A stretch of 64,000 nucleotides of DNA, from positions 186,001 through 250,000 of the forward strand of contig NZ_JAJAGO010000008.1 of the NCBI RefSeq assembly GCF_025165795.1, written 5' to 3'. How positions within the stretch are numbered: position 1 is the stretch's first letter; each line of letters starts with the position of its first letter. This document shows positions 1-64,000 of this stretch, piece after piece. Origin of the DNA: Streptomyces gossypii. GTDB lineage: Bacteria; Actinomycetota; Actinomycetes; Streptomycetales; Streptomycetaceae. The translations under genes and the position numbers were made by a program. Under the pieces are notes generated by a model that was given only the letters and a program-made list of their open reading frames with translations, made no database searches and was not told the DNA's origin.

Positions 1-330
1 CCGGCCGAGCAGACCTTCGCGACGCTGATCGGCCTGGAGCTGCGCCCGAGGCGGCTGCGGGACGCGGCTCGGCTGTGGGCCTCGCTGGCGGACGCGCGGG
101 GCGCGGACGGCCGCGACGGTCTGTGGGCGCACCCGGACATGCTGCCCACGGCGGCCGACCTGGACGACCCGGACGGCTTCGTGCACCGCGAGCAGCTGGA
201 CTTCTCCGAGCTGGACAAGCTGCTGGGTGACGCGGCGGAGGGCCGCCCGGACGACGACGAGGGCGGCAGCGGAAGCACCGGCGACAGCGGTGGCAAGGGG
301 ACGGGCGGCGACGGCGGCCCCCGTCCATGA
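1..330 (+). CDS. Zincin-like (DUF2342-type) metalloprotease homologue, C-terminal end only
   Basis: The reading frame is open from the first base, so the start lies outside the window and only about 109 C-terminal residues are visible. The sequence begins PAEQTFATLIGLELRPRRLR and continues through LWAHPDMLPTAADLDDPDGF. From memory this resembles the C-terminus of the actinobacterial DUF2342/zincin_2 family, but the zinc-binding motif is not in view. The last 35 residues are a Gly/Asp/Ser-rich, probably disordered tail. The stop overlaps the start of the next gene as ATGA, so the two are probably translationally coupled. The family assignment rests on conserved C-terminal phrasing only. Confidence 0.6.
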   Translation, partial: PAEQTFATLIGLELRPRRLRDAARLWASLADARGADGRDGLWAHPDMLPTAADLDDPDGFVHREQLDFSELDKLLGDAAEGRPDDDEGGSGSTGDSGGKGTGGDGGPRP

Positions 331-854
331 CACTGCACGCGGACGCCTCGCTCGCCCTGAAGGAGTGGCAGGCGCCGGAGGACACGCAGGAGCGGCTGCG
401 GCTGGCCTATCTCACCCATCTGGAGGGTCACTCGGACGGCCTGCGCAGGGCGTGCCGGGAAGGCCATCTGACGGCGAGCGCACTGGTGATCGATCCGGCC
501 CGGGGGCAGGTGCTGCTCACCCTGCACCGCAAGCTGCGGATGTGGCTCCAGACGGGCGGCCACTGCGAACCGGGCGACCGGACGCTGGCGGGTGCCGCGC
601 TGCGTGAGGCCACCGAGGAGTCCGGCGTGCCGGAGCTCTCCCTGCTGCCGGGCGGGCCGGTGCGGCTGGACCGGCACCTGACACCGTGCGCCTGGCACTT
701 GGACGTGCAGTACGCGGCACTCGCGCCGCGGGGAGCGGTGGAGTCGGTCAGCGCGGAGTCACTGGAGCTGCGCTGGTACGACTACGACGAGGTGGCGGCG
801 GTGGCCGACGAGTCGGTCGTACAACTGATGGACCGCACCCGCGCCCTGCTCTGA
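327..854 (+). CDS. Nudix hydrolase
   Basis: A 175-residue protein with a complete Nudix box at about residues 77-100 (GGHCEPGD...REATEESG), which supplies the Mg2+-binding glutamates that cleave a nucleoside diphosphate linked to another group. The substrate cannot be read from the sequence. The length is that of a single Nudix domain with a short N-terminal helical extension. The ATG overlaps the upstream metalloprotease stop (ATGA), which decides this start and suggests a two-gene operon. A long perfect hairpin 35 bases after the stop ends the unit. Function beyond Nudix hydrolysis is unknown. Confidence 0.9.
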   Translation: MTLHADASLALKEWQAPEDTQERLRLAYLTHLEGHSDGLRRACREGHLTASALVIDPARGQVLLTLHRKLRMWLQTGGHCEPGDRTLAGAALREATEESGVPELSLLPGGPVRLDRHLTPCAWHLDVQYAALAPRGAVESVSAESLELRWYDYDEVAAVADESVVQLMDRTRALL

Positions 855-889
855 ACGGGCGGAGCGGGCGCTGGGTGCGGTCCTGGCTT

Positions 890-931
890 GCGAGGGAGCC
901 TGCGCGCGCACTGGCGCGCAGGCTCCCTCGC
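890..931. terminator. Bidirectional terminator hairpin between convergent genes
   Basis: A perfect 18-bp inverted repeat (890-907 with 914-931) with a 6-base loop lies between the convergent Nudix and AIM24 genes. It reaches the AIM24 stop codon. No long T tract follows on either strand, as is common for terminators in high-GC actinomycetes. Confidence 0.8.
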
Positions 932-1689
932 TAGTTGGTCCAGATATTGCCCTGGTTCGCGCCCCGCGCACCCTGCTGCCCCATGCCGTACTGCGCGGCC
1001 ATGCCCTGCCCGAGCACCGCGTCCTGCGGCGGCAGGAGTTCGCTGGGCTGCACGAGTGCGTAGCCCTGGCCCATGAAGCTCAGCTCCCAGCCCTCGCCGG
1101 TGTTGCCGCGCCGCCGCCAGACGCCCGAGGAACTGGTCTGTGCCTGCATCTGGACGCGCAGCGAGCTGGACCAGGCGACGACCGCGTCCGAATCGGCGTT
1201 CGTGTACGCGTCCGGAGTGACCGTGAGGACCAGCGGCTGACCTGAGGTCATCAGGGCGACCTTGCCCTGCCCGGAGATGTTCAGGTTGTACTTTCCGGAC
1301 CCGGAGACGCCGTACTGGCTGTCCACCGAGATCACCTCGTGGTGCAGGTGGGAGTCGAGCGCCAGGACATAGGCGCTGTCCACGGTGAGGCCCTCCTGGT
1401 CGACCTCCACGACATGGACGTACTGCGCGAGGTTGGCGAGGAAGACCGTGCCCTGGCCGGAGCAGCGCATCAGGTCGAGGCCCTCACCCGTGCGGGCGCG
1501 GGCCTGCTGCTGGCCCGGCGACTGGTACTCGCCGTCGAACTCCAGCATCCCCTGGTAGGCGACCATGCTGCCCTGGCGGGCGAGCACGTCCTCGTGGCCG
1601 TTCAGCACGACCCGCAGCAGCCGTTCGTTCTGCAGGCTGTAGCGCTCGGCCGACTGGACCTCGGTGTAGGCGAAAAGCGGACTCTGCAT
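931..1689 (-). CDS. AIM24 family protein (third gene of the TerD-AIM24 operon)
   Basis: A 252-residue protein of the AIM24 family, a beta-rich fold named after a yeast mitochondrial protein; the bacterial role is unestablished. Recognisable elements are MVAYQGMLEF near residue 43, LMRCSGQGTVFLA near residue 74 and a C-terminal SFMGQGYALVQPSE. It follows the second AIM24 gene by 16 bp and that gene follows the TerD-AIM24 fusion by 11 bp, so all three are probably one transcript. There is no signal peptide or membrane segment. The C-terminus is Gln/Gly-rich (GQGMAAQYGMGQQGARG). The family call is firm; the function is not known. Confidence 0.88.
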   Translation of the reverse strand: MQSPLFAYTEVQSAERYSLQNERLLRVVLNGHEDVLARQGSMVAYQGMLEFDGEYQSPGQQQARARTGEGLDLMRCSGQGTVFLANLAQYVHVVEVDQEGLTVDSAYVLALDSHLHHEVISVDSQYGVSGSGKYNLNISGQGKVALMTSGQPLVLTVTPDAYTNADSDAVVAWSSSLRVQMQAQTSSSGVWRRRGNTGEGWELSFMGQGYALVQPSELLPPQDAVLGQGMAAQYGMGQQGARGANQGNIWTN

Positions 1690-1705
1690 CTTTGTTCCCT
1701 CCCCC

Positions 1706-2389
1706 TCAGCCCCGGGCCCGGAGGCGGTCGGTGCTGTCCTCGCTGGGCTGCACGACGACGAACCCCTGGCCCGAGAAGCCCATCTGGTAGGCCTCTCCGC
1801 TGCCCCGGCCGATCATCGACGACGCCTTGAAGCTGCGCTTGCCCTTGGTCTTCAGGTTCGTCGACCAGGCGACGAGCGCGTCCGGGTCGACATAGGTCTC
1901 GTCGGCACCGCGCCCGCAGTCGACGACGACGGGTGTGCCCCGGGTGGTCAGCGCCACCCATCCGGTGCCCGTGACGGCGACGTTGAACAGGCCCTGGCCG
2001 GAGAACTTCGCCATGCCCTTCACCCGTTGGACGCCCCAGCCGAGGTGGGCGTCGAAGGCGAGGAGATTGCTTCCGTTCACCGAGAGACTGTCCTCGTTAA
2101 GATTGAGGACGACCACGTCAGCGCCGTAGTCGGCGAGGTAGAGCAGCCCGTCGCCGTGGCAGCGCATCAGCGGCGCACCCTCGCCGGTGAGCCACTGCGA
2201 GGCCATCTGACGTACGGCCGGCGGGTTGGGCTCGTACTGCACGAAGCCCTCGTAGGCGATCATCGATCCCGTACGGGCGAACAGGTCGTGGCCGGTCTGC
2301 ATGGCGACCTTCAGCATGCTGTTGCCGTGGTTCTCCATGCGCGCGGCGGGGGGTGTCGGGGCATAGCCCGAGAGAAGTTGCTGATCCAT
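1706..2389 (-). CDS. AIM24 family protein (second gene of the operon)
   Basis: A 227-residue AIM24-family protein that shares the motif order of its neighbours: MIAYEGFVQYEPN, LMRCHGDGLLYLADYG, LAFDAHLGWGVQRV and GFSGQGFVVVQPSE. It is a diverged paralogue of the 252-residue protein downstream and of the C-terminal half of the fusion upstream, so the locus carries three AIM24 domains. The ATG is 11 bp after the fusion gene stop, with AGGAG in the spacer (ctgaaggagcccgtc), which supports this start. No catalytic residues are known for the family. Confidence 0.87.
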   Translation of the reverse strand: MDQQLLSGYAPTPPAARMENHGNSMLKVAMQTGHDLFARTGSMIAYEGFVQYEPNPPAVRQMASQWLTGEGAPLMRCHGDGLLYLADYGADVVVLNLNEDSLSVNGSNLLAFDAHLGWGVQRVKGMAKFSGQGLFNVAVTGTGWVALTTRGTPVVVDCGRGADETYVDPDALVAWSTNLKTKGKRSFKASSMIGRGSGEAYQMGFSGQGFVVVQPSEDSTDRLRARG

Positions 2390-2400
2390 GACGGGCTCCT

Positions 2401-4050
2401 TCAGACCTCGCAGGGCTGGACGACGATGAAATTCCCCGGCGCCCCGCGGAACTGGAGGTTCACGGTCTCCCCGCTGTGACCCGGATACGCCTGCCGGCGC
2501 AGCCGGACCTGGCTGGAGACCACGACCTGGGCGGCGGCGGACCAGGCCACCACCGCTTCGGCGTCGGCGAACGTGGTCGGGGTGACCGGGAGGACGACCG
2601 GGGTGCCCTGGGTCATGACCACGACCGTCCCGGTGCCCTGGAACTGCATGGTGAACAGGGCGCCGCCGGGAATGCCGTGGCCCTCGATACGGCGCACCTC
2701 ATACTGGAGCGACTCGTCGAAGGCGAGGACGTTCTCGGCGGAGACGCAGATCGCGTCACCCTGCAGCTCGATCGGATGGAGGCTGGCGGCGTTCTCGGCG
2801 AAGAACACCTGGCCCTGGCCGCCGCAGCGCATCAGCTGCATCTCCTGGCCGGTGGCGTTCCCCACGACCCGGCCGCGGAAGCCCGCGCCCTTGTGACTGA
2901 AGTCCACCTTGCCCTGGTAGAGCACCATGCTGCCCTGACGGGCGAGGACCGGCTGGCCGTCGATACCGAGATCGACCCGGGCCAGCTGGCCGTTCTGCAG
3001 CGTCCAGCGCTGCCCGGTGGGCGCCTCGCGGTACTTCTCCAGCGTCACCGCGACCCCGGCGGCGGGGCCCTGCGGGATCTGCGGCATCTGCGGGGCGCCG
3101 GGCTGGCCGAAGGGATTGGGCACGGCCTGACCGGGTGGGGCCTGACCGGGTGGGGCCTGACCGGCACCCGGCGGAGGCACGGGCGGCCCCGGGAACTGGC
3201 CCGGCACCGGGCCCTGCTGCGGCCCCGGCGGGGGAAAGCCCGGCGGTGGCTGCGGCGGGCCGGGCTGCTGCGGAGCTCGGGGCGGCGAGACCAGTGGGGC
3301 CGCGATGGTGGGTGCCGCGTGCGGCGCCGGTGCCTGAGGCGCCGGTGCCTGAGGCGCGGGCGCCTGCTGGGCCGGTGCCTGCGGTGCTCCGAAGGAGGGC
3401 GCGAGCTGGGCCGGCTGCGGAGCGGGCGGCGCACCCTGGCCGCCGGGCGGCGGGGCGAAGCCCGGAGCGGCGCCCTGCGGGGCCCCGAAACCGGGGGCTG
3501 CCGCCGGTGCTGCGGGCTCCTCCTCGGCGACCTCGCCGCCGAAGTGGCGCAGCAGCGCGTCCAGCCCACCGTCGAATCCCTGGCCGACGGCGGCGAAACG
3601 CCAGACGTCCTTGAGATAGAAGTCGCCGAGCATCACCGCGCGCTCGGTGCTGAACTCTCCGCCGTGAAAGGCGTAGCGCGCGACTTCCTCGCCACCCGCG
3701 ACGATGCGGACGTAGCCGGGGGCCGCCTGGGACATCTGCCCGGCGCCGTCGAGCGTCGCGGTGAAGGAGAGCTTCTGGATGCCCGCCGGTATACGGTCGA
3801 GGGTGACCCGGAAGGACTCCGTGTCGCCCGCCTGGGGTCCGAGCTGCTGGATGGACTCCTCGGGCGACTTCGGCTGGTTGAAGAAGACGAAATAGCGTTC
3901 GTCCGACAGCCGTTCGTCCGCGTCGAGCCCGAAGCAGCTGATGTCGAAACTCAGTCCGGGGCCCGAGATCTGCACGCCGACGTACAGATCCGTCCCTGCT
4001 GTCAGATCACTTATTTTGGCCTTGTGGCCGCGCTGGAATTCCCTGGCCAT
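2401..4050 (-). CDS. TerD-domain / AIM24-domain fusion protein
   Basis: A 549-residue two-domain protein. Residues 1 to about 175 form a TerD-type domain (LTAGTDLYVGVQISGPGLSF, FFNQPKSPEES, GDFYLKDVWRFAAVGQGF). TerD-family domains bind Ca2+ and belong to the tellurite/stress-response Ter system. Residues about 180-335 are a disordered Pro/Ala/Gln/Gly linker containing short repeats such as APAPQAPAPQ and GQAPPGQAPPGQ, which are 15-bp tandem repeats in the DNA. Residues about 340-549 are an AIM24 domain (MVLYQGKVDFSHKG, LMRCGGQGQVFF). It is the first gene of a three-gene operon with two more AIM24 genes. A role in stress sensing at the membrane is inference only. Confidence 0.88.
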   Translation of the reverse strand: MAREFQRGHKAKISDLTAGTDLYVGVQISGPGLSFDISCFGLDADERLSDERYFVFFNQPKSPEESIQQLGPQAGDTESFRVTLDRIPAGIQKLSFTATLDGAGQMSQAAPGYVRIVAGGEEVARYAFHGGEFSTERAVMLGDFYLKDVWRFAAVGQGFDGGLDALLRHFGGEVAEEEPAAPAAAPGFGAPQGAAPGFAPPPGGQGAPPAPQPAQLAPSFGAPQAPAQQAPAPQAPAPQAPAPHAAPTIAAPLVSPPRAPQQPGPPQPPPGFPPPGPQQGPVPGQFPGPPVPPPGAGQAPPGQAPPGQAVPNPFGQPGAPQMPQIPQGPAAGVAVTLEKYREAPTGQRWTLQNGQLARVDLGIDGQPVLARQGSMVLYQGKVDFSHKGAGFRGRVVGNATGQEMQLMRCGGQGQVFFAENAASLHPIELQGDAICVSAENVLAFDESLQYEVRRIEGHGIPGGALFTMQFQGTGTVVVMTQGTPVVLPVTPTTFADAEAVVAWSAAAQVVVSSQVRLRRQAYPGHSGETVNLQFRGAPGNFIVVQPCEV

Positions 4051-4119
4051 ACGTAACGACCGTCCCCCATCCGATTTCCATGAGTACGTCGCGCCAGGCT
4101 AACGGGTACCGGCGACAGT

Positions 4120-4671
4120 TCACTCGTCGCGGGCGGCAGGAAGGTAGGGCAGCCGGTCGGCGGCCGAGACACCCTCCAGGAAACCGCGTGCCCGCTCCGT
4201 ACGCGGATAGCCCTCCAGCAGCCGCCAGAACCGCGGGCCGTGGCCCGGGACGAGCAGGTGTGCCAGCTCATGCAGCAGGACGTAGTCGACGACGTACTCG
4301 GGCATTCCCTGCAGCCGGTGCGAGAGGCGGATGCTGCCCTCCGCGGGGGTGCAGGAACCCCAGCGGGTGTTCTGGTTGGTGACCCAGCGCACGGTGACGG
4401 GGCGGGCCCGGCCGCCGAGATACTGCCGGGAGAGCTCCTCGGCCCGCTCGACCAGCTCGCCGTCTCCGAGCAGCCGTCTGCCCTCCTGGGCGGCCAGCTT
4501 GTCGAGCATGACGCCGATCCAGCGCTCCTCCTCCGCCACCGACATCCGCGCAGGAATCAGCACCACCGTCCGGTCACCCTCACGGTAGGCGGAGACCGTA
4601 CGGCGGCGGCGCGCACTGCGGCGCACCTCCACCGCACTCCGGCTGGCGCTGCTGCGCGGGTCGGCGGGCAC
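4120..4671 (-). CDS. YgjP-like (M48-annotated) zinc metallopeptidase
   Basis: A 183-residue soluble protein with the zinc-binding motif HELAH at about residues 134-138 and a third ligand in GHGPRFW about six residues later. The preceding NTRWGSCTPAEGSIRLS stretch is characteristic of the YgjP/SprT-like (DUF45) family rather than of true membrane M48 proteases, although databases often label such proteins M48. It starts with GTG. No transmembrane segment is present. It is upstream of the TerD-AIM24 operon on the same strand with a 69-bp gap. Substrate unknown. Confidence 0.85.
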   Translation of the reverse strand: MPADPRSSASRSAVEVRRSARRRRTVSAYREGDRTVVLIPARMSVAEEERWIGVMLDKLAAQEGRRLLGDGELVERAEELSRQYLGGRARPVTVRWVTNQNTRWGSCTPAEGSIRLSHRLQGMPEYVVDYVLLHELAHLLVPGHGPRFWRLLEGYPRTERARGFLEGVSAADRLPYLPAARDE

Positions 4672-4828
4672 GCTTCGACGTTACCCGCTGACATCGGCGG
4701 AAGTCCTGCCTCCGGGCTGGTCTGCACCGGCCCGGGGAAGAATCGCCCCTCCGAGAGTCATACGACTATCACCCACTACCTGTGGACAAGTCCGTGCACG
4801 GGCAGCCGCTGAACCGCAAGCTGTCACC

Positions 4829-5950
4829 ATGCATCCGATGATCAAGCCCGCACTGCGGCGCGCCTGGCGCGACCGGCACACCGTGCAGTACGGCGTGGCG
4901 CCCGCGCACGCCATCCTGCTGGGGCCGGTGGACGACGCGACGGCCAGCTTCCTCGACTTGATGGACGGCACCAGGAGCATGGAGCAGCTCCGGGCGGAGG
5001 CCGCCTCGCTCGGGCTCGCTCCGGAGGAGGCCGATCTGCTGACCGAGCGGCTGTCCAGAGCCGGAGTGCTGGACGACGCCACCGCCGAGCGCCAGGCGGC
5101 GGCTGTCATCGGTGAGCAGCTGCGGGCGGATCTCGCCTCGCTGAGCACGGTCCACCCCGAGCCGGGCGCCGGGCCGAGGCGGCTGTCGGCCCGGCGTGCC
5201 TCGCGGGTGCTCGTCCGGGGAGCGGGCCGCGTCGGCGCGGCGGTCGCCGCGACGCTGGCGACCGCCGGTGTGGGCCACGTGGAGGTGAAGGACGGCGGAG
5301 ACGTCGAGCCTTGGGAGACCCTGCCCGGTGGTATCCCCGCACAGCGGGTGGGAGAGCGCAGGGGCGTCGCGGCGCGCCGGGTGGTGAACGGCGCGAAGCC
5401 CTGGCGGCAGGGCGGATGCCCACCTGTCGGCCGTGGTCTGGACGGCCTCAACCTGGTCGTCATCACTCCGCGGGACGGCCTGGATGCCTACGCCCCGGAC
5501 CCTGCGGCGGCCGAACCTTTCCTCCGTGCGGGCGCCCCTCATCTGTACGGCGGTGTGATCGAGGGCACGGGTGTGGTCGGGCCGCTGGTCGTGCCGGGGG
5601 TCACTCCCTGCGCGGGCTGCATGCTGCGGGTCCGCACCGAGCGCGAGCCCAGCTGGCCGCTGGTGGTGGGCCAGTGGCGTACGGCGGGGCGCAAGCGCGC
5701 GGGGGTGGCCGCGTGCGATTCCGCCCTGGCGGTGATGGTCGCCGGTGCCGTCGCTTCGTACGCGCTGAGCTTTCTGGACGGAGACGGCGGCTGTGCGGCC
5801 GGGTACCGGATGCGGTTCGTGCTGCCCTATCTCCTCGCTGATACGGAGCAGATCACCCCGCACCGGGAATGTCCCTGCGGTGCCGATTCAGCGACAACGG
5901 GACTCCCCCTCTCGGCCCCCGCGCACGGAGAGGTCACAATGGCCGGGTAG
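4829..5950 (+). CDS. ThiF-fold protein with cyclodehydratase-like N-terminus
   Basis: A 373-residue protein. Residues 1 to about 110 (MIKPALRRAWRDRHTVQYG, LMDGTRSMEQL) resemble the N-terminal domain of the E1-like proteins of azoline peptide biosynthesis (cyclodehydratase-associated ThiF family). From residue 125 a Rossmann nucleotide-binding fold begins (VLVRGAGRVGAAVA). The usual GxGGxG is reduced to GAGRVG and the adenylation Arg/Asp pattern is not obvious. Two Cys pairs (CAGC near residue 261 and CPCG near residue 348) are placed like the zinc site of E1 enzymes. No precursor peptide, YcaO or protease gene is adjacent. The fold is fairly sure; the function is open. Confidence 0.7.
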   Translation: MHPMIKPALRRAWRDRHTVQYGVAPAHAILLGPVDDATASFLDLMDGTRSMEQLRAEAASLGLAPEEADLLTERLSRAGVLDDATAERQAAAVIGEQLRADLASLSTVHPEPGAGPRRLSARRASRVLVRGAGRVGAAVAATLATAGVGHVEVKDGGDVEPWETLPGGIPAQRVGERRGVAARRVVNGAKPWRQGGCPPVGRGLDGLNLVVITPRDGLDAYAPDPAAAEPFLRAGAPHLYGGVIEGTGVVGPLVVPGVTPCAGCMLRVRTEREPSWPLVVGQWRTAGRKRAGVAACDSALAVMVAGAVASYALSFLDGDGGCAAGYRMRFVLPYLLADTEQITPHRECPCGADSATTGLPLSAPAHGEVTMAG

Positions 5951-6037
5951 CCGGTCGCCCGGCTCCGGGGGGTGCGGTGGAGCTGTACTGTCCGGTTTGT
6001 GCATTTCGCTTGTGCTGTCAGGGAGTTGGAGGGGCGC

Positions 6038-7441
6038 ATGTCTGATCTTCCCCGCAAAGCGGTCACACGCACGGCCAAGCTGGCAGCGCTGCCACTCGGC
6101 TTCGCGGGGCGAGCCACCTGGGGGCTCGGCAAGCGCATCGGCGGCTACTCCGCGGAGCTGGTGGGCCATGAGGTGCAGCAGCGCACCGCCGAGCAACTGT
6201 TCAAGGTCCTCGGCGAGCTGAAGGGGGGCGCCATGAAGCTCGGCCAGGCACTCTCCGTCTTCGAGTCGGCACTTCCCGAGGAGGTCGCCGGCCCTTACCG
6301 GGCGACGCTGACCAAACTCCAGGAGGCCGCCCCGCCGATGCCGGCGAGCACCGTGCACTCCGTGCTGGAGCAGCGGCTCGGCGAGGACTGGCGCGATCTG
6401 TTCGAGGAGTTCGAGGACACCCCGGCTGCCGCGGCCTCGATCGGCCAGGTCCACCGCGCGGTCTGGCACGACGGCCGGGACGTCGCGGTCAAGGTGCAGT
6501 ATCCGGGCGCCGGTGAGGCCCTCGTCTCCGACCTCGCCCAGCTGGGCCGCTTCGCCCGGCTGATGAGCCCGCTCATTCCGGGCATGGACATAAAGCCGCT
6601 CATCGCCGAGATGCGCGAGCGGGTGACCGAGGAGCTGGACTACGGCCTGGAGGCCTCGGCACAGCGCGTCTGCGCGGAGGAGTTCGCGGACGACCCGGGG
6701 GTGTTCGTCCCCGGTGTCGTGCACCAGAGCGATCAGGTACTGGTGACGGAGTGGATGGGAGGAGTGCCACTCGCACGGGTCATCGCGGAGGGCACTCCGG
6801 AGGAGCGCGACCGTGCGGGGCAGTTGCTGGCCCGTTTCCTGTTCTCCGGCGCGGCCCGGACGGGGCTGCTTCACGCGGATCCGCATCCGGGCAACTTCCG
6901 GCTGCTGACCGAGGATCCGGCCGGGCCGGGCGAGGGCGAGTGCCCTCCGGAGCGGTGGCGGCTGGGAGTGATGGACTTCGGCACGGTCGACCGGCTTCCC
7001 GAGGGCCTGCCGCCGACGATCGGCCTCGCGCTGCGGATGACGCTCGACGGTGACGCCGACGCCGTCTACCAGCTACTCCGTGACGAGGGCTTCGTCAAGG
7101 AGTCCATAGAGCTGGATCCGGAGGCCGTGCTCGACTACCTGGTGCCGATCATCGAGCCCGCACGAGCGGAGAGCTTCACTTTCAGCCGGGGCTGGATGCG
7201 GGACCAGGCGACGCGGATCGCCGATCTGCGTTCCCCGGCACACCAGTTGGGCAAGCAGCTCAATCTGCCCCCGTCGTATCTCCTGATTCACCGGGTGACG
7301 CTCAGCACGATCGGCGTGCTCTGCCAGCTCGGCGCCACCGTCCGGATGCGCGACGAGCTGGAGGAGTGGGTCCCCGGATTCGCTCCCTCACCACCAGACG
7401 GGATCGATGCGGCCCTCGATGGCACGGATATAGGTGCGTGA
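6038..7441 (+). CDS. ABC1/AarF-type atypical kinase
   Basis: A 467-residue ABC1 (UbiB/Coq8-like) protein kinase-like ATPase. Visible hallmarks in order: KLGQ near residue 67, an Ala-rich nucleotide loop [10 protein letters not shown], the lysine in VAVKVQYP near residue 152, HADPHPGNF near residue 279 and [10 protein letters not shown] near residue 312. These match the family motifs KxGQ, A-rich loop and DFG. Homologues act in isoprenoid-lipid/quinone metabolism; the substrate here is unknown. The ATG at 6038 is chosen because GGAGGGG precedes it; upstream in-frame codons lack a ribosome site. The last 54 bp overlap, antisense, a small gene on the other strand. Confidence 0.88.
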
Positions 7442-7564
7442 GCACTCTTCGCAGAAGTAGCACCGGCCGCCCTTCTCCACCGAGCAGACCCAGGTGACCG
7501 GAATCCCCTCGGCGACCGCGCCACAGCGAGTGCAGACCGTCTCACCCGACTCGTTCTCTTCCAC
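7388..7564 (-). CDS. 58-residue zinc-ribbon protein, hypothetical
   Basis: A short GTG-initiated frame encodes 58 residues with three CxxC units: CTRC at residues 11-14, YFCEEC at 36-41 and a further Cys at residues 27 and 35. The pattern suggests one zinc ribbon or two half-sites. It starts [11 protein letters not shown] and ends RIDPVWW. It is the last minus-strand gene of the wblC region and overlaps the 3' end of the ABC1 kinase gene by 54 bp in antisense. A GGGAAG lies immediately before the GTG, closer than a normal ribosome site, so the start is uncertain. Coding is supported by the orderly Cys spacing and preserved frame. Function unknown. Confidence 0.72.
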
Positions 7565-7597
7565 CTTCCCGAAGATAGACCCGGATACGCGAAGGAA

Positions 7598-7616
7598 CCG
7601 GGGCGCAACGCCCCGG
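7598..7616. terminator. Small perfect hairpin upstream of the zinc-ribbon gene
   Basis: An 8-bp GC stem (7598-7605 with 7609-7616) with a 3-base loop lies between the two small genes downstream of wblC. It may attenuate or end the wblC-side transcript. Confidence 0.55.
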
Positions 7617-7666
7617 CTCCTCGCTCGGTCATCAGTGCCGCTTCTAGGCCCTGTGCTGCGTGGCCT

Positions 7667-7837
7667 TTACTGCATCACCGCCATGGCGATCGCACGGCGG
7701 GCACGCAGCGAGGCACGCTCGGCGCGGCGCTGCAAGCGGCGGGCGTTCACCACTCGCAGCGCCCTGCGTTCGGACTCGGCCTCCTGGAGGCGTGAGTGGA
7801 TATGCGCACGGGTCAGGGATTCTGGCATGAGTTGCAT
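7667..7837 (-). CDS. 56-residue basic hypothetical protein downstream of wblC
   Basis: A 56-residue, strongly basic, probably helical protein (LTRAHIHSRLQEAESERRAL, then VNARRLQRRAERASLRARRA). The start at 7837 is chosen because AGGAAC lies about eight bases upstream. A second ATG three codons in is possible. The 149-bp spacer from wblC contains several short hairpins, and the gene probably belongs to the wblC transcript. The Arg-rich composition would allow RNA, ribosome or DNA contact, but that is inference. No domain recognised. Confidence 0.6.
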   Translation of the reverse strand: MQLMPESLTRAHIHSRLQEAESERRALRVVNARRLQRRAERASLRARRAIAMAVMQ

Positions 7838-7986
7838 TTCTCTGTTCCTGTTCTGCGTCGGGGTGCCCGCGTCGGTTCGACGCGGGGAGTAGGCGCCTGA
7901 GGCCGTATGCCTCATCGCCTGGTGCTGCTTCGCCGGCTGGCGTCGGGGGTCCCGTGAGGACGGGCTGCTGAGAGTGCCCCGGGCAT

Positions 7987-8349
7987 TCATGCCACAACCG
8001 GGTTCTTGCGGGGACGGCCACGCGGCCGCTTGCGCGGCACGACGACGCCCTGGACGAAGAGCTCGCCGCCCCAGACACCCCAGGGCTCACGCCGGTCCTT
8101 CGCACCGGCGAGGCATGCGTCACGCAGCGGGCAGGTCTGGCAGAGCGACTTCGCGTACTCGACATCAGCGGGAGCCTCGGCGAAGAAGACCTCCGGGTCG
8201 TACGAGCGGCACGGCACGGCGACGCCGAGGCGCTCAATTGCCTCGTCGAGCGCGGTGAGAGTGGTGAGCGGGGCGGTCAAGGTGTCCTCCGTGGCGTCGG
8301 GCGGGATCAGGTCGGTGGTCGGTGACGTGGCGTGCGTCTCGATCTGCAC
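7987..8349 (-). CDS. wblC: WhiB7/WblC-type iron-sulfur transcription factor
   Basis: A 120-residue Wbl protein with the four iron-sulfur cysteines C47, C70, C73 and C79, the GVWGGE turn at residues 91-96 and a C-terminal AT-hook RGRPRK at residues 110-115. The AT-hook is specific to the WhiB7/WblC subfamily, which activates intrinsic resistance to translation-targeting antibiotics together with the primary sigma factor. The uvrD2-whiB7 neighbourhood is conserved in actinobacteria. A roughly 540-nt leader precedes it with an upstream frame, a hairpin over that frame's stop codon and an intrinsic terminator, the layout expected of ribosome-mediated attenuation. Start at the ATG at 8349. Confidence 0.93.
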   Translation of the reverse strand: MQIETHATSPTTDLIPPDATEDTLTAPLTTLTALDEAIERLGVAVPCRSYDPEVFFAEAPADVEYAKSLCQTCPLRDACLAGAKDRREPWGVWGGELFVQGVVVPRKRPRGRPRKNPVVA

Positions 8350-8423
8350 TGTCGGGTCTTCCTCGTCTTTTGGTCTGTCGTCTGGTCGGCCCGGCTGGTG
8401 GCCGGGCGGCTGGGGAAAACAGA

Positions 8424-8458
8424 AGGGCCGCGGATCCCGATGTGGGTTCCGCGGCCCT
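8424..8458 (-). terminator. Intrinsic terminator (attenuator) in the wblC leader
   Basis: Perfect 11-bp stem (8458-8448 with 8434-8424 in transcript order) with a 13-base loop, followed on the minus strand by the U-rich run TCTGTTTTCC. It lies 75 bp upstream of the wblC start and 26 bp after the stop of the upstream reading frame. This is a true intrinsic terminator by sequence, placed where it would block wblC transcription by default. Confidence 0.82.
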
Positions 8459-8470
8459 GGAAGGTACCGA

Positions 8471-8489
8471 CCTGATCTTGCTGATCAGG
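8471..8489 (-). promoter_or_regulatory. Leader hairpin spanning the upstream-frame stop codon
   Basis: A perfect 7-bp stem (8489-8483 with 8477-8471) and 5-base loop. The TGA of the upstream reading frame (8487-8485) lies inside the 5' arm, so a ribosome terminating there would melt it. This could couple translation to the downstream terminator choice. Confidence 0.55.
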
Positions 8490-8775
8490 CTGGATCTCTC
8501 CAGGGATCGTGGCCACGGAAGGCCCACATCGAGTGCTGCTGCGTCTTCTGGCTTCCTTCGCCGGCACCGTTGGCTGCAAATGCAGAGACATAGGACTGCG
8601 CCTGTGCCACTGCCGCCGCGGGTGCCTTGATCGGTCGCTCATCGCCGCCGAGCCGCTCATTACCGCCGACGAGCACGACACCGGACACACCGGCGCTGTG
8701 CAGGCGGACAGAGGGCAGGCAGGAGGCAATCACCGAGTGACCGGTCAGTTTGGTGGTGTTGATGAGGTCAATCAC
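8485..8775 (-). CDS. Upstream reading frame in the wblC leader (96 codons)
   Basis: A GTG-initiated frame of 96 residues (VIDLINTTKLTGHSVIASCL at its start, RGHDPWRDPA at its end) with an ideal ribosome binding site, AAAGGAGG, eight bases upstream. The third codon position is roughly three-quarters G or C, lower than in neighbouring genes. Its stop sits in a leader hairpin just before the terminator. The best reading is a regulatory upstream frame whose translation reports ribosome function, as known for whiB7 leaders. It could also be a small independent protein. I recognise no domain. Confidence 0.6.
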   Translation of the reverse strand: MIDLINTTKLTGHSVIASCLPSVRLHSAGVSGVVLVGGNERLGGDERPIKAPAAAVAQAQSYVSAFAANGAGEGSQKTQQHSMWAFRGHDPWRDPA

Positions 8776-8892
8776 TGGGCTCGCCTCCTTTCGGCGTCTT
8801 GAGGGACCGGTCGAAGCTGGTCCGTGGATGTTCAGCGTTCAGTACAGCATGGAAAGCTCGGTGCGAGTAGCCCCGCCCTGTCCACGTCTGGA

Positions 8893-8930
8893 AGGCTATG
8901 AGGCTGCGTGCCGCTGGCGCAAACTATTTT
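8893..8930 (-). promoter_or_regulatory. Candidate wblC promoter
   Basis: On the minus strand, AAAATAG (8930-8924) directly precedes a -35-like TTGCGC (8922-8917), then 18 bp, then TAGCCT (8898-8893), matching TTGnnn and TAnnnT. An AT-rich block just upstream of -35 is the reported WhiB7-type promoter feature. It overlaps the uvrD2 stop codon and predicts a start near 8886. Confidence 0.45.
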
Positions 8931-11299
8931 CCCGTCTGTTCTGTAACAGCCTCTGTGACAGGCTCCGGGTCAGACTCTGCGGCGGCGTCTGTGACGGGCT
9001 CCGGGACAGGCGCGACGACTGGTTTCTCGCCCGCTTCCCCGCTTGCTTCCCCGTCCGCCTCAGCGCCGGGCTCCCCGCCCGCGCAGAGGGCCAGTACGTC
9101 GGCCCCGAAGCGGTCCAGCTTGCGGGCACCCACCCCGGAGATCCGAGACAGCCCGGCCGCGTCGTCCGGCACCGTCTCCGCGATGGCCATCAGTGTCTTG
9201 TCCGTGAAGACGCAGTAGGCAGGCTGGCCGAGCTCCTTGGCCTGGCCCGAGCGCCACTCCCGCAGCCGGTCGTACAACTGCTCGTCCAAATCCGAGGGGC
9301 AGCCCTCGCAGCGCATCAGCTTCATCTCTCCGGCATCGGTCAGGGTGCGCCCGCACACCCGGCACAGCACCGGGCCGCGCCGCTTGCGCCCCCGGCCGCC
9401 ACCGCCGCGCTCGACACCGCCGGCTCCGCCGCCGCCCGCCGTACGGGCACCGGACGTCGAGGAGCCCGGCCGCAGTCCGTTGAGGAAGCGGCTGGGGCGG
9501 CGTCCGGCGCGGCCGCCAGGGGAGCGGGAAAGCGCCCAGGAGAGCCCGAGGTGGAGCCGGGCCCTGGTCACCCCCACATACAGCAGCCTCCGCTCCTCCT
9601 CGACCTGCTCGTCCGTCTTGGCGTAGGTGATCGGCATCATGCCCTCGGTGAGACCCACCAGGAAGACGGCGTCCCACTCCAGCCCCTTGGCCGAGTGCAG
9701 CGAGGCGAGCGTGACGCCCTCGACCGTCGGCGCGTGCTGGGCGTTGGCCCGCTCGTCCAGCTCGGCGACGAAATCCGCGAGCGCGGCCTGCGGGCTGGCC
9801 CGGCGGAAGTCCTCCGCCAGCCGCACCAGGGCGGCCAGCGACTCCCAGCGGTCCCGGACCGCCCCCGAACCGGCCGGCGGCTCCGTGGTCCACCCCCGGG
9901 AGGTCAGCACCGCCCGCACCTGGGAGGGCAGGTCCACCGCGTCGTCCAGCAGGGTGTCGTTCCCCCCGGCGCGCGCCGCGCCACGCAGTGCGACTCCTGC
10001 CTCGCGCACCTCGGCACGCTCGAAGAACCGCTCGGCGCCACGGAGCTGGTACGGCACCCCCGCGTCGGCAAGTGCCTGCTCGTACACCTCGGACTGCGCG
10101 TTGATCCGGAAGAGCACGGCGATCCCGCTGGCGGGCACCCCGGAGTCGATCAGCGCGCGGACCCGCTTGGCGGTGCCCTCGGCCTCGGCGGGCTCGTCCG
10201 GGTACTCGCTGTAGACCGGGTCGGGGCCCGCCTCGCGCTGGGAGATCAGCTCCAGCCGGTGCTCAGCGGCACGGCCCCGGGCCTGACCGAGCAGTCCGTT
10301 GGCGAGGTGCACGACCTGTGGGGTGGAGCGGTAGTCGCGGACGAGCTTCACCACCGTCGCGTCGGGGTGCCGGGTACGGAAATCAAGCAGGTGGTCGGGG
10401 GTGGCGCCGGTGAAGGAATAGATCGTCTGGCTGGCGTCGCCGACCACGCACAGGTTGTCGCGGTCGCCCACCCAGAGCTCCAGCAGACGCTGCTGCAAGG
10501 GGCTGACGTCCTGGTACTCGTCCACGACGAAGTGCTGATACTGGCCGCGCACCGTCTCCGCGATGTCCGGGCGGTCCTGGAGCACACCGACCGCCAGCAG
10601 CAGCACATCCTCGAAGTCGATCACCGAGCGGTCCCGCTTCAGCTGCTCGTAGAGCGCGTAGATCCGGCCGGTCTCCGCCGGGTCGCGCGGGGCTTCGCGG
10701 CCGGATTTGGCCAGCGCCGCCGGGTAGTCCTCCGGCACGGCCTGACTGACCTTGGACCACTCGATCTCCGCGGTGACATCGCGCAGTTCGTTGCGGTCGA
10801 GCCGGATACGGCAGCGCGCGGCAGCCTCGGCCACCAGCTGGATCTTGCGCTCCAGCAGCTGGGGCAGCTCGCCGCCGACCGCGCGCGGCCAGAAGTACTG
10901 GAGCTGGCGCAGCGCGGCGGAATGGAAAGTCCGCGCCTGGACACCGGTGGCTCCGAGCTGGCGCAGCCGCCCGCGCATCTCGCCCGCGGCGCGGTTGGTG
11001 AAGGTGACGGCGAGAATGCTCGCGGGCGGCAGTATCCCGGCCCGCACCCCGTAGGCGATCCGGTGCGTGATGGCCCGGGTCTTGCCCGTGCCCGCCCCGG
11101 CCAGCACGCACACGGGCCCGCTGAGGGCCGTGGCGACCGCACGCTGCTCGGGGTCGAGCCCCTCCAGCACGGCGTCGGCGTCCTGCGGCGGCAGCACGTA
11201 GTCGGAGCGGACCGCGGCCCCGGGGGCAGGCGGGGCGCCGGGATCCTGAGTTGCCTGGGATGCCTGGGGGAAGAGAGTGCTGTCCGTTGCTCCTGTCAC
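8924..11299 (-). CDS. uvrD2: ATP-dependent DNA helicase UvrD2
   Basis: A 791-residue superfamily 1A helicase. Walker A GAGTGKT at residues 68-74, the Walker B region DEYQD near 259, and later helicase motifs including LHSAKGLEWDAVF and YVGVTRARLHL are all present. Two features assign it to UvrD2: a tetracysteine zinc module (CRVC near residue 645, CEGC near 660) and a C-terminal HRDC-like domain (LSRISGVGARKLDRFG). It starts with GTG and ends in an acidic repeated tail (EPVTDAAAESDPEPVTEAV). Mycobacterial UvrD2 is an essential 3'-5' helicase whose tetracysteine motif is important. The gene is divergent from mycoredoxin and immediately upstream of the wblC leader. Confidence 0.93.
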   Translation of the reverse strand: MTGATDSTLFPQASQATQDPGAPPAPGAAVRSDYVLPPQDADAVLEGLDPEQRAVATALSGPVCVLAGAGTGKTRAITHRIAYGVRAGILPPASILAVTFTNRAAGEMRGRLRQLGATGVQARTFHSAALRQLQYFWPRAVGGELPQLLERKIQLVAEAAARCRIRLDRNELRDVTAEIEWSKVSQAVPEDYPAALAKSGREAPRDPAETGRIYALYEQLKRDRSVIDFEDVLLLAVGVLQDRPDIAETVRGQYQHFVVDEYQDVSPLQQRLLELWVGDRDNLCVVGDASQTIYSFTGATPDHLLDFRTRHPDATVVKLVRDYRSTPQVVHLANGLLGQARGRAAEHRLELISQREAGPDPVYSEYPDEPAEAEGTAKRVRALIDSGVPASGIAVLFRINAQSEVYEQALADAGVPYQLRGAERFFERAEVREAGVALRGAARAGGNDTLLDDAVDLPSQVRAVLTSRGWTTEPPAGSGAVRDRWESLAALVRLAEDFRRASPQAALADFVAELDERANAQHAPTVEGVTLASLHSAKGLEWDAVFLVGLTEGMMPITYAKTDEQVEEERRLLYVGVTRARLHLGLSWALSRSPGGRAGRRPSRFLNGLRPGSSTSGARTAGGGGAGGVERGGGGRGRKRRGPVLCRVCGRTLTDAGEMKLMRCEGCPSDLDEQLYDRLREWRSGQAKELGQPAYCVFTDKTLMAIAETVPDDAAGLSRISGVGARKLDRFGADVLALCAGGEPGAEADGEASGEAGEKPVVAPVPEPVTDAAAESDPEPVTEAVTEQTGK

Positions 11300-11419
11300 C
11301 CCTCCATGCTGTCAGGTCCCCCGAGGCTCCTGAGCCCGTCGTCCACAGCCGGGGCGGATTGTTCGTACGATTCCGGCGGCTACGGGACAGCCCATGAGGG
11401 CCGGAGAAGACCGGGAGAC

Positions 11420-11446
11420 GGGAATGCCCCGGGAGGTTCGCACGTT
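11420..11446 (+). promoter_or_regulatory. SigR-type promoter of mycoredoxin
   Basis: GGGAAT (11420-11425), exactly 18 bases, then GTT (11444-11446), matching the SigR consensus of thiol-stress genes. It is 47 bp upstream of the mycoredoxin start. Confidence 0.8.
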
Positions 11447-11493
11447 CCCTCTTCGCAATCCCCACGATGACGCACGAAGGAGCGCGAGCGCCC

Positions 11494-11757
11494 ATGCCGG
11501 GTACCGGAACCGTGACGATGTACAGCACCACCTGGTGCGGCTACTGCCGTCGACTGAAGGGCCAGATGGACCGCGAGGGAATCGCGTACACCGAGGTGAA
11601 CATCGAGCACGACGCCGAATCCGCAGCCTTCGTGGAGAAGGCGAACGGCGGCAACCAGACGGTGCCGACGCTCCAGGTGATCCCGACCGCCGGAGGCGAG
11701 TCGGTAGTCATGACGAACCCGAGCCTGGCCCAGGTCAAGCAGGCCCTGGCCAGCTAG
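11494..11757 (+). CDS. Mycoredoxin (glutaredoxin-fold thiol reductase)
   Basis: An 87-residue glutaredoxin-fold protein with the active site WCGYC (C15, C18) and a cis-proline loop NQTVPTLQ. Length and motif match actinobacterial mycoredoxin, which reduces mycothiol mixed disulfides using mycothiol in the cytoplasm. The ATG at 11494 is chosen because GAAGGAG lies about ten bases before it; an earlier in-frame ATG at 11467 has no such site. A SigR-type promoter lies directly upstream, linking expression to disulfide stress. A strong hairpin follows the gene. It is divergent from uvrD2. Confidence 0.93.
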   Translation: MPGTGTVTMYSTTWCGYCRRLKGQMDREGIAYTEVNIEHDAESAAFVEKANGGNQTVPTLQVIPTAGGESVVMTNPSLAQVKQALAS

Positions 11758-11795
11758 GGCGTCCTGGGCCTGCCGGAGGGGCGAGCCGGCCCGAG

Positions 11796-11820
11796 CGCCC
11801 GGGTGTGACACACCCGGGCG
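11796..11820. terminator. Bidirectional terminator between mycoredoxin and nudC
   Basis: A perfect 11-bp inverted repeat (11796-11806 with 11810-11820) with a 3-base loop between two convergent genes. Confidence 0.82.
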
Positions 11821-11856
11821 TCGGCGGGCGGCACCGCGGCGCGGCCGCGGGAGCGT

Positions 11857-12843
11857 CTACAGCGGGCGGGGCAGCGGCTTGCCGTACCAGAGTTCGACGA
11901 GCCGGGCGGCGATGGATATCCCCATCAGAGGCAGCACCTCGCCGGATTCGATCCCGGACCGCAGCTCGTCGCGGGTGAACCATCGGGCCTCTTGTATCTC
12001 CTCACCGTCCACCTGCACCTCGGGCGAGGTCGCGTGGGCCATGAAGCCCAGCATCAGGCTGGACGGGAACGGCCACGGCTGGCTGGCGACGTACTCCACA
12101 TCGCCGACGGTGACACCGGCCTCCTCGGCGACCTCGCGGACAACCGCGCGCTCGATCGACTCTCCCGGCTCCACGAATCCGGCGAGCGTGGAGAAGCGCC
12201 CCTCGGGCCAGTGCACCTGGCGGCCGAGCAACGCGCGGTCCTCGTCATCGGTGACCAGCATGATCACCGCCGGGTCGGTGCGCGGATAGTGCTCGGCGCC
12301 GCACGCCTGGCAGCGGCGGATGTGTCCGGCCGCGGCGATGACCGTACGCTCGCCGCACCGCGAGCAGAAGCGGTGCAGGCGCTGCCAGTTCTCCAGGGCG
12401 ACGGCGTGCACCAGGAGCTCCGAGTCGCGCTCCGAGAGGAGCGTGCCCGCCTCGCGCAGCCCGGCGGGGCGGGCGGCCTCGTCCATCCGCCCGGGCAGCG
12501 AATCCTTCTGCAGCGCGAAATAGCGCACGCCCTCGGCATCGATGCCCAGGAAGTAGCGGTGCTCCTCGGTGACGGGGGCGTCGAAGGAGGGCATGGTCAC
12601 CAGTTCGGTGCGCCCGTCCTCGGTGTCCTCGACGAGTGCCTGTCCGCCGGATACCACGAACACCCTGGTGGTGGGATGGCTCCAGGCCGCCGCCAGCCAT
12701 GCCTCGTCCAGCCGGTGGTGGGCGGCGCGGTCGATGGTGCCGGTGCCGGACAGGGTGATCGGCAGCTTGGCGGCACGGTCGGTCCAGGTGGTCACGGCTT
12801 CCCGAATCCCCTTGTCATCGGTGTGCGTATCCGAGATGTCCAT
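11857..12843 (-). CDS. nudC: NAD(+) diphosphatase (NADH pyrophosphatase)
   Basis: A 328-residue Nudix enzyme of the NudC type, cleaving NAD(H) to NMN(H) and AMP and, in studied bacteria, removing NAD caps from RNA. It has the family's zinc ribbon (CSRCG and CQACG near the middle), the Nudix box GFVEPGESIERAVVREVAEE and the diagnostic SQPWPFPSSLMLGF motif after it. Domain order and length are typical. It is last in a minus-strand series after adnA, adnB and an M20 peptidase, 41 bp behind the peptidase. The start ATG is at 12843. Confidence 0.94.
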   Translation of the reverse strand: MDISDTHTDDKGIREAVTTWTDRAAKLPITLSGTGTIDRAAHHRLDEAWLAAAWSHPTTRVFVVSGGQALVEDTEDGRTELVTMPSFDAPVTEEHRYFLGIDAEGVRYFALQKDSLPGRMDEAARPAGLREAGTLLSERDSELLVHAVALENWQRLHRFCSRCGERTVIAAAGHIRRCQACGAEHYPRTDPAVIMLVTDDEDRALLGRQVHWPEGRFSTLAGFVEPGESIERAVVREVAEEAGVTVGDVEYVASQPWPFPSSLMLGFMAHATSPEVQVDGEEIQEARWFTRDELRSGIESGEVLPLMGISIAARLVELWYGKPLPRPL

Positions 12844-12884
12844 CGGTGCGGGTACGCGGTGCGCTCGGTGTGCGTTCGTCGGTG

Positions 12885-14285
12885 TCAGCGCGCGCTCCAG
12901 TGTTCGGCGAGGTCTTCCCAGAGGTAGGCGGCGGACTCCGCGCCCTTCATCAGCAAGTCCAGTTCGACCTTCTCGTTCGGCGCGTGCCAGCCGTCCGACG
13001 GGACAGAGATGCCCAGGAAGAGCACCGGGACACCGAGCACGTCCTGCAGATCGGCCGCCGGTCCCGAACCGCCCTCACGGGTGAGCCGGATCGGCTCACC
13101 GAAGGCGCGGCCCATCGCCCGCAGCACGGACTGGAGCGCGGGGTGGTCGAGCGGGGTGAGGCAGGGACGGGTGGCGCCCCAGAAGGTGATCTCGTGGCGG
13201 ATGCCCGGGGGCAGCAGCCGCGCGGTCCATTCGCGCACCGCCTGCTGGATCTTCTCGGCGTCCTGTCCGGCGACGGTGCGGAAGGAGAGTTTGAGCTGCG
13301 CACGGGACGGCACGATCGTCTTGCCGCCCGGGCCCTGGTAGCCGCCGCTGATGCCGTTGACCTCGGCGGTGGGCCGGGCCCAGACGCGTTCCAGGGTGGA
13401 GTAGCCCTCCTCGCCGAGGGCGGCGTGCGAGTGGGCCGTACGAAGCCATGCGCTCTCGTCGAAGGGCAGTTCGGCGAAGAGTGCGCGCTCCCGGGGCGAC
13501 AGCTCCACGATGCCGTCGTAGAAGCCGGGCACCGCCACGCTGCGGTCCTCGTGGTGCAGGGCGGCGGCCAGCCGTGCGGCCTCGGTGGCCGGGTTGGGGA
13601 CGGCGCCGCCGAAGGAACCGGAGTGGATGTCCTGATCGGGCCCGTACAGGTCGATCTGGCAGTCGGTGAGGCCGCGCATGCCGGTGCAGACCGTCGGGGT
13701 TTCCGCCGACCACATGCCGGTGTCCGAGACGAGTGCCGCGTCACAGGAGAGCCGGTCGGCGCGGGCCCGGATCAGCTCCGTGAAATGCGCGGAGCCGGAC
13801 TCCTCCTCGCCCTCGATCAGCAGCTTGAGGTGGACGGCGGGTGCGGTGCGGCCGGTGGCCGCGAGATGCGCGCGGACGCCGAGTGTGTGGAAGAACACCT
13901 GCCCCTTGTCGTCCGCCGCGCCGCGCCCGTACAGCCGCCCGTCGCGTCGTACGGGCTCGAAGGGCTCGGTGTGCCAGCCGTCCTCACGGGCGGCCGGCTG
14001 GACGTCGTGGTGTCCGTAGACCAGGACGGTCGGGGCCTGCGGGTCCTCGGTGGGCCACTCGGCGAAGACTGCCGGATGACCCGGGGTCTCCCACACCTCG
14101 ACGGTGGGGAAGCCGGTCTCCGTCAGCTTGCCGGCCAGCCAGCCGGCGCTGCGGCGCACGTCCCCGGCATGGGCCGGGTCGGCGGAAACGGAGGGAATAC
14201 GCAGCCACTCCGCGAGCTCATCGAGGAACGCGTCCCGCGAGAGGTCGAGAAAGCTGCGGACGGCGCTGTCCGGGATGGTGCTCAT
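12885..14285 (-). CDS. M20 family dipeptidase/metallopeptidase
   Basis: A 466-residue di-zinc hydrolase of the M20 (CNDP dipeptidase-like) family. Metal-binding and catalytic motifs are visible: GHHDVQP near residue 91, GAADDKGQ near 122, EGEEESGS near 153 and a late GGSGPAADLQ. Two zinc ions activate water to cleave a dipeptide or acylated amino acid. No signal peptide, so cytoplasmic. It lies 33 bp after adnB and 41 bp before nudC, probably co-transcribed, though it has no obvious link to repair. The exact substrate is unknown. Confidence 0.92.
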   Translation of the reverse strand: MSTIPDSAVRSFLDLSRDAFLDELAEWLRIPSVSADPAHAGDVRRSAGWLAGKLTETGFPTVEVWETPGHPAVFAEWPTEDPQAPTVLVYGHHDVQPAAREDGWHTEPFEPVRRDGRLYGRGAADDKGQVFFHTLGVRAHLAATGRTAPAVHLKLLIEGEEESGSAHFTELIRARADRLSCDAALVSDTGMWSAETPTVCTGMRGLTDCQIDLYGPDQDIHSGSFGGAVPNPATEAARLAAALHHEDRSVAVPGFYDGIVELSPRERALFAELPFDESAWLRTAHSHAALGEEGYSTLERVWARPTAEVNGISGGYQGPGGKTIVPSRAQLKLSFRTVAGQDAEKIQQAVREWTARLLPPGIRHEITFWGATRPCLTPLDHPALQSVLRAMGRAFGEPIRLTREGGSGPAADLQDVLGVPVLFLGISVPSDGWHAPNEKVELDLLMKGAESAAYLWEDLAEHWSAR

Positions 14286-14318
14286 ACGGTGAGCCTATCC
14301 GGAGCGGAGCGCGCGTCC

Positions 14319-17300
14319 TCACGGGTGCGGGTGGCCGCCCTCCTGGGGCCAGTCCTCGTACGGATCCGGCACGGGCTCCGGATCCGGCTCCGGCTCCGGA
14401 TCCAGCTCCGGCTCGGGCTCCTCTCCCAGCAGGAGCCGCTCCAGGGCGGCCCGGCCCGGCAGCTCCGGCGGGCGCACCAGCTCGCCGGTGCGGATATAGA
14501 GGAACGCCGCGCCGACCGCCGACACCGGTACGCCCCGCTGCTCGGCCCAGGCCAGCCGGTAGACGGCGAGCTGGAGCGGGTCGGCGTTCCGGCTGCGGTT
14601 GGTCTTCCAGTCGACGATCTCCCAGAGCGTCTCGCCCTCCGGCCCCTCCTCCTGGTAAACCGCGTCGATACGGCCGCGCACCGTACGACCCGCGAGCGTG
14701 AGCTGGAAGGGCGCCTCGACCCGGTACGGCGTGCGGCGGGCGTACTCGGTGCGCTCGAAGGCTGCCTTCAGCACGGCCAGGTCTCGCTCGTCCGCGATCT
14801 CCGAAGGCTCCTCCTCGCCGACGCCGCCGCTCCCGCCGCCCGCCCCCGGCAGTTCGTCCGGGCCGAGCATCGGCAGGGTCAGCTCCTCGAAGCGGGACTC
14901 GACCCACGCGTGAAAGCGCGTCCCGCGCCGGGCGGCGGCCGGCTGCGGCGGACGTGGCATGGGGCGGGCCAGCTCCCGCGCGAAGGTTCCGGGATCGGCC
15001 GCCAGCCGTGTCAGCTGCGAGGCGGAGAGCGAGGCGGGCAGCGGGACGTCGCGTACGACCGCGCGCGTACGGCGCAGCTCGGTGGCGAGTGCCTCCAGAT
15101 CGCGGTCCCAGGAGGCGGTGAGACGGGCCTCCTCGGGAGTGAGCCCGTCCGGCTCCCCATCCGGCTCCGCCCCGGAGGACGCGGGTGCTCCCGGCTCTGC
15201 GGGCTCTGCCGGTGCCCGCTGCGCCGGGATGCCGCTCCCGTAACCTCCGGGGTCTCGCGGGTCTCCGGGAGCAGCGCCCGCGCCGCCCTCCTCAAGGTAC
15301 GCCAGCACCCGCGCCTCCGCCTCCCTGCGCCGCGCCATCGCCCCCTCGTCCAGCGGCAGCGGCCAGGCGCGCTCCTCGGCGGGCTCCTCCAGAGCGGGGT
15401 TTCCGGCGCCCTCGGCCGGTGCCTCGGCCCACACCTCCACCTCGCCGTGTGCCTCGTCGGCCTCGCAGTGCGCCCGCAGGGCCTCCAGGAAGGCGGACGG
15501 GCCCCGCTGCCGTTTCTGGTCCGGACCCCACCAGTGGCCGGAACCGAGGAGCAGTGAGCGCGGACGGGTGAAGGTCACATAGCCCAGCCGCAGTTCCTCG
15601 GTGGCCTGGTGGTCGCGCAGCTCGGCGTCGTACGCCTTGCGCGCCTTCGCCGTCCACTCCCCCATCCGGGGCAGCGTCGCGGCGTCCCCGCGCAGGGCGT
15701 GCGGCAGGACGCCGGGCCGGGACAGCCAGGAGTCGCGGCTCTGCTCGCTGGGGAAGTGCCCCGCGACCAGGCCGGGCGCCACCACGACATCCCATTCGAG
15801 TCCCTTGGCCTTGTGCGCGGTGAGCACCTTCACGGTGTCCTCCCCGCCCGGCAGCGAGCTGTCCAGGCCCTTCTCGTACTGCACGGCGGTGCGCAGGAAA
15901 CCGAGGAAGGCGAGCAGCGTCGCCTGGCCGTCCAGATTCGCGAAGCCCGCAGCGATGTCCAGGAAGGAGCTGAGGGTCTCGCGGCGGCGGGCCGCCAGGG
16001 CGTGCGGCGAGGCGGACAGCTCGACCTCCAGTCCGGTGACGGCCAGCACCCGGTGCAGCACGTCCATCAGCGGCTCGGCCAGCGAGCGCCGCAGTTCCCG
16101 GATCTCCGCCGCGAACCGGGCGAAGCGGACCCGGGCCGCCGCCGAGAAGGGCAGCTCGTCCAGCTCACCTCGGCCTTCCAGGAAGGTGTCGAGGGCGTCG
16201 GCCAGCGAGATGACCTCCGTGGTGTCCACCCCCTCCACGGCCGCCGCGAGCCGTCGCTCGGCATCCCGGCTGCCCGGCTCGTCGCGCTGGACGAGCCGCC
16301 GCGCGCGCCGCCCCAGCAGGGCGAGGTCGCGGGGGCCGATGCGCCAGCGCGGCCCGGACAGCAGTCGCACCAGCGGAGCGTTGGCGGTCGGGTCCTGGAG
16401 GACCTCGCACATGGCCACCAGATCGGCGATCTCCGGCAGGTGCACCAGCCCGGACAGGCCGACGACCTCGACCGGCACCTCGCGCGCGACCAGCGCGCCC
16501 TGGATCTCGGCGAAATCCCCGCCGGTACGGCACAGCACTGCGATGCTGCCGGGCGGCGTGCCCGTACGCACCAGATGGGCGACGGAGTCGGCCAGCCACG
16601 CCAGCTCCTGGGCGTGCGTCTCCAGCAAGGCGCAGCGCACGACGCCCTCGTGCTCGGCGCCGGGCGCCGGACGCAGCGCCTCGACGCCCTCGTGCCGGGC
16701 GCGCAGCGGGGCGGCAAGGGTGTTGGCGAGGCGCAGCAGACGGCCGCCGCTGCGGCGGTTCTCGCTCAGCGCGAGGCGGGGGGCCGGGCTGCCGTCGGCG
16801 GCCGGGAAGTGCTCGGGGAAGTCGTCGAGGTTGGCGACGGAGGCGCCACGCCAGCCGTAGATGGCCTGGCAGGGGTCGCCGACGGCGGTGACGGGATGCC
16901 CCGCTCCCGCGCCGAAGAGTCCGGCGAGCAGGATGCGCTGGGCGACCGAGGTGTCCTGGTACTCGTCCAGCATGACGACGCCGAACTCGCCGCGCAGCAG
17001 ACGGCCGACCTCCGGCACATCGCGCGCGAGGGTGGCGGACAGGGCGATCTGGTCACCGAAGTCCAGCAGGTCGCGCTCACGCTTGCGGCGGCGGTACTCC
17101 TCGACGAGGCCGAGCAGCTCGCCACGGGCGAGCGCGGCTTCGGGGATCTTGCGCAGATCCTGGTTCGTCAGCTCCGCCTCCGCCAGTTCGGCGAGCAGCC
17201 CTGCGTCGTACGCGCGCAGCTCGGCGGGCGGGACCAGGTGCTCGGACAGCTCGCCGTCCAGCGCGAGGAGGTCGCGGACATGGGTGCTCAGGGCGTTGCG

Positions 17301-17810
17301 CAGCCCCTCGAAGGGGCCGCTGGCGGAGGCGAGTACGCGGGCGGCGAGCTGGAAGCGGGTGGCATCAGCGAGCAGCCGGGTGCCCGGTTCGATGCCGAGC
17401 CGGAGGCCGTGCTCCTTGAGGAGGCGTCCGGCGAAGGCGTGGTAGGTGAGGATCTGCGGCTCGCCTGGCGGCTCCTCAGGGAGCACGGCCCCCGGCTCGC
17501 CGGGGTCGGTGACCCCGGCACGGACGAGCGCGGCGCGCACCCGCTCGGCAAGCTCCCCGGCGGCCTTGTTGGTGAAGGTCAACCCGAGCACCTGTTCGGG
17601 GGCTACCTGCCCGGTGCCGACCAGCCAGACGACGCGCGCCGCCATCACCGTCGTCTTGCCCGAACCGGCTCCGGCCACGATGACCTGCGGTGCGAGCGGG
17701 GCGGTGATGCAGGCCAGCTGCTCCGGGGTGAAGGGAATGCCCAGGAGTTCCTTGAGCTGCGCGGGGTCGGTGAGAGGTGCGGGCACGAGGGAGACGCTAA
17801 CGGTCGCCAC
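14319..17810 (-). CDS. adnB: AdnB-type helicase-nuclease subunit
   Basis: A 1163-residue UvrD-like helicase with a C-terminal RecB-family nuclease. Walker A GAGSGKTT lies near residue 48, DEYQDTSVAQR near 280, and late helicase motifs (TAHKAKGLEWDVVV, YVTFTRPRSLL) precede the nuclease. The nuclease has GRIDAVY near 1053, IVDWKTN near 1070 and QLAVYRL, giving the metal-binding Asp, Asp and Lys set. AdnA and AdnB form the heterodimeric end-resection motor of actinobacteria, with AdnB the leading motor in mycobacteria. The C-terminal tail is a Pro/Glu/Asp repeat (EPEPDPEPVPDPY). It follows adnA by 59 bp and starts with GTG; the exact start codon is uncertain. Confidence 0.9.
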   Translation of the reverse strand: MATVSVSLVPAPLTDPAQLKELLGIPFTPEQLACITAPLAPQVIVAGAGSGKTTVMAARVVWLVGTGQVAPEQVLGLTFTNKAAGELAERVRAALVRAGVTDPGEPGAVLPEEPPGEPQILTYHAFAGRLLKEHGLRLGIEPGTRLLADATRFQLAARVLASASGPFEGLRNALSTHVRDLLALDGELSEHLVPPAELRAYDAGLLAELAEAELTNQDLRKIPEAALARGELLGLVEEYRRRKRERDLLDFGDQIALSATLARDVPEVGRLLRGEFGVVMLDEYQDTSVAQRILLAGLFGAGAGHPVTAVGDPCQAIYGWRGASVANLDDFPEHFPAADGSPAPRLALSENRRSGGRLLRLANTLAAPLRARHEGVEALRPAPGAEHEGVVRCALLETHAQELAWLADSVAHLVRTGTPPGSIAVLCRTGGDFAEIQGALVAREVPVEVVGLSGLVHLPEIADLVAMCEVLQDPTANAPLVRLLSGPRWRIGPRDLALLGRRARRLVQRDEPGSRDAERRLAAAVEGVDTTEVISLADALDTFLEGRGELDELPFSAAARVRFARFAAEIRELRRSLAEPLMDVLHRVLAVTGLEVELSASPHALAARRRETLSSFLDIAAGFANLDGQATLLAFLGFLRTAVQYEKGLDSSLPGGEDTVKVLTAHKAKGLEWDVVVAPGLVAGHFPSEQSRDSWLSRPGVLPHALRGDAATLPRMGEWTAKARKAYDAELRDHQATEELRLGYVTFTRPRSLLLGSGHWWGPDQKRQRGPSAFLEALRAHCEADEAHGEVEVWAEAPAEGAGNPALEEPAEERAWPLPLDEGAMARRREAEARVLAYLEEGGAGAAPGDPRDPGGYGSGIPAQRAPAEPAEPGAPASSGAEPDGEPDGLTPEEARLTASWDRDLEALATELRRTRAVVRDVPLPASLSASQLTRLAADPGTFARELARPMPRPPQPAAARRGTRFHAWVESRFEELTLPMLGPDELPGAGGGSGGVGEEEPSEIADERDLAVLKAAFERTEYARRTPYRVEAPFQLTLAGRTVRGRIDAVYQEEGPEGETLWEIVDWKTNRSRNADPLQLAVYRLAWAEQRGVPVSAVGAAFLYIRTGELVRPPELPGRAALERLLLGEEPEPELDPEPEPDPEPVPDPYEDWPQEGGHPHP

Positions 17811-17869
17811 CGACAGCGGGCGACTCGTCCGCCCCGTCGCCGACGACCCGGCTCACTCGACGATCCGGC

Positions 17870-20800
17870 TCACTCGACGACCTGGCGGCCCTCGGGCTGC
17901 GCCGAGCAGGAGCTGCGGAAGGCGCAGTGCGCGCAGTGCCGTCCGGTCGCGGGGGTGAATCGTTCATCCAGCACCCGCCCCGCCGCCGTCGCCAGCAGCT
18001 CCCCGATCTCTGCCGAGCCCGCCTCGTCCGGCGCGTCCTGCCGCTGCACGGCGGGCAGCGCGTCGCCGCCCTCCCGCTTGGGGGCACCCAGCCGCAGCTG
18101 GACGAGTTCGGCGCCACCCGGCGCCGGACGGCGGCCGTCGAACAGTGCGTCGGCCGCGCCCTCGGCCATGGCCAGCTGATAGACGGCGAGTTGCGGGTGC
18201 CGGGCGATCTCGGCGCTGCTCGGCTTGACCTTGCCGGTCTTGAAGTCGACGACATACGCGCGCCCCTGCGCGTCCGTCTCGACGCGGTCCATGCTGCCCC
18301 GGATCCGGATCGCGTACTCACCGGCGTCCAGCGTGACGTCGAAGGCGTGTTCACTGCCGACCGTACGGCGGCCCGCGCCGCGCTCCATCACATGCCAGCG
18401 CAGGAAGCGCTCCAGCGCGGCACGGGCGTTCTCCTTCTCCTGCCGGGACTTCCAGGGCGCGTCGAACGACAGCCCGTCCCACACCGAGTCCAGCCGCTCC
18501 ATCAGTACGGACAGATCGGCGGGCGTGCCACCGGAGGCGACCTCGTCCGCGAGGACGTGGACGACGTTGCCGAAGCCCTGTGCGGCGGTGGCGGGCGTGT
18601 CCGCCTTCACCTCCCGGCCCAGGAACCACTGCAGCGAACAGGTGGTGGCCAGCTGCTCCAGCGCGCTGCCGGAGAGCGCGACGGGCTGCGTCCGGTCCCG
18701 TACCGGCAGCTGCGAACGAGTCGGCGCGTAGAGGCCCCACCAGCGCTGCGGATGCGCGGCCGGTACCAGCGGATGGTCCTCGTCGTCCCGCAACGCGGCC
18801 AGCCGCGCCAGCCGCGCGGCGGCGGCCTCCCGCAGCGCGGGGGACGCGGCGGGGTCGACGGTGACGGCGCGCAGTTCGGCCACCAGCGCCGCCACGGACA
18901 ACGGGCGGCGGGGACGGCTGGTGACGACCCGGGGTTCGACACCCAGTTCGGTCAGGAACCGGGACGGCTGGTCGCCGTCGTCGGCCTGGGCGCGCACAGC
19001 CGTGACGACCAGCCGCTCCCGGGCCCGCGTCGCCGCCACGTAGAACAGCCGCCGCTCCTCGGCGAGCAGCGCACCCGGCGGCAGCGGCGCCGCCAGGCCG
19101 TCGCGGCCGATCCGGTCGGCCTCCAGAAGCGAGCCGCGCCGCCGCAGATCCGGCCACAGCCCCTCCTGCACCCCGGCGACCACGACCAGCCGCCACTCCA
19201 GGCCCTTGGAACGGTGCGCGGTCATCAGCCGTACGGCGTCGGGACGCACGGCACGGGCCGCGACGTTGTCGGCCGCGATGTCCTGGGCATCGATCTCCTC
19301 CAGGAAGTTGAGCGCACCACGGCCCCCGGTACGCTCCTCGGCCCTGGCCGCGGCGGCGAACAACGCGCACACCGCGTCCAGATCCCGGTCCGCGTTGCGC
19401 CCGGCCGCGCCGCCGCGCTGCGCGGAGCGCTCCAGCCGACCGGGCCAGGCGGTGCCGTCCCACAGCTCCCACAGCGCCTCCTCGGCCGTGCCACCGCCGG
19501 CCAGCAGCTCCCGCGCCTTGCGCAGCAGCAGCCCAAGCCGCTGGGCGCCTCGCGCGTAGGCCGGGTCGTGGGCGACCAGCCGTTCGGGCTCGGCCAGCGC
19601 CTCGGCCAGCAGCGTGTCGGAGGGACGCGGCACGGGGTGGCCCGCCGCCCGCTCCTCGTCCCGCAGCGCACGTCCGAGCCGTCGCAGGTCGGCGGCGTCC
19701 ATTCCGCCGAGCGGGGACGCGAGGAGCGACAGCGCCGTCGTCGTGTCCAACCACACTTGCGGCTGTGCCGCGCTCTGCCCGTCCTCGCCGGGTGCCGCGT
19801 CCGGCCCCGGACCGGGGACCGCAGCGCGTGTGCCGCCGCTCACCGCGCCGGGTGCGGCCTCGGCCCCGCTCGCTGCGGCAGCGGGGGCTTCGCCCTCCGG
19901 AGGCAGCGCACCGACGTGCGGGGCGGCACCTCCGGAGGGGGCAGCGCCTGCGCCGGGCGTGTCGCCAGTTGTGACAGGCGAACTCCCGGTGCCCCCGGAT
20001 CCTGCCCGGGCGTCGGGCCCAGGGGCCGCGGGCGACGCGTCTGGTGCGCCCGCTGCGCCACCCGCTGCGGCGGCGGGAGACCCCGGTGCGGTGGGTGCGC
20101 CAGAGGTGGCGGGCTCAGGCGGGTTCGGGGCGGTCGCCGCGGAAGGCTGGGTGGTGCCGGGCTGGGCGAGGGCGTCCGTGCCGTCGGGGGCGGGTGCGGG
20201 GTCCAAGGATTCGGCCGTGCCGGGTGGCGGTGGCGGCGTCGTGTCGGCCGTCGCCGCGTCGGCTACCGCGCGCAGCGCGGTGAGCAGGGGTGCGACCGCT
20301 GGTTCGTGGCGCAGCGGCAGGTCGTCGCCGTCGATCTCCAGCGGGACGCCCGCCGAGGTCAGGGCGCGGCGCACGGCCGGGATCGACCGGCCGCCCGCCC
20401 GCACCAGGACGGCCATCTCGTGCCAGGGCACGCCTTCTTCCAGATGGGCCCGGCGCAGGATGTCCGCGACGGTGTCGAGCTCGGCTCCCGCCGTGGGGCA
20501 GGTCATGACCTCCACCCGTCCGCCGCCGCGCGCCGGAGCGAGGGCACGGTGCGCGCGTACGGCGTCGGCGGGGAGTCGGCTGAGCGGCATCCGGCGGGTC
20601 AGTTCGCGGGTGGCCTTCAGCAGCTCCGCGCCGGAGCGGCGGTTGGTGCCCAGCACCGCGACGGGCGCGGGGCTGCCGTCAAGCCGCGGGAAGCTGTTGC
20701 GGAAGTCGAGGATGCCGTTGATGTCCGCACCACGGAAGGCGTAGACGGACTGGTCGGGGTCGCCGAAGGCGGTCAGCGTCCGGCCGCCCGAGGCCAGCGC

Positions 20801-21637
20801 GCTCAGCAGCCGTACCTGGGAGGGGTCGGTGTCCTGGTACTCGTCCACATAGATCGCGTCGTACCGGCCGCGCAGTTCTCGGGCGACCTCGTCGCGCTCC
20901 GCGAGGAGCACCGCGCGGTGCACCAGTTCGGCGTAGTCGAGTACGCCCTGCGCGTCCAGCACGTCCAGGTATTCGGCCAGGAAGTCCGCCGCCGCCCCCC
21001 AGTCGGGACGTCCGGTGCGGTGGGCGAACGCGGCCAGCGCGTCGGGGCCGAGGCCCAGTTCGCGGCTGCGGGCGAGCACCGCCCGCACCTCGTCGGCGAA
21101 GCCACGGGTGGTGAGGCAGGCGCGCAGCTCGTCGGGCCAGGCGGTACGGGCGCGGCCCTCGGCCGCCAGCTCCAGCTGTCCCGCGAGCAGCTCGCGGATG
21201 TAGAGGTCCTGTTCGGGCCCGGACAGCAGCCGCAGCGGCTCCGCGAACAGATCGGCGTCCTGGTGGGCCCGCACGAGCGCGTAGCAGTACGAGTGGAAGG
21301 TGGTGGCCTGTGGCGCGCCGGACCCCCGGTTGCGCGCTGCCATCCGGTCGCGCAGCTCGACGGCGGCCTTGCGGCTGAAGGTCAGCACGAGGATGCGCTC
21401 CGGGTCGCCGCCCTGGCGCAGCCGCTCGGTGACGGCCTCGACCAGCGTCGTCGTCTTGCCCGTGCCCGGCCCCGCGAGCACGAGGAGCGGGCCGCCGGGA
21501 TGGTCAACCACCGCACGCTGCCGTGCGTCCAAAGCAGGGAGATCGACAGGCTTCGGTGGGGTGCGCACCAGGCGGTACACACTGGCCGGCGCGGCTGGCC
21601 GGGTCGTCGCGGACGGGATGGAGGAGCTCACGTGCAT
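17870..21637 (-). CDS. adnA: AdnA-type helicase-nuclease subunit
   Basis: A 1255-residue partner of AdnB. Walker A GPGTGKTT lies near residue 57, DEYQDTDPSQV near 270, and the nuclease end has RGSMDRVETD, VVDFKTGK and QLAVYQLA. Cys residues (LATTCSLQWFLG and, at the C-terminus, HCAHCAFRSSC) match the Fe-S cluster of AddB/AdnA-type nucleases. It exceeds the roughly 1050-residue mycobacterial AdnA because residues about 460-625 are a Pro/Ala/Gly/Ser-rich insert inside the helicase region, with no domain character. First gene of adnA-adnB. Together they process double-strand breaks for recombination. ATG at 21637, with a weak AGG before it. Confidence 0.9.
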   Translation of the reverse strand: MHVSSSIPSATTRPAAPASVYRLVRTPPKPVDLPALDARQRAVVDHPGGPLLVLAGPGTGKTTTLVEAVTERLRQGGDPERILVLTFSRKAAVELRDRMAARNRGSGAPQATTFHSYCYALVRAHQDADLFAEPLRLLSGPEQDLYIRELLAGQLELAAEGRARTAWPDELRACLTTRGFADEVRAVLARSRELGLGPDALAAFAHRTGRPDWGAAADFLAEYLDVLDAQGVLDYAELVHRAVLLAERDEVARELRGRYDAIYVDEYQDTDPSQVRLLSALASGGRTLTAFGDPDQSVYAFRGADINGILDFRNSFPRLDGSPAPVAVLGTNRRSGAELLKATRELTRRMPLSRLPADAVRAHRALAPARGGGRVEVMTCPTAGAELDTVADILRRAHLEEGVPWHEMAVLVRAGGRSIPAVRRALTSAGVPLEIDGDDLPLRHEPAVAPLLTALRAVADAATADTTPPPPPGTAESLDPAPAPDGTDALAQPGTTQPSAATAPNPPEPATSGAPTAPGSPAAAAGGAAGAPDASPAAPGPDARAGSGGTGSSPVTTGDTPGAGAAPSGGAAPHVGALPPEGEAPAAAASGAEAAPGAVSGGTRAAVPGPGPDAAPGEDGQSAAQPQVWLDTTTALSLLASPLGGMDAADLRRLGRALRDEERAAGHPVPRPSDTLLAEALAEPERLVAHDPAYARGAQRLGLLLRKARELLAGGGTAEEALWELWDGTAWPGRLERSAQRGGAAGRNADRDLDAVCALFAAAARAEERTGGRGALNFLEEIDAQDIAADNVAARAVRPDAVRLMTAHRSKGLEWRLVVVAGVQEGLWPDLRRRGSLLEADRIGRDGLAAPLPPGALLAEERRLFYVAATRARERLVVTAVRAQADDGDQPSRFLTELGVEPRVVTSRPRRPLSVAALVAELRAVTVDPAASPALREAAAARLARLAALRDDEDHPLVPAAHPQRWWGLYAPTRSQLPVRDRTQPVALSGSALEQLATTCSLQWFLGREVKADTPATAAQGFGNVVHVLADEVASGGTPADLSVLMERLDSVWDGLSFDAPWKSRQEKENARAALERFLRWHVMERGAGRRTVGSEHAFDVTLDAGEYAIRIRGSMDRVETDAQGRAYVVDFKTGKVKPSSAEIARHPQLAVYQLAMAEGAADALFDGRRPAPGGAELVQLRLGAPKREGGDALPAVQRQDAPDEAGSAEIGELLATAAGRVLDERFTPATGRHCAHCAFRSSCSAQPEGRQVVE

Positions 21638-21718
21638 CGCCTAGGAGAGGGTCCGTGCTGGGTGGTGCAGACGCTACGCCAGTGGACACGCGAGCCGCAG
21701 CGCGATACCCCCGTCCCT

Positions 21719-21739
21719 CGTACGGAGGTACCTCGTACG
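21719..21739. promoter_or_regulatory. Inverted repeat upstream of adnA
   Basis: CGTACGGAGGT facing ACCTCGTACG, an inverted repeat with one bulged base, centred about 90 bp upstream of the adnA start and 70 bp downstream of the alkyltransferase-like gene. Could be an operator or a transcript-end hairpin. It is not a LexA box. Confidence 0.35.
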
Positions 21740-21804
21740 GACGGCCCCGCACTTGTGATCAGCCGGGATGAAGGAAGCTGGTACCTGTGATGCGCAGCAG
21801 GTGG

Positions 21805-22296
21805 TCAGCCCTCCGTACGCTCTCGGCTCTCCGGTACGGCGCCGTCCCACCGGGCCCGGCGCAGATCAAGCCGGGGTATGTGGCCCTCGGCCGCGGGCGG
21901 GGCGGGGCGCAGCGGTGTGCCCTCCTCGCGGTACTGGTCCATCGCGCGCAGCTCGTGGCCCGGCAGCAGCACGCCATCGGCCCGCACGATGCGCCACCAC
22001 GGCACCGCGCCTCCATACAGCGCGAGCACCCGGCCCACCTGGCGCGGCCCGCCGGACAGCGCCTGCCTGGCACCGGCGCCCGCGCTTCGGCTGCCGCCTC
22101 CCGCTCCCCCGCCGGCTCCGGACGCCGCCTCCGCTTCTGCCCGGGCCTCGTCCTTGAGCCATTCCGCGACGTCGCCGTACGTCATCACCCGCCCTTGGGG
22201 AATGCGCTCGGCGACATCCAGCACCCGCTCCGCGTACTCCGGCAGTCCGGGGGTCTCCGGCAGCTCCGGCAGTTCACTTCCTCGCATGGTCAACAT
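21805..22296 (-). CDS. Alkyltransferase-like (ATL) protein, MGMT family
   Basis: A 160-odd residue protein of the O6-methylguanine methyltransferase fold. RIPQGRVMTYGDVAEWL is the DNA-binding helix-turn-helix. The active-site PCHR motif is replaced by PWWRIV, where Trp stands for the acceptor Cys, which defines alkyltransferase-like proteins. Those bind O6-alkylguanine and hand it to nucleotide excision repair rather than dealkylating it. A Gly/Ala/Ser-rich insert of about 25 residues sits in the middle. The start is uncertain: 22296, 22287 or further upstream, none with a strong ribosome site. It precedes adnA on the same strand, placing it in a repair cluster. Confidence 0.85.
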   Translation of the reverse strand: MLTMRGSELPELPETPGLPEYAERVLDVAERIPQGRVMTYGDVAEWLKDEARAEAEAASGAGGGAGGGSRSAGAGARQALSGGPRQVGRVLALYGGAVPWWRIVRADGVLLPGHELRAMDQYREEGTPLRPAPPAAEGHIPRLDLRRARWDGAVPESRERTEG

Positions 22297-22415
22297 GGTG
22301 CCGTATCCCACCGACAGCACCCGGCGCATGGTGCCATCCACCGTGCGCACCCGGAATGCGCCCTCGTGCCCCCTCGGCCTGTCCCCTCATGTCACCATCG
22401 TCCCGGCGGTGACAA

Positions 22416-25322
22416 GTGATACGAGACCAGGACGAGACGGCGGCCGGGCCGCAGCAGGGGGACGAGCCTCGGGAAGGGGCGCTCCCGGCCGTCGGCGATC
22501 CTGACTCCGGTCCCGAGCAGCCGCACGCGGGCGACGAAGAGACCGCCGACGGCGGCGGCGAGACCGGCGGCGGCGAGGACGACGGCGGCGCCCACGGCGG
22601 TGACAGCGGCAGCAGCGGTGACAGCGGCAGCAGCCGCGGTGACGAGGGACCGGAGGACGACGGCGGCCAGGGGGACGGCGACTCCACCGACGGCGACCGC
22701 ACCGACGGCGACCGCACGGACGGCGACCGCATCGAGAGCGACGAGCCGCTGCTCCCCGCCCGCGTGCACCGCCCCTCCGATCTGCTGCGGATGGTGCTCG
22801 GGCTGCTCGGTATGGCCGCCGTGCTCACCGTGGCCGCCTTCGCGCACGGCACCACCGCCGGCCTCGAGGACGACGTCACGAAGGGAACGGAGCAGGCGCC
22901 CGCGCTGCTGATCAGTCTGACCGGGCTGACGTCCAGCATCGCCGTCCTGCTGGTGCCGGTGGCCTTCGCCATCGAGCGGCTGATCAAGCGGGACGGGCTG
23001 CGGATCGCCGACGGCGTGCTCGCCGCCGTACTCGCGCACGGCGCCTCGCTCGCCATGGACCTGTGGGTCACCGAGGTGGCGCCCACCTCGATCCAGGACG
23101 CCCTGACCAAGCCCCTCTCCGACGGCATGACCACCCCCGTGCACAGCTATCTGGCCCCGGTCATCGCCTATATGACGGCCGTGGGCATGGCCCGCCGCCC
23201 ACGCTGGCGGGTGCTGCTGTGGGGCGTGCTGCTGCTCGACTCCTTCTCGGTGCTCATCGCGGGCTATTCGACGCCGTTCTCGATCGCCGTGACGGTGCTG
23301 ATCGGCTGGACGGTCGCGTACGGGACGCTGTACGCCGTCGGCTCTCCCAACGTCCGCCCCACCGGCCAGAACCTGCTGGCCGGGCTGCGCCGGGTCGGCT
23401 TCAGTCCGGTCAGCGCGCTGCGCGTGGAGCGCGGCGGCGTGAAAACCGAGCAGCCGGAGACCGCCGACAGCACCGATCGCGGCCGCCAGTATCGCGTCAC
23501 GCTGGAGGACGGCCCTCCGCTGGATGTCACAGTCGTCGACCGCGAACGCCAGGCGCACGGCTACTTCTACCGGGTCTGGCGCAGAGTCGCGCTGCGCCGC
23601 CTCACCCAGCGCCGCAGTCTCCAGTCGCTGCGGCAGGCCCTGGAGCAGGAGGCACTGCTCGCGTACGCCGCCATCGCCGCCGGGGCGAACGCACCGCGTC
23701 TGATCGCGACGTCCGAGCTGGGCCCGGACGCGGTGATGCTCGTATACGAGCACATCGGCGGGCGCAGACTCGACTCTCTTCCGGACGAGGCGGTCACCGA
23801 TGAGCTGATGTGCGCCGCCTGGCGGCAGGTCCAGGCCCTCCAGTCGCGCCGGATCGCGCATCGCAGACTGACCGGCGAGGCGCTGCTGGTGGATCGTTCC
23901 GGCACGGTCATCCTCACCGACCTGCGCGGCGGCGAGATCGCGGCGGGCGACCTGGTGCTGCGCATGGACGTTGCCCAGTTGCTGACCGTCTTCGGCCTCC
24001 GTGTCGGCGCCGAGCGCGCGGTCGCGGCGGCGGTCAGTGTGCTCGGGCCGGACGCCGTCGCCGACAGCCTGCCGCTGCTCCAGCCCATCGCGCTCAGCCG
24101 CAGCACCCGTACGACCCTCCGCAAGCTGGCGAAAGAGCGGGCGCAGCGGGAGCGGGAGGCGGTGCTGGAGGTGTCCCGCGCGCAGCGCGCGCACAAGGAG
24201 CAGCGGGAGGTGCGTGCCAGCCGCGGGGGTCCGAGCGGGACGAGCGACCGCAAGTCGCTGCGCGCCGAGAAGCACGCCGAGAAGCGGGCGATCGACGAGG
24301 CGCTGGAGGAGGCCAGGGAGGACGATCTGCTGGTTCAGATCCGGAAGCAGGTGCTGCTGATCCGGCCGCAGGCGCCCATAGAGCCTGCCCGGCTGGAGCG
24401 GGTGAAGCCGCGCACCCTGGTGAGTTTCATCGCGGGCGGGCTGGCTGCGTACTTCCTCTTCAGCCAGCTCAGCCATGTCCAGATCGACGAGGTGCTGGCG
24501 CAGGCGCAGTGGGGGTGGGTGGCGATGGCGCTGCTCTTCTCCTCGCTCACCTATGTGGCCGCGGCGACCGCGCTGCTCGGCTTCGTGCCGGAGAAGGTCT
24601 CCTTCCTGCGTACGGTGCAGGCGCAGGTGGCGGGCTCGTTCGTGAAGCTGGTGGCACCGGCGGCCATCGGCGGCGTCGCGCTCAACACCCGCTTCCTGCA
24701 ACGGGCGGGCGTACGCCCCGGGCACGCGGTGGCGAGTGTCGGCGCATCCCAGCTCTTCGGCCTGGGCGCCAACATCTCGCTGCTGCTGGTCTTCGGCTAT
24801 CTGACCGGCACCGAGCACACGCCGACCTTCTCGCCGTCCCGCACGGTGATCGCCGGGCTGCTGACGGCGGCGGTGCTGGTGCTGATCGTCACCGCCGTGC
24901 CGACGCTGCGGAAGTTCGTCTCCGAGCGGGTGCGCTCGCTGTTCGCCGGTGTCGTGCCGCGCATGCTGGACGTGGTGCAGCGGCCGAAGCAGCTGGCTTC
25001 GGGGGTCGGCGGCACGCTGCTGCTGTCGCTGGCGTTCGTGATGTGTCTGGACGCCTCGCTGCGGGCCTTCGGCTGGAACGAGTTGAGCTATCCGACGCTC
25101 GCGGTCGTCTTTCTCGCGGGCAACGCGCTGGGCTCGGCGGCGCCGACGCCGGGCGGCCTGGGCGCGGTCGAGGCGGCGCTGATCGCCGGGCTCATCACCT
25201 TCGGGGTGCCGAAGGAGATCGCGACACCGGCCGTGCTGCTGTTCCGGCTGATGACCTTCTGGCTGCCGGTCCTGCCGGGCTGGATCTCCTTCACCCAACT
25301 GACCCGCAAGGGCGCCCTGTAG
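22416..25322 (+). CDS. Multi-domain flippase-like (LPG synthase TM family) membrane protein
   Basis: A 968-residue membrane protein. Residues 1-115 are acidic and disordered, including three TDGDR repeats at residues 91-105. A first membrane block follows at about 125-300. Residues about 350-560 look like a degenerate kinase fold: IAHRRLTGEALLVDRSG and VILTDLRGG occupy the positions of the HRD catalytic loop and DFG, with the catalytic residues missing. A basic coiled stretch (about 565-660) leads to a C-terminal block of about eight helices (SFIAGGLAAYFLF to GWISFTQL) of the TIGR00374/AglD flippase-like family. Starts with GTG. The lipid substrate is unknown. Confidence 0.82.
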   Translation: MIRDQDETAAGPQQGDEPREGALPAVGDPDSGPEQPHAGDEETADGGGETGGGEDDGGAHGGDSGSSGDSGSSRGDEGPEDDGGQGDGDSTDGDRTDGDRTDGDRIESDEPLLPARVHRPSDLLRMVLGLLGMAAVLTVAAFAHGTTAGLEDDVTKGTEQAPALLISLTGLTSSIAVLLVPVAFAIERLIKRDGLRIADGVLAAVLAHGASLAMDLWVTEVAPTSIQDALTKPLSDGMTTPVHSYLAPVIAYMTAVGMARRPRWRVLLWGVLLLDSFSVLIAGYSTPFSIAVTVLIGWTVAYGTLYAVGSPNVRPTGQNLLAGLRRVGFSPVSALRVERGGVKTEQPETADSTDRGRQYRVTLEDGPPLDVTVVDRERQAHGYFYRVWRRVALRRLTQRRSLQSLRQALEQEALLAYAAIAAGANAPRLIATSELGPDAVMLVYEHIGGRRLDSLPDEAVTDELMCAAWRQVQALQSRRIAHRRLTGEALLVDRSGTVILTDLRGGEIAAGDLVLRMDVAQLLTVFGLRVGAERAVAAAVSVLGPDAVADSLPLLQPIALSRSTRTTLRKLAKERAQREREAVLEVSRAQRAHKEQREVRASRGGPSGTSDRKSLRAEKHAEKRAIDEALEEAREDDLLVQIRKQVLLIRPQAPIEPARLERVKPRTLVSFIAGGLAAYFLFSQLSHVQIDEVLAQAQWGWVAMALLFSSLTYVAAATALLGFVPEKVSFLRTVQAQVAGSFVKLVAPAAIGGVALNTRFLQRAGVRPGHAVASVGASQLFGLGANISLLLVFGYLTGTEHTPTFSPSRTVIAGLLTAAVLVLIVTAVPTLRKFVSERVRSLFAGVVPRMLDVVQRPKQLASGVGGTLLLSLAFVMCLDASLRAFGWNELSYPTLAVVFLAGNALGSAAPTPGGLGAVEAALIAGLITFGVPKEIATPAVLLFRLMTFWLPVLPGWISFTQLTRKGAL
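22686..22730 (+). repeat. Three tandem 15-bp repeats in the membrane-protein gene
   Basis: Units at 22686-22700, 22701-22715 and 22716-22730 (one base differs in the third) each encode TDGDR in the disordered acidic N-terminus. In-frame length variation between strains is likely. Confidence 0.85.
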
Positions 25323-25330
25323 GCATGGCC

Positions 25331-25362
25331 GGGGGCCCGTACGCGCGTGCGTACGGGCCCCC
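25331..25362. terminator. Bidirectional terminator between the membrane protein and moeZ
   Basis: A perfect 14-bp inverted repeat (25331-25344 with 25349-25362) and 4-base loop between convergent genes. Confidence 0.85.
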
Positions 25363-25372
25363 GTCGTGCGGC

Positions 25373-26551
25373 TCAGTAGATCGGCCTGTCCGGCTCGATC
25401 TGGTGGACCCAGCCGATCACGCCGCCACCGACGTGGACCGCGTCGGCGAAGCCCGCGTTCTTCAGGACGGCGAGCACTTCCGCGGAGCGGACGCCCGTCT
25501 TGCAATGCAGGACGATCCGCTTGTCCTGCGGCAGCCCGCCCAGGGCGCTGCCCATCAGGAACTCGTCCTTCGGGATCAGCTTCGCGCCGGGGATGGAGAC
25601 GATCTCGTACTCGTTGGGCTCGCGGACATCGATGACCTCGATGCTCTCGCCCTCGTCCATCCACTGCTTGAGCTGCTTGGGGGTGATGGTCGCCCCGGCC
25701 GCGGCCTCCTGCGCCTCGTCGCTGACGACGCCGCAGAACGCCTCGTAGTCGATCAGCTCGGTGACCGTCGGGTTCTCGCCGCAGACCGCGCAGTCCGGGT
25801 CCTTGCGGACCTTGACCTGACGGTACGACATCTCCAGTGCGTCATAGATCATCAGACGGCCGACCAGCGGTTCGCCGAACCCGGCCAGCAGCTTGATCGC
25901 CTCGTTGACCTGGATCGATCCGATGGACGCGCACAGCACGCCCAGGACGCCGCCCTCGGCGCAGCTCGGCACCATGCCGGGCGGCGGGGGCTCCGGGTAG
26001 AGGCAGCGGTAGCAGGGGCCGTGCTCGCTCCAGAAGACCGAAGCCTGCCCGTCGAAGCGGTAGATGGAACCCCAGACGTACGGCTTGTTCAGCAGCACGC
26101 AGGCGTCGTTGACCAGGTAGCGGGTGGCGAAGTTGTCCGTGCCGTCCACGATCAGGTCGTACTCGGCGAACATCTCCATCACGTTCGTGGAGTCCAGACG
26201 CTCCAGGTGCAGCCGGACATCCACCAGCGGATTGATGCCGAGCACCGTGTCCTTGGCGGACTCCGCCTTGGAACGGCCGATGTCCGCCTGACTGTGGATG
26301 ATCTGGCGCTGCAGATTCGACTCGTCGACCTCGTCGAACTCGACGATGCCGAGCGTGCCGACGCCCGCCGCCGCCATGTACATCAGTGCGGGTGAGCCCA
26401 GTCCGCCGGCGCCCACGCAGAGCACCTTGGCGTTCTTGAGCCGCTTCTGGCCGTCCATCCCGACATCCGGGATGATCAGATGGCGGGAATACCTGCGAAC
26501 CTCGTCCACGGTGAGCTCGGAAGCCGGCTCGACCAGGGGTGGCAGCGACAC
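25373..26551 (-). CDS. moeZ: Adenylyltransferase/sulfurtransferase MoeZ
   Basis: A 392-residue E1-like protein with a C-terminal rhodanese domain. The adenylation domain shows GAGGLGSPALMY near residue 48, SNLQRQIIH near 80 and DGTDNFATRYL near 138. Two zinc CxxC pairs (CYRC near 181, CAVC near 256) follow. The rhodanese active-site loop is HCKTGVRS near residue 350. MoeZ/MoeBR proteins activate ThiS/MoaD-like carriers by adenylation and transfer sulfur to them, serving molybdopterin, thiamin or cysteine pathways. The GTG start lies under a SigR-type promoter, consistent with thiol-stress induction of sulfur carriers. Confidence 0.95.
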   Translation of the reverse strand: MSLPPLVEPASELTVDEVRRYSRHLIIPDVGMDGQKRLKNAKVLCVGAGGLGSPALMYMAAAGVGTLGIVEFDEVDESNLQRQIIHSQADIGRSKAESAKDTVLGINPLVDVRLHLERLDSTNVMEMFAEYDLIVDGTDNFATRYLVNDACVLLNKPYVWGSIYRFDGQASVFWSEHGPCYRCLYPEPPPPGMVPSCAEGGVLGVLCASIGSIQVNEAIKLLAGFGEPLVGRLMIYDALEMSYRQVKVRKDPDCAVCGENPTVTELIDYEAFCGVVSDEAQEAAAGATITPKQLKQWMDEGESIEVIDVREPNEYEIVSIPGAKLIPKDEFLMGSALGGLPQDKRIVLHCKTGVRSAEVLAVLKNAGFADAVHVGGGVIGWVHQIEPDRPIY

Positions 26552-26598
26552 GAAGACCTCAACAAGGGGTTGGTCGGTTGATGTACGAGTGTTCTCGT

Positions 26599-26624
26599 AA
26601 CACTGCCACGCCCTGTTTCATTCC
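26599..26624 (-). promoter_or_regulatory. SigR-type promoter of moeZ
   Basis: GGAAT (26624-26620), exactly 18 bases, then GTT (26601-26599) on the minus strand. It predicts a transcript start about 40 bp before the GTG. A perfect 6-bp-arm repeat (AGTGTT/AACACT, 26588-26604) overlaps the -10 side. Confidence 0.78.
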
Positions 26625-26737
26625 GAGACACCCGTCCCGAACCGCGAGACGATATCGTCCCAGTACCCGGGCAGGGGCGGACCAGCAGCTCTGGCAGGCA
26701 CACCCGGCTCAGCGCACCGGGCACACCCGGCCCGGGC

Positions 26738-27661
26738 TCACATGCGGCACGCCGCCTCCATCCAGATGTCCGCGAGCGACTCCTCCAGGCCGATCCGGGG
26801 CCGCCAGCCGAGCCGGTCGCGGGCCGTCCGTACGTCCGCCTGCTGCCAGCCGCCGCTGCCGTCCGGATACGGATACCCGCCCGGCCCGCCGGAGAGCCCG
26901 GCCGCCTGGGTGTCCAGTTCGTGCACCGCACCGGTGTAGCCCGCGACCCGCGCCAGCACGGACGCGGCGTCGCGCAGCCGTACGGCACGGCCGGTGGCGA
27001 TGTTCACCACACCCTGGGCCGCCGAGAGGGAAGCCGCGTGCACGGCGCGGGCGACGTCCCGTACGTCGACGAAGTCCCGCTGCACGGCGAGTCCCGGCAG
27101 CTTCAGCTCACTGTCACCCTGCTGCATCGCGCGGCGCATGGCTTCCGCGAGCCGCCCCAGCGGCGAACCGGCGGGCGTACCCGGACCGACCGGCGAGAAG
27201 ACGCGCAGCACGACGGCGTCCAGGCCGGAACCCAGCACCAGTTCGGTGGCGGCCAGCTTGCTCACCCCGTACGGACCGCCGGGACGCGGCACCGCGTCCT
27301 CGCCGGTGGACGAACCGGTCGGGGACGGCCCGTACTCCGCCGCACAGCCCAGATGCACCAGGCGTGCCCCGCAGCCGCTGCGGCGCAGGGCCTCGCAGAC
27401 GGTGGCCGCGCCGACGGTGTTGTGGCGGGTCAGATCGCGCGCACCGCCTCGGGTGGCACCCGCACAGTTGATGACGACGCCCGGATGCACGGCGTTCAGA
27501 AAGCGGGTGAGGGCACCGGGACTGCCGGTCGACAGGTCGAACCGGACGTCGGAGTCATCACCCCGGCCGAGCGCGGTGAGCTGGACGGCGGGGTCCGCCA
27601 GCAGCCGGTCGGCGACAAAGCGCCCGAGGTATCCGTGGGCACCGAGCAGCAGCACTCTCAT
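26738..27661 (-). CDS. NAD-dependent epimerase/dehydratase (SDR family)
   Basis: A 307-residue extended short-chain dehydrogenase. The N-terminal LLLGAHGYLGRFVA is the GxxGxxG NAD(P) site, and PYGVSKLAA near residue 135 gives the catalytic YxxxK. The overall pattern is that of nucleotide-sugar epimerases/dehydratases. It is downstream of a DUF3492 glycosyltransferase and a polytopic membrane protein on the same strand, suggesting a sugar-nucleotide supply for a surface polysaccharide, which is inference. The 233-bp gap before it is full of short tandem duplications, so its own promoter may lie there. Confidence 0.85.
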   Translation of the reverse strand: MRVLLLGAHGYLGRFVADRLLADPAVQLTALGRGDDSDVRFDLSTGSPGALTRFLNAVHPGVVINCAGATRGGARDLTRHNTVGAATVCEALRRSGCGARLVHLGCAAEYGPSPTGSSTGEDAVPRPGGPYGVSKLAATELVLGSGLDAVVLRVFSPVGPGTPAGSPLGRLAEAMRRAMQQGDSELKLPGLAVQRDFVDVRDVARAVHAASLSAAQGVVNIATGRAVRLRDAASVLARVAGYTGAVHELDTQAAGLSGGPGGYPYPDGSGGWQQADVRTARDRLGWRPRIGLEESLADIWMEAACRM

Positions 27662-27759
27662 CGTGCGACCTCCCGGCGGCTGGTGGGGCTCTGGGACGAC
27701 TGAGCGGTCATCGGTCTTGCTCCTACGGGTGTGAACGGGTTCTGTGTGCGGGTCACGGT

Positions 27760-27897
27760 TTCGGCATCACGTGCTTCGGCATCACGTGCGCGGGGTGCGT
27801 GCGCGGGGTCACGTTTGCGGCGTCACGTTTGCGGCGTCACGGCCTCCTGGGTTCGCGGCGAATGTGCGGCGGGCTTGTCAGTGCGGCGGGCTTGTCA
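27760..27897. repeat. Run of stacked tandem duplications
   Basis: Two perfect 15-bp copies (27760-27774, 27775-27789), an 11-bp repeat (27786-27796, 27799-27809), two perfect 14-bp copies (27811-27824, 27825-27838) and two perfect 17-bp copies (27864-27880, 27881-27897). The last copy includes the stop codon of the membrane-protein gene. Confidence 0.9.
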
Positions 27898-29583
27898 GTG
27901 CTCCGTCCTGAGGTAATGGGCCGACGCACCGGCCAGTGCCCGCCAGGCGTACCCGAGCAGGGCCAGGGCGGCGACGGCACAGGCCGACGCCGGAACCACC
28001 GCCGTCCCCAGAGCCGAGACGGAGCGCTCCACGGGGCGGCCGAGCCCACCGAGACCGGGCAGCCGTGCGCTGAGCACGGAGCCGAGCGCGGCGGCCTGCA
28101 CCGCCACGGCGGCTGCCGGGCCCGCGAGCGCCGCACCCGGAAATCCGTGCGCCGACAGCAGCAGCGAGACGAACAGCAGGACGCCGAGCGCGGTGGTCGC
28201 CGAGTGCGTCCCCGCAGCGGGGTAGCGGCCGTCGAGTATCAGGGCGGCGGCGCCGTGCAGGCCGGCCAGCGCCAGGAGGAACAGGGCGGCCGAGGCGCCG
28301 AGCAGCGGCCGGGCCCGGGACGCGAAATGATCCAGGCTGCGGCTGCCCTCCAGCCGTCGCCGGGACCGTACGGCGAAGAGGTGGGCGCACCAGGCGGCGG
28401 GCACCACCGCGTAGGCGAGCGCCAGCGGCACACCGGGCCGGGCGGCCACCGGAGTGAAGGCGTCCGGTCCGGGACCGCCGCTGAGCAGCGCCGTCAGCAG
28501 CCAGTCTCCGTAGAGCGCGTAAGCGAGCAGGAGACAGACGGACAGCATCAGGCCCCTGGTCCCCGTGCCGTCCGGCCGGGACGAGCGGAGGACGGGCCGC
28601 AGCGCGGGCCGGACCGCGGCCAGCACCGCGACGGCGCCCACCGCGCCGACGCCGACCCGCACGGCCGCGGGCGCCTGGGACGGGAGGTACGCGAAGGCGC
28701 CGAACACGGCGGTGCACACAACTCCGGGCAGCAGCGGCGCGGCCACCAGGGGGGCGGCGGCCCGGACGCGCCGTGCACGGCCGGGCGCGCCGGGATCGCT
28801 CGACGGCACGTCCCAGGCAAACGATTCGTCCAGGCCCACCGGGTCGACCAGGCCGGGGGCGCTGGAGGTGCCGGAGACGGGCGCCACCGGGGCGTCCTCG
28901 GCGTGAGGGACCCGGGCGTACAGCTCCTCGGCGAGGGAGAAGACGTCCCGGTGCCGGAAGCGCGCCGCAGCCGTACGGTCGGTGATCCCGCGCGCTTCCA
29001 GCCCGGCGGCGATCTCCAGGGAGTCGACGGCCCGCTCGCACAGCTCCCGGTACCGGCACATCAGCTGACGTACGGGGTCGGCGGACCCCTCAACTCGTCC
29101 GGCCTCCGGGGAAGGTGCGGATAAGGGCCCGGACGCCGCAGCGGCAGCGTCTGCGTCTGCCTCCGCCGTGCCCGCCCTGCCTGCCGTGCCCGCGCTGCGC
29201 CCCGTTCGCGCGGCGAGCCAGATCGGGGAGGCGGCCTGAGCACGCGCGGACACGCGGCCCGCGACCGGCCACGGCCGGGATCCGGCCCCTGCTCGTGTCC
29301 GCACGGGCCCCGTCTGTTCGACGGCGGGGACGCGGGAGGCGTCCAGCGCGGCAACGTCGTTCGCCTGGCCCGCCTCGGGCCAGATCACCCGCTCCCCCGC
29401 CTCACCCCGGTCCAGCGGCTCCCCTGACACCCCCTCATCCACGGATCCGAGTCCGGCCCCGGCCCCGACCCCGGCCCAACCGGCAAGGTCAACCGCACCG
29501 GGACCGGCCGGGGTGCGGTCGCCCGACGGCCGGTCCGCCGCTGGACGCGGTGGATTCGGCTCACGCTCCGGCCCGTCACTCAT
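27895..29583 (-). CDS. Polytopic membrane protein of the glycosyltransferase cluster
   Basis: A 562-residue protein. The N-terminal 150 residues are Gly/Ala/Pro-rich and disordered, residues about 170-215 form a helical segment (MCRYRELCERAVDSLEIAAG), and the C-terminal 300 residues hold about nine hydrophobic helices. No catalytic motif is recognised. The ATG at 29583 overlaps the glycosyltransferase stop as ATGA, which fixes the start and shows translational coupling. With the PelF-like glycosyltransferase before it, it plausibly serves as the membrane partner that exports or polymerises the glycan, as PelG does for Pel, but no sequence similarity to PelG is claimed. Confidence 0.75.
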   Translation of the reverse strand: MSDGPEREPNPPRPAADRPSGDRTPAGPGAVDLAGWAGVGAGAGLGSVDEGVSGEPLDRGEAGERVIWPEAGQANDVAALDASRVPAVEQTGPVRTRAGAGSRPWPVAGRVSARAQAASPIWLAARTGRSAGTAGRAGTAEADADAAAAASGPLSAPSPEAGRVEGSADPVRQLMCRYRELCERAVDSLEIAAGLEARGITDRTAAARFRHRDVFSLAEELYARVPHAEDAPVAPVSGTSSAPGLVDPVGLDESFAWDVPSSDPGAPGRARRVRAAAPLVAAPLLPGVVCTAVFGAFAYLPSQAPAAVRVGVGAVGAVAVLAAVRPALRPVLRSSRPDGTGTRGLMLSVCLLLAYALYGDWLLTALLSGGPGPDAFTPVAARPGVPLALAYAVVPAAWCAHLFAVRSRRRLEGSRSLDHFASRARPLLGASAALFLLALAGLHGAAALILDGRYPAAGTHSATTALGVLLFVSLLLSAHGFPGAALAGPAAAVAVQAAALGSVLSARLPGLGGLGRPVERSVSALGTAVVPASACAVAALALLGYAWRALAGASAHYLRTEH

Positions 29584-31562
29584 CCCGCGTCCTCCTCCCC
29601 CTGGCGGCTGGCGGCGACCGGCATCGCCGGCGCCGAGCCATCGTCCGCCCAGCCGGCGGGCCCTGCCCATCCCGGCACGGCACCGGCGCCGCCCTTGGCC
29701 AGGGCACCGGTCCCCCGGTCGCCCGTACCGGGCCACTGGTCCGGCCACTGGTCCGGCAGATGCGACTCGGGAGGTCGCGCGAACGGCAGCGGTACGCCGC
29801 CGCCGTCCGCCCCGTCGCCGCCTCTGCCGCCCTCCTGCCAGTACGACATCAGCTCCAGGTAGATGCCCCGGAACGCCTCGATGTTCTGCTGCGCGGTGAA
29901 GAGTTCCAGTGCCCGCGCCCGCGCAGCCGCGCCCAGTCGCGCCCTGCGCGCCGGGTCACGCAGCAACGAGAGGCAGGCGTCCGAGAGGGCGTGGGAATCG
30001 CGCGGCGGCACCACCAGTCCCGTGCCTCCGATGACCTCGCGCACTGCCCCGGCCTCCGTCGAGACCGTCGCGCGGGCGCAGAACATCGCCTCCACCAGCG
30101 GGACGGGGAAGCCTTCGACGATGCTGGAGAGCACCACGACGCCGCCCGCCGCATAGGCGTCCGCGAGGCTGGGCAGGCCTGGGCCGCCGACCTCCTCGAA
30201 GGAGACGGGGCTGCCGCCCGGAGTCCGGGTGCCGAGTGTCCGGACGCCGGGTGGTTCGGGAGGAAAGAGCTGCGCGGCCAGGGCCCGTACGTGGGCGGTG
30301 TACCCGGCGTCACCGGTGTCTTCGGGGCTGCGTCCGCCGCCCGCCGGTGGAGGGCTCGCCGCGATGATGCGCAGCCGCGCGTCCGGGACCGCCCGGCGGA
30401 TCTCGGTGAACGCGTGCAGCAGTGTGACCAAGTCCTTCGTCGGACCGATCCGGCCCACCCAGACCAGCGTGTGCCCGCGCACACCCGCCCCGGCTCCCGC
30501 GCCCCCGCCGCTTGGTTCCGGCGGCTTCTCCCCGACCTCGGTGAAGGGGGCGGCGTCCATGCCCGGATAGACCGTGCGCAGCCGGTCCCGCCGCGCTCCG
30601 CAGCGCTCCTGCCAGCGCCGGGCGTGCGCGTTGCCGGGGGTGATCAACCGCGCCCGCGTGTACGTCTCGCGGACCAGCCGCCGCTGGAAGGAGGCAAGCA
30701 GCGCGCGGACGGGCGCACCGGCGGCGGCCGGTGCCACCGCGTCGGCGGCGCTGGCCAGGTAGTGCTCGCGCAGCCGCACACCGTACTCGGTGAGGAGCAG
30801 CGGAGTGCCGTACCAGCGGCCCGCGAGCAGCCCGGCGAGGGCGGCGGTGCCGCCGCCGACCGCATGGCACAGGTCGGCAGCGGCGAGCCCGGAGCCGCTG
30901 CCCCGCTCGCCGTACCAGTCGAGGGAGAGGGGGCGCAGCGCGCGCTCCATCCGGTCGGCGACCGCGAGCAGATCGGCGACCTGGGCGGAGTGCGCCGCCC
31001 GCAGCGCACCGGGGGCACGGCAGGCGGCCTCCAGAATGCGTACTGCCTGCTCGGAACGGAGCGCGGCGGGAAGACCGGAACGCTCTCGGGCCAGTTCGGC
31101 GAGCCCGTACAGGCCGGAGGCGAACCGGTCCGTCAGCGCTGCGGCAGGAGGAGCGTCGGTGGGGCGCGGCGCGGCGGCCGTGCCATCGTGTGTGCCCCCG
31201 CTCGCCGCAGACCCCGCACCCCGCTGCCCCTCCTCCTGGTCCGCGGCGCACACCGTCTCCGCGAGATCGCGGAAATGCCCCTCGAAGCGCCGCCGTTCCC
31301 GGCGCCCGAAGCCCGGACGGTCGGGACCGCCGCCGTCGGCCGATTCGGAGGCGGAGGCGGGACCCCAGAGGGGTGCGACGCACACCCGTGCGACGTTGCG
31401 GGGGAGATCACACCAGCCCGACTCTTCCTGGCGGGCACTGCGGGTCAGCGCGTAGATCTCGAACTCGTGGTTTCCCAGCCCCCGCAGGAGCCGGTCGCAC
31501 CACACGACCGACTCACCGCGCGCAGACGGATAACCACCCTCGGTAAGTAGGGCAACTCGCAC
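29580..31562 (-). CDS. DUF3492 (PelF-like) family 4 glycosyltransferase
   Basis: A 660-residue GT-B glycosyltransferase. The N-terminus VALLTEGGYPSARGESVVWC is the DUF3492 signature of PelF-type enzymes; later LVWVGRIGPTKDLVTLLHA opens the nucleotide-sugar domain, and SSIVEGFPVPLVEAMFCARA holds the conserved E-x7-E. The donor sugar is unknown; PelF uses UDP-sugars. The GTG at 31562 is chosen because GGGGGTG lies seven bases upstream and the family motif begins at once; longer upstream frames are low-quality. The C-terminal 70 residues are a Gly/Pro-rich tail. Head of an operon with the membrane protein and probably the epimerase. Confidence 0.9.
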   Translation of the reverse strand: MRVALLTEGGYPSARGESVVWCDRLLRGLGNHEFEIYALTRSARQEESGWCDLPRNVARVCVAPLWGPASASESADGGGPDRPGFGRRERRRFEGHFRDLAETVCAADQEEGQRGAGSAASGGTHDGTAAAPRPTDAPPAAALTDRFASGLYGLAELARERSGLPAALRSEQAVRILEAACRAPGALRAAHSAQVADLLAVADRMERALRPLSLDWYGERGSGSGLAAADLCHAVGGGTAALAGLLAGRWYGTPLLLTEYGVRLREHYLASAADAVAPAAAGAPVRALLASFQRRLVRETYTRARLITPGNAHARRWQERCGARRDRLRTVYPGMDAAPFTEVGEKPPEPSGGGAGAGAGVRGHTLVWVGRIGPTKDLVTLLHAFTEIRRAVPDARLRIIAASPPPAGGGRSPEDTGDAGYTAHVRALAAQLFPPEPPGVRTLGTRTPGGSPVSFEEVGGPGLPSLADAYAAGGVVVLSSIVEGFPVPLVEAMFCARATVSTEAGAVREVIGGTGLVVPPRDSHALSDACLSLLRDPARRARLGAAARARALELFTAQQNIEAFRGIYLELMSYWQEGGRGGDGADGGGVPLPFARPPESHLPDQWPDQWPGTGDRGTGALAKGGAGAVPGWAGPAGWADDGSAPAMPVAASRQGEEDAG

Positions 31563-31832
31563 GGACGCACCCCCGGTCGAACTCCAAGTGGGCCACTGCG
31601 GGGTGCGCAGTGGCGTGATGCGGAAGACGGTAGGCGCGCCCTCGCGCACGTGCTGGACGGTTGTCCGTCGCACCACCAGAAGGGGTGAACAGCCGTGACT
31701 TTCGGCACCGTTGCGCGTTCCGGTGCGTTAGGGACCGCCGAGCGGAGCGGGACATGCCGACGGAGCCCGGCACGCGGGCGGGCCGACGGCGGGCCCGCGG
31801 GCCGCCCGGCCGCCCGGCCGGCTGGGAGGCGG

Positions 31833-33323
31833 TCAGCCCTTCGGGTGCGGCCAGGCGTTCGGACGGCAGGTCGCCGTACCCGAGGTGAGCGACTTCGTCT
31901 GCTGCATCATGACCGGGGCGAGCGCGCCGTCCTCCTTGCAGCCCACATGGTCGAGCCCCAGCCGATGCCCCACTTCGTGGTTGATGAGCATCTCGCGGTA
32001 CTCCCGCATCAGCGAGTCGCCGAACGTCGGCGAACCCTGAGCCCAGCGGTAGGCATTGATCATGATCCGCTCGGTGGCCGCCGAGTCGCAGGAAACCTGC
32101 TGCTCGGTGGTGTCCAGCCCGGACTTCGCACACCACACCCCGGTCGTCCCGGGACTGGCGAGGGTCATGACGAAGTCGACCTTGCCGGAGGAGACCCGCT
32201 CGAAGCTGCGCGCGCCGTCGTGCACCCAACTGCGCTCGTCGTTCAGCGTTGTGTGGACGGCCTCCGCGAACAGCTCTCCGTCCAGCGGGAGTTCCTTCTC
32301 GACATCCACCCGGTAGCGCAGCACCTCTTCGCCGCCCGGCCCCTTGGCCCCGTCCGGGATGGCGGTGAACGCGTTGGGCCCCTCCAGATCACGGGGCAGC
32401 GCATGGACCTCGGAGATCCGGCTGTCGTAGGAGCGGGCGCCGTCCGGTTTGGCGGGCTTCTGCGAGGCGGTGGGCGTCGGCCGGCCGTCGGAGCGCGACG
32501 CCTGGTCGGCCTCGCCCCCCCGCCCGGCGTCCGCTCGGGCGGACCGGGAGTCCCGCTCGCCGTTGCCGCCCGCGACCTGCCCGGCGACGACGACGGCCAG
32601 CACCGTGGTGACCGCAGCGGCGGCGGCGCCGGTCAACGTACGTCCCTTGCGGGCCTTGCCGCGCAGCGGCGCGATCGGAGCCAGAGGCGCGAGCGGTCCG
32701 TCGTCGCCGTCGTCACCTGCGTGCGGCGCCTGCTGGGGCAACCGCGGCTCCGCCGGCGGCGGCTGGGCGCCGCGCTGTGCTGGTATCCGGTGGTCCTGGG
32801 AGTTCCGGGCGGCCGCCTGGGCGGGGTGCGGAGGGGGCCCGGCGCGGCCCGTGGGTGTGGACGACCCCGGCTGCTCCGAACCGCCCGTCCCGGGCCGCTG
32901 GTCCGGAGCTCCTGCCGCGAAGACGTCGTCGAAAGCGTCCAGATACTCCTGCCGCGGCCCCTCACCCGCACCGACGGGGGCGCCGTGCCCGGCACCGGAG
33001 GCACCCCAGCCGCCGCCCGGTTCCCGGTGTTCCGGGTGACCGCCACGGGTGGTCGGCAGTCCGGCAGCCGATGCGGTGCCGCCGAAGAACGACGCGCCGT
33101 GCGGGGGTGTGTCCGGCCCGAGGCCGGGCGGGGCGGTGCGCTGCGGCCTGCCGGACGGCGGCGGCTCCTGCCCCCGTTCCGGTCGAGTTCGCCTCTGACC
33201 GCGTTGCTGTCCCTGTCCGTCCCCCCCGGGCGCCTCGTGCCCGGTCGGCGGTGCGGCAGGGGCTGCCGGGGCATCCGGTGCCGTACCGGCCGGATCGCGC
33301 CGCTTGCGGCTGTGACGTCCCAC
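31833..33323 (-). CDS. DUF3152 domain protein, putative secreted/membrane-anchored zinc protease
   Basis: A 496-residue protein. Residues 1-210 are a disordered Pro/Gly/Arg-rich cytoplasmic tail, followed by one membrane helix (AAAAVTTVLAVVVAGQVAGG) near residue 230. The extracellular domain is DUF3152 and carries INHEVGHRLGLDHVGC, an HExxH-like HEVGH with a third His seven residues later, the metzincin pattern. Activity is not demonstrated for the family as far as I know. The GTG start overlaps the alpha/beta-hydrolase stop by one base (TAGTG), so they are coupled. Confidence 0.87.
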   Translation of the reverse strand: MGRHSRKRRDPAGTAPDAPAAPAAPPTGHEAPGGDGQGQQRGQRRTRPERGQEPPPSGRPQRTAPPGLGPDTPPHGASFFGGTASAAGLPTTRGGHPEHREPGGGWGASGAGHGAPVGAGEGPRQEYLDAFDDVFAAGAPDQRPGTGGSEQPGSSTPTGRAGPPPHPAQAAARNSQDHRIPAQRGAQPPPAEPRLPQQAPHAGDDGDDGPLAPLAPIAPLRGKARKGRTLTGAAAAAVTTVLAVVVAGQVAGGNGERDSRSARADAGRGGEADQASRSDGRPTPTASQKPAKPDGARSYDSRISEVHALPRDLEGPNAFTAIPDGAKGPGGEEVLRYRVDVEKELPLDGELFAEAVHTTLNDERSWVHDGARSFERVSSGKVDFVMTLASPGTTGVWCAKSGLDTTEQQVSCDSAATERIMINAYRWAQGSPTFGDSLMREYREMLINHEVGHRLGLDHVGCKEDGALAPVMMQQTKSLTSGTATCRPNAWPHPKG

Positions 33324-34306
33324 TAGCTGCCCTTCAGGATCTCGGGTGTCCGCTCCGTGTCCATGAGCAGCTCACGGAAAGCACCCGCGACCACCTCCGG
33401 ATATTCCATCATTGCCACATGTCCCGCCTCCGGCAGTGTCAACAGCCTCGAGTCGCGGAAAGCCGCGCTCGCCCTGCGCGCCATCCGGAACGAGACGAGC
33501 AGGTCACGCCCCCCGTACACCAGAAGGGTAGGCGCGAGCACCCGCTCGGCCTGTCGCCACAACGAGTGTTGTCCATTCAGTGTGTACGCGTTGACGATGC
33601 CGCGCGCCGATCGGCTCAAAGAATCCCAGAAGTACGGCAGTTCGAGTCTGCGCTCGTACTCCGCGACCGCTGCGGCGAAGCCCTCCGCGGTGACCCGTGC
33701 CGGATCTCCGTAACAAAGGGTCAGCACCTCCCGGGTGCGGCGCTCCGCCGTCCAGTCCCGGGTGAGCTTGCCGAAGAGGGCGGTCACTCCCGGCAGCGCG
33801 AGCAGCGCGGTGGGCATGGCGGTGCGCTGAGGCCGCAGTTCCGGAAGGGCGGGGGACACGAGAGTGAGCGTACGCACCAGGTCCGGCCGTACGGCAGCGA
33901 CCCTGGTGGCCACCGCGCCGCCCATCGAGTTGCCGAGGAGATGCACCTTGCCGCGCCCGGCCGCCTCCAGCTGGCGGATGACGGCGCGTGCGTGGCCGGA
34001 GACGGAGTAGTCGCCGTCGTCCGGAGGCGGTGAGTGACCGAAGCCCGGCAGGTCGAGCGCCTCGCCGTCCACCGTGTCGGAGAGCTGCCCCATCAGCGCC
34101 GACCAGTTCTGCGAGGAGCCCCCGAGACCGTGCACATACAGCGCCGGAGGCAGATCCGGCCGCCGGACCGCCCGGCCGCGCACCGCCAGTGTCAGCCCGG
34201 CGAGCCGTACGGTGCGGAGCGTCTCACCCTTCTGGCTCTGCAAGTTGTCCGGCGGTGCCACCGAGGACGGGGCGGCACGGAGTTCCGGAGGCTCGGTCGA
34301 CGACAT
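33323..34306 (-). CDS. Alpha/beta hydrolase
   Basis: A 327-residue alpha/beta-fold hydrolase. LYVHGLGGSSQNW forms the oxyanion-hole region near residue 56, GNSMGGAVA near 131 is the nucleophile elbow with the catalytic Ser, and EAGHVAMMEYP near 300 supplies the His. No signal peptide. The substrate cannot be read. It is first of a two-gene operon with the DUF3152 protein. It is divergent from a small acidic protein gene. Confidence 0.9.
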   Translation of the reverse strand: MSSTEPPELRAAPSSVAPPDNLQSQKGETLRTVRLAGLTLAVRGRAVRRPDLPPALYVHGLGGSSQNWSALMGQLSDTVDGEALDLPGFGHSPPPDDGDYSVSGHARAVIRQLEAAGRGKVHLLGNSMGGAVATRVAAVRPDLVRTLTLVSPALPELRPQRTAMPTALLALPGVTALFGKLTRDWTAERRTREVLTLCYGDPARVTAEGFAAAVAEYERRLELPYFWDSLSRSARGIVNAYTLNGQHSLWRQAERVLAPTLLVYGGRDLLVSFRMARRASAAFRDSRLLTLPEAGHVAMMEYPEVVAGAFRELLMDTERTPEILKGS

Positions 34307-34464
34307 GGAGCAATGTTACGAGACGATCACGTCATGACTCACGTGTTCGGGGTCACGGCCGCGATTCACCCCGTCGCGTCCGGCCGTCCGCACTCCTACG
34401 CTCGTAAGGACGGGGCGCGGTTTACGCTCGAATGGAGGGGACTCGTCCTGGAAAGGGGAGTCAG

Positions 34465-34728
34465 ATGCCTGTGGACCCGAGCAACCCCGACACCTTCGAG
34501 GACACCCACGATGTCTACGAGGACACCTACGGGGACGCCTACGAGGACGAGCCGGAGGGGGGAGAGGAACGGATCGAAGCCCCCCGGGAGGATGCCGCCG
34601 AGCAGCACACCGAGCTGCTGGTTCAGCATCGTGCGCCGATCACCGGCCGCGACGACGTCGAGGTGGACCCGGATGACGTCGCCACGGGGGCGCGTGTGGT
34701 GGAGCTGAACGAGGACGAGTACCGCTGA
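34465..34728 (+). CDS. Small acidic hypothetical protein
   Basis: An 87-residue, very acidic protein starting MPVDPSNPDTFEDTHDVYED and ending VVELNEDEYR. About a third of residues are Asp or Glu, consistent with a disordered or DUF5709-like protein; that family guess is weak. The ATG at 34465 has GGGGAG eight bases before it, better than the ATG 11 codons upstream. It is monocistronic between divergent and downstream genes. No function can be assigned. Confidence 0.7.
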   Translation: MPVDPSNPDTFEDTHDVYEDTYGDAYEDEPEGGEERIEAPREDAAEQHTELLVQHRAPITGRDDVEVDPDDVATGARVVELNEDEYR

Positions 34729-34924
34729 CGACCTGGTGCAGGACAGCCAGTGGATCAGGTCGTGAATCATCCCAAATTCGCCCAGTTGTTCGTCCAGTCC
34801 GTGAAATTCTCCGCCCGCGACGCGCGCAGCGCTGTTACCCAAAAGTACGATGGCGATCGAGCGCGGACCGCGCGCAGAACCACGTCCCCTGGCTCCGCCG
34901 GGGAGAGGTACCAGGGAGGCGAGC

Positions 34925-35551
34925 GTGACAGCGACCGAGCAGACAGCAGAGGCGCGCCCGCGCGGCACGCGCCTGCCGCGCAGGGCCCGGCGCAACCAGC
35001 TCTTGGGGGCTGCCCAGGAGGTCTTCGTCGCACAGGGCTACCACGCGGCGGCCATGGACGACATCGCCGACCGGGCAGGCGTCAGCAAGCCGGTGCTCTA
35101 CCAGCACTTCCCGGGCAAGCTCGATCTGTACCTCGCGCTGCTCGACCAGCACTGCGAGTCGCTTCTCCAGGCGGTGCGCGCGGCTCTCGCGTCGACCTCC
35201 GACAACAAGCAGCGGGTCGGGGCGACGATGGACGCCTACTTCGCGTACGTCGAGGACGAGGGCGGCGCCTTCCGGCTGGTCTTCGAGTCCGACCTGACGA
35301 ACGAGCCGGCCGTGCGCGAGCGGGTCGACAAGGTGAGCCTCGACTGCGCGGAAGCGGTCAGCGAGGTCATCAGCGAGGACACCAAGCTGCCGCCGGAGCA
35401 GTCCATGCTGCTTGCGGTGGCGCTCTGCGGGATGGCCCAGATCACCGCCCGCTACTGGCTGGGTTCGGGCCAGCCGATCCCGCGCGACGCCGCCACCAAG
35501 CTGATCTCGTCGCTCTCCTGGCGCGGCATCGCGGGCTTCCCGCTGCAGTGA
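34925..35551 (+). CDS. TetR family transcriptional regulator
   Basis: A 208-residue TetR/AcrR-type repressor. Residues about 20-65 form the HTH (LLGAAQEVFVAQGYHAAAMD, then GVSKPVLYQHFPGKLDLY), and the rest is an all-helical ligand-binding domain. The GTG start at 34925 follows AGGGAGG by a good distance, so upstream ATG codons were not used. It lies directly upstream of DUF3107 on the same strand. Its ligand and operator are unknown; a target close by is plausible. Confidence 0.92.
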   Translation: MTATEQTAEARPRGTRLPRRARRNQLLGAAQEVFVAQGYHAAAMDDIADRAGVSKPVLYQHFPGKLDLYLALLDQHCESLLQAVRAALASTSDNKQRVGATMDAYFAYVEDEGGAFRLVFESDLTNEPAVRERVDKVSLDCAEAVSEVISEDTKLPPEQSMLLAVALCGMAQITARYWLGSGQPIPRDAATKLISSLSWRGIAGFPLQ

Positions 35552-35675
35552 CCGTGCGCGGCTGTTCGCTGACGGCATGGGGACACGATCACCGGTGCCC
35601 TCACAGGCGGGCTAACCTGTGCTGCGTACCGCGCGGCTGGCCGCGCACCCAACTGACCGTCGGAGGGACATAGCC

Positions 35676-35903
35676 GTGGAGGTCAAGATCGGCGTGCAGC
35701 ACGCGCCCCGCGAGATCGTCATCGAGAGCGGGCAGACCGCCGACGAGGTCCGGAGCGCAGTGGAATCGGCGCTCGCCAAGGACGGCACGCTCCTCTGTCT
35801 GGAGGACGAGCACGGTCGCAAGATCCTGGTCCCGTCCGACCGGGTCGCCTACGTGGAGATCGGCGAGCAGGCAGCCCGCAAGGTGGGCTTCGGCGCGATC
35901 TGA
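35676..35903 (+). CDS. DUF3107 family protein
   Basis: A 75-residue actinobacterial DUF3107 protein (VEVKIGVQHAPREIVIESGQ at the start, QAARKVGFGAI at the end). The GTG at 35676 is preceded by CGGAGGGA. DUF3107 genes typically sit next to a TetR gene, as here. No catalytic residues; function unknown. Confidence 0.88.
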   Translation: MEVKIGVQHAPREIVIESGQTADEVRSAVESALAKDGTLLCLEDEHGRKILVPSDRVAYVEIGEQAARKVGFGAI

Positions 35904-36079
35904 GCAGGCGATAAGCCCGCAAGGCGATAAACAGGCAAAACGTGCGAGAGCACGGAGGCGGCGGTCCGGCTGAGTCTCTGGGGGTGCGCCCCTCAGAATT
36001 CACCCGGTCCGCCGTTTCGTGCTGCCCCACCAGCGGGTAATACCGGATCGACCAGCTTGCACAGCGCTCGGGAGGTCAC

Positions 36080-36370
36080 ATGGTCTGGCAAGCGCTCAGC
36101 TCCGCGATCGTCGGCTTGGTGCTCGCCGGCGCCGCCGCCCACTGGCTGCCCGGCCGCTTCACGGACCGGACGCTGGTACTGGCCACGGGGCCCGCCGCGG
36201 GCCTGTTGGGCGGACTGATCGCCCGCATCGTCATCGGCGCGGGACACCCGGTGCCGACTCTGGTGATCGCTGCGGCTGTGAGTGTGGCAATACTCTCCCT
36301 GCTCCTCGGCGGGAACGTCCGGACGTCACCGTTCCGCCCGGAGGTCGCACCCCAGCCCCGCACCCCCTGA
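36080..36370 (+). CDS. Small membrane protein, hypothetical
   Basis: A 96-residue protein with probably three hydrophobic helices: VWQALSSAIVGLVLAGAAAHW, TLVLATGPAAGLLGGLIARI and PTLVIAAAVSVAILSLLLGG (written here as overlapping windows). The ATG follows GGGAGG by five bases. It ends in a short Pro/Arg tail and is convergent with a ferritin-like gene 72 bp away. I do not recognise a family. Confidence 0.72.
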   Translation: MVWQALSSAIVGLVLAGAAAHWLPGRFTDRTLVLATGPAAGLLGGLIARIVIGAGHPVPTLVIAAAVSVAILSLLLGGNVRTSPFRPEVAPQPRTP

Positions 36371-36442
36371 CGGCGCGGAGCGCGCGCCCTCCGGCGCTGC
36401 CGGGTGCGGGGTGCGGTGTGCGGTGCGGCCCCTACCGGCGCC

Positions 36443-37192
36443 CTACGCGGAGAGGCCGAGCGCGGCCATCCGCTTGGTGTGCGCCTCGGTGATGCGGGAG
36501 AACATCCGGCCCACCTCGGCGAGATCGAAGCCGTCCGCCACCCCGCCGACCAGCATCGTGGAGAGCGCGTCCCGCTCCGCGACGACCCGCTGAGCCTGCG
36601 AGAGCGCCTCGCCCATCAGCCGTCGCGCCCAGAGTGCCAGTCGGCCCCCCACGCGCGGATCGGCCTCGATCGCGGCCCGTACCTTCTCCACCGCGAAGTT
36701 GGAGTGGCCCGTGTCGTCGAGTACCCGCAGCACCAGCGCGCGGGTGTCCGTGTCGAGTCTGGCCGCGACCTCCCGATAGAAGTCGGAGGCGATCGAGTCG
36801 CCGACGTAGGCCTTGATCAGGCCCTCCACCCAGTCGGACGGCGCCGTCTGCCGGTGGAACTCGTCGAGTGCCGCGGCGAACGGCTCCATCGCGGCCGTGG
36901 GATCCGCATCGATGTCCGAGAGCCGCTCACGCAACTGGTCGAAGTGCTGGAACTCTGCCGACGCCATCGCCGCCAGCTGCGCCTTGTCGGCGAGCGAGGG
37001 CGCCAGCTTCGCGTCCTCGGCCAGCCGCTCGAAGGCGGACAGCTCGCCGTACGCCAGCGCTCCCAGCAGATCGACTACCGCGGCGCGGTACTGCGGGTCG
37101 GCGGCGGCACGCGCCCAGTCCTGGGCCGCGATCCCGGTGGGCTCCGCGGCGGTGGGCGCCGATTCGGCGGGGGTTGTGTCAGACGTCTCCAT
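36443..37192 (-). CDS. Ferritin-like domain protein (MiaE-like)
   Basis: A 249-residue protein whose core is a ferritin-like four-helix bundle: LGALAYGELSAFERLAED, then AMASAEFQHFDQLRERL, with Glu and His spaced as di-iron ligands, and later DDTGHSNFAVEK. Databases often call such genes tRNA-(ms2io6A)-hydroxylase, but the actinobacterial proteins are not shown to modify tRNA. The N-terminal 20 residues are low-complexity Ala/Pro/Thr. ATG at 37192. It is divergent from the DEAD-box helicase across a 416-bp spacer. Confidence 0.82.
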   Translation of the reverse strand: METSDTTPAESAPTAAEPTGIAAQDWARAAADPQYRAAVVDLLGALAYGELSAFERLAEDAKLAPSLADKAQLAAMASAEFQHFDQLRERLSDIDADPTAAMEPFAAALDEFHRQTAPSDWVEGLIKAYVGDSIASDFYREVAARLDTDTRALVLRVLDDTGHSNFAVEKVRAAIEADPRVGGRLALWARRLMGEALSQAQRVVAERDALSTMLVGGVADGFDLAEVGRMFSRITEAHTKRMAALGLSA

Positions 37193-37608
37193 AGCTGCAC
37201 GATAGCCCGCGTCACCTGGACCGGAAGCCCCGTGCCCGCCGCCGGCCCCGCCCCAGGGAACTCGTACACAACAATCGCCCCGGTACACATGCGCGGATCC
37301 GGGGTACAGTGATATTGGCCCGCCGACCACCGGTGGGCTCAACGCATACGCGGATGCCCGGTCGGTGGCCCGATCGGCTCCGACCCGCAAGCCCTCCCGC
37401 GCGGCTGTGCTCCCCGTACGGCCTGCGGATCCAGAGGGACCGCTCGCGCGAAATGAGCGCTTGAGCGAGAGCTAGTGGTCCCGCACCGTCCGGCGGGCCG
37501 AGGCCACCGTGGCCGCCGCCACCCGGTGCGGTACGACCCTCTCCTCGCTCCGCTGGGGAATCTCCCCTTCGCCGCCTCAGCCCGCGTCACACAGAAGAGG
37601 ACAAGCTC
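37193..37608. promoter_or_regulatory. Divergent intergenic region, helicase leader
   Basis: 416 bp between the ferritin-like gene and the DEAD-box helicase. It holds GTACAC repeats near 37265-37310 and a CCCCGG/CCGGGG pair near 37280-37305. I see no coding frame with a credible start. In the helicase frame there is a stop at 37462-37464 and no ATG, GTG or TTG between it and 37702. A long leader is plausible. Confidence 0.5.
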
Positions 37609-39279
37609 CTGTCCACCACGTTTCGAGATCTCGGAATCCTCTCCGAGACGGCCGAGGCCCTTGAAGCCGTCGGCATCACCTCTCCGTTCCCCATCCAGGA
37701 GATGACACTCCCGGTCGCCCTTTCGGGTAACGACGTCATCGGCCAGGCCAAGACCGGCACCGGCAAGACGCTGGGCTTCGGGCTGCCGCTGCTGGAGGCC
37801 GTCACCGTCCCCGCCGACGTCGAGTCCGGCAGGGCCAAGCCCGAGCAGCTGACGGACGCGCCGCAGGCGCTCGTCGTCGTCCCGACGCGTGAGCTGTGCC
37901 AGCAGGTCACCAACGACCTCCTCACCGCGGGCAAGGTGCGCAACGTCCGGGTGCTCCCCATCTACGGCGGTCGTGCCTACGAGCCGCAGGTCGAGGCCCT
38001 GAGGAAGGGTGTCGACGTGATCGTGGGCACCCCCGGGCGCCTGCTCGACCTGGCCGGTCAGCGGAAGCTGGACTTGTCCCACGTCCGGTCGCTCGTGCTG
38101 GACGAGGCGGACGAGATGCTCGACCTGGGCTTCCTGCCTGACGTCGAGAAGATCATCCAGCTGCTGCCGGTGAAGCGTCAGACGATGCTCTTCTCGGCCA
38201 CCATGCCCGGCCAGGTGATCTCGCTCGCCCGGCGCTACATGAGCCAGCCCACCCACATCCGCGCCTCCGAGCCGGACGACGTGGGCCAGACCGTCGCCAA
38301 CACCAAGCAGCACGTGTTCCGGGCGCACAACATGGACAAGCCGGAGCTGCTCTCCCGCATCCTGCAGGCCGACGACCGCGGACTGGTGATGGTCTTCTGC
38401 CGCACCAAGCGGACCGCCGCCGACATCGCCGACCAGCTCGCCCGGCGCGGTTTCGCCTCGGGCGCCGTCCACGGCGACCTCGGCCAGGGGGCACGCGAGC
38501 AGGCGCTGCGCGCCTTCCGCAACGGCAAGGTCGACGTACTGGTCTGCACGGACGTGGCAGCGCGCGGCATCGACGTCGACGGCGTCACCCACGTGATCAA
38601 CTACCAGACTCCCGAGGACGAGAAGACCTATCTCCACCGCATCGGCCGCACCGGCCGGGCGGGCGCGGCCGGCATCGCCGTGACGCTGGTCGACTGGGAC
38701 GACATCCCCCGCTGGCAGCTGATCAACAAGGCGCTGGAGCTGGACTTCCACGACCCGCCGGAGACCTACTCCACCTCGCCGCACCTCTACGAGGCGATGG
38801 ACATCCCCGCGGGCACCAAGGGCATACTGCCGCGCGCCGAGCGCACTCGCGCCGGACTCTCCGCCGAACAGGTCGAGGACCTGGGCGAGCCGGGCTCCCG
38901 AGGCCGCGGGCGCAAGCCCGTGGAGGAGAAGCCGCAGCGTACGCGCGCCCCGCGCGAGCGCCGCCGCACCCGCAGCGGCAGGACACTCGACGGCGAGGCG
39001 GCACCCGCCGCGCAGACCGCGGTGGACACCGCCGCGGGCACCGCACACACAGGCAGCACCACGGACGGCCCGGCCGCCGCCGGCACGGAGGGCGAGGCGT
39101 CCGCGCCGCGCGCCCCGCGACGTCGCCGCCGCGCCCGCCCGGCCACCGCGGACGCGGCTCCGGCCACCATCACCGCCGCTCCGGCCGCCGCCGACGCGCA
39201 GGGCACCGGGGACGAGGCGGCCCGCAAGCCGCGTCGCCGCCGCCGCGCCCGTACGAAGCCGGAGGCTTCGGACAGCTGA
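37609..39279 (+). CDS. DEAD-box RNA helicase, apparent CTG start
   Basis: A 556-residue DEAD-box helicase if started at CTG 37609. The conserved Q motif (F5, GITSPFPIQ with Q30) lies upstream of the first ATG at 37702 (residue 32), so an ATG start would delete an essential ATP-binding element. In frame between the stop at 37462 and 37702 there is no ATG, GTG or TTG, whereas CTG 37609 has AGAGGA seven bases before it. Other motifs: AKTGTGKT near 46, PTRELCQQV, DEADEM at 165, SATMPG, and HRIGRTGRAG. The C-terminal 130 residues are Arg/Ala-rich and basic, a probable RNA-binding tail. Confidence 0.88.
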   Translation: MSTTFRDLGILSETAEALEAVGITSPFPIQEMTLPVALSGNDVIGQAKTGTGKTLGFGLPLLEAVTVPADVESGRAKPEQLTDAPQALVVVPTRELCQQVTNDLLTAGKVRNVRVLPIYGGRAYEPQVEALRKGVDVIVGTPGRLLDLAGQRKLDLSHVRSLVLDEADEMLDLGFLPDVEKIIQLLPVKRQTMLFSATMPGQVISLARRYMSQPTHIRASEPDDVGQTVANTKQHVFRAHNMDKPELLSRILQADDRGLVMVFCRTKRTAADIADQLARRGFASGAVHGDLGQGAREQALRAFRNGKVDVLVCTDVAARGIDVDGVTHVINYQTPEDEKTYLHRIGRTGRAGAAGIAVTLVDWDDIPRWQLINKALELDFHDPPETYSTSPHLYEAMDIPAGTKGILPRAERTRAGLSAEQVEDLGEPGSRGRGRKPVEEKPQRTRAPRERRRTRSGRTLDGEAAPAAQTAVDTAAGTAHTGSTTDGPAAAGTEGEASAPRAPRRRRRARPATADAAPATITAAPAAADAQGTGDEAARKPRRRRRARTKPEASDS

Positions 39280-39446
39280 TCCGTCCGGTCGAGGGGAGCG
39301 CGCTGATCGAGCCGCTCCCGCTCGTCCAGCCGATCCTGCCCGGTTCGCGCCCCATCTCGCGCCCCGGTTCGCGCCGCCCGGTTCCCCTCGCGAGGGACCG
39401 GGCTTCGCTCGTTCCCGGCTCGCCGCAGACGGTAGCGTCCTCCCGT

Positions 39447-40346
39447 ATGAGCCGACCGCCGACCCTCGACCTGCCCGACGGCACCCGTGCGTCCCGGATG
39501 GCCACCCGGCGCGGTGACTTCGCCGTGCACGACATCGGACGGGCGGAGCACGGCACCGTCCTTCTGGTGCCCGGATACACCGGCAGCAAGGAGGATTTCC
39601 TCGGGCTGCTGAAGCCGGTCGCCCAAGCGGGCTTCCGGGCCGTCGCGGTCGACGGCCGCGGCCAGCACGAGTCGGGCGGTCCGCGTGACGAGACCGCGTA
39701 CGCGCGGGACGAGCTGGCCGACGACCTGCTGGCGCAGGCGGAGGCACTCGGTGGCCGGGTCCATCTGGTGGGCCACTCGCTCGGCGGTCTGATCGCACGC
39801 TCGGCGGTACTGCGTGACGCGTCCCCGATCGCCTCGCTCACTCTGATGAGCAGCGGCCCGGCGGCCATCTCACGCTCCCAGCAGCTCCGGGTCAGGCTGC
39901 TGCTGAAGGGGCTGGCCGTACTGGACATGGAGACCGTGTGGCGGGCGATGCGGGTGTTCGACAGGTTTTCGGGCCCAGCCGCGAAGAGCCCGCTGGAGCC
40001 GGTGAACGAGGCCGTGCCCCCGGCCGTCCTCGCGTTCCTGCACCAGCGCTGGCTCAACACCGTGCCGGAGCAGCTGAAGGCAACCGGCCGGCAGCTGCTC
40101 AAGGAGCCCGACCGGGTCGCCGAACTGGCCAGGGTCCCGATGCGGATGCATGTGCTGTCCGGGGAGCGGGACGACGCCTGGCCGGTGGCCTGGATGGACG
40201 AGATGGCGCGGCGCCTCCGGGCCCGGCGCACCGTCATCGCGGGTGCGCAGCACTCGCCGAACGCGGACCGGCCACTGGAGACGGCCCGCGAGCTGGTGAG
40301 CGGCTGGCACGCGGCAGCCGAGCCGCATCCGCCGGACAGACCCTAA
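39447..40346 (+). CDS. Alpha/beta hydrolase
   Basis: A 299-residue alpha/beta hydrolase. LLVPGYTGSKEDF near residue 35 is the oxyanion-hole loop, VGHSLGGLIA near 110 the nucleophile elbow, and GAQHSPNADRP near 270 the catalytic His region. No secretion signal. Substrate unknown. Its last four bases overlap the end of convergent marC, with no hairpin in between, so the two transcripts must overlap. Confidence 0.9.
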   Translation: MSRPPTLDLPDGTRASRMATRRGDFAVHDIGRAEHGTVLLVPGYTGSKEDFLGLLKPVAQAGFRAVAVDGRGQHESGGPRDETAYARDELADDLLAQAEALGGRVHLVGHSLGGLIARSAVLRDASPIASLTLMSSGPAAISRSQQLRVRLLLKGLAVLDMETVWRAMRVFDRFSGPAAKSPLEPVNEAVPPAVLAFLHQRWLNTVPEQLKATGRQLLKEPDRVAELARVPMRMHVLSGERDDAWPVAWMDEMARRLRARRTVIAGAQHSPNADRPLETARELVSGWHAAAEPHPPDRP

Positions 40347-40951
40347 CCGTGGCCCTGGATGAACTGGGTGACGCCGTTCGCGATCTGCTGGACCGCGATC
40401 GCCGACAGCAGCATGCCCGAGAGCCGGGTCACCAGCACCACGCCGCCGTCCTTGATGACCCGGATGATCAGCAGCGAATACCGCATCACCAGCCACAGCA
40501 CCACGTGCATGGCCACGATCGCCGTCCACACGGACAGCTGCCCGCCCCAGCCGTCCGCGTGCCGGACCGCGAGGATCACCGACACGATCGCGCCCGGCCC
40601 GGCCAGCAGCGGCATCCCCAGCGGCACGAGCGCGGCGTTCACGTCCTTCGTCTGGGTCGGCTCCTCGGTCTTGCCGGTGAGCAGGTCGAGTGCGACGAGC
40701 AGCAGGAGAAGCCCGCCCGCGACCATCAGCGCGGGCACGGAGACATGGAGGTAGTCGAGGATCTGCTGCCCGCAGAGCCCGAACACCGTGATCACCCCGA
40801 AGGCGACGGTCGTCGCCTGGAGCGCCATCCGGCGCTGCGCCTTGGCGGGCCGCCCGGAGGACAGGGCGAGGAAGACCGGGGTGATCCCGGGCGGGTCCAT
40901 GATCACAAAAAGGGTGACAAACACGGATCCGAAGACGGCGAACTCGAACAC
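40343..40951 (-). CDS. MarC family membrane protein
   Basis: A 202-residue integral membrane protein with six hydrophobic helices and the MarC-family phrases FVTLFVIMDPPGITPVFLAL and PLGMPLLAGPGAIVSVIL. Despite the historical name, MarC proteins are not shown to cause multiple antibiotic resistance; function is unknown. GTG start. It is downstream of a PHP-domain gene on the same strand, separated by 146 bp. Confidence 0.92.
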   Translation of the reverse strand: MFEFAVFGSVFVTLFVIMDPPGITPVFLALSSGRPAKAQRRMALQATTVAFGVITVFGLCGQQILDYLHVSVPALMVAGGLLLLLVALDLLTGKTEEPTQTKDVNAALVPLGMPLLAGPGAIVSVILAVRHADGWGGQLSVWTAIVAMHVVLWLVMRYSLLIIRVIKDGGVVLVTRLSGMLLSAIAVQQIANGVTQFIQGHG

Positions 40952-41097
40952 AGCGATGCCTTGCGTGAGGGGAAACGGGAGAACGGGATACGGGAACGTG
41001 GGGACACGCCCGGCGCACGCGGACGAGGGGCGGCAGGGCGACGAAGCCGCCGGAAGGCGGCACGGAGCCCGGTGTGCTCTGGGGTGGCGCGGGTCCG

Positions 41098-41943
41098 TCA
41101 GCCGGTGACCGGCGCGACGCCTGAGCCGCGCGCGGCGATCTCGGCGTAGACCTCGGGGGTGGTGGTGTGCTCACCGAGCACACAGGTCTTGTTGCGCCCG
41201 TGGTAGTCGCTGGAGCCGGTGGCCAGCAGTCCGAGGTCTCCAGCGATGCCGTGCACCCGCGCGCGGACGGCGGGCTCGTGATCCATGTGGTCGGCTTCCA
41301 GGCCGTCGAGCCCGGCGGCGGCCAGTTCGGCGAGTACCGCCTCGGACACGCACTCGCCCCGCTTGGCAGCGAGCGGGTGCGCGAAGACGGAGACGCCCCC
41401 GGCGCCCTTGATCAGCCGGATGGCGTCGAACGGGTCCAGCTCGTGCTTCTCCACGTAGGCGCGGCCGTCGTTCGCGAGCCACTCGGCGGTGAAGGCGTCC
41501 GAGACGGTCTCCACGACACCCTGTTCGACCATGGCCATGGCGATGTGCGGGCGTCCGACCGCGCCGTTCGAGGCGATCTCGGCGACCCGCTCCCAGGTGA
41601 CCGGCACGCCCAGCGCCTGGAGCTTCTCCACCATGCCCTGCGCCCGCGGCAGCCGGTCGTCGCGCACCAGCTCGCGCTCGCGGGCCAGGTCCGGCTCGTC
41701 GGGGTCGAAGAGGTAGGCGAGCATGTGCAGGCTGATGTCACCGAAGCGGCAGGACAGCTCGGCACCGGTCACCAGGGTGAGTCCGGCGGGCAGCACACGC
41801 CTCGCGTCGGCGTGCCCGGCGACGGTGTCGTGATCGGTGAGGGCGACGACGTCCAGCCCGGCCGCCGCGGCGTTGCGTACCAGTTCGGCGGGTGTGTCGG
41901 TGCCGTCCGAGGCAGTGGAGTGGGTGTGCAGATCGATGCGCAC
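41098..41943 (-). CDS. PHP domain phosphoesterase
   Basis: A 281-residue PHP-domain metal hydrolase. Metal ligands are visible: DLHTHSTASDGT at the N-terminus, LTDHDTVAGHADA near 35, GRPHIAMAM near 130, VFAHPLA near 190 and a late GSSDYHGRN. It resembles TrpH/YciV-type enzymes, which remove phosphate from 3',5'-nucleotides or trim RNA 5' ends. Substrate here unknown. GTG start, cytoplasmic, alone in its orientation before marC. Confidence 0.92.
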   Translation of the reverse strand: MRIDLHTHSTASDGTDTPAELVRNAAAAGLDVVALTDHDTVAGHADARRVLPAGLTLVTGAELSCRFGDISLHMLAYLFDPDEPDLARERELVRDDRLPRAQGMVEKLQALGVPVTWERVAEIASNGAVGRPHIAMAMVEQGVVETVSDAFTAEWLANDGRAYVEKHELDPFDAIRLIKGAGGVSVFAHPLAAKRGECVSEAVLAELAAAGLDGLEADHMDHEPAVRARVHGIAGDLGLLATGSSDYHGRNKTCVLGEHTTTPEVYAEIAARGSGVAPVTG

Positions 41944-42081
41944 GGGGCGGGACTCCAGGGCTGCGGCTTCGGACGGCGGACGGCGGACCTCTTCACTCTA
42001 CCGGGCCCGTCTGAGCCGTCCGGCCCTGCCCGGAGCACCTCCCGGAGCTTGCCCGCTCCGGAATCCCAGCTGCCCGGGGCC

Positions 42082-42720
42082 TCAGCCCAGGATGCGGGGC
42101 GAGAGTGCCCCTATCGGCAGCAGATCGACCTCGGCACCGGCGTCCCGCAGGTCGGTGAGCACCAGTTCGTCGTAGAGCAGCAGCCCGGACTGCTCCGGCC
42201 AGACGATCGCCCACAGCCACAGGCCGCGCGCCTCTCCGGCGAAGACGGCACGGTCGTCCGGTGCGTCACCGACATGCCAGAGCGGGGTGGGCCTCCCGGC
42301 CGCCAGCACCTTGACGGGCGGGGGCTTGTCGACGCACATGTAGGGGCCCGGGTCGGGGCCGTCGAGACCGGCGTATCTGGCACCGAGCCCGACACCGAGC
42401 TCCTCGGCCACCAGCAGCAGTTCGCCGGGACCGCCGAGAGGGCCGGGACCGGAGCAGGCGACCACGGTGGCCCGGCCGCCGCTGCGGTCGTCACCCGCGC
42501 ACGCCACACCCGTGAACAGCCAGCCGACGGGAAGCGGCCAGGGCATCCACACCGGTACCTTCGTCCGGCCGACGACGACGGCAAGCGCCTCCACGCTGGG
42601 CGGGATGACCGGCTGCAGGGGGTGCACGGTGCCGTGCACGTCGCACTGCCAGGAGTCGGCGAAGAGACCGGGCGCCCTGACCCGGCCACCACATTTCGGG
42701 CAACTGGGTTCGCCCCTCAT
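42082..42720 (-). CDS. DUF6758-like protein with N-terminal zinc ribbon
   Basis: A 212-residue actinobacterial protein beginning MRGEPSCPKCGGRVRAPG, where CxxC and a further Cys (WQCDVHG) make a probable zinc ribbon. The rest has conserved aromatic motifs (VPVWMPWPLPVGWLFTG, then LWLWAIVWPEQSG) with no known catalytic pattern. From memory this matches DUF6758. It is 75 bp downstream of the SUFU-domain gene on the same strand. Function unknown. Confidence 0.78.
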   Translation of the reverse strand: MRGEPSCPKCGGRVRAPGLFADSWQCDVHGTVHPLQPVIPPSVEALAVVVGRTKVPVWMPWPLPVGWLFTGVACAGDDRSGGRATVVACSGPGPLGGPGELLLVAEELGVGLGARYAGLDGPDPGPYMCVDKPPPVKVLAAGRPTPLWHVGDAPDDRAVFAGEARGLWLWAIVWPEQSGLLLYDELVLTDLRDAGAEVDLLPIGALSPRILG

Positions 42721-42795
42721 GAAGCACCACGGTCCTACCCAGCCGCTCCCGAGTCAAGGACGATCACCTGACTGAACGTCCGGGTGTAATTCACA

Positions 42796-43386
42796 TCAGT
42801 CGTTCAGCGGTACGGACCCCCGCTGCGGACTGCGCAGGTCCGTTCCGTGCCGGAGCCAGCGCTCCTCCAGCGCCGCCGCACCGTGGACCCTCTTCCACGC
42901 GGCCTCGTTGGGCGTCATCGGCAGCAGCGGCAGGAACCGCACCGGCTCCAGCGGCTCGTCCAGCTCCAAGTCCGCCACGAGACCGCCCCCTGCGGCCACC
43001 AGCACCGAGGTGAACGGCGCCGACGGCCACAGCGGCTCCCCCACATCCAGCGAGGCACCGGGGGCCACGACCACGCCCTCCACCTGCGGCGAGGCGGCCA
43101 GCATGGCGAGCGCACGCAGCACCTGGTCGACGGCGCCACCGGGCACCACCCGTACGGACAGCAGGAGTTCGGCACGCGGACCGCGATCCGGATCTGCGAG
43201 GACGGCGGCCGGATCGGTCATCGGCGCGGCGGACATGCCCAGCGTGGCGTAACGCGCCACGCCCTCGTCCAGGAAGCGCAGGACCTCGATGCGCTCGGTG
43301 CCCAGGAAGGTGACCGAAGCGCGCGCGTCGGGCTCACCGAGCGCGGTGCGCAGCCTGGTCTCGACGAGTCGAACAACATCCACCAT
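42796..43386 (-). CDS. Suppressor-of-fused (SUFU) domain protein
   Basis: A 196-residue protein with the bacterial SUFU fold: FLGTERIEVLRFLDEGVARY near residue 30, LPMTPNEAAWKR near 160 and a C-terminal DLRSPQRGSVPLND. Such domains occur in bacterial immunity proteins but also as stand-alone housekeeping genes, and no toxin is adjacent here. The ATG at 43386 is chosen because family similarity begins at once; an earlier in-frame start adds 16 atypical residues. Function unknown. Confidence 0.82.
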   Translation of the reverse strand: MVDVVRLVETRLRTALGEPDARASVTFLGTERIEVLRFLDEGVARYATLGMSAAPMTDPAAVLADPDRGPRAELLLSVRVVPGGAVDQVLRALAMLAASPQVEGVVVAPGASLDVGEPLWPSAPFTSVLVAAGGGLVADLELDEPLEPVRFLPLLPMTPNEAAWKRVHGAAALEERWLRHGTDLRSPQRGSVPLND

Positions 43387-43854
43387 ACGAGGAGCATAGG
43401 ACGCGTGACGAGTCGGCGAAGGGCAGCACGGCATGGCCGAAACGCCACCTGAGCGCTACGGCGAGTGTTACCGTTGACCGCTGGTCAAGGCTTGTGCAGT
43501 TCGTCCCCTACGGGGGACCGGCCGGAGGAGGTGGGGTTGTCATGGATCCGAGTCGACCGTGTAGTACCAACCGCTCTTCCGTAGCGCACCCGCGTTCCCG
43601 CGACTGAGATCCTTCCTCCCCCACCGCCTTCGCGGTGAAACTTCTGACAGGGATCTTTTATCTCCGGCTGCGCGTGCCGGAAGAGCGTTGAGCTTCGCTC
43701 GCTTCTCCCACCGTCCGTGAAGGCCGTCCCGGCGTTCCGCGCGGTGCCCGCTTTGCAGGCCTCCGAACCCGGGCGACGCCGCCGGCCCGTAGGCCCCCAT
43801 TCCGGGCAGCGTTGCGCCCGCCGCCGGCGGCTCGGCACCTCCAAGGAGCCCGGC
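43387..43854. promoter_or_regulatory. Divergent spacer with structured corA leader
   Basis: 468 bp between the SUFU gene and corA. TTGACCgctGGTCAA (43474-43488) is a perfect inverted repeat and includes a -35-like TTGACC. Further on, AGATCC and GGATCT (about 43606-43655) enclose an ACCGC/GCGGT hairpin and are followed by TTTTAT. A CCGGC/GCCGG hairpin and a GAGCG/CGCTC hairpin follow. It is not a recognisable M-box. I see no convincing gene. Confidence 0.5.
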
Positions 43855-44967
43855 ATGTCAATGATCCGAGACCTGCGCGCCGCAGTCCGCCCCGCCCTCC
43901 GCAGGGGGGCCCACAAGTCCTTCACCTACGATGCCACCCGTACCGACACGGCCAGCGCCGTCGTCGACTGCGCCGTCTACCGCGAAGGGCGGCGTACGGA
44001 TGAGCAGTTGAGCCCGGCCGAGGCGCTGCGCAGGGTGCGCAGCGAGGACGGCGCGTTCGTGTGGATCGGTCTGCACGAGCCCACCGAGCAGGAGTTCTCC
44101 GGCATCGCCCAGGAGTACGGCCTGCACCCGCTCGCCGTGGAGGACGCGGTGCACGCGCACCAGCGGCCCAAGCTGGAGCGGTACGACGACTCCCTCTTCA
44201 CCGTCTTCAAGACGATCCACTACGTCGAGCACGCCGAACTCACCGCCACCAGCGAGGTGGTGGAGACGGGCGAGGTGATGTGTTTCACCGGCCGGGACTA
44301 TGTCATCACCGTCCGGCATGGCGGCCAGGGCTCGCTGCGTGCGCTGCGGCACCGGCTCCAGGACGACCCGGAGTTGCTGGCCAAGGGCCCGTCGGCGGTG
44401 CTGCACGCCATCGCGGACCAGACGGTGGACGGCTATCTGGCGGTGGCGGACGCGGTGCAGGACGACATCGACGAGGTCGAGATCGCGGTCTTCTCCGACA
44501 CCATGGGCGGCAACCGGCGCCGTACCGGTGACGCGGGCAGGATCTACCAGCTCAAGCGCGAGGTGCTGGAGTTCAAGCGTGCGGTGTCGCCGCTGCTGCG
44601 GCCGATGCAGCAGCTGAGCGAGCGGCCGATGCGGCTCGTCGACCCGGACATCCAGAACTACTTCCGGGATGTGGCGGACCACCTGGCCCGGGTGAACGAG
44701 CAGGTGCTGGGCTTCGACGATCTGCTCAACTCGATCCTGCAGGCGAACCTCGCGCAGGCGACAGTGGCGCAGAACGAGGACATGCGGAAGATCACCTCGT
44801 GGGCGGCGATCTTCGCGGTACCCACCATGATCGCGGGCATCTACGGCATGAACTTCGACCACATGCCGGAGACGAAGTGGGAGTACGGCTATCCGATGGT
44901 GCTGGCCCTCACCGCCGGGATCTGCTTCGCGATCCACCGGGGCTTCAAGCGCAACGGCTGGTTGTAG
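43855..44967 (+). CDS. corA: CorA family magnesium/divalent-cation transporter
   Basis: A 370-residue CorA channel. The long cytoplasmic N-terminal funnel domain ends in two membrane helices near the C-terminus, with the signature YGMNFDHMPE in the loop between them (GMN motif). It forms a pentamer passing Mg2+, Co2+ or Ni2+ inward, gated by internal Mg2+. The ATG at 43855 follows AAGGAG by six bases; longer frames upstream are non-coding in style. A structured leader of up to 370 nt precedes it. Downstream are a soluble MgtE-like gene and a DUF1003 gene, a local magnesium theme. Confidence 0.93.
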   Translation: MSMIRDLRAAVRPALRRGAHKSFTYDATRTDTASAVVDCAVYREGRRTDEQLSPAEALRRVRSEDGAFVWIGLHEPTEQEFSGIAQEYGLHPLAVEDAVHAHQRPKLERYDDSLFTVFKTIHYVEHAELTATSEVVETGEVMCFTGRDYVITVRHGGQGSLRALRHRLQDDPELLAKGPSAVLHAIADQTVDGYLAVADAVQDDIDEVEIAVFSDTMGGNRRRTGDAGRIYQLKREVLEFKRAVSPLLRPMQQLSERPMRLVDPDIQNYFRDVADHLARVNEQVLGFDDLLNSILQANLAQATVAQNEDMRKITSWAAIFAVPTMIAGIYGMNFDHMPETKWEYGYPMVLALTAGICFAIHRGFKRNGWL

Positions 44968-44976
44968 CCTGCCTCC

Positions 44977-45564
44977 ATGACTGAGCTGCCCGAGCCGTCC
45001 CCAGCCGAGCGCTCGACCGCCGAAGGGCCGGCCGCCGGCGACCGGGCGCTCCTGGAGGAGTCCGCGAAGAAGTCCGGCCTGGTGTGGGTGCGCGGCGCCG
45101 GAGGGCCCTCGCGCGCGCTGTGGCACGTGTGGCACGAAGGCGCCGTGTGCCTGGTGGGGGACGGCCCGCTGGAGCAGCCGCTGGACGGCCTGGGCCTCTC
45201 CGACGGCGGCACCGCCACCGTCACCGCCCGCAGCAAGGACAAGGGCGGCAGGCTGATCGCCTGGCCCGCACGGGTCGTCGAACTGGCGCCCGGCAGTGAG
45301 CCGTGGGAGGCGGCCGTCGGCGAGCTGAAGGGCAAACGGCTCAACGCGCCGGACGCCGACACGGTCGCCGACCGCTGGGCCCGCGAGTGCCGGGTGCTGC
45401 GGCTGGAACCGGCGGGCGAGCCGTCCCAGAAGCCCGGCACCATGCCGGACACCTCGCACGCCGCCGTGCCACGCGCCACCCCCGCCACCACCCGCGAGGC
45501 CGCCCCGGCGGCCCTTCCGGGACTGCTCCTGCGCGCTCTCCGCGCACGGCGCCGCGACGCTTAG
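44977..45564 (+). CDS. Hypothetical protein, nine bases after corA
   Basis: A 195-residue protein (SGLVWVRGAGGPSRALWHVW near the start, VVELAPGSEPWEAAVGELKG in the middle) with a Pro/Ala-rich tail ending LLLRALRARRRDA. The small beta-barrel pattern resembles FMN-binding or pyridoxamine-oxidase-like proteins, but that is a weak resemblance. It starts nine bases after the corA stop, so it is probably co-transcribed. It is convergent with a lipoprotein gene five bases away. Function unknown. Confidence 0.7.
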   Translation: MTELPEPSPAERSTAEGPAAGDRALLEESAKKSGLVWVRGAGGPSRALWHVWHEGAVCLVGDGPLEQPLDGLGLSDGGTATVTARSKDKGGRLIAWPARVVELAPGSEPWEAAVGELKGKRLNAPDADTVADRWARECRVLRLEPAGEPSQKPGTMPDTSHAAVPRATPATTREAAPAALPGLLLRALRARRRDA

Positions 45565-45569
45565 GCGGT

Positions 45570-46340
45570 TCAGCCGCCGGCCGAGATGCTCTTGCCGTAG
45601 TCCACGATCTGTTCCTTCTTCGGCGCCCGGACGGTGAAGCCCTTGTTCCAGTCGTCGAGTTCGACCGTGCCGGTGTCGCCGCCCCGCTCCAGGCGCAACG
45701 GGTAGGGCTTGCCCTTCAGCGCGACGTCGATCGTGCCGCCCTTGCCGTCGGCCGCGAGCACCTCGATCGTCCGCGCGGTGCCGACCTCACCGCGCTCGCC
45801 GGTCTCGCGGTCACCGTCCATCACCAGCAGGCCGTCCAGCATGACCTGCATCTCGGTGAAGCCGCTCAGCTGTTCGTACGCCGGGTCGCCGTCCGGCACC
45901 TTCACGTACATGCCCTCCAGCTTGGCGGCGGCGGTCATGTCCGCCTTGGAGGGCTCCGCGCTGTCCTCCTCCTGCTCCTGATGGGCCCAGAACTCCGAGT
46001 TGGCCTTCAGATAGAGGTCCTTCTTCACCCGGAGGAGCTGGAAGGTGTCGCCGCCCTTTGTGGAGACCTCACCGATTCCGCCGCCCCGCTTCAGCCGCAT
46101 CTCCAGGCGGTAGGTCTGCCCCTTGCTGACGATCGAACCCGACAGCCGTACGGAATCGGCGGCTTCGGCGGCGTTGCGGGCCTTCTTCTCGATCTCCGCG
46201 GCGGAGAGCTTCTCCATGCCGTTGGTTTTCTCGGCAGGCTTCTCCTCACCGCCACCGCACGCGGTGAGCAGCACACTCAGACCCAGGCAGATGGCCCCCG
46301 CCACCGCGCCACTCCGTCGCGAGCGGGCGCATGCAGTCAC
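45570..46340 (-). CDS. Putative lipoprotein (LppX/LprG-like fold)
   Basis: A 256-residue secreted lipoprotein. The signal peptide (GAICLGLSVLLTAC) ends in the lipobox LTAC, with lipidation at Cys28 expected. The mature protein is Glu/Lys-rich with SVRLSGSIVSKGQTYRLEM and later TIEVLAADGKGGTIDVAL, a pattern of LppX/LprAFG-type proteins that hold hydrophobic ligands. The GTG start follows AGGAGGAAG closely. It is divergent from the MgtE-like gene. The fold assignment is moderate; the ligand is unknown. Confidence 0.8.
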   Translation of the reverse strand: MTACARSRRSGAVAGAICLGLSVLLTACGGGEEKPAEKTNGMEKLSAAEIEKKARNAAEAADSVRLSGSIVSKGQTYRLEMRLKRGGGIGEVSTKGGDTFQLLRVKKDLYLKANSEFWAHQEQEEDSAEPSKADMTAAAKLEGMYVKVPDGDPAYEQLSGFTEMQVMLDGLLVMDGDRETGERGEVGTARTIEVLAADGKGGTIDVALKGKPYPLRLERGGDTGTVELDDWNKGFTVRAPKKEQIVDYGKSISAGG

Positions 46341-46510
46341 GTCGGCTTCCTCCTGAGGTCGGGGGCGGAACCGGACCGCACCCTACCGGTGCCGGGTACC
46401 CCTGCCCTCAGGCAGCCGTCCGGACCACGCCACAGCGCGGTCCGCACCCGGTGCACGCTAGCCTTAATCGGGCATACCGCCTGCGCGGTCCGCACAGGGA
46501 GGAGACGCCG

Positions 46511-47833
46511 ATGGCAGCAGGTTCCTCCAGGGTCTTCGTCTCTCATCTCTCCGGGATCGCCGTGTTCGACCCCAGCGGCGACCAGGTCGGCCGGGTGCGC
46601 GACGTGGTGACGATGCTGCGCCCGGGCGGCCGTCCGCCCCGGGTGCTCGGGCTGGTCGTGGAGGTGGTCAGCCGGCGCCGCATCTTCTTCCCCATGACCC
46701 GGGTGACCGGAGTCGAGTCGGGACAGGTGATCACCACCGGCGTTGTCAACATGCGGCGCTTCGAACAGCGCCCCACCGAGACGCTGGTGCTGGGCGAACT
46801 GCTCGACCGCAGGGTGAGGCTGGTGGAGACGGGCGAGGAGGTGACCGTGCTGGATGTCGGCCTGGTCCAGCTCCCGGCCCGGCGCGACTGGCAGATCGAC
46901 AAGGTGTTCGTACGGAAAGGGCGCGGCGGCACCCTCCGGCGGCGCGGCGAGACACTGACCGTCGAGTGGTCCGCCGTGACCGGCTTCGCACTGGAGGAGG
47001 CGGATCAGGGCGCGGCCAACCTGCTGGCCACCTTCGAACAGCTGCGCCCTGCCGACCTGGCGAACGTACTGCACCACCTGTCCCCCAAGCGCCGCGCCGA
47101 GGTCGCCGCCGCGCTGCACGACGACCGGCTCGCGGACGTACTGGAGGAACTGCCGGAGGACGACCAGGTGGAGATCCTCGGCAAGCTCAAGGAGGAGCGC
47201 GCGGCGGACGTACTGGAGGCGATGGACCCGGACGACGCGGCCGACCTCCTCTCGGAACTCCCGGAGGAGGACAAGGAGCGGCTGCTCCAGCTGATGCGGC
47301 CGCAGGACGCGGCACCCGTACGGCGGCTGCTGTCGTACGAGGAGGACACCGCGGGCGGGATGATGACCACGGAGCCGATCGTGCTGCCGCCGGACGGCGC
47401 CGTCGCGGACGCGCTGGCGCGGGTCCGGCAGGCCGACCTGTCCGCCCCGCTCGCCGCCCAGGTCTTCGTCTGCCGTCCGCCCGACGAGACGCCCACCGGC
47501 ACCTATCTGGGCGTCGTGCACTTCCAGCGGCTGCTGCGGGAGCCGCCGTTCACTCTGGTGGGCTCGCTTGTCGACAACGACCTGCGCCCGCTGCCCCCCG
47601 ACACCGGCCTTTCCGTACTGACCAGCTACCTGGCGACGTACAACATCGTCGCGGCTCCCGTGGTGGACGAGGGCGGGCATCTGCTGGGGGCGGTCACCGT
47701 GGACGACGTGCTCGACCATCTGCTGCCCGACAACTGGCGCGAGGCGACGGCGCAGGGGGCGACGGAGCTCTACCAGCCCGATGTGGGGGCCACGGCCGAC
47801 CTGCGGGAGCAGCCGGACACGGACGAGCGCTGA
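46511..47833 (+). CDS. Soluble MgtE-like protein (PRC barrel, MgtE N domain, CBS pair)
   Basis: A 440-residue protein. Residues about 5-150 hold PRC-barrel-like repeats (VFDPSGDQVGRVRDVV). Residues about 160-280 are the MgtE intracellular N domain (LATFEQLRPADLANVLHHLS, LEELPEDDQVEIL, MDPDDAADLLSELPEED). A CBS pair (LLSYEEDTAGGMMT, then LGAVTVDDVLDHLLP) follows. The transmembrane MgtE channel domain is absent. So it has the Mg2+-sensing parts only and cannot transport. The ATG follows AGGGAGGAG. Its stop overlaps the DUF1003 start as TGATG. A magnesium-responsive regulator is the natural inference. Confidence 0.87.
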   Translation: MAAGSSRVFVSHLSGIAVFDPSGDQVGRVRDVVTMLRPGGRPPRVLGLVVEVVSRRRIFFPMTRVTGVESGQVITTGVVNMRRFEQRPTETLVLGELLDRRVRLVETGEEVTVLDVGLVQLPARRDWQIDKVFVRKGRGGTLRRRGETLTVEWSAVTGFALEEADQGAANLLATFEQLRPADLANVLHHLSPKRRAEVAAALHDDRLADVLEELPEDDQVEILGKLKEERAADVLEAMDPDDAADLLSELPEEDKERLLQLMRPQDAAPVRRLLSYEEDTAGGMMTTEPIVLPPDGAVADALARVRQADLSAPLAAQVFVCRPPDETPTGTYLGVVHFQRLLREPPFTLVGSLVDNDLRPLPPDTGLSVLTSYLATYNIVAAPVVDEGGHLLGAVTVDDVLDHLLPDNWREATAQGATELYQPDVGATADLREQPDTDER

Positions 47834-48360
47834 TGGCCGCCGAGCGCGAGGACCGGCCGTCCCACGCCGGACGGGTGCGCCTGGACGTACCGCGCGCCCC
47901 CCGGCGCAGCCTGCTGCCGGAGTACGATCCGGACGCCTTCGGACGGCTCTCCGAGAAGATCGCGCGCTTTCTGGGCACCGGCCGGTTCATCGTCTGGATG
48001 ACGGTCATCGTGATCGTCTGGATCGCCTGGAACGTGCTGCTGCCGGCCGGCCTGCGCTTCGACGAGTACCCGTTCATCTTTCTGACGCTGGCGCTGTCCC
48101 TGCAGGCCTCGTACGCGGCGCCGCTGATCCTGCTCGCGCAGAACCGGCAGGACGACCGCGACCGGGTCAATCTCGAACAGGACCGCAAGCAGAACGAGCG
48201 CAGCATCGCCGACACCGAGTATCTGAGCCGCGAGGTCGCGTCGTTGCGGATGGGGCTCGGCGAGGTCGCGACCCGTGACTGGATCAGATCCGAGCTCCAG
48301 GATCTGCTGAGGGAGCTCCAGCAGGGGGACGGCCAGCACCCGAGTGACCGAAGCGGCTGA
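47833..48360 (+). CDS. DUF1003 membrane protein
   Basis: A 175-residue DUF1003 protein with two helices (VWMTVIVIVWIAWNVLLP and FIFLTLALSLQASYAAPLIL), followed by the conserved NRQDDRDRVNLEQDRKQNER cytoplasmic segment. The ATG shares one base with the upstream stop (TGATG), so the pair is translationally coupled. DUF1003 proteins often accompany MgtE-like proteins. Function unknown. Confidence 0.9.
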   Translation: MAAEREDRPSHAGRVRLDVPRAPRRSLLPEYDPDAFGRLSEKIARFLGTGRFIVWMTVIVIVWIAWNVLLPAGLRFDEYPFIFLTLALSLQASYAAPLILLAQNRQDDRDRVNLEQDRKQNERSIADTEYLSREVASLRMGLGEVATRDWIRSELQDLLRELQQGDGQHPSDRSG

Positions 48361-48472
48361 CGGGGCCGCTGGGAGGGGTGGGACCGCCAGTCGCGAAGCG
48401 GCCCCGGCGGAGTGACCAAGACAGCCGCCTTGGCCCCTTCGGAGCGCGCCGTACGCCCCGTACCATTTCCGC

Positions 48473-49660
48473 ATGGCTACCGACTCGAGCTCAGACCCCG
48501 TCCGGGAGGGGTCCCCGGACTCCTCCCCCACCGAAGAAGCGGTGCGCACAGCGCTTGCTTCGGTGAACGATCCGGAGATCCACCGGCCGATCACCGACCT
48601 CGGTATGGTCAAATCCGTCGAGATCGCCCCAGACGGAACCGTCGCCGTGGGGATCTACCTGACGGTCTCCGGCTGTCCGATGCGCGAGACGATCACCTCC
48701 AATGTGAGCGAGGCCGTCCAACGTGTGCCAGGTGTCACCGGGGTAAGCGTCGAGCTCGATGTGATGAGCGACGAGCAGCGCCGTGAACTGCGGGATTCAC
48801 TGCGCGGCGGCAAGACCGAGCGCGAGGTCCCGTTCGCCCAGCCCGGCTCGCTCACCCGGGTCTACTGCGTGGCGTCCGGCAAGGGCGGCGTGGGCAAATC
48901 CTCGGTCACGGTCAACATCGCCGCGGCCATGGCGGCGGACGGCCTGAAGGTCGGTGTCGTGGACGCCGACATCTACGGCCACTCCATCCCCCGGATGCTC
49001 GGCACGGGCGAGAGCAGGCCGACCCAGGTCGAAGACATGATCATGCCGCCGTCGGCACACGGTGTGAAGGTCATCTCCATCGGCATGTTCACTCCGGGGA
49101 ACGCCCCGGTGGTGTGGCGCGGCCCGATGCTGCACCGCGCGCTCCAGCAGTTCCTGGCCGACGTCTTCTGGGGCGATCTGGACGTCCTGCTGCTGGACCT
49201 GCCGCCGGGCACCGGGGACATCGCCATCTCGGTGGCGCAGTTGGTGCCGAACGCCGAGATCCTGGTCGTCACCACGCCGCAGCAGGCAGCCGCCGAGGTG
49301 GCCGAGCGCGCCGGTTCGATCGCGGTGCAGACACACCAGAAGATCGTGGGCGTCATCGAGAACATGGCCGGGCTGCCCTGCCCGCACTGCGACGAGATGG
49401 TCGACGTCTTCGGCACGGGAGGCGGACAGCGTGTGGCCGAGGGACTGACGAAGACGACGGGGACACACGTCCCGGTCCTCGGCTCCATCCCGATCGACGT
49501 ACGGCTGCGTGAGGGCGGCGACGAGGGCAAGCCGGTGGTGCTGAGCGACCCGGACTCCCCCGCGGGCTCCACGATCCGCGCCATGGCGGGCAAGCTCGGC
49601 GGCCGGGAGCGCGGGCTCTCCGGGATGTCACTCGGGCTGACCCCGAGCAACAAGTTCTGA
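48473..49660 (+). CDS. mrp: Mrp/ApbC-type Fe-S carrier ATPase
   Basis: A 395-residue P-loop ATPase. The N-terminal 90 residues are a MIP18/DUF59 domain (DPEIHRPITDLGMVKSVEI), then the deviant Walker A GKGGVGKSS near 142, DLPPGTGD near 240 and the cluster-binding CPHC near 302. Mrp proteins carry and insert Fe-S clusters in the cytoplasm. ATG at 48473. The gene is convergent with the gene at 49733-50416, with a strong hairpin between. Mrp beside tatB-htrA-anti-sigma-sigma matches the mycobacterial sigE region. Confidence 0.93.
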   Translation: MATDSSSDPVREGSPDSSPTEEAVRTALASVNDPEIHRPITDLGMVKSVEIAPDGTVAVGIYLTVSGCPMRETITSNVSEAVQRVPGVTGVSVELDVMSDEQRRELRDSLRGGKTEREVPFAQPGSLTRVYCVASGKGGVGKSSVTVNIAAAMAADGLKVGVVDADIYGHSIPRMLGTGESRPTQVEDMIMPPSAHGVKVISIGMFTPGNAPVVWRGPMLHRALQQFLADVFWGDLDVLLLDLPPGTGDIAISVAQLVPNAEILVVTTPQQAAAEVAERAGSIAVQTHQKIVGVIENMAGLPCPHCDEMVDVFGTGGGQRVAEGLTKTTGTHVPVLGSIPIDVRLREGGDEGKPVVLSDPDSPAGSTIRAMAGKLGGRERGLSGMSLGLTPSNKF

Positions 49661-49685
49661 CCGCGGGCACGCGCCGGAACGCGAG

Positions 49686-49715
49686 GAGGGGCGTCCCCCG
49701 TCGGGGGCGCCCCTC
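49686..49715. terminator. Bidirectional terminator after mrp
   Basis: An 8-bp stem (49686-49693 with 49708-49715) extended inside by a C5/G5 stem, between convergent genes. Confidence 0.82.
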
Positions 49716-49732
49716 ACGCGTGCCACATCGGC

Positions 49733-50416
49733 TCAGTGCGCGTAGCCGGTGATGTCCCCGACCACCGAGAAGCCCAGCCCGTACGCGCTCATGCCGCGCC
49801 CGTACGCGCCGACGAGCACCCCCTCCTGCGCCGCGCCGGCGAGCACCCAGCCGTACTCCGACTCCCGGTAGTGGAAGTCCGCGGGCACGCCGTCCACCGG
49901 CAGCGAGAGGCCGGACCAGCCGGGGCCGCCGAGGTCGTCGGCCAGCTCCCAGGCGATCGCCGTCTGCTGGTCCAGCCAGTCCTGGCGCAGACCGCGCTCC
50001 ATCTCGGTCGGCCAGGTGCAGGAGAGCAGGCCCGAACCGGCGAGCCAGGCGACCGTCGACACCGAGGTGGCGTCCAGCACCCCCGTACCGTCCCCGCTGC
50101 GCCGCACCGGGCGGCTGGCCACCGTCACCACCACCGTGAACCGCTGGCCCTCGGGGCTGGCCTCGAGCCGGAGTGACGGGAAGTCTCCATGCCCGGTGGA
50201 GCCGTGCTCGACCACGCTGTCCGCCGCCGCACCCACCTGCATGAGCCAGCGGGGGCCAGTGAACGCCTCATCCAGTCCGTACCACGGGAAGTCGGCTCTC
50301 AGATAGCCGTCCACCGCCTTGTGCGCGGCGGACGCGCCCCGTGTGGCGGGCGCTGCTCCGTCGGCCTGCGTACCGCCGGACATCCCCTGCGGTCCTACGC
50401 GACTCGTCGTCTCCAT
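49733..50416 (-). CDS. Hypothetical protein between mrp and tatB
   Basis: A 227-residue soluble protein with conserved-looking stretches KAVDGYLRADFPWYGLDEAF, GQRFTVVVTVASRPVRRSGD and a C-terminal YGRGMSAYGLGFSVVGDITG. No catalytic motif, membrane segment or signal peptide is visible. The ATG at 50416 has AAGGAGG about 13 bases upstream, while the long frame upstream is non-coding in style. It occupies the position of Rv1225c-like genes in mycobacteria, but I claim no homology. Function unknown. Confidence 0.72.
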   Translation of the reverse strand: METTSRVGPQGMSGGTQADGAAPATRGASAAHKAVDGYLRADFPWYGLDEAFTGPRWLMQVGAAADSVVEHGSTGHGDFPSLRLEASPEGQRFTVVVTVASRPVRRSGDGTGVLDATSVSTVAWLAGSGLLSCTWPTEMERGLRQDWLDQQTAIAWELADDLGGPGWSGLSLPVDGVPADFHYRESEYGWVLAGAAQEGVLVGAYGRGMSAYGLGFSVVGDITGYAH

Positions 50417-50567
50417 CTGCGCGACGCCTCCTTGTTGCCCTGCGCCATGGGCGGCCTGCCCCCCTCGGACGGCCCGACCCCGGACACAGGGAGGATAGCT
50501 ACCCCGCTCCGCGCCATTGGCCATGCCCGGCAATACGCGCCCCCGGACGACCCCGGTGGCCCCGGGC

Positions 50568-51077
50568 TCAGGTGGCGTCAGAATCGAAAGGAGGCGGTTC
50601 GGCGCGGGATTCGCCCCCACCGGCGCCGACTGCGTCGCCCTTGCTGAGATTCGGACGGCCGGCCGCCTTCTCCACACCGCTGTCGGATGCCTCGGCACCC
50701 GCGATACCGCCGCCGCGGGAACCACCCGAACCGCTGGAGTCGCCCGCGGGCTCCTTGCCGTTCACCGCATCGGTGACCTCGGCGAGATCCTTGCGCAGGT
50801 CGAAGCCGTTACGGATCTCCTTGATGCCCAGATCGTCGTTGTCCAGCAGATGCTTGCGGGCGAAGGTCTTGGGATTGAGATCCTCGAAATCGAAGTCCTT
50901 GAACTCCGGCCCCAACTCGGACCGGATGTCCTCCTTGGCACCGTCGGAGAACTGCCGGACTTTACGGATGAATCCGCTCACGTCCTGAATCATCTTGGGC
51001 AGCTTCTCCGGCCCGAACACCAGGATGGCCAGAATGATGAGTGCGACCAGCTCGAGGGGTCCTATGTCGAAGAACAC
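50568..51077 (-). CDS. tatB: Sec-independent protein translocase TatB
   Basis: A 169-residue Tat component. The start FFDIGPLELVALIILAILVF is the short hairpin-forming N-terminal helix, followed by GPEKLPKMIQDV, the amphipathic helix of TatA/B. The long C-terminal tail with KTFARKHLLDNDD favours TatB over TatA. It exports folded proteins together with TatA and TatC. GTG start after GAGGGAG. It lies downstream of htrA in a sigma-anti-sigma-htrA-tatB series. Confidence 0.92.
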   Translation of the reverse strand: MFFDIGPLELVALIILAILVFGPEKLPKMIQDVSGFIRKVRQFSDGAKEDIRSELGPEFKDFDFEDLNPKTFARKHLLDNDDLGIKEIRNGFDLRKDLAEVTDAVNGKEPAGDSSGSGGSRGGGIAGAEASDSGVEKAAGRPNLSKGDAVGAGGGESRAEPPPFDSDAT

Positions 51078-51201
51078 CTTGCAGCTCCCTCAGTACGTCT
51101 CATCCCGCACGGCCGCCTGTCACGGTACCCCAGCCGGGGGCCCTTGAGCGGTGTCCGGTATCGAGAATGCGACACCCGTACGCCTGCGCGCCGCCGCCCC
51201 G

Positions 51202-52986
51202 TCATTCGCCGCTCGCCGTACCGAGCGTGAGAGTGACGGACTCCTTCTTGCCGTCCCGGGTCAGCGACAGTGTGAGTTTCTCCCCGGGGCGGTGCTTCCG
51301 GATCTTCACGATCAGTTCTTCGCTGCTCTGCACCCGCTCGCCGTTCACCTTTGTGATCACGTCTCCGGGCTGGATACCCGCCTTGTCACCGGGGCCACCG
51401 GAGATGACGGGCTCGCCACCGGGGCCGCCCTCCTCCGCCACCCGCGCACCGGCGCCCCCGAACTCCGGGTCGAGCCGGACGCCGATCACCGGATGGGTCG
51501 CCTTGCCGGTGTTGACCAGCTCCTCGGCGACCCGCTTCGCCTGGTTCACCGGGATGGCGAAGCCGAGCCCGATACTGCCGCCGCCGGGGCCCTGACCAGG
51601 CGCGCCGGAACCCTCGTCGGCGCCCCTGATCGCACTGTTGATGCCCACCACCCGGCCCTTGGCGTCGACCAGCGGCCCGCCCGAGTTGCCGGGGTTCATG
51701 GAGGCGTCGGTCTGCAGCGCGTCGACATAGCTCACATCGCTGGCGCCCTCACCGCTCGCCGCGATCGGCCGCTCGGTGGCGCTGATGATGCCGGTGGTGA
51801 CGGTGCCCTCCAGCCCGAAGGGCGCACCGACGGCGACCACCGGGTCGCCGACACGGACGGAGTCGGAGTTGCCCAGTGTCAGCGGGGAGAGTCCGGACAC
51901 ACCGTCGACCTTGACGACGGCCAGGTCATAACCGCTGTCCTGCCCCAGCACCTCGGCCTCGGTCGTCTCGCCGCTGTGGAAGGTGACCTGCACGGCGCCG
52001 CCCTCCCCCGCGGCCTCGACCACATGGCTGTTGGTGAGGATGTGGCCCTCGTCGTTGAGGACGAAGCCCGTGCCGGTGCCCTCGCCGCCACCGCCGCGGA
52101 CATGGATGGTGACCACACCCGGCAGAACCTTCTCCGCGATGCCCGGCACGCTTCCGGGCGCGCGATGACTGCTCTTCTCGGCCGGGGCCTGCGACAGCTC
52201 GATCTCGTCGAAGCCGCCGTGCCGCTCGGCGTAGACGCCGACGGCGCCGCCGACCCCGCCCGAGAGCAGAGCCAGCACCAGCGCCCCGGCGACGAGGCGT
52301 CCCCGCCCGCGTCGTGCGGGCGGCGGCGCCGAGGGCAGCGGCCCGGCGGCCACGGGGGTGGCCCAGGGGTCGTAACGCAGCCAGCCGGGCTGCGGGTGGG
52401 GGCTTTGGGGGTGGGACGGCGCGTGGGCCGTGTGCGGCCCCTGGGGGCCGGGCGGCTGGGACATGCCCGCCGTGACCACTCCGTGCGGCGGGGTGCCGGG
52501 AGCCGGGGGTCCCGGAGCCTGGGGTCCGGAAGTCTGGGATCCGGGTGTGCGGGTGTCGTGGCCGGGTGCGCCGTGGGTGGGTGTGCCGTGGGCCGGGGTG
52601 CCGGAGAGCAGCGTCCCCTGTGGTGGCGTCACACCGCCGGACGGGGGCGTCGGCACGCCGTGGGCCGGGGTGGAGCCCGGCAACTGCACCGGCGGCGCCG
52701 GTGCCCAGGGGCCGGGCCCGCCGTAAGGAGGTGTGCGGTAAGGGTCCTCCGCGTGCAGAGGCTGTCCGGCGGCGGTGGAGGTGTGGGGCGGCGAAGACGT
52801 GCCGTCGGCAGCGGCGGCTCCGCCCGCGTCGCCTCCGCTCAGGGTGCTCCCCTGCCTGGCGTCCTCGCCCGCGTCCGCGGCGGCTCCGCCCGGGGTGCCC
52901 GGATCGCCGGGCGGCTGGTCGCCGGAGGCTCTGCGCGGGTGGCTCCACCATTTCGGCTTCGGCCGGCTGGCCTTCCCCTCGTCCAT
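51202..52986 (-). CDS. htrA: HtrA/DegP-type trypsin-like serine protease with PDZ domain
   Basis: A 594-residue membrane-anchored protease. Residues 1 to about 225 are a disordered Pro/Gly/His-rich cytoplasmic tail with short repeats (AHGTPTHGAPGHD). One helix (AGALVLALLSGGVGGAVGVY) anchors it. The trypsin-like domain has the triad in ILTNSHVVE (His), DLAVVKVD (Asp) and NPGNSGGPLVD (Ser), and a PDZ domain follows (GDKAGIQPGDVITKVNG). It degrades or refolds damaged exported proteins outside the membrane. Downstream of the sigma/anti-sigma pair, so probably part of an envelope-stress response. Confidence 0.93.
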   Translation of the reverse strand: MDEGKASRPKPKWWSHPRRASGDQPPGDPGTPGGAAADAGEDARQGSTLSGGDAGGAAAADGTSSPPHTSTAAGQPLHAEDPYRTPPYGGPGPWAPAPPVQLPGSTPAHGVPTPPSGGVTPPQGTLLSGTPAHGTPTHGAPGHDTRTPGSQTSGPQAPGPPAPGTPPHGVVTAGMSQPPGPQGPHTAHAPSHPQSPHPQPGWLRYDPWATPVAAGPLPSAPPPARRGRGRLVAGALVLALLSGGVGGAVGVYAERHGGFDEIELSQAPAEKSSHRAPGSVPGIAEKVLPGVVTIHVRGGGGEGTGTGFVLNDEGHILTNSHVVEAAGEGGAVQVTFHSGETTEAEVLGQDSGYDLAVVKVDGVSGLSPLTLGNSDSVRVGDPVVAVGAPFGLEGTVTTGIISATERPIAASGEGASDVSYVDALQTDASMNPGNSGGPLVDAKGRVVGINSAIRGADEGSGAPGQGPGGGSIGLGFAIPVNQAKRVAEELVNTGKATHPVIGVRLDPEFGGAGARVAEEGGPGGEPVISGGPGDKAGIQPGDVITKVNGERVQSSEELIVKIRKHRPGEKLTLSLTRDGKKESVTLTLGTASGE

Positions 52987-53169
52987 GCTCTCCCCATCGT
53001 TCTCCGCGCCTGGCAGAGGGATTCAACCAGGTCCACGGGGCTGGGCCGCCGTTGGGATCTCGCCGGGGCAGCATGCCCGGCCGCGACGGCTTCCTGCGCC
53101 CTGCGATGTCACGCACCGGACCCGCTCACCCATCCGGCCTGATCCACACGACAGGCTCCGGGCGACCGG

Positions 53170-54135
53170 TCAGGGTCCTGGAGCGGCCGCCGATGCCGCG
53201 GCGGGGCTCGAAGTGGGGGTGGGGCTCGCCGGGACCGCGGCAGGAGTACGCCCGGGAATGGCGCCGAGCGGCGTCCGCTGCTCGGCGGAGAGCGCCCGCG
53301 ACAGCACCGAAGGCGGCCGTATCAACGAGGGTGTGAACGGCGAGGAGCCGCCCAGCAACGGGTGAACGCGGGTGGGCGCCGGCATACCGGCCAGCAACTG
53401 TGTCCGCAACGAGTTGGATGCGGCGGGGGCCGGAGCCGGGCTGCCCGCCCGTCTGCCCGACTCCTCGCCTGCCGCACGGCGCCGGAAGTCCCGTTCCGCC
53501 GCAGCGGGGGCCGGCGCGGTGGAGCTGGGAGCCGCCGTACGGGCCTGGCCCGCCGGAGGGCTGCCGCGCTCACCCGCCGCGACCGGGGTACCTCCGGTAC
53601 CGGAGTTGAGGGCGCCGCTGAGGGCGAGCGCTGCCAGGGAGAAGGCGCCCGCCGCGACAAAGGCGAACCGGCGGCCCCGCGAGGGGGGCCGCTGCGCGTC
53701 GGGCACCCGGTGTATGCGGAAGCCGCGTTCCGGCATCAGCGCGCTGGGGCCGCGCCCGCCGGAAAGGTAGGCGAAGGAGAGTGGGGAGCGCCCGGACCGG
53801 TCGCCACCCGGCTCTTCCCGGCCCAGCGGGGGAGTGCCCAGCTCTTCGGCGCCGAATCCGGGCCCCAGCCCTGACCCGGAGCCCGGGTCGCTGCACGCGG
53901 GCAGGCCCTGCAGGCGCGCGAGCAGCCCGTCCGAGGGCGGCGGCGGGGCGGAGTCCGCGAAGACGCTCTTCAGCTGCCGCTGGGCGTCGGCCTCCGCCCG
54001 GCAGCTCCCGCACGTCGCCAGATGGGAGAGCACGCGCTCGCGGGCGTCGTGCCCCAGCTCCCCGTCGACCAGCGCCGCGAGCCGGTCTCCGAGATGCTGC
54101 TCGGCGGGCGTGAGCCCGTGGTCCGCGCTGCTCAC
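53170..54135 (-). CDS. Zinc-finger (ZAS) anti-sigma factor
   Basis: A 321-residue membrane-anchored anti-sigma factor. Near residue 38 the ZAS motif HLATCGSCR gives HxxxCxxC, the redox- or stress-sensing zinc site of anti-sigma factors. One membrane helix ([18 protein letters not shown]) is near residue 165, and the C-terminal extracytoplasmic part is Ala/Pro-rich and low complexity. Its GTG start overlaps the sigma gene stop as GTGA, so it is translationally coupled to its cognate sigma. It corresponds in position to RseA of mycobacteria. Confidence 0.88.
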
Positions 54136-54905
54136 CCGGCCCCGACCTCCCGTTCCAGACCACCGGGGACCGCCGCGCTCAACGCGCGCTGCTGCTCGGC
54201 CCGCGCCGCGGGCGAACGGTGCCGCAGCGCCTTGCGCAGGTGCGAGCGACCGCGGTGGATCCGGCTGCGCACCGTACCGAGCTTGACGCCCAGCGTGGCA
54301 GCGATCTCTTCGTACGAAAGACCTTCGATGTCGCAGAGCACGACCGCTGCCCGGAACTCAGGGGCGAGGGTGTCCAGCGCCTGCTGCACATCGGCGTCGA
54401 AATGAGTGTCGTTGAAGTGCTGCTGCGGAGTGGGCTCCCGGCTGGGCAGCCGCTCCGCCGCGTCGTCGGCGAGCGCGTCGAATCGGATGCGCTGCTTGCG
54501 GCGCACCGTGTCCAGGAAGAGATTTGTGGTGATCCGGTGAAGCCAGCCCTCGAAAGTCCCCGGCGTGTACGTCGAGAGAGAGCGGAACACCCGCACGAAC
54601 ACCTCTTGGGTAAGGTCCTCGGCGTCATGCTGGTTACCGGTCAGACGGTACGCAAGGCGGTACACCCGGGCACTGTGCGTGCTGACAATCTCCTCCCAGC
54701 TGGGAGGAGTCCATGACTGGCCATCCGCATCGGTGTCAAAGGTGGCCGTCGTCGCGGAGTCGGCAGCGTGGACATGGTCAGCATTGTTGGTCACAGATTT
54801 CGGCTCGCCCGCCGGCCGGCGAAAGCGCCTCAGCACTCCTCGGCCACCGGCCGCAGCCGCACCTCCCCTGTCGGCTCTGGTGGTGTCCAGTGGAACCCCT
54901 ACCAT
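54132..54905 (-). CDS. ECF RNA polymerase sigma factor, mycobacterial-SigE-like
   Basis: A 257-residue ECF sigma factor. Region 2 spans [20 protein letters not shown] to [16 protein letters not shown]; region 4 has [20 protein letters not shown] and [19 protein letters not shown]. It precedes the ZAS anti-sigma gene with a GTGA overlap. The ATG at 54905 is chosen because the conserved N-terminal extension starts there; upstream in-frame ATGs at 54950 and 54989 are less likely. I avoid the symbol sigE because S. coelicolor SigE is a different protein. A GGAAC-N18-GTT element lies about 80 bp upstream. Confidence 0.92.
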
Positions 54906-54987
54906 AGCCACCTCGCCCGTTAGCTCCGGATAAGCAATTTTGACCTGCATTTGGTCAATGCTTCTCGCCTGCCATTCCACTCCCCAC

Positions 54988-55013
54988 AACGCCCGGTCCC
55001 ATCACCAGGTTCC
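54988..55013 (-). promoter_or_regulatory. ECF-type promoter of the sigma gene
   Basis: GGAAC (55013-55009), 18 bases, GTT (54990-54988) on the minus strand, close to the SigR/SigH-type consensus. Control by SigR or by the sigma factor itself is possible. Confidence 0.55.
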
Positions 55014-55036
55014 CCAGTCAGCGGATACAGTCTCGG

Positions 55037-55723
55037 TTGCGTCGACTACGGGGACAGGAGAGGGCCATTACCGGCAACCAGCAGACGAGCTGGGCGTTCG
55101 CCGATGCGTACGGCGCCGGACTCGTCGAGAACGCCGAGAGCGCCGCACTGCGCTGGGCCCGGGAGCGGGCCCGTGAGGCAGGGGTGTCCCCGGTGTCGTC
55201 CGGTACCGGAGCCGCGTTGCGGCTTCTGGCCGCCACAGCCGACGCCAAGGCGGTGGCCGAGATCGGGACGGGGACGGGCGTCTCCGGCATTCACCTGCTG
55301 CGGGGTATGCGGCCGGACGGCGTGCTGACCACCGTGGACATCGAGCCCGAGCGTCAGCAGTTCGCCCGGGAGGCGTTCCGCGGTGCGGGATTCGCCGCGA
55401 ACCGAGCGCGTTTCATCCCCGGCCGCGCTCTCGATGTACTGCCCAGACTGACCGACGGAGGCTACGACCTTCTCTTCTGCGACGGCGACCGGATGGAATA
55501 TCCGAAGTACCTGGGCGAATCGTTGCGCCTGCTGCGTACCGGCGGCCTCGTCTGCTTCGAGGGCGTTTTCGCCGACGGCCGCACGGTCGACTCCGCGGCC
55601 CAGCGCGCCGAGGTGCGCAAGCTGCGCGAGCTGCTCCGCACGGTTCGGGAGAGCACGGCGCTGATGCCCTCACTGCTGCCGGTCGGCGACGGACTGCTGT
55701 GCGCGGTCAAGCGCGGGCACTGA
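55037..55723 (+). CDS. O-methyltransferase (family 3)
   Basis: A 228-residue SAM-dependent methyltransferase, divergent from the ECF sigma gene. The SAM-binding motif is AVAEIGTGTGVSGIHLL near residue 74, then VLTTVDIEPERQQFA with the acidic ribose-binding residue, and YDLLFCDGDRMEYPKYL. It belongs to the catechol-type O-methyltransferase family (the Rv1220c position in mycobacteria). TTG at 55037 is the best start in frame, with no clear ribosome site, so the transcript may be leaderless or the start longer. Substrate unknown. Confidence 0.87.
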   Translation: MRRLRGQERAITGNQQTSWAFADAYGAGLVENAESAALRWARERAREAGVSPVSSGTGAALRLLAATADAKAVAEIGTGTGVSGIHLLRGMRPDGVLTTVDIEPERQQFAREAFRGAGFAANRARFIPGRALDVLPRLTDGGYDLLFCDGDRMEYPKYLGESLRLLRTGGLVCFEGVFADGRTVDSAAQRAEVRKLRELLRTVRESTALMPSLLPVGDGLLCAVKRGH

Positions 55724-55777
55724 ACGCCTCCCCCCGGTTTCACGTACGAGTGTCACGCACACTCCGAGGGACAGCGG

Positions 55778-55809
55778 TGCCCCGGGGCGTACGCGACGCT
55801 CCCGGGGCA
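55778..55809. terminator. Hairpin between convergent methyltransferase and DUF3117 genes
   Basis: A 9-bp perfect stem (55778-55786 with 55801-55809) with a 14-base loop. Confidence 0.65.
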
Positions 55810-55838
55810 GCCCGATGAAAACTGTGTCAATCGCAGGG

Positions 55839-56006
55839 TCAGCCGCAGACCTTCTTCAGCTCTTCGCCGAGCGCTACCGCCTCGTCCGGGGTCAGCTCGA
55901 CGACGAGTCGCCCACCGCCTTCGAGCGGAACGCGCATGACGATGCCCCGCCCCTCCTTGGTCACCTCGAGCGGGCCGTCGCCCGTCCGCGGCTTCATGGC
56001 CGCCAT
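55839..56006 (-). CDS. DUF3117 family protein
   Basis: A 55-residue actinobacterial protein (MAAMKPRTGDGPLEVTKEGR at its start, ALGEELKKVCG at its end). GAAGGGGAA lies just upstream of the ATG. The family (Rv1211-like) is very conserved and of unknown function. A promoter-like TTGCTC...GATAAT lies about 110 bp upstream on the minus strand. Confidence 0.9.
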   Translation of the reverse strand: MAAMKPRTGDGPLEVTKEGRGIVMRVPLEGGGRLVVELTPDEAVALGEELKKVCG

Positions 56007-56315
56007 GCTCGTTCCCCTTCCTGAAACCAGCTCATCATCAGCCGACGGCCTCACATGGGCACGTGTCACCGGCATCGAACACATTGCTTCCCAGTCATTA
56101 TCCCGCATCTGACGACCCGATGAGCAACAGCGTTCGGCATCCCTTGCGCAACAGCCTCTCGCAAAACCACCCATATCGGCGATCAAGCCGTGATACTGCG
56201 CCGCTTTCCGCCGTAGGCGTATGACCTCGGGTTTGACGCAGGTCACACAGCCGGACGTGGCGGCGGCCCACGAGGCGTCTATCCGAGCCCGATGATCTGG
56301 GCCATGCTGGATCGC
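56007..56315. promoter_or_regulatory. Divergent spacer between DUF3117 and enoyl-CoA hydratase genes
   Basis: 309 bp. A GATAAT -10-like box on the minus strand (near 56100) serves DUF3117. A TGACgcagGTCA inverted repeat (near 56234-56245) lies about 70 bp before the hydratase and overlaps a TTGACG -35-like box. I see no further gene. Confidence 0.45.
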
Positions 56316-57104
56316 ATGGCCGACACCGTGCTCTATGACCTCACCGAGGGCCTCGCGACGATCACCCTCAACCGCCCGGACGCGATGAACGCGCTCGACG
56401 ACGAGCTGAAGGGCGCCCTTCGGGACACCCTGCGGCAGGCGGGCGGTGACCCGGCGGTGCGCGCGGTACTGCTCGCCGCGCACGGCCGCGCCTTCTGCGT
56501 GGGCCAGGACCTCAAGGAGCACGTCGGCGCCCTGCGGGAGCGTGGCGGCAGCGCCCTGACCACGGTCAGGGACCACTACAACCCCATCACTCTCGCGATC
56601 GCCGGTATGCCGAAGCCGGTGGTCGCCGCGGTCAACGGCGCGGCGGCGGGCGCGGGAGCGGGTTTCGCCTTCGCGGCGGACTACCGGATCGCCGCCGACA
56701 CCGCCGCGTTCAACACCGCGTTCGCCGGTATCGCGCTCACCGCGGATTCGGGCGTGTCCTGGTCGCTCCCGCGCCTCGTGGGCCCGGGGCGCGCAGCGGA
56801 ACTCCTGATGTTCCCGCGCAGCGTGAAGGCGCCGGAGGCGCTTGAGCTGGGCCTGGTCAACAGGGTGGTACCAGGTGCGGAGCTGGCGGCCGAGGCGGCA
56901 GCCGTGGCCCGGCAGCTCGCGCAGGGGCCGACGGCCGCGTACTCCGCACTGAAGGAATCACTCGCCTTCGGCGCGTCTCACTCCCTGGCGGAAACGTTGG
57001 AGAAGGAGGCCGAACTGCAACTGCGGGCCGGCTCCTCCGCGGATCACGAGATCGCCGTGGAGGCGTTCGTGAAGAAGGAACAGCCCCGCTACACCGGCAC
57101 CTGA
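56316..57104 (+). CDS. Enoyl-CoA hydratase/isomerase family protein
   Basis: A 262-residue crotonase-fold enzyme. ATITLNRPDAMNALD near residue 12, GRAFCVGQDLKEH near 60 and AAVNGAAAGAGAGFAFAADY near 100 form the CoA-binding and oxyanion-hole regions. A Glu in the usual hydratase position is replaced by a stretch typical of PaaG-like isomerases (ALTADSGVSWSLPRLVG). So it may act on phenylacetyl-CoA-type substrates, but this is uncertain. ATG at 56316. Its final 62 bp are duplicated 163 bp further on. Confidence 0.88.
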   Translation: MADTVLYDLTEGLATITLNRPDAMNALDDELKGALRDTLRQAGGDPAVRAVLLAAHGRAFCVGQDLKEHVGALRERGGSALTTVRDHYNPITLAIAGMPKPVVAAVNGAAAGAGAGFAFAADYRIAADTAAFNTAFAGIALTADSGVSWSLPRLVGPGRAAELLMFPRSVKAPEALELGLVNRVVPGAELAAEAAAVARQLAQGPTAAYSALKESLAFGASHSLAETLEKEAELQLRAGSSADHEIAVEAFVKKEQPRYTGT

Positions 57105-57269
57105 CCGCGCCGGGGACCCCACCCGTCGGCCGGAGGCCGACGCAGCCGTCCGAAGCCCGGACGGCCCCCAGGGCCGGACGGCGCGAGGGCGGCAGACAAG
57201 GCCAAGCCACGAGATCGCCGTGGAGGCGTTCGTGAAGAAGGAACAGCCCCGCTACACCGGCACCTGACC
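57045..57269. repeat. 62-bp perfect direct repeat, copies 163 bp apart
   Basis: 57045-57106 and 57208-57269 are identical over 62 bases. The first copy is the last 20 codons of the hydratase gene including the stop. The second lies in the spacer and supplies the antisense stop and last five codons of tag. Confidence 0.95.
57125..57165. terminator. Two tandem hairpins between the hydratase and tag genes
   Basis: Stems 57125-57131/57135-57141 and 57145-57152/57158-57165 lie between the two repeat copies and probably end transcription on one or both strands. Confidence 0.6.
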
Positions 57270-57929
57270 CGCGCCGCGGGCCCAGCAGTCGGTGAGGTGG
57301 TCGTCGACAAGGCCGCACGCCTGTATCAGGGCGTACGCCGTCGTCGGTCCGACGAAGCGGAAGCCCCTTTTCTTGAGGTCCTTGGACAGCGCGGTGGACT
57401 CCGGAGTGATCGCCGGGACGTCGTGGATCGTACGGGGTGCGGCGCGGCCTGCCGGGTCGGGCGCGTGAGACCAGATCAGCGCGTCCAGCCCGCCCTCTCC
57501 CATGGCCGCGGCGACCCGTGCGTTCGCAATCGTGGCGCGGATCTTGGCGCGGTTGCGGATGATGCCCACGTCGCCGAGCAGTCGCGCCTCGTCCTCCTCG
57601 GTGAACTCCGCCACCTCGGCGATCCGGAAGCCGGCGAAGGCGGCACGGAAGCCCTCGCGGCGGCGCAGGATGGTCAGCCAGGACAGCCCGGACTGGAACG
57701 CCTCCAGGCACAGCCGCTCGTACAGCGCGTCGTCCCCGCGCACCGGGCGGCCCCACTCGCCGTCGTGGTAGGCGACGTAATCCGGGGCCGAGAGGCCCCA
57801 TGGGCAGCGCAGCCGCCCGTCCGGGCCGGGAAGTGCGGCACCGGCGGGCCGGTCGGCGTCCACTGCCCCGGGCTCCGCTCCCGCCGCCTCCTCGGTGGAC
57901 GACTCAGCGCACGTCTCAGCGCTCACCAT
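57252..57929 (-). CDS. tag: DNA-3-methyladenine glycosylase I
   Basis: A 225-residue base-excision glycosylase that removes 3-methyladenine. RCPWGLSAPDYVAYHDGEWG near residue 44 holds the Tag Cys and the catalytic Glu region. LEAFQSGLSWLTILRRREGF and GPTTAYALIQACGLVDDHL follow; the Cys and His of the zinc-snap fold are present. The ATG at 57929 overlaps the upstream DivIVA-like gene by 14 bp. Its C-terminus (GQVPV and stop) is encoded within a duplicated piece of the hydratase gene, so the original end is probably lost. The N-terminal 35 residues are a low-complexity extension. Confidence 0.92.
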   Translation of the reverse strand: MVSAETCAESSTEEAAGAEPGAVDADRPAGAALPGPDGRLRCPWGLSAPDYVAYHDGEWGRPVRGDDALYERLCLEAFQSGLSWLTILRRREGFRAAFAGFRIAEVAEFTEEDEARLLGDVGIIRNRAKIRATIANARVAAAMGEGGLDALIWSHAPDPAGRAAPRTIHDVPAITPESTALSKDLKKRGFRFVGPTTAYALIQACGLVDDHLTDCWARGAGQVPV

Positions 57930-58317
57930 GGCGTTCCCCCGCCTCCTTGTAGAGATCCGGGCGGCCCATCGCCGCCGCCTGCGCACCCGCGAGAGCGGAT
58001 TCCAGCTCCGCGATCCGGGAGTCTCTCTCGGCCAGCTCCGCACCGAGCCGGTCCAGCACGTCGTCGACCTCACGCATCCGGTATCCGCGGGCGGCCATCG
58101 GCAGCCGCAGCGTGTCCACATCGGCACGCCCCAGCGGCCGGTGCGGTGCGAGCCGCTCCGTCAGCCGGTCCGGCGGTGCGTCGGTGAGACCGCCGACGGC
58201 GATCTGCGGATAGCCTCGCCCGTCGCCGCTGCCCACGACCGCGAGCGTGACCGCGGCTACCACCACGACCAGCGAAATCAGCAAGAACCAGAACACGGTC
58301 AACTCCTGGAGGTCCAT
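57916..58317 (-). CDS. DivIVA-like domain protein with N-terminal membrane helix
   Basis: A 133-residue protein. The first 27 residues (FWFLLISLVVVVAAVTLAVV) form a membrane helix, then a DivIVA-like motif LPMAARGYRMREVDDVLDRL near residue 73 and a coiled coil. Rv1209-like genes in mycobacteria share this position beside tag. A role in membrane-curvature or polar protein recruitment is inference. It overlaps tag by 14 bp. Confidence 0.85.
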   Translation of the reverse strand: MDLQELTVFWFLLISLVVVVAAVTLAVVGSGDGRGYPQIAVGGLTDAPPDRLTERLAPHRPLGRADVDTLRLPMAARGYRMREVDDVLDRLGAELAERDSRIAELESALAGAQAAAMGRPDLYKEAGERHGER

Positions 58318-58501
58318 CCCACTGGCTTACGGCCCGACTGCTTACGACCTGGTGCAGGTCGTTACGGCTGCCCATGCTCCCCGATCGTGCCACGGCCCAC
58401 TGACAGCCAGCTGAGTGAGTAGGGTCGGAAGGGGTCCCGGCAGGGGCCACCGTGCGCTGACCACCTGGTGGGCGAGGTGAGAAGACCGGAGGGACGGCGA
58501 C

Positions 58502-59368
58502 ATGCTCCGCCTGGGGAAACACGAGTTCGGCGAGAACGAGCCAGTGATCATGGCGATCGTCAACCGGACCCCGGACTCCTTCTACGACCGGGGTGCCACC
58601 TTCGGGGACGAACCGGCGCTTGCCCGCGTCGAGCAGGCGGTGTCGGAGGGCGCTGCCATCATCGACATCGGCGGAGTGAAGGCCGGTCCCGGCGCGGAGG
58701 TGACCGTCGCGGAGGAGGTGCGGCGCACGGCTGGTTTCGTCGCCCTGGTGCGGCGGCGCTTCCCGGACGTGGTGATCAGCGTCGACACCTGGCGGCACGA
58801 AGTCGGCGAGGCGGTCTGCGCGGCGGGCGCGGACGTGCTCAACGACGCCTGGGGCGGGGTGGACCCTCAGCTGGCCGAGGTCGCGGCGCGCTACGGCACC
58901 GGGCTGGTGTGCACGCACGCGGGCGGCGCGCGCCCCCGCACCAGGCCGCACCGTGTGGCGTACGAGAACGGCGAGGTGATGGCGGACATCCTGCGGGTCA
59001 CGCTCGGGCTGGCCGAGCGGGCCGTCGGTCTCGGTGTGCGGCCGGACGGGATCATGATCGACCCGGGGCACGACTTCGGGAAGTCGACCCGGCACTCGCT
59101 CGACGCCACCCGGCGGCTGGGCGAGATGACGGAGACGGGCTGGCCGGTGCTGGTCTCCCTCTCCAACAAGGACTTCGTCGGCGAGACGCTGGACAAACCG
59201 GTGCAGGAACGGCTGACCGGGACGCTCGCCACGACGGCGATCTCGGCCTGGCTCGGCGCGCAGGTCTACCGGGTGCACGAAGTCGCCGAGACCAGGCAGG
59301 TACTCGACATGGTCGGCGCCATCGCGGGTCACCGGCCCCCGGCCGTGGCCCGTCGCGGGCTGGCCTGA
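58502..59368 (+). CDS. folP2: Dihydropteroate synthase homologue FolP2 (probably not a true DHPS)
   Basis: A 288-residue TIM-barrel protein of the DHPS family. IVNRTPDSFYDRG stands for the pterin loop, DIGGVKAGPG for the loop that is normally GGESTRPG, and LSNKDFVGE for the canonical SRK-S-F motif. The Thr/Arg of loop 2 and the Arg of loop 7, which bind pABA and phosphate, are thus changed. Mycobacterial FolP2 is reported not to have DHPS activity. ATG at 58502, after GGAGGGA. It is divergent from the DivIVA-like gene and convergent with the LOG-family gene. Confidence 0.88.
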   Translation: MLRLGKHEFGENEPVIMAIVNRTPDSFYDRGATFGDEPALARVEQAVSEGAAIIDIGGVKAGPGAEVTVAEEVRRTAGFVALVRRRFPDVVISVDTWRHEVGEAVCAAGADVLNDAWGGVDPQLAEVAARYGTGLVCTHAGGARPRTRPHRVAYENGEVMADILRVTLGLAERAVGLGVRPDGIMIDPGHDFGKSTRHSLDATRRLGEMTETGWPVLVSLSNKDFVGETLDKPVQERLTGTLATTAISAWLGAQVYRVHEVAETRQVLDMVGAIAGHRPPAVARRGLA

Positions 59369-59375
59369 AACAGCC

Positions 59376-59416
59376 GGGCCGACCAGGTCAGCCGGGCCGG
59401 CCGCATCGGTCGGCCC
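59376..59416. terminator. Hairpin between folP2 and the LOG-family gene
   Basis: A 9-bp stem (59376-59384 with 59408-59416) with an inner GCCGG hairpin between convergent genes. Confidence 0.65.
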
Positions 59417-59418
59417 GC

Positions 59419-60165
59419 TCAGCCCACTTCCTTGGTGACCAGCGCCACCGCTTCCGAGACGTCGTCCGTGACGTGGAACAGCTCCAGGTCGTACTCGGAC
59501 GCCTTGCCCGTCCCGACCATGGACGCGCGCAGCCAGTCCAGCAGGCCCTGCCAGTACGCCGTGCCGAAGAGGACGATCGGGAAGCGGGTCACCTTCTTCG
59601 TCTGCACCAGGGTGAGCGCCTCGAACAACTCGTCCAGCGTGCCCATGCCGCCGGGCAGCACGACGAACCCCCGCGCGTACTTCACGAACATCGTCTTGCG
59701 GACGAAGAAGTACCGGAAGTTGACCCCGATGTCGACGTACGGGTTGAGCCCTTGCTCGAAGGGCAGCTCGATGCCGAGCCCGACAGAGGTGCCGCCGGCC
59801 TCCAGCGCGCCCTTGTTGGCCGCCTCCATGGCCCCGGGACCGCCACCAGTGATCACCGCGAACCCGGCCTCGGCCAGCCCGCGCCCGACGTCCACCCCGG
59901 CCTCGTACTCCGCCGAGTCCACCGGCGTACGGGCGGACCCGAAGACGCTCACCGCCGAGCCGAGCTCGGCGAGCGCGCCGAAGCCCTCGACGAACTCCGA
60001 CTGGATGCGCATGACCCGCCAGGGGTCCTTGTGGATGAAGTCGGACGGTCCTGTCGTGTCCAGCAGCCGCTGATCGGTCGTCTCGGCCTGCACCTGCCCG
60101 CGACGGCGCACCACCGGCCCGAGACGCTGTTCCCGTGGCTTGCGCCGCTGCTCCGGTCCGCCCAT
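59419..60165 (-). CDS. LOG-family (TIGR00730) Rossmann protein
   Basis: A 248-residue protein with the LOG signature GGGPGAMEA near residue 108 and PGGMGTLDE near 171, as in cytokinin-activating phosphoribohydrolases, which split ribose 5-phosphate from a nucleoside monophosphate. A basic 40-residue N-terminal extension precedes SDFIHKDPWRVMRIQSEFVE, typical of the longer actinobacterial form (Rv1205-like). Substrate here is not established. ATG at 60165. Downstream of dapE on the same strand. Confidence 0.9.
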   Translation of the reverse strand: MGGPEQRRKPREQRLGPVVRRRGQVQAETTDQRLLDTTGPSDFIHKDPWRVMRIQSEFVEGFGALAELGSAVSVFGSARTPVDSAEYEAGVDVGRGLAEAGFAVITGGGPGAMEAANKGALEAGGTSVGLGIELPFEQGLNPYVDIGVNFRYFFVRKTMFVKYARGFVVLPGGMGTLDELFEALTLVQTKKVTRFPIVLFGTAYWQGLLDWLRASMVGTGKASEYDLELFHVTDDVSEAVALVTKEVG

Positions 60166-60275
60166 GCCGCGCGCTCCCTCCTGCTACTTCCACCGTTCGG
60201 TCCGCCCCAGGGTACGCAGGCGCAGGTGGCGGGCAAGGCAATTCCGGGCCACGGCAGACCGTGCGGGCGGGGGCG

Positions 60276-61355
60276 TCAGCGCGTGAGCCACGCCCGCAGC
60301 GACTCCTCGCAGTGCAGCACCTTCGCCGTCTCGACGCGTTCGTCCCGCTTGTGCGCGAGATTCGGATCGCCGGGCCCGTAGTTCACCGCGGGCACGCCCA
60401 GAGCGCTGAACCGGGAGACGTCGGTCCAGCCGTACTTCGGCTGCGGCTCGCCCCCCACGGCTTCGATGAACGCCGCGGCCGCCGGGTGCGAGAGTCCCGG
60501 CAGGGCGCCGCCGGAGCTGTCGTCGACCGTGAGTTCGTCCACTCCGCAGTCCGCGAAGACCTCGCGTACGTGGGCCAGGGCCTCCGCCTCACCCAGGTCG
60601 GGCGCGTAGCGGTAGTTGACCGTCACCGTGCAGACGTCCGGGATCACGTTCCCCGCGACGCCGCCCTCGACGCGGACGGCGTTCAGCCCCTCCCGGTACT
60701 CCAGCCCGTCGATCACCTTGCGCCGCGGCTGGTAGGCGACGAGCCTGTCCAGCACCGGCTGGGCGGCGTGAATCGCGTTCGCGCCCAGCCAGCTGCGGGC
60801 GGAGTGCGAGCGCCGCCCGAAGGTGCGCAGCTCCACGCGCAGCGTGCCCTGGCAGCCGCCCTCGACGTTCCCGCTGGACGGCTCGAGCAGGACGGCGAAG
60901 TCCCCCGCCAGCCAGTCGGGATGTGCCTCGGCGACCAGGCCGAGGCCGTTCAGCGAGGCGGCGACCTCCTCGTTGTCGTAGAAGACGAAGGTCAGATCGC
61001 GGTTCGGCTCGGGCACCGTCGCGGCGATGCGCAGCTGCACCGCGACCCCGGCCTTCATGTCGCTGGTGCCGCAGCCCCAGAGCACTCCGTCGTCGTCCAG
61101 CCGCGAGGGCACGTTGTCCGCGATGGGAACGGTGTCGATATGGCCCGCGAGAATCACGCGCTCCGCACGGTCGAGCCGGGTACGGGCCACCACGTTGTTC
61201 CCGTAGCGGTCGACGGTGAGGTGCGGCAGGGCGCGCAGCGCCGCGTCGACGGCGTCGGCGAGCGGCTTCTCGCCGCCGCTCTCGGAGGGGAAGTCGACAA
61301 GCTGTGCGGTGAGCAACGCTGCGTTCTGATGCAGGTCAAGTTCGGTGGGCGACAT
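60276..61355 (-). CDS. dapE: Succinyl-diaminopimelate desuccinylase
   Basis: A 359-residue M20 amidohydrolase. AGHIDTVPIADN near residue 70, GCGTSDMKAGVAV near 93, FYDNEEVAA near 130 and a C-terminal NYGPGDPNLAHKRDERV are the zinc-ligand and catalytic regions of DapE. It hydrolyses N-succinyl-LL-diaminopimelate in the lysine and peptidoglycan pathway. The start at 61355 is preferred (GTAGGG upstream); a GTG three codons earlier is possible. It is divergent from the lysozyme-like gene; dapC of the same pathway lies at the window end. Confidence 0.94.
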   Translation of the reverse strand: MSPTELDLHQNAALLTAQLVDFPSESGGEKPLADAVDAALRALPHLTVDRYGNNVVARTRLDRAERVILAGHIDTVPIADNVPSRLDDDGVLWGCGTSDMKAGVAVQLRIAATVPEPNRDLTFVFYDNEEVAASLNGLGLVAEAHPDWLAGDFAVLLEPSSGNVEGGCQGTLRVELRTFGRRSHSARSWLGANAIHAAQPVLDRLVAYQPRRKVIDGLEYREGLNAVRVEGGVAGNVIPDVCTVTVNYRYAPDLGEAEALAHVREVFADCGVDELTVDDSSGGALPGLSHPAAAAFIEAVGGEPQPKYGWTDVSRFSALGVPAVNYGPGDPNLAHKRDERVETAKVLHCEESLRAWLTR

Positions 61356-61396
61356 GGCAGACACCCTACGTTCGGGACACCGGTACCTTGGTCCCC

Positions 61397-62371
61397 GTGC
61401 CAGAGACCTCCACTACTTCGCGCGAGCGGCCCGGCAGGCGTTTCCGGGCCCTCGCGGGCTTCGCCGTGCTGCTCGGGATCGCCGGGTACCTGGTGACGCA
61501 GTACGTCATGGGCGGGGCGGGCCCGGCCCGTTGCACGGTACGTGCCGCGGTCGGCGGCGGCGAGGATGGCGGGGACGGCGGGAAGGCCGAGTACGAAGTG
61601 CCCCCCGCGCAGGCGGCCAACGCCGCGACCATCGAGGCGGTCGCCTCCGTGCGTCAACTGCCGGAGCAGGCGGTGACGATAGCCCTGGCCACTGCCATGC
61701 AGGAGTCCGGGCTGCGCAATCTCAGCCATGGCGACCGCGATTCGCTCGGGCTCTTCCAGCAGCGGCCCTCGCAGGGCTGGGGCACCGAGGAGCAGATCCT
61801 CGATCCGGTCTACTCGGCCGGGAAGTTCTACGACCATCTGGTGAAGATCCCCGACTACACCGAGCTCCCGTTGACCGTCGCCGCGCAGAAGGTTCAGCGC
61901 AGCGGCTACCCCGACGCGTACGCCAAGCATGAGACGAACGCCTCACTCCTCACCGCTGCGCTCACCGGCCGCCGGGCCGCCGCCCTCAACTGCACCACCG
62001 GCCCGGAGGGCGTCAGCGGCCCCGGCGACCTCGCCGAGGTGCGGGAGAAGCTCATGCGGGACTTCGGCGAGGACGTGCTCACCGCGCCGGGCAGCGAGGC
62101 AGCGGGCGCCGAGGACGGCGGCGCGGGCAGCGGGGGCGGCCGGAGCAAGCGGCCCACCGACCTGGCCATCCCCGCGGGCGGGAAGCAGCGCGGCTGGGAG
62201 CTGGCGCACTGGGCGGTTGCGCACTCGGCGGAGCTGCGTATCGAGCGGATCTCCTACGCGGGCCGGGTGTGGAGCGCGGGGCTTTCCGAGGACGGCTGGC
62301 GCGAGTCCGAGGAGCCCGGGGCGGGCGGTTCTGCGGTCGTGCTGCGGCTCGCCACCGCTGCGCAGTCGTAG
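61397..62371 (+). CDS. Membrane-anchored lysozyme-like (SLT-type) protein
   Basis: A 324-residue protein with one N-terminal helix (LAGFAVLLGIAGYLVTQYVM) and an extracellular domain. VTIALATAMQESGLRNLSHG followed by DSLGLFQQRPSQGWG resembles the catalytic Glu region of SLT-type muramidases. Databases often label these heavy-metal transporters, for which there is no support. Start is GTG at 61397; TTG three codons earlier is an alternative. The gene lies 41 bp from dapE, divergently, so both promoters overlap. The remaining C-terminus lacks known motifs. Activity unproven. Confidence 0.72.
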   Translation: MPETSTTSRERPGRRFRALAGFAVLLGIAGYLVTQYVMGGAGPARCTVRAAVGGGEDGGDGGKAEYEVPPAQAANAATIEAVASVRQLPEQAVTIALATAMQESGLRNLSHGDRDSLGLFQQRPSQGWGTEEQILDPVYSAGKFYDHLVKIPDYTELPLTVAAQKVQRSGYPDAYAKHETNASLLTAALTGRRAAALNCTTGPEGVSGPGDLAEVREKLMRDFGEDVLTAPGSEAAGAEDGGAGSGGGRSKRPTDLAIPAGGKQRGWELAHWAVAHSAELRIERISYAGRVWSAGLSEDGWRESEEPGAGGSAVVLRLATAAQS

Positions 62372-62703
62372 GCATTCGGACAGACGCCCGGCACCTCACT
62401 CTGGAGCGGGAGAGTACGGCCCCCGCGGACTCCGTACGGCGCCGTTCCGGCGGCTCGCGGGAGCCGGTCCCGAACCGTTGGCGAGGCCGGGGTGAGACGT
62501 TTCCCCGGACGTTCCGGCGCGGGCGGATTGCCCCGTTTCACCCGAAACAGATAATGCGACTCATTGCCAATCCTTTACCGGAGCGGCCCGCAACCTCGGG
62601 CCCGCCCAGGGCGATAGGCAGAGCGCGTCGCGACCAGCAAGCAACGGAAGCCCGGCCGCGGCCCACTTCCGAAGCAGCACCCCACTCCGCCCGAAGGAGC
62701 ACT
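62372..62703. promoter_or_regulatory. Spacer with paired inverted repeats upstream of the secreted protein
   Basis: 332 bp. GTTTCacccGAAAC (62537-62550) and AATGcgactCATT (62555-62567) stand next to each other about 140 bp upstream of the next gene, in an otherwise GC-rich stretch. A possible double operator. I see no further gene. Confidence 0.4.
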
Positions 62704-62976
62704 ATGTCTTCCCTCCCCCTCAGCCGCCGGATCGCTCAGGCCGCGCTGCTCACCGCAGCGGGTGCCGTGGGCGTCATCGGCGCGGCCGGTGCGGCCGCCG
62801 CCGCCCCCGCCGCGCCAGTACCGGACAAGGCCGGGCTCTCCCATCCGGACAGCCCGGACGTCCAGCAGGCCCTCGGTGGGACCGAGTCGAAGATGAGCGC
62901 GCTGACGGCCACCGACGCCGTCGGTCAGGGGCAGCTCGCCAACCCCCTGGCCACCGGTCAGCTGGGCCCCAACTGA
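62704..62976 (+). CDS. Small secreted protein
   Basis: A 90-residue protein. The first 33 residues are a Sec signal peptide (RRIAQAALLTAAGAVGVIGA ending AAAAPAAP). The mature part of about 55 residues is Gly/Gln/Leu-rich without Cys. The ATG at 62704 follows GAAGGAG closely. It is not a chaplin, as it lacks the repeated core, and databases sometimes mislabel such proteins ATP-binding. Function unknown. Confidence 0.78.
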   Translation: MSSLPLSRRIAQAALLTAAGAVGVIGAAGAAAAAPAAPVPDKAGLSHPDSPDVQQALGGTESKMSALTATDAVGQGQLANPLATGQLGPN

Positions 62977-63018
62977 GACGTCCCTGCTGCCGGTGCCGAG
63001 GCGGGCCGGCGATTCCGG

Positions 63019-63051
63019 GAAGGGCTCCGGTGCCAGTCACCGGGGCCCTTC
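63019..63051. terminator. Bidirectional terminator after the secreted protein gene
   Basis: A 14-bp near-perfect stem (63019-63032 with 63038-63051) with a 5-base loop, between convergent genes. Confidence 0.8.
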
Positions 63052-63113
63052 TCCACGCCCGGCCGCCGGACGCTCCCCGTACGCCGTCAACGAGCGGTCC
63101 GCGCTGGAGCCTC

Positions 63114-64000
63114 TCAGGCCGTCAGCCGCCGCACGGCGTCCCGCACCCGCTCGTCCGTCGCCGTGAACGCGATCCGCACGAAACGCTCGCCCGCTGCCCC
63201 GTAGAACTCCCCGGGTGCCACCAGGATCCCGCGTTCGGACAGCTCGCGGACCGTGTCCCAGCACGGCTCGTCCCGAGTCGCCCAGAGGTAGAGCGAAGCC
63301 TCGCTGTGCTCGATCCGGAAGCCGTTCGCCTCCAGCGCGCCCCGCAGCGCGGCGCGGCGGGCCGCGTAACGCTCACGCTGCCGCGCCACATGCGTGTCGT
63401 CCCCGAGCGCCGCCACCGCCGCCGCCTGCACCGGAGCCGGGCTCATCATCCCCCCGTGCTTGCGGATCTGGAGCAGCTCGCCCAGCACGGCGGAGTCGCC
63501 GACGGCGAAGGCCGCGCGGTACCCGGCGAGATTGGAGCGCTTGGAGAGCGAGTGGACGGCGACGATCCCCTCGTACGAACCGCCGCAGACCTCCGGGTGC
63601 AGCACGGAGACCGGATCAGCCTCCCAGCCCAGTTCCAGATAGCACTCGTCACTGAACACCAGCACGCCGTGCTCCCGGGCCCAGGCCACCGCCTCGCGCA
63701 GCGCCTCCTTGCCCTGCACCCGGCCGGTGGGGTTGGACGGCGAGTTGAGCCAGAGCAGGCGCAGACCGCGCGGGTCCAGCTCCACGACGCTCTCGTAGGG
63801 GACTGGTTCAGCGCCCGTCAGCCGGGCGCCGACCTCGTACGTCGGGTAGGCCAGCCGGGGATACGCCACCCGGTCTCCGGCGCCGAGGCCCAGCTGCGTC
63901 GGCAGCCAGGCGACCAGCTCCTTCGATCCGACGACGGGCAGCACATGGGAGTGCGTGAGGCCGCGGGCACCCAGCCTGCGCCCGCACCAGTCCACGATGG
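63114..64000 (-). CDS. dapC: N-succinyldiaminopimelate aminotransferase DapC, N-terminus outside window
   Basis: A PLP-dependent class I aminotransferase; about 295 C-terminal residues are visible and the frame runs on at the window edge, so the true start is outside. HVLPVVGSKELVAWL, LWLNSPSNPTGRV with the substrate-binding Asn, FSDECYLELGW and VHSLSKRSNLAGYRAAF (PLP lysine in SKRS) identify it. DapC transfers an amino group to N-succinyl-2-amino-6-ketopimelate, the step before DapE, whose gene lies 2 kb away on the same strand. Confidence 0.9.
   Translation of the reverse strand, partial: IVDWCGRRLGARGLTHSHVLPVVGSKELVAWLPTQLGLGAGDRVAYPRLAYPTYEVGARLTGAEPVPYESVVELDPRGLRLLWLNSPSNPTGRVQGKEALREAVAWAREHGVLVFSDECYLELGWEADPVSVLHPEVCGGSYEGIVAVHSLSKRSNLAGYRAAFAVGDSAVLGELLQIRKHGGMMSPAPVQAAAVAALGDDTHVARQRERYAARRAALRGALEANGFRIEHSEASLYLWATRDEPCWDTVRELSERGILVAPGEFYGAAGERFVRIAFTATDERVRDAVRRLTA

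Follow-up and report, generated by a model that had tools for sequence, protein, structure and literature searches.

The wblC/whiB7 attenuator was described by Lee, Lee & Roe (2022; Mol Microbiol 117:179), whose work is given here as relayed in passages of later papers (PMC11550727, PMC12421871, PMC10727445, PMC13393426, PMC9618640 and PMC12121999). By these accounts, the leader of Streptomyces coelicolor wblC/whiB7 contains a WblC promoter, an upstream open reading frame (uORF), an intrinsic terminator and an antiterminator that overlaps uORF and terminator, and induction by ribosome drugs and by amino-acid starvation is reported. Passages of PMC7157823 name wblC autoregulation plus attenuation by the uORF, and give the WblC promoter consensus as GAAAWY-3-TKGMNN-16..19-TANNNT. 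The mycobacterial whiB7 leader, as presented in parts of PMC4128351 (M. bovis and M. marinum) and PMC13236596 (M. tuberculosis), is alike in having a uORF about 10 nt after a Shine-Dalgarno (SD) sequence, a U-tailed stem-loop near the uORF 3' end and a high ratio of 5' UTR signal to gene signal. In the M. tuberculosis excerpt stalling is stated to induce whiB7, and a figure legend describes ribosome-profiling and Term-seq tracks over the leader. The are5sc and tiaA leaders of S. coelicolor, as outlined in PMC12421871, also combine a uORF with a proposed choice between terminator and antiterminator and with a response to ribosome drugs, but differ from wblC in having uORFs of 3 and 9 codons, a stall at the start codon and a response specific to a single group of drugs; a transcriptional reporter of tiaA is described in that text as constitutive. 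The Escherichia coli toiL-topAI leader, likened here by its description in part of PMC12121999, not by sequence, belongs to a different gene and organism, yet in it, too, one uORF responds to several classes of ribosome drugs, with stalls at different codons. The same 2025 text states that antibiotic stalling within the whiB7 uORF was hitherto untested.

The leader reported here is very probably a transcription attenuator of whiB7/wblC, a kind of system that is already known from the published attenuation of this gene; set against the citing papers' accounts of the S. coelicolor leader, which share the gene, it showed no difference in kind. It lies in the window, by which is meant the whole 64-kb stretch of Streptomyces gossypii DNA analysed. 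The order read from the sequence of the minus strand is promoter, uORF, stop-codon hairpin, intrinsic terminator and wblC, and the features are as follows.

8893 to 8931, minus strand: WblC-type promoter, GAAAAT-3 nt-TTGCGC-18 nt-TAGCCT, by the consensus of PMC7157823.
8784 to 8791, minus strand: SD sequence of the uORF, AAAGGAGG, 8 nt 5' of the GTG, from the sequence.
8485 to 8775, minus strand: uORF of 96 codons with GTG start and TGA stop, from the sequence and from a homologous frame in 145/145 same-genus leaders.
8621 to 8626, minus strand: 5' strand of a helix inside the uORF, GGCACC, codons K-A-P, partner 8568-8563, from pairing in 145 sequences and covariation.
8563 to 8568, minus strand: 3' strand of that helix, GGTGCC, on the same evidence.
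8512 to 8520, minus strand: putative antiterminator segment 1, 5' strand TTCCGTGGC, codons A-F-R-G, partner 8455-8447, from duplex prediction, pair scan and permutation.
8498 to 8504, minus strand: putative antiterminator segment 2, 5' strand CCTGGAG, codons P-W-R, partner 8462-8456, from duplex prediction, pair scan, permutation and two-sided changes.
8490 to 8503, minus strand: competing short hairpin, CTGGA-GAGA-TCCAG, from the sequence and a conserved 5-bp helix in the pair scan.
8471 to 8489, minus strand: stop-codon hairpin of 7 bp, CCTGATC-AGCAA-GATCAGG, from the sequence and class-wide two-sided changes.
8447 to 8462, minus strand: putative antiterminator 3' strand, overlapping the terminator 5' arm, from duplex prediction, pair scan and covariation counts.
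8416 to 8458, minus strand: intrinsic terminator including the U-tract 8424-8416, from the sequence and conservation.
8358 to 8364, minus strand: SD sequence of wblC, GAGGAAG, weak, from the sequence.
7987 to 8349, minus strand: wblC, the WhiB7 orthologue, 120 aa, with a WhiB domain (PF02467) and an RGRP motif, from that match and the sequence.

The wblC product contains RGRP and GVWGG, which we take to be the AT-hook and the WhiB turn, respectively. It matched the general WhiB family model PF02467 at E = 1.4e-14, and an NCBIfam search of it gave no match. It is by far the best among seven WhiB-like matches in its own genome; of 199 same-genus genomes, 197 gave a WblC match at E <= 1e-30, and the 80 named relatives that ranked best are Streptomyces or Streptomycetaceae. 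The gene starts with GTG at 8349. The terminator stem ends 74 nt before this start, and the 74-nt spacer holds an extra hairpin, CCCGGC-CACCA-GCCGGG. The upstream neighbour on the minus strand is a uvrD-like gene for a UvrD-type helicase with an HRDC domain, with its stop at 8924. Immediately 3' of wblC, inside a longer listed frame, lies a basic 56-aa frame (7837-7667, minus strand), possibly a small gene sharing the wblC transcript; beyond it, a Cys-rich 58-aa frame (7564-7388, minus strand) gave a sub-threshold match to the TFIIB-type zinc ribbon PF08271 (22.6 bits, cut-off 29). A search of the whole window with the Rfam 15 covariance models returned no match at gathering score, and a search of 8340-8960 returned nothing but a snoRNA on the opposite strand at E = 0.75.

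The promoter consists of GAAAAT at 8931-8926, a -35 element TTGCGC at 8922-8917 and a -10 element TAGCCT at 8898-8893; it overlaps the 3' end of the uvrD-like gene, and transcription is expected to start near 8886-8885. The window's promoter matches the published consensus exactly, as do 27 of the 145 same-genus leaders and 9 of 96 others. A relaxed form, which was defined after the window sequence had been seen, was found in 145/145 same-genus leaders and 50/96 others, and in none on the reverse strands (0/145 in the same genus).

A sequence-only reading of this DNA had proposed a 96-codon GTG frame with an SD sequence, a TGA in the 5' arm of a 7-bp hairpin and, 26 nt on, an 11-bp terminator; the promoter and the antiterminator are additions to it. 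In the minus-strand reading the frame at 8775-8485 proved correct to the base, and hairpin (8489-8471) and terminator (8458-8424) were both confirmed. The uORF TGA (8487-8485) sits within the 5' arm of the hairpin. The main helix of this hairpin is conserved class-wide: in 76 class-wide sequences 67.8% of its cells are paired and 6/6 pairs show two-sided changes, and the putative stop-codon hairpin is part of the conserved set. The terminator starts 26 nt beyond it, with an 11-bp stem (8458-8448/8434-8424) followed by an A.A mismatch, 3 bp of CCC/GGG and, as tail, TTCTGTTTT. It was the top-scoring hairpin of the window's leader in a separate hairpin scan; a simple terminator scan with an 8-nt loop limit did not list it, probably owing to that limit and the internal mismatch. 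In the 76 sequences 98.0% of the terminator-helix cells are paired, with 5/9 pairs invariant. In many lineages of the class the stem at 8457-8425 (minus strand) has the same bases and the same unpaired A.A mismatch (GGA-A-CCC / GGG-A-TCC), a base identity that would seem to exceed the needs of a plain terminator.

The leader sample comprised 253 leaders, 145 of the same genus and 108 that represent other families in the order and the class (14 of the 15 order-level and 94 of the 119 class-level genomes with a match). Some of the 145 represent one genome obtained via two collections, and 86 of the 145 remain, by ungapped comparison, after those with at least 80% identity over uORF and terminator are dropped. 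uORF and terminator were found together in 145/145 same-genus leaders and in 97/108 others. Among the 11 misses, nine lacked the terminator pattern (seven of these from genomes of 1.2-1.4 Mb) and two lacked an SD-bearing uORF; the covariance model gave weak matches in some of the 11. A 6-base SD match precedes 141/145 same-genus uORFs. The uORF spans 88-126 codons in the 145 same-genus leaders (median 107) and, as picked automatically, 23-202 codons in the 97 others (median 78); by these medians the frame, called unusually long in the sequence-only reading, is of ordinary length for its family, although it may deserve that description beside classical leader peptides. When the uORF was required to have at least 20 codons, a 6-base SD match and a stop lying 18-32 nt ahead of the terminator, 223 of 242 leaders passed, these 242 being the subset of the 253 in which terminator core and uORF had already been found; at random reverse-strand positions of the same leaders a fraction of 0.001 of 1210 trials passed.

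Some lineages depart from this pattern. The seven leaders from the 1.2-1.4 Mb genomes (L251-L255, L257 and L260) have a G+C of 0.48-0.51, versus 0.68 in the other outside-genus leaders, and lack the usual terminator core; in five of the seven there is another hairpin with a T-run, which may be a divergent form of the switch. Some leaders of the sampled set have diverged arms, GGCCACGG...CCGTGGCC, and at a guess these are mycobacterial. Streptomyces philanthi bv. triangulum is an insect symbiont. Its leader (L114) has W-P and S in the last uORF codons where the other 144 have W-A and W, and no WblC start motif of the expected kind was found there, which gives the impression of a switch in decay.

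Pairing between the uORF tail and the terminator was examined with a conserved-helix scan of the 145 same-genus sequences over the well-occupied codon columns and the terminator region. The top three helices, of 8 bp each, were TTCCGTGG:CCGCGGAA, CCCTGGAG:CTTCAGGG and the terminator stem. TTCCGTGG:CCGCGGAA and CCCTGGAG:CTTCAGGG connect F-R-G and P-W-S codons of the uORF with bases immediately preceding and inside the terminator 5' arm, so that antiterminator and terminator are mutually exclusive. Covariation within the genus was nil for the two segments (sum z 3.0 and -1.2), as they hardly vary in Streptomyces. The competing hairpin at 8490-8503 was likewise without covariation (sum z -0.1); it could hide segment 2. 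The window's antiterminator is predicted to be a bulged 16-bp duplex of -25.4 kcal/mol. Class-wide mutual information in a fixed register was noisy because Streptomyces and the other lineages are shifted by one base in register; per-sequence duplexes with permutations were used instead, and whole-leader RNAalifold served only for leads.

The duplex tests were run on 93 representatives of the 242 leaders (clustered at 90%; 11 same-genus, 82 others). The native duplex of uORF tail and terminator arm was stronger than dinucleotide shuffles (Wilcoxon p = 2.7e-14), than the duplex with a stretch further upstream in the uORF (native better in 63/93, p = 1.5e-8) and than duplexes with tails swapped from other species (p = 9.0e-10). 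The effect per sequence was modest, with a median z of -1.55, 34/93 leaders below -2 and 13 beating all 100 shuffles. Exact complements of at least 6 bases were found in 44/93 leaders for segment 2 and in 41/93 for segment 1, versus fractions of 0.19 and 0.23, respectively, with swapped tails, and the observed complementarity totals were reached by 0/300 permutations for each segment. Segment 2 occurs across the class in matched forms (CCTGGAG:CTCCAGG, CCTCGAG:CTCGAGG and others); segment 1 is imperfect, its pairs forming in about 29-77% of the class-wide rows. The predicted matching of tail to terminator arm is native-specific across the class.

Covariation was counted in an alignment, A1, of 76 sequences, 10 of the 86 offered having been picked by eye and left out before counting. 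The score of antiterminator plus stop hairpin was 0.208 versus 0.148 in shuffled alignments (0/500), that of stop hairpin plus terminator was 0.135 versus 0.076 (0/500), and both dropped when the partner was slid by 1-3 columns. With all 86 sequences, antiterminator plus stop hairpin scored 0.203 versus 0.154 (0/500), little changed from A1. The antiterminator alone scored 0.205 versus 0.168 (0/500), falling with a slid partner, and 62.8% of its cells were paired, versus 59.5% shuffled and 28.9-51.7% slid. Two of five measures for the antiterminator alone were not above shuffles, namely the pairs with two-sided change (8 versus 8.4 shuffled, 415/500) and the pair types (28 versus 25.4 shuffled, 70/500); A1 behaved similarly. 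The shuffles ignore relatedness, which can inflate the other covariation measures. Covariation is thus support for the predicted antiterminator, not proof of it.

The following course of events is proposed. RNA polymerase would start at the WblC-activated promoter and transcribe the leader with its long uORF. Ribosomes completing the uORF would cover its last codons (segment 2), open up the stop hairpin and prevent the antiterminator from forming, and the terminator at 8458-8416 would then end transcription, as published for the family. In the presence of an antibiotic, or when amino acids are short, ribosomes held upstream of the A-F-R-G codons, within the preceding ~80 codons, would leave both segments free to pair with 8462-8447, including the terminator 5' arm, while the 3' arm has yet to be transcribed; with the antiterminator formed, polymerase would read through into wblC, and WblC would then boost its own promoter. 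Complete translation should favour termination, and stalling should favour read-through. A long uORF would offer many stall sites, as would suit a sensor that responds to many unrelated drugs. By free-energy minimisation the terminator conformation had the lower energy in 92 of 93 leaders (-57.6 versus -45.6 kcal/mol for the antiterminator in the window's leader), and pairing of segment 2 by itself is compatible with the terminator. With the terminator favoured at equilibrium, antitermination would need co-transcriptional (kinetic) trapping, in which the antiterminator forms first. Ribosome-mediated attenuation, which had been put forward from the letters alone, is supported by the anatomy of the leader, its class-wide conservation, the native-specific pairing of tail and arm, and published work on the same gene.

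Several other explanations of the leader were weighed against attenuation by stalled ribosomes. It is extremely unlikely that the hairpins control wblC translation or mRNA stability and decay instead: the long spacer with its further hairpin before the wblC start would suit such a role, whereas the core of the terminator shows almost no variation, the alternative pairing involves the terminator arm and not the SD sequence of wblC, and the papers citing Lee, Lee & Roe (2022) place control at termination in their accounts. A trp-type amino-acid attenuator, with a defined run of, for example, alanine codons to sense one charged tRNA, would agree with the reported induction of whiB7/wblC by starvation and with a uORF that is 17% Ala with conserved GCA codons. 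The neighbouring UvrD-like protein, the one protein used for comparison, is itself already 14% Ala (110/791), no run of one codon lies at the switch point, and the inducers reported in the cited excerpts are several classes of ribosome drugs; this explanation is considered improbable.

The sequence-only reading had also suggested that the long frame may make a functional small protein; the terminator would then merely end the transcript of that protein, and wblC would be expressed by leakage. The strong SD sequence, the retention of the frame in all 145 same-genus leaders and some conserved residues speak for a protein, as do the gaps, which are enriched for multiples of three (54% of 4076 in the uORF versus 17% of 2231 in the spacer over 450 pairs, a third being expected by chance). 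The predicted reading frame is kept while most residues vary. In the well-occupied columns of the uORF body, dN was 0.352 and dS 0.347, with a median dN/dS of 1.04 (2984 pairs), a ratio that does not equal neutrality because nucleotide-level constraint lowers dS and inflates it; the other two frames gave 0.75 and 0.87. WblC of the same species (motif-anchored, 142/145 sequences) had a dN of 0.030, a dS of 0.445 and a dN/dS of 0.06 (2987 pairs), so that dN of the uORF body is more than ten times higher. The uORF length varies, Pfam and NCBIfam searches of the peptide gave no match at E <= 0.001, and a search for it in 33 outside-genus leaders gave nothing better than E = 0.06. The conserved residues lie on conserved codons, indicative of constraint at the nucleotide level. 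The small protein was thus not borne out, and we consider it very improbable.

Across the same-genus leaders the frame shows nucleotide-level conservation in the last 14 codons and in scattered rare codons. In the last 14 codons, pi was 0.05, 0.08 and 0.14 at positions 1-3, and GAA (122/122) and CCA (143/143) are fixed among the sequences having that residue; the window has GAT for GAA. Counted in the same way, rare codons scattered in the uORF body are conserved as AAA (130/131), CGA (143/144), GCA (130/143) and TAT (117/123), whereas in WblC of the same species they make up 1%, 1%, 2% and 2% (6/290) of the codons for their amino acid. Third-position G+C was 0.77 in the uORF body versus 0.92 in WblC, and outside the genus 0.85 in the uORF versus 0.93 in WhiB7 (uORFs of more than 40 codons, among 32 lineages with control).

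The helix inside the uORF, GGCACC:GGTGCC, is fully paired in 133/145 sequences with G-U allowed and broken in 12, and has the two-sided variants GGCGTC:GGCGCC (8) and GGCATC:GATGCC (2). In the window its GGCAC:GUGCC pairing lies 76-139 nt upstream of the uORF stop. This predicted helix accounts for part of the rare-codon constraint, and not for AAA and TAT, for example. A second helix within the uORF, CGGTCGT:GCGACCG, and a local hairpin, ACCGA:TCGGT, showed no clear compensatory change and are not claimed. We suggest tentatively that the Streptomyces uORF may act as an RNA for timing and sensing and not as a gene for a peptide, its conserved rare codons and internal helix setting where ribosomes slow relative to polymerase.

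A covariance model, R1, was used to assess the specificity of the element. In the window's own genome, where 150 out of 13715 candidates from a first look were scored, wblC was the sole locus matched, with one match on each strand. In the class, a search of 148 genomes gave 135 rows, 112 of them at WhiB7 on its strand and 20 antisense at that place, where the terminator is palindromic. The three rows away from WhiB7, in two genomes, are hairpins just 3' of stop codons. The idea that other genes borrow the leader module was dropped, as 132/135 rows lie at WhiB7 and the remaining three resemble ordinary terminators. A WhiB7 protein match is carried by 130 of the 148 genomes, and under stricter filters R1 was found at the gene in 112 of these and was absent in 18, which is not an independent rate, since R1 was built largely from the same genomes. 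With the window lacking any Rfam match, and the element present at WhiB7 in that many of the sampled genomes, a covariance model would be a useful annotation.

What does this leader mean for the family? Intrinsic resistance of actinomycetes to antibiotics that target the ribosome is under WhiB7/WblC control, and the comparative map of antiterminator pairs, stop hairpin and conserved codons provides the exact bases to mutate for the question of stalling within the uORF. The single part that merits more study is the constraint on codons and helix within the uORF. If the timing and sensing reading is true, the leader would have a second, earlier switch inside its coding region, which would help to account for the sensing of many unrelated ribosome drugs by one leader.
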